A DNA stretch of 35,871 nucleotides from Candidatus Paceibacterota bacterium (GCA_040905715.1 JBBDRA010000006.1:1-35871); one strand, 5' to 3'. Counted from the stretch's first letter, positions 1 through 35,871 are shown. The notes: generated by a model not told the origin, from the letters alone. A program made the numbers and translations.

Positions 1-1
1 G

Positions 2-72
2 CTGCCCGGCAGGGACTCGAACCCCGATTAACGGCGCCAGAAGCCGTCGTCCTGCCATTAGACGACCGGGCA
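2..72 (-). tRNA. tRNA-Gln (CUG)
   Basis: The minus strand folds as a full cloverleaf. A TGCCCGG acceptor pairs with CCGGGCA, the anticodon stem is ACGGC/GCCGT, and the loop TTCTGGC puts CTG at positions 34-36. The discriminator is G. The base after it at the window edge is C, so whether CCA is encoded cannot be seen. With gatC and gatA in the same window, this tRNA is probably charged with Glu and then amidated, which is inference. Confidence 0.95.
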
Positions 73-229
73 ATACTTTACATTCTACACCACATACAAC
101 CTTACTCTATTTACCAAACTCCGTTGCGGACTGCGACTCGCTTCGCTCTCATGCACTGCGATTTCTACAGTTTCTACGCTGCGCTTCGAAACTAAGAAAT
201 CGGGAGCCTGCCATTAGACGACCGGGCAA
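51..229 (-). repeat. Duplicated 5' half of tRNA-Gln with intervening hairpin
   Basis: Bases 207-229 repeat bases 51-73 exactly (23 bp), covering the acceptor 5' strand and D-arm of tRNA-Gln plus one base of 5' leader. The copy lies upstream of the intact tRNA on the minus strand and has no anticodon or T-arm, so it is a fragment. Between the copies, 160-201 forms a hairpin with arms GATTTCT/AGAAATC and AGTTTC/GAAACT. The segment between the copies contains no gene. Confidence 0.8.
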
Positions 230-275
230 GTGATGTGTACGATACAGCAAAACACGCGTCTATTCAACCCGACAA

Positions 276-935
276 CTACTCCGTAAGGTGGAAGAATGAT
301 TTTATGCGGCTCACCATCCCGTGGTGAGCATAGACCCGCTCTTCTCGATCCAGCACAAGGTACGCCACCGCAGCAGCGGCACCGAACATATTAAAGACCA
401 GGTCAAGCACGGTGTTGTTATATCCGCCAACACCGGTTTCCGGCATAGCAAGCACCGCGATGAACTCAACGATCTCATTGAGAACTCCCAGCCCCATCCC
501 GGCAAGGACTACTACAGATAAGATGATCGGCCAGTTGACCTGCCCTGCCAGATACGGCCGGATCAGATGGTAGACCACTAACGTTGCCACCGCGAAGCCA
601 AAGAAATGCACGACTTGGTCATATTTGAGGATCACCAGCTCGTTTCCCGCATCAATAAGAGGAACAAGTGTCAGTCCGTAGAGAATACCGTTGCCGACCG
701 GCACCGCACCGCCGGCCATATGCAAAAGGCCCCAGATCGAAAGACCCCAGAGGATCACGCTGTCAAAACGTGACCGGTGCAATGTGCCTGCCACTGCCCC
801 GGCAATAACGACCAGTACAGCTACATACCAAAGAAACTCGTAGTCCCCGATCGCTACAAAATACACCGACGCACCAAAAATGTACGCAAGGGTAAAAAGA
901 ACGACCCAGCTATGCTCATGAAGTGTGTTCAACAT
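276..935 (-). CDS. Polytopic membrane protein, YjdF/DUF2238-like
   Basis: A 219-residue protein with six or so hydrophobic segments. Conserved-looking polar motifs sit in the membrane: DQVVHFFGF near residue 105, NEIVEF near 153 and DLVFNMFGA near 178. This pattern of D/H/E residues in helices is reminiscent of the YjdF (DUF2238) and VanZ-like families, whose biochemical role is unknown. It follows the DUF4349 gene by five bases and is probably in the same transcript. The family call rests on remembered motifs, so the membrane topology is surer than the family. Confidence 0.6.
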   Translation of the reverse strand: MLNTLHEHSWVVLFTLAYIFGASVYFVAIGDYEFLWYVAVLVVIAGAVAGTLHRSRFDSVILWGLSIWGLLHMAGGAVPVGNGILYGLTLVPLIDAGNELVILKYDQVVHFFGFAVATLVVYHLIRPYLAGQVNWPIILSVVVLAGMGLGVLNEIVEFIAVLAMPETGVGGYNNTVLDLVFNMFGAAAAVAYLVLDREERVYAHHGMVSRIKSFFHLTE

Positions 936-940
936 ATGTA

Positions 941-1915
941 TTATTTATTAGATCCGCTCCCCCACCTGTTCACAACCCACGGCTTGATCCATACCCCAAC
1001 CTTCCAGATACTACCCGCCACTACGCCAATAAGTACGATCCAAAGAAGAAGTACCGGCAAGAAAAAGATCAGCGCGATAAGGAAATTCACGAAACTCACT
1101 AGCTCGCTCAACAGCGTCCGCAGACCTTCTTTTATTTCGTTAACAGGGCTCCATGTCACCCCAAATATTTCTACGTCGGCTTCAGAGACGAGCGAAACCC
1201 GAATCGTAGACATGTCAGTCTGACGGCTCAAATACTGAATCCGCCCTTCGAGCCGCTCAATATCTTGCCGGACATTAGACAGCTCTCGCTGGATGGCAAG
1301 CACGTCTTCAACGTCCGTCGCCTGCTCCAAAAGCGCTACGTACTGCTCCTCCGTCGCTTCTAGATTTCGAAGTCGCGCTTCGAGGTCAACAAACTCTTCC
1401 GTTACGTCCTGTGCATTTATCTGCTCTCTTTCTACAGTTACTGCTAGATCTTTAATTAACACAACGCTTTGATCGAAAGCACTAGACGGTATCCGCAATG
1501 TTATCTGGCCATGCTTTTTGTTATCGCTCGTCTCAAATACATCTACACTACTGACAAAACCGTCCGCCTGTGTGGCGATTCCTGATATCTGATCTATAGC
1601 GTCTTCTGTGCTTCCAACGATCAGCGAGAGATCTGCGGTCTGGATGATCTTACGCTCCTCTACATCGGCCACGCTACCATCACTCTTTATATTCTCCCCT
1701 GCACCGCTCTCATCAAAATCCCTTGCGTACTGCTCTTCTGCAACACCAGGGGCGGAGGAGGTATCATTAGAAATACCTAAGCCTAAGGACGAAGACGAGT
1801 TGATCATGTTCGCCACCACACCTACCACAAACACGAGAGCCAATACCCCAATTACCGCCAGGAAAATATTTCTACGAGTAATAACACCTGGCTTTGTTTG
1901 CTTTGTTGCTGGCAT
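941..1915 (-). CDS. DUF4349 membrane-anchored protein
   Basis: A 324-residue protein. A transmembrane anchor at about residues 17-38 is followed by a Ser/Asp-rich linker. The DUF4349-type core starts near RKIIQTADLSLIV (about 88) and contains a coiled coil at about 170-230. A second hydrophobic segment lies near 270-300, and the C-terminus is basic. DUF4349 proteins are envelope proteins of unknown function. The layout suggests a coiled-coil extracytoplasmic domain held between two membrane helices. It sits upstream of the DUF2238-like gene and downstream of pyrG, which ends about 100 bases earlier in transcription order. Confidence 0.7.
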   Translation of the reverse strand: MPATKQTKPGVITRRNIFLAVIGVLALVFVVGVVANMINSSSSLGLGISNDTSSAPGVAEEQYARDFDESGAGENIKSDGSVADVEERKIIQTADLSLIVGSTEDAIDQISGIATQADGFVSSVDVFETSDNKKHGQITLRIPSSAFDQSVVLIKDLAVTVEREQINAQDVTEEFVDLEARLRNLEATEEQYVALLEQATDVEDVLAIQRELSNVRQDIERLEGRIQYLSRQTDMSTIRVSLVSEADVEIFGVTWSPVNEIKEGLRTLLSELVSFVNFLIALIFFLPVLLLWIVLIGVVAGSIWKVGVWIKPWVVNRWGSGSNK

Positions 1916-2015
1916 ACGTGTTTTGGGTTAACTTATGACTCATTTCATTGTACCCCGTTTTAACACCAAAACCTTGCTCGTTGTGTGGACTGCAACGTTA
2001 ACAATAAAGCAACCA

Positions 2016-3674
2016 CTACTTTTTGTTCTCGGTCGCGGCCTTTATAAACTCACTGAACAACGGATGCGGTGCGAGCGGACGTGCTTGAAATTCCGGATGA
2101 AACTGCGCACCCAAGAAGAACGGATGCTCGCTCTTCGGAAGTTCCGCTATCTCCATAAGACGCCCGTCGGGTGATTTTCCGGAAAAGACCAAGCCTCCCT
2201 CTTCTATCTGCTCTACGTATTCAGGATTAATCTCGTAACGGTGACGATGGCGCTCAGATATTTTGTCTGACTTATATGCCCCGCGAGCAATAGTCCCTTT
2301 TCCTAACACTGCCGGATACGCACCGAGTCTCATCGAATTACCATAATTTTTCTTAGCAACCAGCTCTTTCTGTTCCGGCATAATGTCCACCACGCAATGC
2401 TCGGCATCAGGATCCATCTCAGCGGTTGTGGCGCCTTGTATGCCCAATACATTGCGAGCATACTCGATCACGGCGATCTGCATGCCGTAACAGAGCCCAA
2501 AGTACGGTATCTTGTGCTTGCGAGCGTATTCAACCACGTTGATCTTTCCCTCAATACCGCGTGTACCGAACCCACCAGGCACCAAGATGCCGTCGTATTT
2601 ATTAAGTTGCTGAAGCTTCTTTTTGCCACTTTTCCCTTCAAATATCTCAGAGCTTACATAATGGATCTTTGGCTTTATTTTTTGGTGGTACCCGGATATC
2701 TTAATCGCCTCCAGAACCGAGATATATACATCTGAGAGAACAAAGTCACCAGAATCAAAGTACTTGCCCACCACAGCGATATCAACTGTTTTATCGGTTT
2801 TTTTGCTTTTATTTACAAAAGATTTCCACTTAGTCAGATTGGTCTTCTTCTTGCGATGATTGAGACCGAGATGGTCAGAAATGATAGCACCAAGATTATC
2901 GCGCTCAAAGTTAACCGGCACATCATAGATGCTTTCAATATCCGGCGCCGATATGACTCGCTCTTCATCTATATTACAAAATGTCGCGATCTTTTTTTTA
3001 CGTTTATCATCAAGTGGTTCGTCCGATCGAGCAATGATCATATCCGCCTGAATACCAACACTATTCAAACTACGCGCGGCGTACTGCGTCGGCTTAGTCT
3101 TCATCTCTCCCACTTTTGACGGAATAGGCAAATAACTGACCATCACAAACATCACGTCATCCGGATGCTTTACCTTCATCATACGTCCGGCTTCAAGAAA
3201 CAGAATGTTCTGGTACTCTCCGATCGTTCCTCCGATCTCGACGATAGTCACATCGGCTTTCGCTTCTTCAGTTGCCTTTTTAATACGTCGGATCGCCTCT
3301 TCCGGCACATCCGGTACAACTTCAACATTGCGCCCCTTGTAACCCAAATTACGCTCTTTACGGATCACCTCCTGATACACCCGACCGGTGGTCATGTAAT
3401 TGATACGTGAGAGATCAAGATCAAGAAAGCGTTCGTAGTTCCCCATATCCTGATCGCACTCATCACCGTCATTTAAAACGAAAACCTCACCGTGTTCGGT
3501 GGGGTTCATAGTGCCCGCATCAATATTGATGTACGGGTCGATCTTAAGCGCAGTGACATCAAAACCGCGCGCCTGCATTATCGTTCCGATCGATGATGAC
3601 GTAACACCTTTTCCCACTCCGGACATCACTCCTCCAACAACAAATATATATTTTGGTGATTCTTTTTTTGACAT
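2016..3674 (-). CDS. pyrG: CTP synthase
   Basis: 552 residues, normal for the family, which makes CTP from UTP, ATP and glutamine in the cytoplasm. The synthetase half starts with YIFVVGGVMSGVGKG, the P-loop-like ATP site. EHGEVFVLNDGDECDQDMG matches the region that normally reads EHGEVFVTDDGAETDLDLG, with substitutions. The C-terminal class I glutamine amidotransferase domain has the nucleophile in GLCYGMQ and the histidine/glutamate in QFHPEF. The segment EVVPDVPEEAIRRI replaces the usual VIPHIT-type sequence, a divergent version of the interdomain region. No gene overlaps it. Confidence 0.97.
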   Translation of the reverse strand: MSKKESPKYIFVVGGVMSGVGKGVTSSSIGTIMQARGFDVTALKIDPYINIDAGTMNPTEHGEVFVLNDGDECDQDMGNYERFLDLDLSRINYMTTGRVYQEVIRKERNLGYKGRNVEVVPDVPEEAIRRIKKATEEAKADVTIVEIGGTIGEYQNILFLEAGRMMKVKHPDDVMFVMVSYLPIPSKVGEMKTKPTQYAARSLNSVGIQADMIIARSDEPLDDKRKKKIATFCNIDEERVISAPDIESIYDVPVNFERDNLGAIISDHLGLNHRKKKTNLTKWKSFVNKSKKTDKTVDIAVVGKYFDSGDFVLSDVYISVLEAIKISGYHQKIKPKIHYVSSEIFEGKSGKKKLQQLNKYDGILVPGGFGTRGIEGKINVVEYARKHKIPYFGLCYGMQIAVIEYARNVLGIQGATTAEMDPDAEHCVVDIMPEQKELVAKKNYGNSMRLGAYPAVLGKGTIARGAYKSDKISERHRHRYEINPEYVEQIEEGGLVFSGKSPDGRLMEIAELPKSEHPFFLGAQFHPEFQARPLAPHPLFSEFIKAATENKK

Positions 3675-3723
3675 ACGTTTCTATCACATTCTGTCACGCG
3701 CATCCGCTCCGCAACGTACTATT

Positions 3724-4659
3724 TTATACTCGTAAATATCGCTTCACCGCCAAATAACTCGAGACTCCCCCAATGGCGATCCCGGCAAAGACCACCCAAA
3801 GAAAGATCTCACCAAAGTTAGAAAGATAATATCCAAAAATGTTAAAGCCGACAAAGAATTCTTCCGTAAAGCCGGCGAGCCAGTATGTTAGCGGGAAGTA
3901 CAGCGCCAGTGTAACAACCGCAGCAATAACCCCGTAGAGCATGCCACTCACCACGAACGGACCACGAATATAGGTTTTACTAGCACCAACCAAACGCATT
4001 ACCGATATCTCTTCGCGTGAAATGTAAATAGCTAGTCGGATCGTGTTGAATGTAATAATGATCGACAGAACAATAAGCGCAGTCATAATAATAATACCAA
4101 GCTGCTCAGCAGTATTAAGTATGTTACTCAACCTACTGATAACCACCTCCTTTTGCTGCTCATTCGTACTGGCAATGACCGATGTCTGCCGGTCAGAAAG
4201 AACGCCTGTTTCTCCCTCAAGAAAGGCCGTTATGCCTTCATACTGGGAAGGATTTTTTGCAGTAATATTAAGCGACGCCCGCAACGGGTTCTCATCAAGC
4301 TCTTCGAGAGCAGCGAGTTTTGTCTGGTCATTCTGATAGCGCTCTTCAAAAGCTGCTAATGCCTCTTCACGCGTGGTGTACGTAACCACATCTGTTTCAG
4401 GAAGCTGTTCAAGCTTTTCCTTGATCGCCAGAATCTCCTCCTCTTCGGCATCGGTCTGGAAATACACGTTAACATCTACTTTGGCGCTGATCTCCCTCAG
4501 CGTTGAGGTGAGTATCTCACTTCCAAAGAGCGTACCGGCAAGGACCGAGAGGGTGATGACCATGACCAAGATAGATGCGAGAGAAACGAAACCGTTGCGC
4601 CAGAAATTATGAAATCCTGAGCGGACAATACGGCGAATCGCTGTGGTGAACTGTTCCAT
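3724..4659 (-). CDS. ftsX: Cell division protein FtsX
   Basis: 311 residues. An N-terminal cytoplasmic segment leads to one transmembrane helix (about 22-46), a roughly 140-residue extracytoplasmic domain, and three more helices at about 190-212, 238-262 and 285-305. The block ISREEISVMRLVGASKTYIRGPF is typical of the FtsX permease domain. With FtsE it forms an ABC-type complex that, in known bacteria, activates peptidoglycan hydrolases at the septum. It begins 33 bases after ftsE ends, so the two are probably one operon. Confidence 0.95.
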   Translation of the reverse strand: MEQFTTAIRRIVRSGFHNFWRNGFVSLASILVMVITLSVLAGTLFGSEILTSTLREISAKVDVNVYFQTDAEEEEILAIKEKLEQLPETDVVTYTTREEALAAFEERYQNDQTKLAALEELDENPLRASLNITAKNPSQYEGITAFLEGETGVLSDRQTSVIASTNEQQKEVVISRLSNILNTAEQLGIIIMTALIVLSIIITFNTIRLAIYISREEISVMRLVGASKTYIRGPFVVSGMLYGVIAAVVTLALYFPLTYWLAGFTEEFFVGFNIFGYYLSNFGEIFLWVVFAGIAIGGVSSYLAVKRYLRV

Positions 4660-4692
4660 GAATGAGATTGTTTATATAAAGTTAAGCCTCAA

Positions 4693-5373
4693 TTAAATAT
4701 CATATTTCCCTTCCCGATCATCTCGGATAACCCGTCCTTCTTTCATTGTGATCACTCTATTTTCCAGTGCATCGATCACTCCGGTGTTGTGCGTAGTGAG
4801 AAACACGAGAGTGCCGAGCTCGTTTATCTTTTTCAGTATCTGAACGATCTCATAGGTATTTTCCGGATCAAGATTACCGGTTGGCTCGTCAGCAATAACA
4901 ATATCCGGCTGGTTCACAATAGCTCGAGCGATCGCAGCACGCTGTTTTTCGCCACCGGAGAGTTCATGAGGAAACCCCCACATTTTTCGCTCAAGACCGA
5001 CGAGTTCCAGAGCATACGGCACATCCGCTTCAATATCTTCGTCCGGTCGACCCGCCGCTTCCATAGCGAACGCTATATTCTCATATACATTTTTATGAGG
5101 CAGAAGGCGGAAATCTTGAAACACCACACCTATATTTCGACGCATCGCATTCATCTCTCTCGGATGAAGCGCGTGAATATTCGTGTTGCTGATCAACACT
5201 TTCCCTTTGCTTGGACTCTCTTCAGCAAGCAACATCTTCAGAAGTGTTGTTTTCCCGGCACCGGAATGGCCAACAACGGAAACGAACTCCTTCGGCTCAA
5301 CCGAGAACGAAACATCCTCGAGTGCCACCGAATTATCCGGATAGTGTTTGGATATGTTATCGAATTGGATCAT
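4693..5373 (-). CDS. ftsE: Cell division ATP-binding protein FtsE
   Basis: ABC ATPase of about 226 residues. Walker A is [12 protein letters not shown], the signature [14 protein letters not shown], and Walker [14 protein letters not shown], followed by an H-loop TTHN. These are the residues needed for ATP hydrolysis. An in-frame GTG nine codons upstream (5400) is possible, but the ATG at 5373 starts the standard [12 protein letters not shown] sequence. It also has GGGAG upstream, and a -10-like TATACT at 5418-5423 would leave almost no leader before the GTG. FtsE pairs with FtsX just downstream. Confidence 0.95.
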
Positions 5374-5417
5374 GGAATACACGTCTCCCACAGTTACCAC
5401 ACGCTAATACAAGACCT

Positions 5418-5423
5418 AGTATA
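5418..5423 (-). promoter_or_regulatory. -10 element upstream of ftsEX
   Basis: TATACT on the minus strand, preceded by TGT, lies about 45 bases before the chosen ftsE start. No good -35 box is visible, so it may be an extended -10 type promoter. Confidence 0.4.
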
Positions 5424-5461
5424 ACATAGTCAGCGACGTGTACACACACCCGGACCAAAAG

Positions 5462-6373
5462 CTATATTCCTGCCTCAATAAACGGCTCAATACCGCCTTC
5501 AAGCACGCTTTCTACATCACGCACCTCCGTATCGGTCCGGTGATCCTTTACCAATTGATACGGATGAAGGACATATGACCGGATCTGAGACCCCCATTCT
5601 GCGTCCGTCGTTTTAGACACATACATACCCTCTTCCTTTGACTGGCGCTCCTCCTCAAGCCTCCGATGAAGCTTGCCGGCTAAAAGCTGACGGGCTCGCT
5701 CGCGGTTTGCGTGCTGAGTCCGCTCTCCATCCACATGAACCGATATACCGGTCGGCACATGCGTCATGCGAACCGCGGTCTCACGCTTGTTAACGTTCTG
5801 ACCCCCGGGACCGCTTGATTTCGCGAATTCCACTTCTATTTCATCCTCCGGCAACTGGAACTCACTCGGTGTTTTAAATTTAGGTATCACCTCGACCATC
5901 GCAAAGGCTGTGTGTCGCTGCTTGTTTGCATTGAACGGCGAGATGCGCACGATACGATGTACGCCGGATTCATTTTTGAGTTTGCCGTATGATCCTTTTG
6001 CCTGGATCTCAATCGATACATTCTTATATCCTCCGTGTTCATTTGTGTTCTGATGGATAACAATTGTCCCCCAGCCCTGCTTTTGGGCGTACCCTTGGTA
6101 CATCTCAAGAAGCATGCGGGCAAAGTCTTCGGCATCATCCCCGCCGGCACCGGAAAAGACCGTCAGAATAGCTTCATACTCGTCATAGTTTACCTCCTGA
6201 CTCTTTACCTTCGATAGCTGTGACTTTAGCCTATTAAGGTCGCTCATTGCATTATCAGCCTTTTTCTTCTGCTCCCAAAAACTGGCATCGCTCATCTGCG
6301 CTTCGATCTCGTCGATGGACTGCTTAAGTTCATCAGCGTTCATATCCTCAATGTTTTTCTCCTCATGTTGCAT
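5462..6373 (-). CDS. prfB: Peptide chain release factor 2
   Basis: 303 residues, against about 365 for typical RF2. RF2 reads UGA and UAA stops. The SPF recognition tripeptide is seen in RISPFNANKQRHT, and the catalytic GGQ in SSGPGGQNVNKRE. The missing length is all in domain 1, the N-terminal helical domain, which is reduced to one short coiled segment. The usual CTTTGA frameshift site and internal UGA are absent, so the gene is a single uninterrupted frame. A -10 box ends seven bases before the ATG, suggesting a leaderless mRNA. Its presence argues against UGA recoding in this organism. Confidence 0.95.
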   Translation of the reverse strand: MQHEEKNIEDMNADELKQSIDEIEAQMSDASFWEQKKKADNAMSDLNRLKSQLSKVKSQEVNYDEYEAILTVFSGAGGDDAEDFARMLLEMYQGYAQKQGWGTIVIHQNTNEHGGYKNVSIEIQAKGSYGKLKNESGVHRIVRISPFNANKQRHTAFAMVEVIPKFKTPSEFQLPEDEIEVEFAKSSGPGGQNVNKRETAVRMTHVPTGISVHVDGERTQHANRERARQLLAGKLHRRLEEERQSKEEGMYVSKTTDAEWGSQIRSYVLHPYQLVKDHRTDTEVRDVESVLEGGIEPFIEAGI

Positions 6374-6380
6374 GCGAGTG

Positions 6381-6407
6381 ATTATAACAGGGTTAAAGCG
6401 TGTTCAA
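6381..6407 (-). promoter_or_regulatory. prfB promoter, probably leaderless
   Basis: TATAAT at 6381-6386 on the minus strand ends seven bases from the prfB ATG. A TTGAAC/TGTTGA-like -35 lies near 6402-6409. The transcript would start at or beside the start codon. Confidence 0.6.
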
Positions 6408-6421
6408 CAGGTTTCTTAAAA

Positions 6422-6454
6422 ATATTAGAGTTAACTCTAATATAACTCTAATAT
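6422..6454. promoter_or_regulatory. Three-half-site palindrome upstream of prfB
   Basis: 6422-6443 is a perfect 22-bp palindrome centred on GTTAAC. Its right arm AACTCTAATAT is then repeated directly and without gap at 6444-6454. That gives three 11-bp half sites, one inverted and two direct, just upstream of the prfB promoter. It looks like a binding site for a dimeric regulator, though no regulator is adjacent. Confidence 0.45.
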
Positions 6455-6483
6455 TTTATGTACTCAGCCATTATCATTCAGCT

Positions 6484-6521
6484 AAAATAAAACCCCACCT
6501 ATGCGCACGCATAGGTGGGGT
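6484..6521 (-). terminator. Terminator of the tRNA-Thr transcript
   Basis: A 14-bp perfect stem (6492-6505 with 6508-6521) is followed on the minus strand by TTTTATTTTAG. It terminates leftward transcripts from the tRNA-Thr genes before prfB. Confidence 0.85.
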
Positions 6522-6670
6522 GAATATCCGCCGGAGGTCGCCATGGCAACGAAAGGAAGGAGAGAATGCTCCGAACCCTCATCCTCCCTGAGCGCCCGCC
6601 GTACGGCGGCACTCCCTCCGGCGTCCATTCCTTTAAAACAACAGGCTTGAAGTAGTCTATCACGTCTTCC
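6522..6670. other. Gene-free stretch between terminator and repeat A
   Basis: I see no convincing gene. There are short GC-rich palindromes, such as GCCGCCGTACGGCGG near 6598-6612. Minus-strand frames are open but have no family resemblance and run through the tRNA fragment at 6671-6693, so I treat them as chance. Confidence 0.5.
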
Positions 6671-6892
6671 TGTTCGTGAGCCACCCGGCGGAACACTTTT
6701 CAAAAACACTCCACTTCCATCGGTCTTCATCGCTAAGTCTTGCGAAGCTTGCGCATCTCGCTTCTCACTACCCGGGCTAGCCCGTCTCTCCAGGCATTCG
6801 AGACATGGCTCCGCCTTTCTCATCCGCCGCAGGCGCAGCAGTGCGCCTACTCGGCTGTCTCACTCACGTTGTTCGTGAGCCACCCGGCGGAA
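6671..6892 (-). mobile_element. tRNA 3'-end-linked repeat, copy A (tRNA-Thr CGU)
   Basis: The element starts at the 3' end of tRNA-Thr(CGU). It is closed by a second copy of that end: 6870-6892 and 6671-6693 are identical over 23 bp, covering the T-arm 3' strand, the acceptor 3' strand and eight bases beyond. The repeat-to-repeat step is 199 bp. The interior (minus strand) shares the core GGATGAGAAAGG-GGAGCCATGTCTCGAAT-CCTGGAGAGAC with copies B and C. No protein gene is recognised. Probably a small non-autonomous element using tRNA 3' ends as sites. Confidence 0.7.
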
Positions 6893-6950
6893 TCGAACCG
6901 CCGACCTACACGTTACGAGTGTGTTGCTCTACCAACTGAGCTAGGGTGGC
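6878..6950 (-). tRNA. tRNA-Thr (CGU)
   Basis: The acceptor GCCACCC pairs with GGGTGGC. The D-arm is GCTC/GAGC and the T-arm GGCGG-TTCGATT-CCGCC. The anticodon loop CTCGTAA gives CGT. The last anticodon-stem pair is an A-C mismatch. The discriminator is T, and no CCA is encoded. It lies downstream of the intron-containing tRNA-Thr(GGU), 228 bases away. Confidence 0.93.
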
Positions 6951-6976
6951 GCCAAGCATTACCCCTCTCACCTGCC

Positions 6977-7196
6977 TGAGCCAAGAGCGGGAATCGCCGT
7001 CAGGTCACTAAGCTCCACTGCTCTCCGCCTACCGGCGGATGCGCCGTTCACTAAGTGCCTCCTGGCCGGGCTCGCCTGTCGTACTCGCTCCGCTCCGTGC
7101 GACGTGGCTCCACCTTTCTCATCCCGACAAAAGCGAAGCAGTTCGCTTTCTCTCTTTGCTACTCCGCTTCGCTTCGTGAGCCAAGAGCGGGAATCG
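6977..7196 (-). mobile_element. tRNA 3'-end-linked repeat, copy B (tRNA-Thr GGU)
   Basis: Bases 7177-7196 (3' end of tRNA-Thr GGU) and 6977-6996 are identical over 20 bp, a step of 200 bp. The interior has the family core GGATGAGAAAGGTGGAGCCA. The stem that reads GTCTC/GAGAC in copies A and C is here GTCG/CGAC with a different, longer loop. It ends 26 bases before the 5' end of tRNA-Thr(CGU). No protein gene is seen inside. Confidence 0.7.
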
Positions 7197-7471
7197 AACC
7201 CGCGACCTCACCCTTCGTTTACACCCCTTCTTTTCTTCTATACGTATAAGGGGACTAGACTGTATCTTTGACGTATCCCGTCCTGCACGCAGAGCGGAAC
7301 GTAGCCATCCTTGTCAGTCGTTCGGGCCTTCGTTGATCAATGTAATGAATGCCACGGTCTGAGCCTGTATAGAGACCTTTAACCGTTATTCGGATTTCAC
7401 CGAAGAGTTTCCTCTCCGGCAGGCAAATACGATTCACCATGGGTGTGCTCTACCGACTGAGCTATCTTGGC
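7179..7471 (-). tRNA. tRNA-Thr (GGU), interrupted by an intron
   Basis: Exon 1 is 7436-7471 (36 nt, acceptor through anticodon) and exon 2 is 7179-7215 (37 nt). Joined, they give a perfect 73-nt cloverleaf: acceptor GCCAAGA/TCTTGGC, anticodon stem CACCC/GGGTG, loop ATGGTAA with anticodon GGT, and T-arm GCGGG/CCCGC. The discriminator is T and there is no CCA. The gap is 220 nt, inserted right after U36. A LAGLIDADG-type endonuclease gene ends 43 bases upstream. Confidence 0.92.
7216..7435 (-). other. Group I intron in tRNA-Thr(GGU)
   Basis: This 220-nt insert follows U36 of the anticodon and ends in G, as group I introns require (U before the 5' site, terminal guanosine). Near its 3' end AAAGATACAGTCTAGTCC resembles the conserved S/P7 segment AAGATATAGTCC. 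A GCTCAGACCG segment about 100 nt earlier is a candidate for the matching R/P7 strand. The size matches compact bacterial tRNA introns. No open frame lies inside. Insertion after U36 is the position used by known introns in tRNA-Ile(CAU) and tRNA-Arg(CCU). Confidence 0.85.
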
Positions 7472-7514
7472 AAGTTATCTCTATTCAACCAAATAAAGAA
7501 CGTTTCTAATCCTA

Positions 7515-8111
7515 TTACATTTCCCGCAACTTTTCAATTTCGCCGTCTATATACTCCTTTAAATATTTATTATTGAAATAAACAGTTAAAACACCATACT
7601 TAGTTTTTTGCTTATAATTACCGACGCCTCGAGCAGGAGTCACAATAACTTTCTGAAACTGTGATTTTTTAACCCCTAACCTGTCTACCCACACCTCAAG
7701 CGCCTTATTTTTATTCATATCACTAAAGATCTGAAGACCGAACTTTATTTTTGATCTATCTACGCCGCAAATTCTTTCAAGAAAAAGTAGAAAAACACGT
7801 ATAAGGTCGGGGTCAGTATTTCCTAACCGGACCGCATGCTTTGATCTCTTGGTACCCTCTCCCCAAAACAACCCCATTCCCAAGCCATATAATTTCTCAT
7901 CATCTATATCCCTTGCCACCCTAATGGTAAACGGGTGACCGTCTGGATTCAGTCGTGCGTACACAGCATCAGAGATCGATCGTTTCTTTATTCCATGCTT
8001 TCTAATCCAGTAATTAACTTTATTTTCAGAACATTCTAAAACGCTAGCTATTTCCGCAGATGATCTCTTCTGAGTTTCGTATAAGTCCTGAAGCCTTTCT
8101 TTGGATATCAT
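7515..8111 (-). CDS. LAGLIDADG-like homing endonuclease with N-terminal HTH
   Basis: 198 residues. Residues 1-45 look like a helix-turn-helix (SSAEIASVLECSENKVNYWIRKHGI). A single LAGLIDADG-type helix, LYGLGMGLFWGEGTK, lies at about 74-88, with the acidic residue before G as in the family. The C-terminal part is basic. One motif per chain implies it acts as a dimer. It lies directly upstream of the intron-bearing tRNA-Thr and downstream of truB (36-base gap). A free-standing endonuclease that cuts intronless tRNA-Thr would explain spread of the intron, which is inference. Confidence 0.75.
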   Translation of the reverse strand: MISKERLQDLYETQKRSSAEIASVLECSENKVNYWIRKHGIKKRSISDAVYARLNPDGHPFTIRVARDIDDEKLYGLGMGLFWGEGTKRSKHAVRLGNTDPDLIRVFLLFLERICGVDRSKIKFGLQIFSDMNKNKALEVWVDRLGVKKSQFQKVIVTPARGVGNYKQKTKYGVLTVYFNNKYLKEYIDGEIEKLREM

Positions 8112-8147
8112 TTTGGTAGAGCTTTACCTTCTACATAAGGTATTCTA

Positions 8148-8801
8148 CTATATTTTTTCCGCATCTTCCACCCTAAACTCTCCGATCCGTGTTCTCCGCA
8201 ACTTCGTCGTCGTTGCCGGCACATCAAGCCCTCGTCCGATCGCCTCTACTACCGAGCGCACGAATACACCGCTTGCAACATCCATTGTCAGATCAAGAAA
8301 AGTGCTTCCCTCGTTTTTAAACACCGTGTTCAATTTCAGACTATACACTTTCATGGCTCGGACCGGAGGGTCCACCTTTTCACCTCGGCGCGCCTTCTTA
8401 TACAACGGCTCACCGCCCACCTTGACCGCTGAATAGATCGGCACCGGTAGGTCTGTTACGCCTGTTAGCTGATCACATACTTTTTGAATATCCTCCGCAC
8501 TAAACGACTCCACAACGTCGATCTTTTCAACCACCTCTCCTTCCTGGTCTCCGGTATCAGTACGAACACCGAGCTCAGCCACTACCTGGTATGTTTTATC
8601 AAGCTTAAGAAAATTCTCAAGCTGCTTGGTCCCTTCGCTACCCACACCGACGATCAAAAGCCCGCTCGCCATCGGATCAAGCGTGCCGGCGTGCCCCATT
8701 TTGCGTATCCCTACCTTTTTGCGAAGTCGCCGGATCACGTCAAAGGAAGTGATTCCAATAGGTTTATCAATAAGATAGATCGATTCAGGTATATCTGACA
8801 T
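8148..8801 (-). CDS. truB: tRNA pseudouridine-55 synthase
   Basis: 217 residues, short because the C-terminal PUA-type extension is absent. It converts U55 in the T-loop of tRNAs to pseudouridine. The catalytic aspartate is D42 in HAGTLDPMASGLL. LIDKPIGITSFDV near the N-terminus and the GVFVRSVVEAIG region are standard for the family. An SD-like GGAG lies 11 bases before the ATG, inside a leader with several competing helices. It sits among tRNA genes but has its own leader after the histidine kinase. Confidence 0.95.
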   Translation of the reverse strand: MSDIPESIYLIDKPIGITSFDVIRRLRKKVGIRKMGHAGTLDPMASGLLIVGVGSEGTKQLENFLKLDKTYQVVAELGVRTDTGDQEGEVVEKIDVVESFSAEDIQKVCDQLTGVTDLPVPIYSAVKVGGEPLYKKARRGEKVDPPVRAMKVYSLKLNTVFKNEGSTFLDLTMDVASGVFVRSVVEAIGRGLDVPATTTKLRRTRIGEFRVEDAEKI

Positions 8802-8810
8802 AGTTTTGTT

Positions 8811-8900
8811 ATCTCCACTTTCCTGAGTAATAACGTATACGCCAAAAAGTGGTTGGCGGAGGGTCTGGGCTTTGCGGCGTATACGTTATTGCGACCCTCC
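8811..8900 (-). promoter_or_regulatory. Structured truB leader with competing helices
   Basis: A perfect 15-bp inverted repeat (8829-8843 with 8876-8890, AATAACGTATACGCC arms) overlaps a second 8-bp inverted repeat (8858-8865 with 8893-8900, GGAGGGTC arms) in pseudoknot order. A third pairing (8846-8852 with the AAAGTGG at 8814-8820) would cover the truB Shine-Dalgarno. The long helix cannot easily coexist with the 8-bp helix, so alternative folds are likely. This matches no riboswitch class I know. Confidence 0.5.
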
Positions 8901-8901
8901 T

Positions 8902-9900
8902 CTATTCTTGTGGAAGCGTAATAGTGAACGTGGTTCCTTCTGTCTCAACAGAACTTAGCTCTATGTGCCCGCCGTGCAAGCCGATTACCTGTTGCGCCAA
9001 ATAAAGCCCGATTCCGCTTTGATGCCGATCGATCGCCCGTGCATTCTTCCCTCGATAGTGACGTTCAAAAATGTGTTTCTGTTCGATCGTCGAGATACCA
9101 ATACCGTTATCGGCGATGATTATCTTCACCCCGTCTTCAGCGGTCTTAGCCATAACAGTTACCTGACCATGAGGTGTGTAGCGGATCGCATTATCAATAA
9201 TATTCGTAAGCGCACTCGTTAGCACATGTTTCTCCCCGGCAATAATAATAGAGGATGAAGAACACTTGCAATCAACCTTGGTATTCTTTTCTTGCGCCAG
9301 ATAATCAAGATCGTCAACGATCTCTTTGAGTAACTGTGCTATATCGATCTGATCCTTCTTTTGAGAAAGCTCGAATGAGCTCAGATCAGATTGGTGCATC
9401 TTAAGGAGCTTTTCTATCAAATCGTTAGCGTCGTTTATTTTTTCAGTACTCTTCTCAATTAAGTCATGTTCTTCTTCATTGAGGCGCTGACTTGACTTGA
9501 TTATTCCTAGCGCCCAACGAATTCCGGACAACGGAGTTTTTAGTCGGTGCTGAGCCATGTGAATGAACATCTCTCTCACCTCTTCAAGCTCAGAGAGGTC
9601 ACGTACTTCACGCTTGCTTTGCTGAAGATCATACACGATCTTAATGCTCTTATACATCAGACCTGCTGACGCCAACGCTATAATAACCCCTTCAAGAATA
9701 AGCGCGATGTAAAGACCTTGTAAGGTCACGTATACATCAATATATTCTCCGAAATATGGAACATCAAAATCACCCCAGGTCGCTGCCAAAAAAGCAGTGG
9801 TCATGTTTGCCACCACTCCTATAAAAAGAATGATCACTTCTACCCGAACACGAGTTGTGTGCTGCCAACTTTGTTGCTGACCAGAATCAGAAAGAGCCAT
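8902..9900 (-). CDS. Membrane sensor histidine kinase
   Basis: 332 residues. Two transmembrane helices (about 20-42 and 58-82) are separated by a short external loop of about 15 residues, so there is little room for a ligand domain. The HisKA dimerisation helix has the phosphoacceptor H118 in HMAQHRLKTPL. The ATPase domain shows the N box NIIDNAIRYTP, G1 box IADNGIGIS, F box IFERHYRG and G2 box SGIGLYLAQQ. No response regulator is adjacent. The only receiver in the window is the one between pilB and pilT, and pairing with it is speculation. Confidence 0.93.
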   Translation of the reverse strand: MALSDSGQQQSWQHTTRVRVEVIILFIGVVANMTTAFLAATWGDFDVPYFGEYIDVYVTLQGLYIALILEGVIIALASAGLMYKSIKIVYDLQQSKREVRDLSELEEVREMFIHMAQHRLKTPLSGIRWALGIIKSSQRLNEEEHDLIEKSTEKINDANDLIEKLLKMHQSDLSSFELSQKKDQIDIAQLLKEIVDDLDYLAQEKNTKVDCKCSSSSIIIAGEKHVLTSALTNIIDNAIRYTPHGQVTVMAKTAEDGVKIIIADNGIGISTIEQKHIFERHYRGKNARAIDRHQSGIGLYLAQQVIGLHGGHIELSSVETEGTTFTITLPQE

Positions 9901-10002
9901 GTACTCATAATGATATCACAATACAACAGCAAGAAATTCACATCTGCCGCGCTATCCACCACTTAGTTAGTACACCTCCTTGACCGGTTGTTTGAGCAAA
10001 AA

Positions 10003-10031
10003 CAAAATACCAGCCAAGGGCTGGTATTTTG
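10003..10031 (-). terminator. Distal terminator of tRNA-Asp unit
   Basis: A 13-bp perfect stem (CAAAATACCAGCC with GGCTGGTATTTTG) has a three-base loop and is followed on the minus strand by TTTTG. It lies just beyond the distal tRNA-Asp 3'-end copy. It may be the original tRNA terminator, pushed away when repeat C inserted. Confidence 0.8.
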
Positions 10032-10037
10032 TCATTT

Positions 10038-10269
10038 TGCGCGGCCGACCGGACTCGAGGGTCAAGTTTCTAAGCTCCTCGCCATTTTTTAAAACGGCTC
10101 GATCACTAAGAACTTCCTCCCCGAGCTCACCTGTCTCTCCAGGTATTCGAGACATGGTTCCGCTTGTTCAAGTCGGACGCAAGCAAAGCAGTTTGCTTGC
10201 TTCGCCCGCTTGTATTTAAAAAGACTAGCCTTAGCTAGTCTTTTTAAATACTGCGCGGTCGACCGGACT
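10038..10269 (-). mobile_element. tRNA 3'-end-linked repeat, copy C (tRNA-Asp)
   Basis: Bases 10252-10269 at the 3' end of tRNA-Asp recur at 10038-10055 with one mismatch in 18, a step of 214 bp. The interior shares with copy A the string CATGTCTCGAAT, then CCTGGAGAGAC. With both copies it shares a GC-A-ACTGCTT-GCTT hairpin and a CTTAGTGA tail (A: CTTAGCGA). Unlike A and B it also has a 40-bp terminator hairpin directly behind the tRNA. An open frame at 9967-10155 crosses the core, but it is interrupted by stops in copy A, so I do not call it a gene. Confidence 0.7.
10212..10251 (-). terminator. tRNA-Asp proximal terminator
   Basis: An 18-bp perfect stem (GTATTTAAAAAGACTAGC and its complement) with a four-base loop sits two bases behind the tRNA-Asp discriminator. 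It ends in TTTTTAAATAC on the minus strand. Confidence 0.8.
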
Positions 10270-10327
10270 TGAACCGGCAACCTCCACCGTGACAGGGTGG
10301 CGATCTAACCAGTTGATCTACGACCGC
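10254..10327 (-). tRNA. tRNA-Asp (GUC)
   Basis: The acceptor GCGGTCG pairs with CGACCGC. The anticodon stem CCACC/GGTGG encloses CTGTCAC, giving anticodon GTC. The discriminator is G as expected for Asp, and no CCA is encoded. Its first ten bases (GCGGTCGTAG) also supply the last codons and the TAG stop of the upstream homing endonuclease gene. Confidence 0.95.
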
Positions 10328-10983
10328 ATCTTCAACTTTTGACAAAATTTTATCTTTTTACCCCTGAGACATAGCGACTGACTATTACTATACATCAGGT
10401 TGTGTAACATCTTACTGCTTTTCGTAGAGTATTGCAATCGAAAAGCTGAAGCATTGTTAACCTTAACCAGACTACCAATTAACCCTTTCTCTTGCAATTT
10501 TTCTTTCAATGATTCTAAAAAACCATACGAACAGGAAGTAAATCCAGCCTGAACTACATAAAGGGATGTCTTGCGTTCTTTATGCATTAAGCCCGACCAC
10601 ACATGCCCATCCCCATCAAAATACCCTCTTAAAAAATCATTAAAATAATTTTTCGGAATGCGTGGAAGCTCTAATCTGAATGTCTTCTGAGTCCCGGTTC
10701 CATAACGCATTAGATCTTGGCACATTTTCTTACTACCAATCTGAACACGGTAAGCAATAGCCTTATTAATTTTATGTATGCGTTTTGTAAGCTTATGATT
10801 AGATCCCATACTACTTTGAATCTGTTCTAGTAATTTTTTATCTTTTGATTCTAGTACAAAGTAATGTCCACCACGAGGATTGATAGTTAGCGTCCCATCT
10901 GCCCAAAAAAAGCCGAGCACATACGCCATGTCAGGTGACCATGTCTTAAAGAAATTATGATCAAGTGTTCTGTAAACGGGCAT
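10318..10983 (-). CDS. LAGLIDADG homing endonuclease
   Basis: 221 residues from the chosen ATG. Two motif helices, MAYVLGFFWADG and FLRGYFDGDG, show a monomeric two-motif enzyme with both catalytic aspartates. The frame is open up to 11028, but that extension reads a degraded tRNA-Asp fragment. The ATG at 10983 has a -10 box (TATACT, 10990-10995) six bases upstream. The stop codon is the TAG inside tRNA-Asp. Its likely target is the tRNA-Asp sequence, judged only from this arrangement. The gene is AT-rich compared with its neighbours. Confidence 0.88.
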   Translation of the reverse strand: MPVYRTLDHNFFKTWSPDMAYVLGFFWADGTLTINPRGGHYFVLESKDKKLLEQIQSSMGSNHKLTKRIHKINKAIAYRVQIGSKKMCQDLMRYGTGTQKTFRLELPRIPKNYFNDFLRGYFDGDGHVWSGLMHKERKTSLYVVQAGFTSCSYGFLESLKEKLQEKGLIGSLVKVNNASAFRLQYSTKSSKMLHNLMYSNSQSLCLRGKKIKFCQKLKMRS

Positions 10984-10989
10984 TTGTCC

Positions 10990-10995
10990 AGTATA
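10990..10995 (-). promoter_or_regulatory. -10 element of the homing endonuclease
   Basis: TATACT ends six bases before the ATG at 10983, so the transcript would begin at the start codon (leaderless). Confidence 0.5.
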
Positions 10996-10996
10996 A

Positions 10997-11027
10997 CGCG
11001 TTACAGGGTATAGTACTAACCACCGCA
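10997..11027 (-). repeat. Degraded 5' half of tRNA-Asp
   Basis: On the minus strand ATGCGGT is joined to GGTTAG, then six bases, ACCCTGT, one base and ACG. The intact tRNA-Asp has ATGCGGT, a 12-base segment, GGTTAG, six bases, ACCCTGT, one base and ACG. This is the tRNA from its 5' end through the anticodon loop with one 12-base deletion, directly before the endonuclease gene. Confidence 0.65.
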
Positions 11028-11057
11028 TTTCAACAAATTTCGATCAGCATTATTTTG

Positions 11058-11129
11058 TGCCGAGGGGTGGAGTCGAACCACCGTTTGAGGTTTATGAGTC
11101 CTCTGTTCTGACCATTGAACTACCCCGGC
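11058..11129 (-). tRNA. tRNA with CAU anticodon (elongator Met or Ile2)
   Basis: The acceptor GCCGGGG pairs with CCTCGGC (one G-T). The T-arm is GGTGG-TTCGACT-CCACC and the anticodon loop CTCATAA. The D-stem GTTC/GAAC has the pyrimidine-11 type of elongators, so it is not the initiator. Whether it is Met or lysidine-modified Ile cannot be settled by eye. The discriminator is A, and no CCA is encoded. Confidence 0.92.
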
Positions 11130-11145
11130 AAATGAAAAGTGTTGC

Positions 11146-11258
11146 GCGAGAGCCTGTAGGCTGACAAATGAGTGTAAAAAGTAAAGTTCTACTTTTCTTT
11201 TTACACTCATGAAGTCAGCGAGCTTTGCTCGTCTGCCGATAGACAGACAGGATCTCGC
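11146..11258. repeat. Branched inverted-repeat structure upstream of tRNA-Met
   Basis: Nested complementary arms run inward: GCGAGA/TCTCGC (11146-11151, 11253-11258), CCTGT/ACAGG (11153-11157, 11247-11251) and GCTGAC/GTCAGC (11160-11165, 11214-11219). The innermost is a long arm, ATGAGTGTAAAAAG with its complement, around 11168-11210. Side hairpins GAGC-TTT-GCTC and GTCTG-CAGAC lie at 11220-11248. The symmetrical multi-arm layout suggests a structured RNA or a small inverted-repeat element. It carries no gene. Confidence 0.55.
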
Positions 11259-11391
11259 ATTATCTTCGAGTGCCGCCGGGGCAAGGTTTCCTTACCTCGG
11301 CAACCTCTAGGCAAACTTCCTTCCCCCGGCAACGCTCGTAACGATACCAAACCTTACCACTTTTCTCAATACAAAACACCTTAAAAGATCC
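11259..11391. repeat. Short imperfect repeats between tRNA-Met leader and GIY-YIG gene
   Basis: An imperfect unit of about 24 bases beginning GGCAA and ending CGGCAA occurs twice (about 11280-11303 and 11312-11334). The TTGCCGGGG in the second matches the 5' end of tRNA-Met in sense and may be a decayed tRNA fragment. No gene is seen. Confidence 0.35.
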
Positions 11392-11649
11392 CTACTTATT
11401 TAAATAATTGCGCAACTGTTCTTCCAAATATTTTCTCCCTGAACCACTCTTCAAATAACGTTCTCTACCCTTTGCATCATCCTGATGTTTATATCCCTCA
11501 CAGTAGATAAGTATCCATCCGTATTTTCTTCTCGTTGTTTGTCCACCCTTCCCAGAACTGTGTTCATCTACATGTCTTCTGAGATTTGTTGTATATCCAA
11601 TATACCAACTTTCATCATCAATGTTCTCTAAAATATAAATCCAATACAT
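11392..11649 (-). CDS. GIY-YIG family endonuclease (small, free-standing)
   Basis: 85 residues from the ATG at 11649. It has the YIYI-like N-terminus (YWIYILENI), the second tyrosine motif WYIGYT, the catalytic arginine region NLRRHVDEH, and a C-terminal DAKGRERYLKSGSGRKYL block. This is the UPF0213-like single-domain GIY-YIG form, whose substrates are mostly unknown. A TATAAT box (11656-11661) lies six bases before the ATG, predicting a leaderless mRNA. It sits between two tRNA genes, a typical place for homing-type nucleases. Confidence 0.85.
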   Translation of the reverse strand: MYWIYILENIDDESWYIGYTTNLRRHVDEHSSGKGGQTTRRKYGWILIYCEGYKHQDDAKGRERYLKSGSGRKYLEEQLRNYLNK

Positions 11650-11655
11650 GAACAA

Positions 11656-11661
11656 ATTATA
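11656..11661 (-). promoter_or_regulatory. -10 element of the GIY-YIG gene
   Basis: A perfect TATAAT on the minus strand lies six bases upstream of the ATG at 11649. Confidence 0.55.
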
Positions 11662-11776
11662 TCGTAACTTTACTTACGGCAATAAAAGGTACCGGTCACG
11701 TAAAGTCACTTCGTTCCTACGTGACACGCATAATAAATTACTACCGTAATTTTCGCGTCTTCTTGCGAAGCCGCGT

Positions 11777-11820
11777 GAAAATAATAAACCCGACGTAAAC
11801 ACGTCGGGTTTATTATTTTC
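11777..11820 (-). terminator. Initiator tRNA terminator
   Basis: A 20-bp perfect stem with a four-base loop (core AAACCCGACGT/ACGTCGGGTTT) lies nine bases behind the tRNA-fMet 3' end, with a T-rich arm ending in TTATTATTTTC. Confidence 0.85.
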
Positions 11821-11829
11821 TTTACGCGG

Positions 11830-11900
11830 TTGCGGGGTCAGGATTTGCACCTGAGTCCCGAGGTTATGAGCCTCGTGAGTTACTGTTACTCCACCCCGCA
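11830..11900 (-). tRNA. Initiator tRNA-fMet (CAU)
   Basis: TGCGGGGTGGAG at the 5' end, the A11-U24 pair in the D-stem and the CTCATAA loop match bacterial initiators. Two things differ from the usual initiator. Position 1 is U and can pair with A72, where most have a C1xA72 mismatch. The third anticodon-stem GC pair is A29-U41. The bases behind the discriminator are CCG, so CCA is not encoded. Confidence 0.9.
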
Positions 11901-11956
11901 TACACCTATACACCCTATACAAATACAGGGATAAGTCAAGAGCGCTATTCTAGACC

Positions 11957-12637
11957 CTAAATATAATGAAACTCCTCAAAGACCTGGCGATACAGGTCGA
12001 TCACCCGACGAGCTTCCCGAAGAGTAAGCTGGTATGACGCGCCCTCATGAGCGATAATATTACGCGCTTTGTGCGCTTCCCAAGCCGCCTCAAGCGGCGG
12101 GAAATCACTGTGTTCGATCTGCTGCAGGCGCTCGCCTACTCCTGCGCCGACATAGCCCATGTGCGCCAGCATCTCCTCAAGCATAATATCCGCCTCTAGG
12201 ATCGCCTGCTTCCAGTCACTCTGGTTCTCTGACTCTACAAATTCCTGAACTTTCTTCCATCGCGGGTTTGTGAGATCCGGCGCCTTCTCAGTCAAACTAC
12301 TTAAGAGCGAGCCGCTTTCATCGATCGGCTGGTACCTCTCTTTTTCTTTCATGCGAATAACTGCTATTTTTCTATTGATAACAATGATAACTGCCACCAA
12401 GACAGCAGAGAAAACGATCGACAGGATCTGAAGCAGCGGCAGCACGTTTATGTAGAGCCCCATAACTTCCACCTGGAAAAACTCGATCGCGCCAATATTA
12501 GTTGCCCAGCTTGTGATCTGCTGCACTGCTCCGGCAACAAACAATAGAATAAAGATCGCGGCTGCTGCATAGACGATCGGATCTCGCTGATTTTGCCGAG
12601 GACTTCCTCCTTCTTTTTTTTGATCTCCGTCAGGCAT
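11957..12637 (-). CDS. Membrane protein with HEPN-like RNIIAH motif
   Basis: 226 residues. Two transmembrane helices (about 23-43 and 66-90) are followed by a roughly 130-residue helical cytoplasmic domain rich in W, E and A. Near the C-terminus lies AHKARNIIAHEG, which fits the R-N-x3-H pattern of HEPN nucleases and HEPN-like helical bundles. I do not recognise a named family. It starts just after gatA (five-base gap), so it is probably co-transcribed with gatCA. It could equally be a non-catalytic helical bundle. Confidence 0.55.
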   Translation of the reverse strand: MPDGDQKKEGGSPRQNQRDPIVYAAAAIFILLFVAGAVQQITSWATNIGAIEFFQVEVMGLYINVLPLLQILSIVFSAVLVAVIIVINRKIAVIRMKEKERYQPIDESGSLLSSLTEKAPDLTNPRWKKVQEFVESENQSDWKQAILEADIMLEEMLAHMGYVGAGVGERLQQIEHSDFPPLEAAWEAHKARNIIAHEGASYQLTLREARRVIDLYRQVFEEFHYI

Positions 12638-12642
12638 ACTAT

Positions 12643-14034
12643 TTATGATTCTCCTAAAAACTTCTTACCCACCGCAAACAACCTGCCTTCTTGAGTATTT
12701 GGTGCCATAAGCTGAAGCCCGAGTGGCAGCTCATCTTCTCCTTCCCGCACCACTCCGGACGGAACAGTGAGCGCCGGATTTCCGGCGACATTTGCCGGTA
12801 CCGTAAATATGTCGGCCATATACATTGCCAGCGGGTCGCTACTTTTCTCACCTAATGTAAACGCCGGGGTCGGAGTGGTCGGTGTAGCGATCACGTCCAC
12901 ACTCTTAAAGGTTTCATTGAGCTCGTCTCGGATCGCGTTACGTGTCGCAAGCGCTTTTCGATAGTATGCGTCATGGTATCCACTCGAAAGCACGTATGTT
13001 CCCAGCATGATCCGACGCTTAACCTCGCTTCCGAACCCGGCACCTCGCGTCTTTAGATAATCATCGATCATATCGCTCCCTTCCGCGGCCAGACCATACT
13101 TCACCCCATCAAAGCGAGCGAGGTTTGAGGAAACCTCAGCCGGCATCAGAATGTAGTACACCGACAACGCATAGGCGAATTTGGGTAACTCGATATCTTT
13201 AATAGTATAGCCAAGCTCCTTAAGTCGCTCGACTGACTGCTTCATATTTTGAGCTACTGACTTGTCTACACCCTCCTGGTCTATCACATTCCACGGCACG
13301 CCGATCACCCCTCCGCCAGAGGCGGACCCGCCTTGGGCGGGCACGCGTTCCTCATTCTGTGCGTACACCTCGTCAGAAAGCGTCGTGCTGTCTTTCTTAT
13401 CACGCCCACGCAAAACGTTGAATACAGTTTCCGCGTCTGCAACCGTGTTCGTGATCGGACCGATCTGATCAAGCGATGAGCCCATCGCAATCAGGCCGTA
13501 ACGTGAGATCGCACCATAGGTTGGCTTGAGCCCGACCACGCCACAAAAACTTGCCGGCTGTCGTATTGATCCACCGGTGTCTGAACCAAGTGCCACCGGC
13601 ACCAGGCCGGCCGCAACGGCAGCGGCCGATCCACCAGATGAACCACCCGGCACCCGCGAGAGCGCCCGAGGGTTTTTAGTCGGACCAAACGCCGAGTGCT
13701 CAGTCGAACTCCCCATTGCGAACTCATCCATATTAGTTCGCCCGATCAATTCAGCACCGGCCTCACGCAGTTTTTCAACTGCGGTCGCGTCGTAGGTGGC
13801 CGTATATCCTTCAAGCATCTTTGACCCGGCTGAGACCTTCTCTCCCTTGACCAGCATATTGTCTTTTAACGCAACCGGCACACCACTCAACGCACCACCA
13901 GACCCCGTGCGATCAACGTTTTCGTATACCTCCAAAAACGCGTTGAGCTCGGTGTTCTGATCGGCGATAGCGCTTCGACAATCATCTCCTTTGCCCGCCG
14001 CTGTCTGTATTGTAAGCTGGTCTGTTTTAGTCAT
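12643..14034 (-). CDS. gatA: Glutamyl-tRNA(Gln) amidotransferase subunit A
   Basis: 463 residues. This amidase subunit releases ammonia from glutamine so that GatB can convert Glu-tRNA(Gln), or Asp-tRNA(Asn), to the amide. The catalytic triad is complete with family spacing: K57 in VALKDN, S132 in GGSSGGSAAAV and nucleophile S156 in SDTGGSIRQPAS. The start overlaps the end of gatC by eight bases, implying coupled translation. gatB is not in the window. Around residue 235 a glycine-rich insert (PAQGGSASGG) is encoded by two GC-rich palindromes. Confidence 0.96.
   Translation of the reverse strand: MTKTDQLTIQTAAGKGDDCRSAIADQNTELNAFLEVYENVDRTGSGGALSGVPVALKDNMLVKGEKVSAGSKMLEGYTATYDATAVEKLREAGAELIGRTNMDEFAMGSSTEHSAFGPTKNPRALSRVPGGSSGGSAAAVAAGLVPVALGSDTGGSIRQPASFCGVVGLKPTYGAISRYGLIAMGSSLDQIGPITNTVADAETVFNVLRGRDKKDSTTLSDEVYAQNEERVPAQGGSASGGGVIGVPWNVIDQEGVDKSVAQNMKQSVERLKELGYTIKDIELPKFAYALSVYYILMPAEVSSNLARFDGVKYGLAAEGSDMIDDYLKTRGAGFGSEVKRRIMLGTYVLSSGYHDAYYRKALATRNAIRDELNETFKSVDVIATPTTPTPAFTLGEKSSDPLAMYMADIFTVPANVAGNPALTVPSGVVREGEDELPLGLQLMAPNTQEGRLFAVGKKFLGES
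13313..13341. repeat. GC-rich tandem palindromes inside gatA
   Basis: CCGCC-AGA-GGCGG (13313-13325) is followed directly by CCCGCC-TTG-GGCGGG (13327-13341). They keep the gatA frame and add about ten small residues between EERV and IGVPWN, a surface linker position. Similar CCGCC/GGCGG palindromes occur in noncoding DNA here, such as at 20504-20517. Confidence 0.5.
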
Positions 14035-14326
14035 TATTTAAAATCTTCTTTACCTGTACGTATCCGTCTTTAGTTCGTGGTGCTTCGCCAAGCAGATCCT
14101 TCGTGTGTGCGCCGGTATCATGAGGGTCAGTGTCTTCACGCATAACATTCTTTACATCTGTTTCATCAAACGAAGGAGTGAGGTCATCAACATTTCCGAC
14201 CGCCTCCTGCACCTGCTCAACGTACTGCAAAATATCCACGAGCTCGCTCTCGTACCGGTCTTTTTCCTCAGGAGTAAGCTCAAGCCGTGCGAGCTGAGCC
14301 AAGTTATCAATATCTGGTTTATCCAT
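14027..14326 (-). CDS. gatC: Glutamyl-tRNA(Gln) amidotransferase subunit C
   Basis: 99 residues, the usual size. It stabilises the GatA-GatB complex. The sequence shows IDNLAQLARLELTPEEKDRYESELVDILQYVEQ, the typical N-terminal helices, and ends with a DGYVQVKKIL tail. It follows ligA by five bases and overlaps gatA by eight. A TACAAT about ten bases before the ATG, inside the end of ligA, could be an internal promoter. Confidence 0.95.
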   Translation of the reverse strand: MDKPDIDNLAQLARLELTPEEKDRYESELVDILQYVEQVQEAVGNVDDLTPSFDETDVKNVMREDTDPHDTGAHTKDLLGEAPRTKDGYVQVKKILNND

Positions 14327-14331
14327 AGATA

Positions 14332-17651
<3,320 letters not shown>

Positions 17652-17653
17652 AC

Positions 17654-18217
17654 TTACAGTTTGGTATTAAATATATTTGTTTTAAGCACGAATTCTTCTG
17701 TCTGCCCTGTCTCGCGAGACTCCCACGAAACCGTTACTGTAAGACGTGCTTCATCGCCGCCGATCTTCTCGAGATCAACGACACGTGTATATTTCGTTTC
17801 CTCCCAACCAGAGCCGGAACCGTATCCAAACCGCTTCGTATTCTCATTATACTGAAGAGGATCGCAGCTACCGCCACACATATCTGCCACATATTTATTG
17901 TTGCCGTTACCTATCCCGCCATTATCCGTGGAGTCAACTCCACAACTTGAAACAAGGCAATCCTTAAATCCAAACAACCAATCACTACTGCTATCGATCA
18001 CATTTTGTTGCTTCTTCGATATAACATACTCTACCGCGTCTTGAGCAAGAAACGTCGCTTCGACTCGCTCTGTCGAGAACTCAACTTGCTTTCCTGTCGT
18101 GACCACAAGTGCCATAGCACCAACCACTACAATAACTAATATTGATATTGCGATTAACGCCTCAATAAGAGAGAATCCGGATCTCACTGTGGCTGAATGT
18201 TTTTTTGTATGTATCAT
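17654..18217 (-). CDS. Minor pilin/pseudopilin (PilV/GspI-like)
   Basis: 187 residues with a class III prepilin signal: a basic leader ending at G, then FSLIEALIAISILVIVVVGAMAL with Glu at position 5 of the mature protein. This is the site cut and methylated by PilD. The body has four cysteines (DCLVSSCG and DMCGGSCD) that could form disulfides. It lies between the PilW-like gene and the vWA protein, matching the order of PilV, PilW and PilX in minor pilin clusters. Confidence 0.85.
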   Translation of the reverse strand: MIHTKKHSATVRSGFSLIEALIAISILVIVVVGAMALVVTTGKQVEFSTERVEATFLAQDAVEYVISKKQQNVIDSSSDWLFGFKDCLVSSCGVDSTDNGGIGNGNNKYVADMCGGSCDPLQYNENTKRFGYGSGSGWEETKYTRVVDLEKIGGDEARLTVTVSWESRETGQTEEFVLKTNIFNTKL

Positions 18218-18226
18218 ACGAGTAAA

Positions 18227-18811
18227 TTAGAGGTCGGTGGAACGCTGACTGGCGGTTGTCTGAAGTCGGATATATTCTTCATTCTTTCCGTCTTTATTGA
18301 TCGTTGCTGTTAATGATATAAGAACCCGAGCATGGACCTCATCGTCCGGCACAGATCCATACACATCAAAGGTAAGGGTTTCTACGGTTACGTTGCTAGG
18401 ACTAAGCGGGGCAAACACTATTGGGGCCCCTGCTGCAACGTTCGCTTTTTCGATCACGCCATCGCTACTAAGACGATAAATGATGTGGTCACCTTCTATG
18501 GTCTCAAATGAAATTTCTGTTGAATTAGAGCAGTCCCCGCTCGGCTCTAAATTACCGCTTGTAAACTGAAGATTCTGATCGCATCGATACAGTCTTCCGG
18601 TTCGAATCGTACGCTGCATATCAGCAAGCGAAATAGACATGCTATCAAGTATCTTTCGATCAGCTTCCACCCCGCCTCCACCTGCCATTAAAGCAAGCAA
18701 CGCCGAAACAGCAATAAAGACCACGAGAATAAATACACCGAGGGAAACCATGAGTTCCACAAGCGTAACGCCTTGATGACTCTTGCTGTATTTGAGTGAA
18801 GTTCTATGCAT
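18227..18811 (-). CDS. Minor pilin (PilW/GspJ-like)
   Basis: 194 residues. The prepilin leader ends before VTLVELMVSLGVFILVVFIAVSALL (G-V at the cleavage point, Glu at position 5). A Gly stretch (MAGGGG) follows the helix. The rest is a predicted beta-rich head with one disulfide pair candidate (YRCDQ and GDCSN). It is nine bases upstream of the PilV-like gene and part of one operon with it. Confidence 0.85.
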   Translation of the reverse strand: MHRTSLKYSKSHQGVTLVELMVSLGVFILVVFIAVSALLALMAGGGGVEADRKILDSMSISLADMQRTIRTGRLYRCDQNLQFTSGNLEPSGDCSNSTEISFETIEGDHIIYRLSSDGVIEKANVAAGAPIVFAPLSPSNVTVETLTFDVYGSVPDDEVHARVLISLTATINKDGKNEEYIRLQTTASQRSTDL

Positions 18812-18826
18812 AAAACCAATTTACTT

Positions 18827-19420
18827 TTACTCTATATCTGTTCGGCCCGTTGAATACACCCTAAGTGTTTTATATGCATCGGTACGAGACCCCTCTACCG
18901 TAACCTCGGCATACTCATACGAATCACCGGCATCATCGGTGATCCTTGGTCCCGGCTCAGGTCGAAGATATACGATATTCAATTCATTTACACTGCCACA
19001 TGAGCCAGGTCCTGTGCCTGCACATAAAGAAAATTCACTACCACCTCCGATATTCTCTGTGCTTATTTCAGTATCCCCACCATCATAAACAAAATTATTT
19101 GCAATTACGTGAATATTATCGCTCCCATCATCATCAGCGAAATACACGTACCGGTCAGACTCGTTAACAAAATAAAGCCCGACGCCGACCGAATAATCTC
19201 CGTTATGACCCATTGACCCGGTCGCCTTCACCTGCGCTTCGCGCAAATGAACATCTATACGTTCTATGATCCCGCGAGTTGTAGTAGTTTCAGTGATCTC
19301 TCCGTGATCAAACAACACCACACTGGCAATGACCGCGATTATGCCTATTGAAATAACCGCCTCTACAAGGGTAAATCCTTCACTGGACCGTGACACGCCT
19401 GAATAAAAATAATAACTCAT
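18827..19420 (-). CDS. Minor pilin (FimT/GspH-like)
   Basis: 197 residues. The prepilin signal is EGFTLVEAVISIGIIAVIASVVLFD, with cleavage after G and Glu at +5. The head domain is Asp/Gly-rich, and one cysteine pair (SLCAGTGPGSCG) is visible. It is the first of four consecutive genes for pilin-helix proteins. PilD, which would process them, is encoded just upstream in transcription order, with a 181-base gap that may hold a promoter. Confidence 0.85.
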   Translation of the reverse strand: MSYYFYSGVSRSSEGFTLVEAVISIGIIAVIASVVLFDHGEITETTTTRGIIERIDVHLREAQVKATGSMGHNGDYSVGVGLYFVNESDRYVYFADDDGSDNIHVIANNFVYDGGDTEISTENIGGGSEFSLCAGTGPGSCGSVNELNIVYLRPEPGPRITDDAGDSYEYAEVTVEGSRTDAYKTLRVYSTGRTDIE

Positions 19421-19601
19421 AATGTGATTAGCGTGGCCGAAGAAATAGTTACGGCTTCTTATTATCTAAGTATACAATACTTTTGAGTCTAAGCTGTGCA
19501 CAGCACTGATATTTTTGAAGTAATTATTTGAAGATTTTTTTAAAAAATAACCACAACTCCTACAGCCACTCACCGACCGGACTGTGGTCAAAACAAAACC
19601 A

Positions 19602-20459
19602 TCAGAAAAGCAACGAGAGTGACAGAAGGTCAAATTCAAAGAAGGACTGAATAATGATACCGATGATCAGGAACGGGCCGAACGGTATCTCGCTCTTCAA
19701 GCCGAGTTTGCCGCCAATGATTGGCAAGCTCACATGAAGCTGTTGAAGCGCCAGCAGTATAACTGCTACTGTCGCACCGATCCAGAAACCAAGAACAACC
19801 GCTGAAACACCGCTGGCAAGACCTAGAAACCAACCGATTCCGAGCGCGAGCTTGCCGTCGCCGAGCCCCATCCAGGTCCCGCCGGAGAAATACCATAGCG
19901 CCCAAAACGGCAGAAACAGAAGCGGACCGGCGGCCAGATCGAGCCAGAAAGCAGTATCAAACCCACTCATGGAACCGGCCACAAGGAGACCGGCGAGCGC
20001 CAGGCCGGCAAACGAATACGAAAACACGTCCGGAATGATCTTGTGGCGCAGATCGTAGACAAAAATCACCACCAACAGGGAAAAGATAACGAAATAGTAA
20101 AGAGTAGGAGCTAAAACGGTAAGAGCAAGTGTTTGAAAATTGAAAATGTGAAATTGAAAATTTGCTGAAAGCGTCAGCCAGACAGCAAGGAACAAGAGGC
20201 CGGTGACAAGTTCCACAAGCGGATACTGGAGCGATATTTTACTTTTGCAGCCACGACACGCACCGCGCAAAAGAACATAACTTAGTACCGGCACGTTCTC
20301 AAACCAGCGGATAAGCTTGCCGCAGGCGAAGCATATCGATCGGCCGGTGACAAATGACCGACCGGTGTTATACCGCAAGGTCACTACATTCAAAAAACTT
20401 CCAACAATAAAACCAAGGAGAAGGATCGCCAGCGCGATAATAATTTCTAACATGAACAC
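19602..20459 (-). CDS. pilD: Prepilin peptidase/N-methyltransferase
   Basis: 285 residues. It cleaves and N-methylates prepilins at the inner membrane. The N-terminal cytoplasmic domain keeps the four-cysteine zinc site (CFAC near 43 and CRGC near 73). The two catalytic aspartates of the aspartic-protease domain are in FVYDLRHKIIPD and GLGDGKLALGIGW. About eight transmembrane segments are predicted. It is placed between the major pilin terminator and the minor pilins. Confidence 0.95.
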   Translation of the reverse strand: MFMLEIIIALAILLLGFIVGSFLNVVTLRYNTGRSFVTGRSICFACGKLIRWFENVPVLSYVLLRGACRGCKSKISLQYPLVELVTGLLFLAVWLTLSANFQFHIFNFQTLALTVLAPTLYYFVIFSLLVVIFVYDLRHKIIPDVFSYSFAGLALAGLLVAGSMSGFDTAFWLDLAAGPLLFLPFWALWYFSGGTWMGLGDGKLALGIGWFLGLASGVSAVVLGFWIGATVAVILLALQQLHVSLPIIGGKLGLKSEIPFGPFLIIGIIIQSFFEFDLLSLSLLF

Positions 20460-20495
20460 ATTGTAGCATGTCCCGCGATCACATTATGCACAAAC

Positions 20496-20525
20496 AAAAA
20501 CAACCCGCCAAGGCGGGTTGTTTTT
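20496..20525 (-). terminator. Major pilin terminator
   Basis: A 14-bp perfect stem (AAAAACAACCCGCC with its complement) with a two-base centre ends in TTGTTTTTG on the minus strand, directly behind the pilin stop codon. Confidence 0.88.
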
Positions 20526-20541
20526 ACTTCTATTATTCAGA

Positions 20542-20958
20542 TTAGGAGCTGATAGTACACTCTGTAGCTGAACCTAAAGCTGCTGCTGCTGGACCTGACT
20601 GGCCAGTAGAGTCAGCACAAAAATATTCCCCTTCTGTTAAGTCAATCGATGCCGCCCAAGCACTGTTATCTGTTGCAACGTTACACGTATCCGCAGCGTT
20701 TGCAGCATTGCCAGCAGCTACATACAGATCGTGCGGGTCAGTTCCAGCGGTACAAACCTCTTCATAGTCACCATTAGTGCTGTAATAAATCTCAGCCTCT
20801 GCACGCATTTGCGAAAGCGATGTCTTTGCTGAAGCATCATTGGCACTGTCTCGGGCCGTGTTAAGTGAGGCAAGTACAACAGCTGAAAGGATACCAATGA
20901 TGGCAATTACCACCAAGAGCTCGATCAGTGTAAAACCTCGTGATTGAATCGTCTTCAT
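20542..20958 (-). CDS. pilA: Major type IV pilin
   Basis: 138 residues. A short basic leader (MKTIQSRG) is followed by the canonical FTLIELLVVIAIIGILSAVVLASL helix. The head is small and Ala/Asp-rich with four cysteines that can form two disulfides (VCTAG, TCNV, FCAD and ECTIS). It is transcribed alone, with a strong promoter 245 bases upstream and a terminator behind, as expected for an abundant structural subunit. PilB, PilC and PilD nearby assemble and process it. Confidence 0.93.
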   Translation of the reverse strand: MKTIQSRGFTLIELLVVIAIIGILSAVVLASLNTARDSANDASAKTSLSQMRAEAEIYYSTNGDYEEVCTAGTDPHDLYVAAGNAANAADTCNVATDNSAWAASIDLTEGEYFCADSTGQSGPAAAALGSATECTISS

Positions 20959-21325
20959 ATAGCTATAATCTTACGTATTAATAATTCTCTTCTACTCATT
21001 CAACACTTCTCTTGCTTTGCTTCTTTTCCTTAACTTGGTGCATCAATCGATTGTATTCATCGTTTGCGTAGTGCCTTCCCCTCCGAAACGCACTCTATCT
21101 TCCCTGTCGTACGATGCTTTATGTTAAAGCATTACAAGAAACAAGAACACTCGGGAGGACAAGCACTGCGCAGTATTGACCGGTCAATTTGGCCTGTTGT
21201 TATTATACCGTACTGCAACAAAGGCTCACAATTATAATGTGGATAAGTACACTCTTTTTTCACCATTCATCACAAACATTTTAATGTCTCGCTCAACTGC
21301 GCTTTGTAGACTACAGAATCGCAAC
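20959..21325 (-). promoter_or_regulatory. pilA promoter and long 5' leader
   Basis: On the minus strand TTGTGA (21226-21231) and TATAAT (21202-21207) are 18 bases apart, a good sigma-70-type promoter. The leader of about 240 nt holds no gene. Near its start are two perfect palindromes, ATTGACCGGTCAAT (21175-21188) and ACTGCGCAGT (21165-21174), possible operators. Further down is a hairpin, ATGCTTTA-ACA-TAAAGCAT. The part nearest the start codon is purine-rich and looks unstructured. Confidence 0.6.
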
Positions 21326-21358
21326 AAAACCGCCCCGTCACAATGACGAGGCGGTTTT
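21326..21358 (-). terminator. Terminator after pilC
   Basis: A 15-bp stem with one mismatch (AAAACCGCCCCGTCA with TGACGAGGCGGTTTT) and a CAA loop, with T-rich sequence on the minus-strand side. It ends the pilM-to-pilC transcript before the pilA promoter. Confidence 0.85.
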
Positions 21359-21391
21359 GGCACACAGCTCAAAACTTCTTTTTCAGTAACC

Positions 21392-22609
21392 CTAGAATCC
21401 GGAAGCAAGATTGTAGATCGGCATCAGTACCGCTGCCAGAAGCACACCAACACCGAGCCCGAGGACAAGGATCATGATCGGCTCGATCATACTAACCAGG
21501 TTATCAACCGCGTTGTTCACTTCTCGCTCGTAAAACTTTGAGAGTGTGCTGAGAAGGCTACCGAGCTCTCCGGTCTCCTCACCTACCTTGATCATCTGCA
21601 CCATAATACCCGGCATCTCTTCGTACTGAGAGAACGAAGACGAAAGCGCATTACCACCACGAACATCTTCGATAGCATCGACAAGTATCTTGTCGTACAC
21701 TTCGTTCTTAACAATGTCCTTCGTTATCTCGAGCGCTCGTACCATCGGAATACCACTAATGAGCATAGTATTAAGGTTGTCTGAGATACGCGCCAGAATA
21801 AGCTTTTGGATGAGATCGCCTACATACGGAATATCTAAAATAAACTGATCGTATCGCGCTCGACCTGCGGGTGTCTGGACATACTTCCAACCGATCACAC
21901 CGACAACCGCAAGCGTAACTAAAATAAAGAACCAGAAGTTAGCAAAGAAGTCACTCACCCCGAGAACGATCTTCGTATAGATCGGTAGCTCCTGACCGAC
22001 ATCCTCAAGAATCACACTTATCTGCGGAATAACGGTCGTGAACATCAGCGCCATAACCCCGATAAAGACCACAATAACGAAACTTGGATACACCAAGGCA
22101 TTACGGGTCTTTGCATTGATCTCGTACATCCGGTCCATATGATCAGCCAGGTGAGTAAAGATCTCATCAAGACGGCCTGACTCCTCGCCCGCCTTGACCA
22201 TGTTCACATAAAAACTCGAGAAGACGCTCGGGTGCCTCGACAATGCTTCGGATATTGTGCTTCCCCCTTGGAGATCATCCGCTATCTGATCCATTACTCG
22301 GCGCAGCTTGTTATTCTGCACCTCACTACCGAGCAATCGAAAAACTCGAAGCGCTGAAACCTGCGCATTGAACAGGGTTGCCATCTGACGAGAAAGCACC
22401 ACAACTTCTTTTTGTGTCACGCGCTCAAACCATTTGATCTCTCGCTGGAGTACTGACGAACCCTCGCCCTGTCCGCTCGAGGTCTCGATCGAGGTAATAA
22501 CCAGGTCACGTCGCTGGAGCGCATTGATCGCGGCATCTCGATCCTGCGCATCGATATTACCGTTCTTTCGATTACCGTCAGTATCGAGTGCTTGGTATTT
22601 AAAAAGCAT
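21392..22609 (-). CDS. pilC: Type IV pilus inner-membrane platform protein
   Basis: 405 residues with two repeated GspF domains, each ending in transmembrane helices. The first is about 75-200 (FRLLGSEVQNNKLRRVMDQIADDLQGGSTISEALSRHPSVFSSFYVNMVKAGEESG). The second is about 275-400, containing MIKVGEETGELGSLLSTLSKFYEREV. The protein transmits motor movement from PilB and PilT to the pilin at the base. It starts 45 bases after pilT ends. Confidence 0.95.
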   Translation of the reverse strand: MLFKYQALDTDGNRKNGNIDAQDRDAAINALQRRDLVITSIETSSGQGEGSSVLQREIKWFERVTQKEVVVLSRQMATLFNAQVSALRVFRLLGSEVQNNKLRRVMDQIADDLQGGSTISEALSRHPSVFSSFYVNMVKAGEESGRLDEIFTHLADHMDRMYEINAKTRNALVYPSFVIVVFIGVMALMFTTVIPQISVILEDVGQELPIYTKIVLGVSDFFANFWFFILVTLAVVGVIGWKYVQTPAGRARYDQFILDIPYVGDLIQKLILARISDNLNTMLISGIPMVRALEITKDIVKNEVYDKILVDAIEDVRGGNALSSSFSQYEEMPGIMVQMIKVGEETGELGSLLSTLSKFYEREVNNAVDNLVSMIEPIMILVLGLGVGVLLAAVLMPIYNLASGF

Positions 22610-22654
22610 AGTTGTACGTAAGCGTTAAAATATCTTTGATAGTGGTACGATCCT

Positions 22655-23719
22655 TTAGAGCAGTCGCTCAAGCGCCTTCGGGTCAGTTGTGAAGTTATAC
22701 GCATCCTCGATAGCCACTTCACCCGAATTAACAAGTTCGGCAAGTGAGCGGTTCATGTCTATCATGCCTTCCGCACCACCGGTCTCGATAACCGTATTGA
22801 TCTCGTGAGTTCGACCCTCTCGAATCAAGTTAGCCACCGCACTATTGGCGATCAACAACTCATACGCCGGCACCAACCCGCCGGACACCGTTGGCAGAAG
22901 TCGCTGAGAGAAGATACCCGCAAGCGATCCGGCAAGCTGCAATCGTATCTGCCCTTGCTGGTCAGATGGAAAACTGTCGATGATACGATCAATGGTTTGC
23001 GAGGCGTTGTTCGTGTGGAGCGTTGAAAGCACGAGGTGCCCGGTCTCAGCGGCGGTCACGGCCGTCGCCATAGTCTCTCGATCTCTCATCTCCCCGACCA
23101 TGATCACATCGGCGTCCTGACGAAAAACATGTTTCAATGCGGTTGAAAACGATCGCGCGTCCTCTCCGATCTGACGCTGATCGATAATGGACTTAGCCGG
23201 CGTGTGCACGTACTCGATCGGATCCTCGATCGTTATAATATGTTCGAGACGATTTTGATTGATCATCTCGATGAGACTGGCCAGCGTCGTACTCTTTCCG
23301 TGGCCGGTCGGACCTACTACGATAAAGAACCCCTGCTTCTTTTCTGCGAACTTTTTAAGCGTTGGCGGCAGACCAAGCTCCTCAAGCGTGCGTATATCCT
23401 GAGGGATAAGTCGAAGCGCTATACCAAGTTGCCCTTGCTGGAAGAAGGCATTGCCACGAAATCGAGCTTTCTCAGTATGACCATAAGCAAAGTCAACAGA
23501 ACGATCTTTTATAAGTCGCTCCTTCTGGTCACTCGAGAGCATCTGGTCAGCCAATCCTCGAATGTCCGCGGCACTTAGCTTTGGTCGGTCAAGAATACTC
23601 AAGTAACTCGCGACACGAACAACAGGCGCACGTCCTTCAGAAAAGTGGATGTCTGACCCGTCTTCCTTGAGAACGATATTCACCAGATCATCAAGTTCTT
23701 TTTCGTAGTTCATAGCCAT
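22655..23719 (-). CDS. pilT: Pilus retraction ATPase
   Basis: 354 residues. Walker A is VVGPTGHGKSTTLASL, the Asp box IITIEDPIEYVH, Walker B DVIMVGEMRDRETM and the His box AETGHLVLSTLHTNNA. The retraction-specific C-terminal motif AVANLIREGRTHEI (the AIRNLIRE type) is present, marking it as PilT rather than PilB. Its start lies one base behind the stop of the receiver gene, implying coupled expression. Confidence 0.95.
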   Translation of the reverse strand: MAMNYEKELDDLVNIVLKEDGSDIHFSEGRAPVVRVASYLSILDRPKLSAADIRGLADQMLSSDQKERLIKDRSVDFAYGHTEKARFRGNAFFQQGQLGIALRLIPQDIRTLEELGLPPTLKKFAEKKQGFFIVVGPTGHGKSTTLASLIEMINQNRLEHIITIEDPIEYVHTPAKSIIDQRQIGEDARSFSTALKHVFRQDADVIMVGEMRDRETMATAVTAAETGHLVLSTLHTNNASQTIDRIIDSFPSDQQGQIRLQLAGSLAGIFSQRLLPTVSGGLVPAYELLIANSAVANLIREGRTHEINTVIETGGAEGMIDMNRSLAELVNSGEVAIEDAYNFTTDPKALERLL

Positions 23720-23720
23720 A

Positions 23721-24119
23721 TTACGTACTGTGTTTAGCGGAGATCGCCATTACTTTTTCTACAACCTCAGACGGGATACTGGTAGCCTTCACAATGTAAC
23801 CCACCGCACCAAGCTTCTTTGCCGTGTCGATCTGTTCATCACCTCCCTGGTTGGTGAGCATGATCACGATCGAATTCGGTGCAAGCTTTTCATTTTTTAT
23901 AACTTCAAGAAGCTCGAGGCCGTCAATATTCGGCATAATGATATCGAGCACAATGATATCCGGCGAATACCCGTCACGCAGCTTACCGAGCGCCTGCTCT
24001 GAACTGGTTGTCGTTTCAACCGAGTGGCCGGCCTTTTCAAACTTCGTGGCATACATGTTGACGAGAAATTCATCGTCGTCAACGATAAGTAATGATTTTT
24101 GAGAAGAATCGTCGCTCAT
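23721..24119 (-). CDS. Single-domain response regulator (CheY-like)
   Basis: 132 residues, a receiver and nothing else. The acidic pocket is DDDE at 14-17, the phospho-acceptor D59 in IIVLDIIMP, the switch threonine T89 and the lysine K111. There is no output domain, so it must act by protein contact. Its position between pilB and pilT suggests control of the pilus motors, much as PilG/PilH-type receivers do. Its kinase is not adjacent. The window's only kinase lies 14 kb away. Confidence 0.93.
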   Translation of the reverse strand: MSDDSSQKSLLIVDDDEFLVNMYATKFEKAGHSVETTTSSEQALGKLRDGYSPDIIVLDIIMPNIDGLELLEVIKNEKLAPNSIVIMLTNQGGDEQIDTAKKLGAVGYIVKATSIPSEVVEKVMAISAKHST

Positions 24120-24216
24120 ACGTACAAAATAATTATGGTATTAGTATATCACTCTTTAGATGTAACACCTGTTGAGAAGTTTTATCTTCTCCTCCATCTC
24201 ATGGCCGGTCACTTAC

Positions 24217-25992
24217 TTACAAAGTATTTACTTCTTCGAACGGTATCTTACCTTCCATTGCCTTTATAATAGCATCCTCTTTCATGGTAAGCATGCCCTG
24301 CTTTCGCGCTATGTCGTAAATAGCATTCTCACTTGGATCATTAAGGATCACATCTTCTATTTCTTTGGTCATTTTATACATCTCCATAACCGCTGTTCGA
24401 CCCTTAACCCCGGTCGGGCAATCAGATGTCGCTGTTGCCTCATACACATTCCCGGTTGTCGGCAGAACATTGTGAAATTCCTCAGGCAGATCAGTAAACT
24501 GTTTCTCAAGCATTACTTCGATACTCCCTTCGATCGGTATCGGCTTGCCGGCACCGGAACACATTGTGGAGACCAGTCGCTGAGCCATACCAAGTATTAA
24601 CGTCGGCGCGATAAGATACGGGTCAATACCCATATCAACAAGGCGTGGAATAATACCGATCGCGTTGTTCGTGTGGATCGTTGAAAGTACGAGGTGCCCG
24701 GTAAGCGCCGCATGGATCGCGAGCTGCGCGGTTTCCTTATCACGGATCTCACCGACCATGATCACATCCGGATCTTGACGCAAAGCAGTTCTCAAACCGT
24801 TCGCGAACGTATAGTTAATGTCCGGCCGGATCTGAGACTGACTTACGCCGTCTACGTTGTACTCAACCGGATCTTCAAGTGATAGAACGTTCTTTTTCTC
24901 TCGATCGATCATATCAAGCATGGCGTAGAGCGTAGTCGTTTTACCCGAACCGGTCGGACCGGAAATAAGGATCATACCGAACGGCGCATTCATTGCATCC
25001 TTGATCATCTTCATATGCGGTTCGCGCAAATCGATCTCCTGCAGTTTTCGTATGCCACTATCTCGATCGAGGATACGCATCACCACCTTTTCACCGTAGT
25101 ACGCCGGAAATGTTGAAACACGAAAATCGATCTGACGTCCTTCTATCTTTGCAGAGAAACGGCCGTCCTGGGGCTTGCGCTTTTCATCCAAACGCATGTT
25201 TGAAAGTATCTTGATACGAGCCACCACCGCAGCGTGTACTTTTGTTGGCAACATTAAACTGGTATTGAGCACACCATCAACACGAAAACGTACGCGAATA
25301 TTGTCACGAGTGCGCTCAATATGGACATCAGACGCTCCACCGTCAGTCGCGTATCGTAAAATAGTAGCGACGATCTTTGTTACCGGAGCATCCTCAACAA
25401 TGGTTCCTTCGCCGGTAGAAACAGTGTCGCTCTTCTTGATCTCTCCTCCATCAGCCAGCTCCCCTGTTTGGTCGTGAGGCGCTTCGACCGATTGTTCATC
25501 TTCCTCACTCACTGAACCGGATATTTCTCCCTCAAAATCAGAAAGAGCGTCAGTTACCTCACCACTTAAACCACCGTACAACTCAATACCGTTGAGAAAG
25601 TCCTGATACGTGATCACCACAAACGTGTACTCGAGGCCATGTTTTGATGAGATAAAGTTCAGTGCATTGCGTGCCTCAATACTGTTTGGGTCAACAATAC
25701 CGATCGTAAGTGTATGATCTTGTAACGATAGTGGTATAACCCGGTAATATGAAGCCGATTCTTCAGGTATGTACTTCAGTATGTCGTGAGGTATCTCGTC
25801 GTCCTCATCAATAACAAACGAAGAAATACCGTAAAACTCTTCCTTGAGTTTACGGATCTGATCTACGCTCAGTCCATGCGCTTCCAACGCACCGTCAAGA
25901 GACCCTTCAGCTGATTTCGCTTGTTGGCGAATAGCTTGAAGCGCGGACTCGTCAAAATCTTGCTGTTGTGCGACAAAGTCTAGGAATTCCAT
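24217..25992 (-). CDS. pilB: Pilus extension ATPase
   Basis: 591 residues from the ATG at 25992 (the frame is open to 26034). The N-terminal MshEN/GspE-N domain is at about 1-150, then an acidic linker. The ATPase has Walker A LISGPTGSGKTTTLYAML, Asp box LSLEDPVEYN, Walker B DVIMVGEIRDKETA and His box LTGHLVLSTIHTNNA. The zinc-binding four-cysteine motif of PilB/GspE, which lies after the His box, keeps only two cysteines (STMCSG and SDCPTG). It starts about 125 bases after the PilP-like gene. Confidence 0.95.
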   Translation of the reverse strand: MEFLDFVAQQQDFDESALQAIRQQAKSAEGSLDGALEAHGLSVDQIRKLKEEFYGISSFVIDEDDEIPHDILKYIPEESASYYRVIPLSLQDHTLTIGIVDPNSIEARNALNFISSKHGLEYTFVVITYQDFLNGIELYGGLSGEVTDALSDFEGEISGSVSEEDEQSVEAPHDQTGELADGGEIKKSDTVSTGEGTIVEDAPVTKIVATILRYATDGGASDVHIERTRDNIRVRFRVDGVLNTSLMLPTKVHAAVVARIKILSNMRLDEKRKPQDGRFSAKIEGRQIDFRVSTFPAYYGEKVVMRILDRDSGIRKLQEIDLREPHMKMIKDAMNAPFGMILISGPTGSGKTTTLYAMLDMIDREKKNVLSLEDPVEYNVDGVSQSQIRPDINYTFANGLRTALRQDPDVIMVGEIRDKETAQLAIHAALTGHLVLSTIHTNNAIGIIPRLVDMGIDPYLIAPTLILGMAQRLVSTMCSGAGKPIPIEGSIEVMLEKQFTDLPEEFHNVLPTTGNVYEATATSDCPTGVKGRTAVMEMYKMTKEIEDVILNDPSENAIYDIARKQGMLTMKEDAIIKAMEGKIPFEEVNTL

Positions 25993-26116
25993 ACATTCAG
26001 TAAGTCCCCGAACGAGACTGATTTTACATTTCATTCCAACACACTACTTTCATCTATTCGGCCCACATTCATCTTATAGATCAAGAACCCGGCAACCATT
26101 CTAGACGGTACCCACC

Positions 26117-26470
26117 TTACTCAGATGTTTGGCGGGTTAGACCACGATCACCGGAAGCGCCACCGATCGGAGCAAACGGATCAGAGCGCCCCTCGCTTCG
26201 TGGTCGAATAACGTAATCAAAGCCACTCAATGTGGCGAATTCCGGCCGATCGAAAATAGCAGGATTAAGATCTATCCGCTCAAGCTGCTCAATAAGCCGA
26301 AAGATATCTTCTCCTACCCGCTCGCTTGATACGCTTACAGTTTCCTGCTGGTTATCACCGCCAAGTGACACCCCGTCGGTCATATAGAACACACTGTAGA
26401 CAATGACAGCGATCACTGCTAAAGCGAGTAGTCCGACACTATACTTATTTTTTTTGATGACATCCCACAT
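26117..26470 (-). CDS. PilP-like alignment subcomplex protein
   Basis: 117 residues: one N-terminal transmembrane helix (about 12-30) and a short external domain ending in GRSDPFAPIG. PilP proteins carry a similar RDPF motif in the linker that contacts PilN and PilO, but here the usual beta domain is missing and there is no lipobox. The position directly after pilO supports the role. The function is inferred from order and that motif. Confidence 0.55.
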   Translation of the reverse strand: MWDVIKKNKYSVGLLALAVIAVIVYSVFYMTDGVSLGGDNQQETVSVSSERVGEDIFRLIEQLERIDLNPAIFDRPEFATLSGFDYVIRPRSEGRSDPFAPIGGASGDRGLTRQTSE

Positions 26471-26485
26471 AATATGATTCTTATT

Positions 26486-27031
26486 TTATTGAAGCGCGTA
26501 CGTACGCAAGGTTACTGAGTAGCTATACGAAGTCGGTCCGTCGGTGTTTGTGTCGACCTTGATCGAAGTTACATCCAACAGGCGCAACCGTGATTCAAGC
26601 CCTTCCAGAAAAGCAATAAGTGAATTGTAATTATCCTCAAAGGCAAAGCTAACCTCAATGGTCTCATACGGATCATTGTTTTGTTGCTCGTCGGAGCGTC
26701 CGGATCGATCTTCCGGTTCTGCCACCTCGATCCCGGTGATCTCGACACCAAATTCAGTGGCAAAGGCGTCAATATTCATAACGAGACGAAGTCTGTCGGC
26801 TACATTAGGCAGAAGCGTTTCCATTCGTTGAACCTGTTCTTCCGGAAGATCGTTGTATTGTGCAAGATAGGTATCGCGAAGTGATTTAAATTCACCGATC
26901 TTCTCAAGAGCCAGATCATGCTCATCAAGTTCTGCTTGAGTTGCCTCCACCTCTTGATACGCCGGCCAAACATAGACATACGCCGCAATAAGAGCAACGA
27001 CAAGTGTTCCGGCTGCGATGATCTGTTTCAT
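26486..27031 (-). CDS. pilO: Type IV pilus alignment protein PilO
   Basis: 181 residues. One transmembrane helix (about 4-20) leads to a coiled coil (25-60, QEVEATQAELDEHDLALEKIGEF), then a ferredoxin-like domain with IEVSFAFEDNYNSLIAFLEGLESRLRLLDV. This is the PilO layout. With PilN it links the cytoplasmic PilM ring to the periplasm. It begins five bases after pilN. Confidence 0.88.
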   Translation of the reverse strand: MKQIIAAGTLVVALIAAYVYVWPAYQEVEATQAELDEHDLALEKIGEFKSLRDTYLAQYNDLPEEQVQRMETLLPNVADRLRLVMNIDAFATEFGVEITGIEVAEPEDRSGRSDEQQNNDPYETIEVSFAFEDNYNSLIAFLEGLESRLRLLDVTSIKVDTNTDGPTSYSYSVTLRTYALQ

Positions 27032-27036
27032 ATAAA

Positions 27037-27741
27037 TTAATTCTCGTCGTTATTATCAACTGCTTCATCTTCTACCTCATCGTCAACACTGCCATCAGCG
27101 CCTTCGCCAATTTCTTCACTCTCTTCATCGCTAACTCCAAGCACCTCTGATGCAGATTCCCCGGTGTACCGCATATCACCGGCAGACACGGTGAGCTCAG
27201 CGGCAAAGGTCACGCCTCGTGCGCCCTCTTCCTCTGACTTATTCAGATCAAAAAACTCTGCTGTACTGAAAAACGGCGACGCAGTAAATGTATCTGCAAG
27301 CGTGACCACCGTTCCAAAATTATGAGCTTCTCCTTCAAGTTCTATAGTAGCACCACCATTTGGAGTTCCTGTATAAGAAAGCGAGGTGTAACGAAGACCT
27401 GAAGCTGTGAGATCTTCGAGTTCTTGAAATATATTCGAGGGTGCTATGTGGCGACGGAGTATATCATCCGCTAATTTCATACGTCGATCGGCTCGCAGAA
27501 GCTCGTCTACAGCTTCTGTGTTGAGCGTTGCCCGCTCATCATCTATCTCCCCTTTACGTTCTTCGATCTCAACTTCGAGATAATTATGATACAACTCAAG
27601 TCCGGTCCAGGCACCCAGAACCAAAAGAAGGGCTAGCGATGCACCCAAGAGTGGAAGCCCGAATCCGGTTTTTTTCCGAGAATGTCCTGATCCATTATTT
27701 TGCTTAGGTATGAACGATGTGTTGAGGCTCGAGTTTGGCAT
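27037..27741 (-). CDS. pilN: Type IV pilus alignment protein PilN
   Basis: 234 residues. A cytoplasmic N-terminus with NTSFIPKQNN probably binds PilM, replacing the usual INLLP motif. One transmembrane helix (about 28-48) is followed by a coiled coil and a ferredoxin-like domain up to about 190. The last 40 residues are very acidic (EEIGEGADGSVDDEVEDEA), an extension not typical of PilN. A 146-base gap separates it from pilM. Confidence 0.85.
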   Translation of the reverse strand: MPNSSLNTSFIPKQNNGSGHSRKKTGFGLPLLGASLALLLVLGAWTGLELYHNYLEVEIEERKGEIDDERATLNTEAVDELLRADRRMKLADDILRRHIAPSNIFQELEDLTASGLRYTSLSYTGTPNGGATIELEGEAHNFGTVVTLADTFTASPFFSTAEFFDLNKSEEEGARGVTFAAELTVSAGDMRYTGESASEVLGVSDEESEEIGEGADGSVDDEVEDEAVDNNDEN

Positions 27742-27887
27742 AGATAACTTTATTTTCTGCTTTCATTATACAGAAGAGCCTTGCAACTCCCTATTCGAAA
27801 TCTGTGGATTACTTATCTTTAAAAGCAGAGACACAAAGTGGAAGCTACTTTTTATAATACGCTCCATAATTTCTCTTGCATTATTTC

Positions 27888-29063
27888 TTATTCTTCATTC
27901 AACCTACGTAACGCGATACCGGTAGCAACGGCGAACTCAGGTCCATTCCCTTCAAGAACATTTTCCAGAAAAGCAGGTGCCGAAATATCTTTAAACGGAT
28001 TAGCAAGCTTGCACGGAACCGAGAGCGCTTCTGTAGCCATAGCTTCGAAGCCGGCAAAGAGAACTCCGCCGCCGACCAATACACATCGATCAAGCTCACC
28101 ATGCTCTTGCAAATACTCTTTTTTAAATAGATTTACTTCTTTGAGCAATGGCTGAAAGACAGTAGCGGCAGCTTCATTTACTTCAGCTGTTCTGTCTTTT
28201 GTCTGTCCTTCCGGGGTCATTCCTCGTTTCAATATTTCCGCCGCCTCCATATCCACCTCAAGTTCTTTCGCGATCGCCTCGGTAACATCAGTCGAACCTC
28301 GGTTAACGGTGTGTGTCTTGCGAACGATACCGTTTTCAATAATGTAGACTTTGGTTACTACCGCACCCATATCAAGCACCAGTACCGGCTCAGTCTCACG
28401 AGGCAAAACCGCTCTAATTGTCGAGAAGATCTCCACCTCAAAAAAAAGCGCGTCAAGCTCTGCTCGTGACACGACACGCTTATACCGGTCAACAATATCA
28501 TTCCTGATCGCTACCATAAGCACATCTACTTTCTCGCCAACCTGATTGTTCTCTTCACCGTTACTTTGATCACTCTCTTTATTCTCTATTTTTTGCTCCT
28601 GTTCTTGTTTTTCGCGTTGGTTGTTACTTCGCTGACTTTTCGGAATTACTGTCCAGTCAAGACTCACTTCATCGAGCGATGTCGGAACATGCTTTCGTGC
28701 TTCCATCGGAACCATCTGTTCAAATTCGTCATCTTCTAGCTTTGGCACTTCCATTACCGTCATGAAAGCTGACGAGAAAGGTATGGCAATACCACCTTGC
28801 TTTGTTGTTGTTTTTGATTCACGCAGGAGATCGGTCAATGCTTCTACTGTTGTATTGATCGGCAAGTCGGTTTCCTGCCCAACATACTTATCCGCGTACG
28901 GTCCCAGCGCGAGCGCGCCGTAGGTATCAAGTTTGATCTTATTGTTTTCCCTCTTCAGCTGAACGATCTTGATCGCGCTCGTGCCGATATCAATACCGAT
29001 CGCCGTATCACCGCCGGATGAGCCGGTTAGTTGAGAAATTATATTGGAAAAGAAATTCGACAT
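27888..29063 (-). CDS. pilM: Pilus assembly actin-like ATPase PilM
   Basis: 391 residues with the actin-like fold: AIGIDIGTSAIKIVQL (phosphate 1), VLVLDMGAVVTKVYIIENG (phosphate 2) and CVLVGGGVLFAGFEAMA (adenosine). Between about residues 145 and 175 a hydrophilic Gln/Glu/Asn-rich insertion appears as a probable disordered loop. It is the first gene of the pilM-to-pilC series. The upstream spacer of 65 bases is shared with the divergent comFC. Confidence 0.93.
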   Translation of the reverse strand: MSNFFSNIISQLTGSSGGDTAIGIDIGTSAIKIVQLKRENNKIKLDTYGALALGPYADKYVGQETDLPINTTVEALTDLLRESKTTTKQGGIAIPFSSAFMTVMEVPKLEDDEFEQMVPMEARKHVPTSLDEVSLDWTVIPKSQRSNNQREKQEQEQKIENKESDQSNGEENNQVGEKVDVLMVAIRNDIVDRYKRVVSRAELDALFFEVEIFSTIRAVLPRETEPVLVLDMGAVVTKVYIIENGIVRKTHTVNRGSTDVTEAIAKELEVDMEAAEILKRGMTPEGQTKDRTAEVNEAAATVFQPLLKEVNLFKKEYLQEHGELDRCVLVGGGVLFAGFEAMATEALSVPCKLANPFKDISAPAFLENVLEGNGPEFAVATGIALRRLNEE

Positions 29064-29070
29064 AAATTCG

Positions 29071-29115
29071 TTGATTTATTGTACCATATACGTATAGTGC
29101 ACAGACAAGTGCACT
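29071..29115 (+). promoter_or_regulatory. comFC promoter and hairpin in the pilM-comFC divergent spacer
   Basis: TTGATT (29071-29076) and TATAGT (29093-29098) are 16 bases apart and face comFC. An AGTGCAC-AGACAA-GTGCACT hairpin (29096-29115) lies over the start region. On the other strand TACAAT could serve pilM. The two genes could thus be controlled from one spacer. Confidence 0.4.
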
Positions 29116-29128
29116 GTCCCCGTTTCTT

Positions 29129-29791
29129 ATGCGTAACTTATTCGAAAAGATAAAGCACATGATAGCAGGAATGGTATTTCCTCAACCGCGTCGTGTAGCA
29201 TTCCTTGAGCAAGCATCACCTCATGATATTGTCGCAAAAGCTCAGCCGGCGAACCCAAGCCGATACCCCACCCTCACGGCATGTTTTTCGTACAAAGACC
29301 CGTTGATCAAAGAAGCGGTCTGGGAAATAAAATACCACGGCAATATGCAGATCGTTCAGTTATTCGCTGAAATACTCGCCGACCAGATCCGGGCCGAATT
29401 CGACGAGCGCACCCCTGTCGAAGCCATTACTTCACCGGTTGTAATCAGTCCGGTCCCTATGCCGCGCAAACGCCTGCGCGAACGCGGATGGAACCAAAGC
29501 GACCTCCTGGCTAAAGAAACGACAAAAATACTCGATGCACCGTGGGCAAGTTATTCTCCGCATCTTCTAAAACGAACTCGCTCCTCACCACCGCAAACCG
29601 AACTCTCGCGCGAAGAACGTTTGAAGAACATGGAAGGAGCATTCGAGACAAGCGAGCCCACAAAACTCGCTAACCGGATCGTGATCCTTATTGATGATGT
29701 TACAACCACCGGTGCCACCTATGCGGCAGCTCGCGCCGCCCTTATCAACTCCGGCGCTCGCGAGGTGCTCGGATTTACGATCGCGCATTAG
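29129..29791 (+). CDS. comFC: ComFC-family phosphoribosyltransferase-like protein
   Basis: 220 residues. The PRPP-binding loop is VILIDDVTTTGATYAAA near the C-terminus. The central VISPVPMPRKRLRERGWNQSDLLAK block is typical of ComFC/GntX, which is needed for natural transformation. The N-terminal zinc ribbon of the family is absent: where its cysteines should be there is VFPQPRRVAFLEQ. It is the only rightward housekeeping gene here and is divergent from the pilus locus, consistent with pili used for DNA uptake. Confidence 0.88.
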   Translation: MRNLFEKIKHMIAGMVFPQPRRVAFLEQASPHDIVAKAQPANPSRYPTLTACFSYKDPLIKEAVWEIKYHGNMQIVQLFAEILADQIRAEFDERTPVEAITSPVVISPVPMPRKRLRERGWNQSDLLAKETTKILDAPWASYSPHLLKRTRSSPPQTELSREERLKNMEGAFETSEPTKLANRIVILIDDVTTTGATYAAARAALINSGAREVLGFTIAH

Positions 29792-29816
29792 GTTTAGTAG
29801 TAGTATTTTGGATGAT

Positions 29817-29849
29817 ATACATGCTACGTAATTGTTACGTAGCATGTAT
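29817..29849 (+). terminator. comFC terminator
   Basis: A 15-bp perfect stem (ATACATGCTACGTAA with its complement) with a TTG loop is followed by TTCTTTC, 26 bases behind the comFC stop. Confidence 0.8.
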
Positions 29850-29886
29850 TTTCTTTCAGCCTGGTTTTTCATGCGGAGAGGGAGGC

Positions 29887-30011
29887 TTACCTGCCGGTAG
29901 GGAGGGATTCGAATCTTACAGATTCTGTGCAGCGTTTGGATATTTTCTGCACCTTTGGCTTGAAAATATCTCAAACCGCTTTTCGAATCCCCGGAAGCTT
30001 CACTTCCTACT
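29887..30011. repeat. Nested inverted repeat containing a tRNA 3'-end-like fragment
   Basis: Arms pair inward: GGTAGGGAG with CTTCCTAC (29896-29904, 30003-30010), GGGATTCGAA with TTCGAATCCC (about 29902, 29982) and GCGTTTGGATATTTTC with a near-complement (29932-29980). On the minus strand GATTCGAATCCCTCCCTACC reads like the T-loop and acceptor 3' end of a tRNA, but no matching tRNA body is present. It may be a leftover attachment-type fragment like those at 6671, 6977 and 10038. Confidence 0.45.
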
Positions 30012-30018
30012 CTTTCAG

Positions 30019-30059
30019 TTTACAAAAACAGATGGCAAGAAGCCATCTGTTTTTGTAAA
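30019..30059. terminator. Strong hairpin abutting the left inverted repeat
   Basis: An 18-bp stem (core ACAAAAACAGATGGC with its complement) with a five-base loop and T/A-rich ends, a terminator in both directions. It ends one base before the 267-bp repeat begins. Confidence 0.7.
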
Positions 30060-30060
30060 T

Positions 30061-30327
30061 GCGGTGTGTATTGGACAAAGTTCGAATGTATTTCGGGCAA
30101 AATCCGCAGGATTTTGATTAACTTCGCACGCGCGGAGCGCGTAGTGGCTTTGACCCAAATCGTACGCTCCGATTGCGTGGTGATGCCAAAATGCGCCTCG
30201 CACGCTCCCTTCGGTCGCGATCCCAAAACCAAAAATTTACTTACTTTTCCTTCTTCGGCGGGGGGTGTGGGGGGAGCCGGCAAAAAATGGAAAGGAAAAT
30301 TTTTGGTTTTGGTTCCGACGCTTCGTC
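30061..30327 (+). repeat. 267-bp inverted repeat, left copy
   Basis: This segment is repeated in reverse orientation at 34730-34996. I compared the two base by base and see no difference. The first bases are GCGGTGTGTATTGGACAAAG. Inside are smaller palindromes, including a 16-base arm CCAAAACCAAAAATTT and its complement. Reading frames cross it in several phases, but none resembles a protein family. Probably a noncoding repeat that marks the ends of the island. Confidence 0.92.
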
Positions 30328-30564
30328 CTCCAAAAAGCTCCGTTTCAATCTCCATTATATTTGAGAGCTTTCCACTTCGTTTTTTTCCGTCCTTGCGTCG
30401 GGCGAGGCACGCCCCGTCTCCGCATTCTGTGGTAGCTTGAGAGTCCGCTCACACTTCGCAATCACCTCGCATAGGCCGCTCACATTCGTTCGTGATGCCC
30501 GCTCGGTGTTTGCTTCGTGTTCGCTTGGCGATTTCGTTCGAGTCTGCAATAACTCCCAATACAT
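30328..30564. other. Gene-free stretch between left repeat and HNH gene
   Basis: GC-rich sequence with a short GGGCG-AGGCA-CGCCC hairpin. A minus-strand frame (30355-30564, starting MYWELL) has no recognisable relatives and I do not call it. Confidence 0.4.
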
Positions 30565-31251
30565 TTACCAGAGAATTTCACACCAAATGTATTCACTAAA
30601 AACCATCCTTACTCCTTCAGAAAAAACCAAGTAACGATATCTATTTTCTTGTACTTCAACCCAGGGCACTCCAATGACTCCTTCAGTGGTTAATATATTT
30701 TCCATTGCACGACTTCCGACTTCAGGAGCTAGATGAGCCAGTGGAATCATTTCAAAATTCAACCTAGATTCTTCTGATAAAAGTTCTAATGTGCCGAAAT
30801 CAAAGTGACTAATATTTTCATCTCTCTTTGGTTCATTGTGTTCAAAAAGGGCATGGCCTTGCGCAATTTTTAATAAAACTTTCCTAAAGCGTTCTGGTTC
30901 AATTGAAAAAGCTGTTTGTCCCTTTGGTGTTTTTGCTACAGCTTTTTCTAACTTACTCATTAGAGCCTTCTTTCTTGATAAGATGAGGCGGATTTTATCT
31001 CGCTCAATCACTTCCAAATCTACGCTTCCTAACCGAGCACACTCAATCAAACAGGCAAAATACTCTTCGTCCAAGGAATACCCGTGATTACAAACTTCAC
31101 ATGCTCGTATAACTGGTAAATTTTCTGGATATGGCTCATCGAGCAAAACTTTTGGAGGAATATGCTCTTTTGTTTCAATTCCCTTACCACAATATACGCA
31201 ATGCGCTGTTTGTCTTTTGTCTCCAAAATTTATCCGCTGTTTCATAGTCAT
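30565..31251 (-). CDS. HNH-type nuclease-like protein
   Basis: 228 residues. Near the N-terminus CVYCGK and CEVCN form a zinc-binding pair around EHIPPK (residues about 18-55). This is an HNH-like beta-beta-alpha arrangement with H in EHIPP and N in CNHGYS. The remaining 170 residues are helical and not recognised. Such proteins appear in accessory and defence regions. Nuclease activity is inferred from the motif. It is the last gene of the leftward series inside the inverted repeats. Confidence 0.6.
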   Translation of the reverse strand: MTMKQRINFGDKRQTAHCVYCGKGIETKEHIPPKVLLDEPYPENLPVIRACEVCNHGYSLDEEYFACLIECARLGSVDLEVIERDKIRLILSRKKALMSKLEKAVAKTPKGQTAFSIEPERFRKVLLKIAQGHALFEHNEPKRDENISHFDFGTLELLSEESRLNFEMIPLAHLAPEVGSRAMENILTTEGVIGVPWVEVQENRYRYLVFSEGVRMVFSEYIWCEILW

Positions 31252-31326
31252 TTATCACTCGATGGCTTCGTTTATGAACACGAGAATATACAAAGAAATG
31301 GGAAAAGAATGTAAAATATAAACGAA

Positions 31327-31346
31327 GACGAGGCGTTAGCCTCGTC
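31327..31346 (-). terminator. Terminator after the small island gene
   Basis: A GACGAGGC-loop-GCCTCGTC hairpin is followed on the minus strand by TTCGTTTATATTTT, ten bases behind the stop of the small gene. Confidence 0.7.
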
Positions 31347-31356
31347 CCGCTTCTCC

Positions 31357-31569
31357 CTAACTTCCCGTAATAAGGTCGTTCAGAGATTTGACGTTATGCT
31401 TCTCAAGATAAGTACCGAGTTGCATATCAGACCTGACACCAAGGTCAATACCGTATTGTTTCTCGATGGTGCCAATATGGGTGTCGTCACGCTTATCGCG
31501 TAGCAATCCATTTTGGTTTCGAGAACGGCAACCTTTCATGCCAGGTGCGTCATTCTTACATTTAGCCAT
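31357..31569 (-). CDS. Small protein of unknown function
   Basis: 70 residues, basic N-terminus with three cysteines early (AKCKNDAPGMKGCRSRNQNG), then RDKRDDTHIGTIEKQYGIDLGVRSDMQLGTYLEKHNVKSL. The second half resembles small Patescibacteria proteins I have a general memory of but cannot name. The compact sequence and own terminator favour a real gene. It could be a small nucleic-acid-binding protein, which is not shown. Confidence 0.55.
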   Translation of the reverse strand: MAKCKNDAPGMKGCRSRNQNGLLRDKRDDTHIGTIEKQYGIDLGVRSDMQLGTYLEKHNVKSLNDLITGS

Positions 31570-31750
31570 AGGCTTTTTCGGATTAAGTTAATAATGCCGA
31601 GAAAAGGTTCGACCACCTCCTTCCTCGCGTTTGACGCGATACGAAGATAGTCATTTGGCAATCTGCAAGAACTGGACGGGCTTAACGCCTCGTTTTCACT
31701 AGTATTCTAAATTATTTTGTATTCTTTTACAACCCGATCTCGCAGATTTA

Positions 31751-32398
31751 TTACGAATCCATAACTTTGAATTCTTTATCAGAGATTATTATGTGATCAA
31801 TCAGGGTGATGCCAAGTAAATCTCCAGCGTCAGCCACTCTCTTCGTGATTGCAATATCTTCGTCTGAAGGATTAAGGTTTCCTGATGGGTGATTATGCGC
31901 TAGAACAAACCCTGCCGCGGATAATTGCAAGGCGGGTTCAAAGACGTCTCTTGGATGTAGTAGTGAAGTATCAAGTGTGCCAACTGAAATGATACGTCTT
32001 TCAATTAAGTGCTGTTGCGTATCAAGATAAAATGCAACCATGTGCTCTTTTTTCAACGAACGAAAATCTGCGCATAAATTCCATATATCCTTCGCTGATA
32101 ACACCTCGACGCTGCGCTCATTTCCAAAACGATCCACTAGAGAAATGACTGCAAGTATTTGAACCGCTTTTGCTTTCCCGAGCCCACGAATTTTTAGTAA
32201 ATCTTCCAGGGTTACGTTATTTGCTGATTTTTGCGTTATAAGTTTTTCTATCTTTCGCGCAAGCTCAAGTACGTTACAACCTTTGATTCCTGAACCAAGA
32301 ACGATCGCTATCAATTCAAAATTCCTCAAACGTTTTGCGCCATACTTTTCCATTTTCTCTCGTGGAAGTTCTGTTTTCTTTAATTCAGTGAGCTTCAT
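31751..32398 (-). CDS. radC: RadC-family JAB domain protein
   Basis: About 215 residues from the ATG at 32398. An N-terminal helix-hairpin-helix (LEDLLKIRGLGKAKAVQILA) is followed by the JAB/MPN metalloprotease-like domain with VLAHNHPSGNLNPSDEDI, holding the metal ligands. The frame is open to 32479, but that would overlap the restriction gene by 74 bases. The chosen start lies eight bases behind its stop. Despite the name its role in repair is doubtful. It is common on mobile elements and near defence genes. Confidence 0.9.
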   Translation of the reverse strand: MKLTELKKTELPREKMEKYGAKRLRNFELIAIVLGSGIKGCNVLELARKIEKLITQKSANNVTLEDLLKIRGLGKAKAVQILAVISLVDRFGNERSVEVLSAKDIWNLCADFRSLKKEHMVAFYLDTQQHLIERRIISVGTLDTSLLHPRDVFEPALQLSAAGFVLAHNHPSGNLNPSDEDIAITKRVADAGDLLGITLIDHIIISDKEFKVMDS

Positions 32399-32405
32399 GT
32401 CGCAA

Positions 32406-33458
32406 TTAAGATTGTTTCGTGTTTGCTTCTTCATAACCAGATTCAAAAACCTGCGAAGGAAGCTGATTGCCAAGTCCACCGACCACGTCTTTGTCTATGA
32501 GTTCTTTCCACTGCCCGAGTTTATCTTCCTCTATAGATGAGACTCGCCAGTAAAATTTCAACAATTCTTCGTCTATATCATTGATTCGACTAGCGATTTT
32601 TGGTGCATAGTCATGAAGTTGAGAAAGCATTTGCGACACACTCTTCTTCTCTTTAGCGACTATAACTTCTTGTTGTCCCCCTGCGCTGAAAGCATCGCGC
32701 AAACTTGTGGATACTGCTCCGAATTCAGTAATCATGTACGTGGCCGCTCGCTCATAGTTAGCACGATTTTTGAAGAGTTCAGGGAGTAAAATCATGCAAT
32801 CAACTTTAAATCTTTCTTTGTCTTCTGGTTCTAGGGTTCGAAATTGTTTAATAATTGGAGAGGATGATTCTGATTCCTCGTCAATCCACCACAAGCCCTC
32901 GCCGTCTTTTAGCTGTTTTCTGTAATACGATTTTATTTGCGGTATAGTATCTCCGCTAGTTCGCAGCTCATCATAAGAAACTCCCATTTTGTCGAATATG
33001 GAATGTCCCGTTGGTAAATCCATATTGATTTTATATCTAGGAGAGTGAGTCACGCTGATTTCTGGTAAACATTCTTGATATAAACGATATCGTACGTCAG
33101 CTTGCCCTCCTAATTTTCCAAACATGATAAAAATTCGTTCCACGTCTTCAATGCGCGAAGATTCCATTACGCTGTTTCCTGTTGAAGTCCAATGATCCTT
33201 GACGGTTATCTTAACCTCAACACCAAAGTACCCGTTTGCGACAATATCAGGGAAGGCGTGAACCCCAGTTTGTTTTATAGTGCCCTCAAATTCAGTACCA
33301 GTAGAGGCATCGCACATCTTCTCGCAAACTAATCCTTCAAAATCCAAGGCGGTAATTTTGTTATCAGTTCTAATTTTGGTAACCAAAAGTTCTTTGGATT
33401 TTTCCAACAAGGTAATAAAATTTTCCTCCTTTGCATTTTTCTTTTCAGCGTAAATCAT
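32406..33458 (-). CDS. Type II restriction endonuclease, PD-(D/E)xK type
   Basis: 350 residues. FPDIVANGYFGVEVK gives the PD-(D/E)xK core: D71, then E81 and K83. An upstream E41 is a possible fourth member. ESSRIEDVERIFIMFGKLGG follows as a conserved-looking block. The family and cut site cannot be named from sequence. The one-base gap to the methyltransferase and the same orientation make the pairing nearly certain. Confidence 0.8.
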   Translation of the reverse strand: MIYAEKKNAKEENFITLLEKSKELLVTKIRTDNKITALDFEGLVCEKMCDASTGTEFEGTIKQTGVHAFPDIVANGYFGVEVKITVKDHWTSTGNSVMESSRIEDVERIFIMFGKLGGQADVRYRLYQECLPEISVTHSPRYKINMDLPTGHSIFDKMGVSYDELRTSGDTIPQIKSYYRKQLKDGEGLWWIDEESESSSPIIKQFRTLEPEDKERFKVDCMILLPELFKNRANYERAATYMITEFGAVSTSLRDAFSAGGQQEVIVAKEKKSVSQMLSQLHDYAPKIASRINDIDEELLKFYWRVSSIEEDKLGQWKELIDKDVVGGLGNQLPSQVFESGYEEANTKQS

Positions 33459-33459
33459 T

Positions 33460-34446
33460 TTATTTCAAATTTTTATCAAGAAATTTATCTATGGATTTAG
33501 CAATATGCCATGCAAAAACAGGTGGCACGGCGTTTCCGATCTGTTTATATGCTTGAGACGTGGACGGCAAGAATTCCATATCATCAGGGAATGATTGAAT
33601 TCTTGCGGCCTCTCGAGCGGATAGTCGGCGTTTTCCATTCCAATGATATTCAATGTTGCCATGATGTTCAGTTCGCATTGTTGGCCCCGGTTCGTCTGCG
33701 TCAATTATTCCGTTGCCCTGCCCCTTATTTTTCTTCGCTTTAGACCAATAGTGGTTTGAAAAGTCACCTTCTTTAACATTTTCCAGATCACCAAACGCCT
33801 CCTTTACTGACACGTGTATTCCTTTGTGGGTTGGTTTCGGATAGTCATCGTCCTCAAACCTAGGAAGCATATTTTTGCGAGTCCCAATGATAATTACACG
33901 CTCGCGCATTTGCGGTACGCCATAATCAGCGGCAAGAAGTAATTTATGATTTACGTGATATCCGAGTTTTGCAAAATCATCTTTGATGATATCAATGGCC
34001 GTACCATTATCTATTGTAAGAAGACCTTTCACATTTTCTGCTACAAATAACATTGGTTTTGTCCTGCGAATGACCTCAGCCATGCTGCGATACAGAAGTC
34101 CTTTCTCGCTATTGAAACCTCGGCGCTTTCCAGCGTGACTGAATTCTTGACACGGAAAACCACCAAGGACAATATCAACCTTTTTTGGTAGCGGTACATC
34201 AAACATCGCACCATGTTTGTCGTTCAAAATATCAACGATACTTCCACAAACAATGTCGTGATTAAAATAATTTTTGAAAGTTTTGCAGGCTGACTCATCA
34301 ATATCATTTGCCCAATTTATGACAAATGGTTGTTTTTGATATTTTTTCCCGTTTGATTCAAACCCGCCTAGAAAACCAAGGTCCAAGCCACCGCAGCCAG
34401 CAAAAAGTGAGGCAATTGTTAATTTGGTTTTAGTGTTTTTTGTCAT
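33460..34446 (-). CDS. DNA (cytosine-5) methyltransferase of the R-M system
   Basis: 328 residues. All core motifs are in order: I LFAGCGGLDLGF, IV GGFPCQEFSHAG with catalytic C99, VI AENVKGL, VIII QMRERVIIIG, IX RRLSAREAARIQSFP and X YKQIGNAVPP. The target-recognition region lies between VIII and IX (about 205-280). It protects the host site from the adjacent endonuclease. It starts four bases after the controller gene ends. Confidence 0.96.
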   Translation of the reverse strand: MTKNTKTKLTIASLFAGCGGLDLGFLGGFESNGKKYQKQPFVINWANDIDESACKTFKNYFNHDIVCGSIVDILNDKHGAMFDVPLPKKVDIVLGGFPCQEFSHAGKRRGFNSEKGLLYRSMAEVIRRTKPMLFVAENVKGLLTIDNGTAIDIIKDDFAKLGYHVNHKLLLAADYGVPQMRERVIIIGTRKNMLPRFEDDDYPKPTHKGIHVSVKEAFGDLENVKEGDFSNHYWSKAKKNKGQGNGIIDADEPGPTMRTEHHGNIEYHWNGKRRLSAREAARIQSFPDDMEFLPSTSQAYKQIGNAVPPVFAWHIAKSIDKFLDKNLK

Positions 34447-34450
34447 ATAA

Positions 34451-34657
34451 TTATTTCAAAAGCTCACTACTACTCACTCCCAACGCTTTCGCTATCTTTT
34501 CTATTGTAGCAAGCGTTGGGTTCGCTTTGCCAGCTTCAACATTGCTAATGTATGCTCGGTCTAGGCTCAACAATCGACAAATGTCGCCCTGCGACATTTT
34601 CTTTTGTTGACGTATGCGTTTGATACTTTTCCCGAGTTTAATTGACGGAGTATTCAT
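34451..34657 (-). CDS. XRE-family controller protein of the R-M system
   Basis: 68 residues from the ATG at 34657: KLGKSIKRIRQQKKMSQGDICRLLSLDRAYISNVEAGKANPTLATIEKIAKALGV, a complete HTH_3 domain and little else. The longer frame to 34792 reads through promoter and repeat and is rejected. Small XRE proteins at the head of an R-M operon are C proteins, which time expression of the endonuclease after the methylase. The promoter carries paired dyads that fit autoregulation. Confidence 0.9.
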   Translation of the reverse strand: MNTPSIKLGKSIKRIRQQKKMSQGDICRLLSLDRAYISNVEAGKANPTLATIEKIAKALGVSSSELLK

Positions 34658-34669
34658 ATCCACAATCTT

Positions 34670-34717
34670 ATTATAATGGTTATTGTAATATACAACAATC
34701 TTGTGATATATTACAAT
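34670..34717 (-). promoter_or_regulatory. R-M operon promoter with C-box-like operators
   Basis: TTGTTG (34693-34698) and TATAAT (34670-34675) are 17 bases apart. Inverted arms ATTGTAATATA (34682-34692) and TATATTACAAT (34707-34717) overlap the -35 box. Each half also contains a TTGT-ACAA dyad. That is the layout expected for a dimeric controller binding two sites. Confidence 0.65.
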
Positions 34718-34729
34718 TATGTGGATAAT

Positions 34730-34996
34730 GACGAAGCGTCGGAACCAAAACCAAAAATTTTCCTTTCCATTTTTTGCCGGCTCCCCCCACACCCCCCGCC
34801 GAAGAAGGAAAAGTAAGTAAATTTTTGGTTTTGGGATCGCGACCGAAGGGAGCGTGCGAGGCGCATTTTGGCATCACCACGCAATCGGAGCGTACGATTT
34901 GGGTCAAAGCCACTACGCGCTCCGCGCGTGCGAAGTTAATCAAAATCCTGCGGATTTTGCCCGAAATACATTCGAACTTTGTCCAATACACACCGC
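34730..34996 (-). repeat. 267-bp inverted repeat, right copy
   Basis: The reverse complement of 30061-30327 over its whole length by my reading. It lies between the R-M promoter and the recombinase gene, so the two copies enclose 4,402 bases. No target-site duplication is evident at the outer edges. Confidence 0.92.
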
Positions 34997-35131
34997 CAAA
35001 ATTGAAAATCAGAATTGGAAGCCGAAATGGGGTCGCGCCGTAGGCGCGACACAAACGCATTCCCGCCAAAAATTCCCGAATCCAAAAGGTTTTTCCACGC
35101 TCCGCGTGGCTCTCTCGTTTGCCAATACATT
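34997..35131. other. Spacer between right repeat and recombinase
   Basis: It holds two small hairpins, GTCGCGCC-GTA-GGCGCGAC (about 35032-35050) and CCACGC-TCC-GCGTGG (about 35097-35111), and no gene. It should contain the recombinase promoter, and could hold part of an attachment site. Confidence 0.4.
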
Positions 35132-35871
35132 ATGAATAATCAAACCAAAAAGTTTTTCATATATACTCGCAAGTCTACGGACGACAAAGACAGACAAGTC
35201 CGCAGTATTGCTGACCAGTTGAGTGAGTTAAAAGAGTTAGCGTTAAAAGAGCAACTGGAAGTAGTGGATGTCTTTGTCGAGAAGCAGACCGCCAAAATAC
35301 CAGGTCGCCCTGTGTTTAACGAAATGATAGAGCGAATGGAGAAAGGCGAAGCTACTGGTATTTTGGCGTGGCATCCTGATAGACTTGCGAGAAACTCGGT
35401 AGATGGAGGAAAAATCATCTACCTCGTTGATACTGGTGCAATTTCAGAAATGAAATTCCCAACTTTTTGGTTTGATCCGACACCGCAAGGCAAATTCATG
35501 CTCTCAATCGCTTTTTCGCAATCCAAGTATTATGTAGACAATTTGTCGGAAAATATAAAGCGAGGTCATCGCAACAAAGTGAAAGACGGAATATGGCCTC
35601 AAATGTCTCCGCTCGGATATGTGAACAAAAACAAGCGTATTGTGCCTGATGAAAATATTGCCCCGCTTATCAAAAAGACATTTGAGGCATATTCCACTGG
35701 AAACTTCACTTTGCGGGAACTCCGCGACAAATTTAACGAACTTGGATTGAAACGAAAAAGCGGAAAGGAACTTGCGGTGTCGAATTATCAAAAACTTCTC
35801 AAAAATCCTATCTATACGGGATTGATGAGGTATAACGGAGAGATTTTTGAGGGAAAGCACGAACCGATTAT
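35132..35871 (+). CDS. Large serine recombinase, N-terminal part (cut by window end)
   Basis: The first 246 residues are present. The resolvase domain starts FFIYTRKSTDDKDRQVRSIADQ, with the nucleophile S15 in YTRKS and the conserved arginines in HPDRLARNSVDGG. A Recombinase domain follows from about 160 (SPLGYVNKNKRIVPDENIAPLIKK, then YQKLLKNPIYTG). This is the architecture of serine integrases and transposases that insert, excise or invert DNA between short attachment sites. It points away from the R-M cassette, starting 136 bases outside the right inverted repeat. Confidence 0.93.
   Translation, partial: MNNQTKKFFIYTRKSTDDKDRQVRSIADQLSELKELALKEQLEVVDVFVEKQTAKIPGRPVFNEMIERMEKGEATGILAWHPDRLARNSVDGGKIIYLVDTGAISEMKFPTFWFDPTPQGKFMLSIAFSQSKYYVDNLSENIKRGHRNKVKDGIWPQMSPLGYVNKNKRIVPDENIAPLIKKTFEAYSTGNFTLRELRDKFNELGLKRKSGKELAVSNYQKLLKNPIYTGLMRYNGEIFEGKHEPI

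Follow-up and report, generated by a model that had tools for sequence, protein, structure and literature searches.

The window, by which we mean the whole 35,871-nt stretch of Candidatus Paceibacterota DNA that was analysed (GCA_040905715.1 JBBDRA010000006.1:1-35871), contains a single long inverted repeat pair. Based on a repeat search of the window we found that positions 30061-30327 and 34730-34996 form two arms of 267 nt that are 100% identical and lie 4402 nt apart, in agreement with the first-pass annotation, which had described two identical 267-bp inverted repeats facing each other across 4.4 kb. The length of the pair rules out a chance origin of this identity. A 4-nt core is found at the outer end of each repeat, GCGG at 30061-30064 and CCGC at 34993-34996. 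The same annotation had proposed a genome search for further copies; across all seven contigs (835 kb) the 267-bp unit was present in just these two copies, and a 45-nt sub-block of it recurred with 91% identity on contig C3, twice and as an inverted pair, with one copy in each arm of a second element described below. The repeat gave no Rfam match and a fold z-score of -1.22 when searched for a structured RNA, and promoters and terminators in the arms showed no excess over shuffled sequences. Elsewhere in the window, diverged direct repeats were seen as a 37-nt pair beside a tRNA-Thr gene (6960-6996 and 7160-7196) and as 41- and 71-nt pairs, 1658 apart, which resemble paralogous genes (23004-24809).

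All genes between the arms are on the minus strand and form a one-direction operon. The first gene encodes an HTH controller protein (34451..34657, with a likely start at 34657) and is followed by genes for a C5-cytosine DNA methyltransferase (33460..34446; PF00145, 1e-73), a type II restriction endonuclease (32406..33458; PADLOC REase_II, 2e-47) and a RadC-family protein (31751..32479). The remaining two are a called ORF of 70 aa to which no function is assigned (31357..31569) and a 228-aa ORF (30565..31251) that looks like an HNH protein by eye from its CxxC...CxxC motifs and has no Pfam or family match. Gene content and common direction are those given by the first-pass annotation, and the adjacent methyltransferase, endonuclease and controller are predicted to constitute a type II restriction-modification system.

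Recombinase, tRNA target and attachment sites

About 135 nt beyond the right arm begins a gene for a large serine recombinase (LSR), of which the N-terminal 246 aa are present on the plus strand (35132..35871) before the contig ends. Its resolvase and recombinase domains (PF00239 and PF07508) identify it as an LSR. The earlier remark that no transposase lies inside the cassette is therefore literally correct, but a recombinase gene is its immediate neighbor. Between the repeat and this gene lies a further arm, a (34993..35112, plus strand), which overlaps the right-hand repeat by exactly the core CCGC at 34993-34996. The start of another contig of the genome, C2, carries an LSR 3' end and a 120-nt inverted copy of 34993-35112 with 100% identity (L112:190-309), beyond which lies a tRNA-Ser(gct) gene, entered at its 3' end. 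Comparison with L270, a close relative, places a gap of about 450 bp in the assembly between the end of the window, which is contig C6, and the start of C2. From these matching ends we strongly infer that the end of C6 joins the start of C2.

Recognition of this arrangement on C2 was guided by a complete element on C3. There the target is a tRNA-Ala gene, the LSR gene reads away from the cargo and is flanked by a 116-nt inverted pair (100%), and a second pair of about 345 nt (97%) surrounds a small operon of mostly membrane-protein-like genes. Many relatives share the order ddl-tRNA-Ala at this target, and the majority of them lack this LSR at that place, which provides an unoccupied context and not a strict empty site. 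To the right of the C3 element, beyond attR, we observed two extra direct copies of the tRNA-Ala 3' end (L005:8416-8433 and 8563-8580), which may have been left behind when this tRNA was targeted before. A third element in the genome (L074, G000:C3:420000-439900, at about 428.9 kb) is located at a tRNA-Glu gene and has an LSR gene near 8866-10443 and two attPs, and it has no cargo, its two b ends nearly touching; L077 and L173 are cargo-less elements of the same kind.

The anatomy predicted for the joined contigs is well supported and reads, in order, chromosome, core, b, cargo, b', core, a, LSR, a', core and tRNA. The left repeat (30061..30327, plus strand), named b, is the end of the element at attR and comprises the core and the cargo-side half of attP, and its inverted copy b' (34730..34996, minus strand) is the cargo-side half of an intact internal attP. 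The 267-bp repeats are thus the cargo-side halves of a duplicated, inverted attP, and the 120-bp repeats, a and a', are its LSR-side halves. The core GCGG is shared between 30061-30064 and the tRNA-Ser gene on C2, and the internal b'-core-a has, intact, the same sequence as the attP to be expected from recombination of attL (a'-core-tRNA) with attR (chromosome-core-b), so that the element has more than the single attP represented by its attL/attR pair. We consider it about 90% probable that the locus is an LSR element in the 3' end of a tRNA-Ser gene, with two identical attPs in opposite orientation and the restriction-modification operon as cargo.

The mobile restriction-modification cassette that had been proposed is upheld in that the operon is the cargo of an integrative element. 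The boundaries and the mode of movement suggested for it are not, as the element is not confined between the repeats and extends past the right arm to a tRNA-Ser gene on another contig, and a two-repeat composite mobilised by some unknown enzyme does not describe it, given the adjoining LSR and the nature of the repeats as attachment-site halves. A composite transposon was rejected for the same reason, and also because the arms contain no transposase gene and are not IS copies. To the left of attR, at 29873-29917, there are fragments resembling the tRNA-Ser 3' end (GCGGAGAGGGAGG and GGGAGGGATTCGAA), which are perhaps the scar of an older insertion. A search by comF synteny in three family relatives, which are too distant, gave no strict empty site corresponding to the window locus; in one genome (G001) a tRNA-Ser(gct) gene comes after comF, but it is oppositely oriented and lies where the contig ends, so that the site is of no use for this comparison. 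No circular contig occurred among the fetched contigs shorter than 13 kb, and no excised circle was seen among them.

Distribution, cargo and orientation

With an LSR alignment we drew 80 named loci from a collection of genomes at species level. Almost all of these are in Patescibacteria, with Nomura-, Moran-, Yanofsky-, Falkow-, Kerfeld-, Woese-, Roizman- and Saccharibacteria and others among them. LSR loci were also present in MAGs named Syntrophaceae, Verrucomicrobiota and Kiritimatiellia (L134, L180 and L184), which may reflect either genuine transfer or the mis-binning of contigs from CPR. Relatives fetched by place were added to this set, and 112 LSR loci in all were scored. The a/a' pair was detected in 91 of these, with a tRNA 3' end abutting a' in 65 of the 91, and an abutting b/b' pair was detected in 32 of the 112. 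Where a/a' was present and the cargo side exceeded 5 kb, the standard test identified b/b' in 31 of 42 loci; the other 11 include loci with a weaker or very short-range b partner (L144, L173, L186, L074 and L077), one with the copy at the contig end (L271), and loci with N stretches. As a control, LSRs of other clades from the same order were inspected and none of 14 had such arms. The tRNA targets were Ala, Arg, Asn, Cys, Gln, Glu, Gly, Ile, Leu, Lys, Phe, Ser, Thr and Val, and in the junction table the core of the internal attP matched the tRNA at attL (for example TGGCGG for Ser, TGGCTG for Gln, TGGAG for Thr/Cys and TGGTG for Ala/Val). In the closest relatives of the window element all LSR-abutting tRNAs found were tRNA-Ser, with the anticodons gct, gga, tga and cga. 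Elements of this unusual build, which combine an LSR with highly diverse cargo, are thus common across the Patescibacteria (CPR), which are ultra-small bacteria.

LSRs of the window group were found at E<=1e-70 in 102 of 397 sampled genomes of the window's order, and their identity to the 246 aa of the window LSR reaches 96%, a value also seen in another family with other cargo. Between families of this order the housekeeping gene ddl is about 50% identical. Considering this contrast and the frequency of the LSR, it looks as if defence genes, among others, are being transferred at present by way of these elements. Near-identical LSRs accompany very different cargo in the individual elements, in which the genes were named by reading the sequence. 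The L270 element (genome G131) has a 96% identical LSR and arms with about 97% identity along the greater part of their sequence, and it carries a different restriction-modification operon with a controller, a fusion of RadC with a C5-methyltransferase and a second methyltransferase. L271 (genome G252), with an LSR of 95% identity, is located at another tRNA-Ser and has other cargo. As RadC is fused in L270 and is a separate gene of the same operon in the window, it seems to be linked to restriction-modification here.

The restriction-modification operon is one kind of cargo among many. Among 91 cargo proteins surveyed in 30 elements there were restriction-modification, GmrSD, reverse transcriptase and HNH proteins, as well as tRNA synthetases, GMP synthase, D-Ala ligase, radical SAM proteins and aminotransferases, and few kinds recurred. 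In one element (L071:7826-8926) a D-Ala-D-Ala-ligase-like protein is encoded by the sole cargo gene. The D-Ala-D-Ala-ligase-like, tRNA synthetase and GMP synthase cargo could be target-protecting copies.

We also determined the orientation of the two modules. In 29 complete elements the cargo reads away from the LSR in 20 and toward it in 9 (21:9 including the window). The LSR 3' end points toward the tRNA in nearly all elements, namely 65 with abutting arms versus about 5 with the opposite orientation. L069 and L280 are clear examples of flipped LSR isomers, with the tRNA directly at the 5' side of the LSR gene and an intact attP located at its 3' end; L138, L171 and L285 are similar, but cut or less clear. 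Based on the isomers and the cargo counts, both modules occur in both orientations when different elements are compared, and the LSR is strongly biased. This bias is unexpected from two equally used attPs without selection or a further mechanism. At a tRNA-Glu gene in L089 (G026:C17, 6790-9140) we observed a b-cargo-b' unit without an LSR, in which a 67-bp spacer bounded by inverted cores replaces the LSR gene, and a partial second LSR-less unit is found in tandem at the same tRNA. The unit looks like a non-autonomous derivative, and the tandem suggests that attL is reusable and that such units are movable in trans.

Relation to known elements

The recombinase is a typical LSR. The nearest solved structures to the full-length LSR of the C3 element are those of SPbeta YokA and A118, and the nearest named NCBIfam model is CcrB, to which it scored 123 bits against a cut-off of 900, below all Ccr cut-offs. 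ECC elements are cargo-bearing islands encoding an LSR, with attL and attR at a conserved 3' gene end, a circular form and highly variable content (PMC6222049). The window element resembles SCC/ECC (CcrAB, CcrC) in the LSR, the cargo-bearing island, attL and attR at a conserved 3' gene end and the variable cargo, but differs in targeting a tRNA, in having one recombinase gene and in having two inverted attPs. Membership in SCC/ECC was rejected, as the target is a tRNA 3' end instead of the rlmH 3' region and the recombinase does not belong to CcrA/B or CcrC. Genomic islands that target tRNA genes use the tRNA 3' end as attB, which is reconstituted (PMC12884075), whereas the window element has two attPs, one of which is intact inside after integration.

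Phage serine integrases such as SPbeta YokA and A118 share the domain order of the LSR, and one attP is used in their standard integration scheme (PMC4111918). The phage relatives are about 23-29% identical to the LSR and the listed plasmid and phage relatives together about 23-31%, for which reason a phage or plasmid origin of the LSR was rejected, and no phage or conjugation genes were seen in the element. Phage serine integrase systems normally encode a directionality factor; no gene for such a factor was recognised in the element. An analogy exists with the 2-micron plasmid, whose circle is split into two unique regions by a pair of long, identical inverted repeats that each contain a recombination site. 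The element shares long inverted repeats with recombination sites that divide the circle; the 2-micron plasmid, however, uses a tyrosine recombinase and is a replicating plasmid, and no replication gene was seen in the element. Searches of the open-access literature gave no report of an LSR element with dual inverted attPs, and no element of that description is known to us.

Possible roles of the second attachment site

Arms are more similar within an element than between elements. The median identity within elements was 0.989 for a and 0.983 for b, compared to 0.814 and 0.761 for the nearest arm of another element, and the within-element value was the higher one in 64 of 65 a-arm pairs and 29 of 29 b-arm pairs. 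The differences between arms are patchy and are rarest 20-40 bp from the core in the b arms and in the first 60 bp in the a arms. This pattern may be read as gene conversion together with selection that keeps both attPs usable, and gene conversion, which the first-pass annotation had already suggested for the repeats, is the best explanation of their identity. Regeneration of both arm pairs at each move was rejected, because the identities of a and b are weakly correlated (rho 0.37) and the mismatches patchy.

In the mechanism we propose, the LSR would insert the element at the tRNA-Ser 3' end by recombining attP with the tRNA. The circular form would be LSR-(a core b)-cargo-(b' core a'), with two identical attPs separating the LSR and cargo modules. 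Integration would consume one attP, giving attL as a'-core-tRNA and attR as chromosome-core-b, and would leave the other intact inside, so that a working attP and the upstream region of the LSR gene are preserved. As each module has the same half-site at both ends, either could invert or be exchanged, and recombination between the arms may homogenise them, invert modules and replace cargo. The second attP may then reflect history alone, may serve to preserve an attP and the LSR upstream region, or may allow LSR-driven self-inversion.

The first of these roles corresponds to arms that serve homologous recombination alone, which would make the element a passive, invertible or exchangeable defence cassette and the second attP a historical duplication without a role. 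The arms exceed the length of an att site, their patchy identity is like that of conversion tracts, and cargo is found in both orientations. The arms also stop exactly at the core on both sides, however, and their identity peaks around it, and the cargo-less elements L074, L077 and L173 retain two inverted attP halves, so that we regard this reading as possible and rather doubtful.

LSR-driven self-inversion concerns the second attP and is compatible with the anatomy. The internal attP would recombine with attL in cis and flip the LSR gene. Both the core and the tRNA half are retained in attL, and since any sequence can form the attB half on the other side from the tRNA, attL may still serve as attB. 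With its 5' end by the tRNA the LSR gene would be on, through read-through, and with its 5' end by b' it would be off, and a self-limiting on state would account for the orientation bias. The flipped isomers L069 and L280, and probably L138, L171 and L285, are consistent with such a switch, as are the tandem LSR-less units of L089, which appear as if attL had been reused. Flipped isomers are few, however, and homologous recombination between a and a' would yield the same ones, and we consider the switch unlikely on present counts.

Single-stranded DNA, for example from natural transformation, might fold back through the arms into a double-stranded attP for the LSR, and the geometry permits this, the arms being near-perfect complements. 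Serine recombinases cut both strands of both sites, however, and by this established mechanism a folded attP would be expected to leave the chromosome in two hairpin-ended pieces; the arms are also longer than needed, and the fold-back was rejected on mechanism as highly improbable. An assembly artefact or a chance duplication of an intergenic repeat, which the position of the element at a contig end of a draft genome might suggest, is refuted by the recurrence of the architecture, with different sequences, in dozens of independent genomes, and has next to no probability.

Returning to the element with two opposite attPs, its two modules could represent a new mode of serine-recombinase mobility, in which the LSR would act on the internal attP, either against attL or in the circle, to invert its own gene and shuffle cargo modules without a dedicated directionality factor; we advance this larger proposal as speculative. 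One would not expect a serine integrase to have a double inverted attP, and this feature makes the question of directionality directly testable. LSRs with exactly predicted tRNA target sites would be of interest to genome engineers. Contigs often end at these repeats, and the elements are therefore easily missed. The Patescibacteria are a very large, mostly uncultured bacterial branch with small genomes, in which gene gain is poorly known. If the proposed mode is true, the elements would exchange cassettes among the Patescibacteria and in this way disseminate genes for defence and metabolism.
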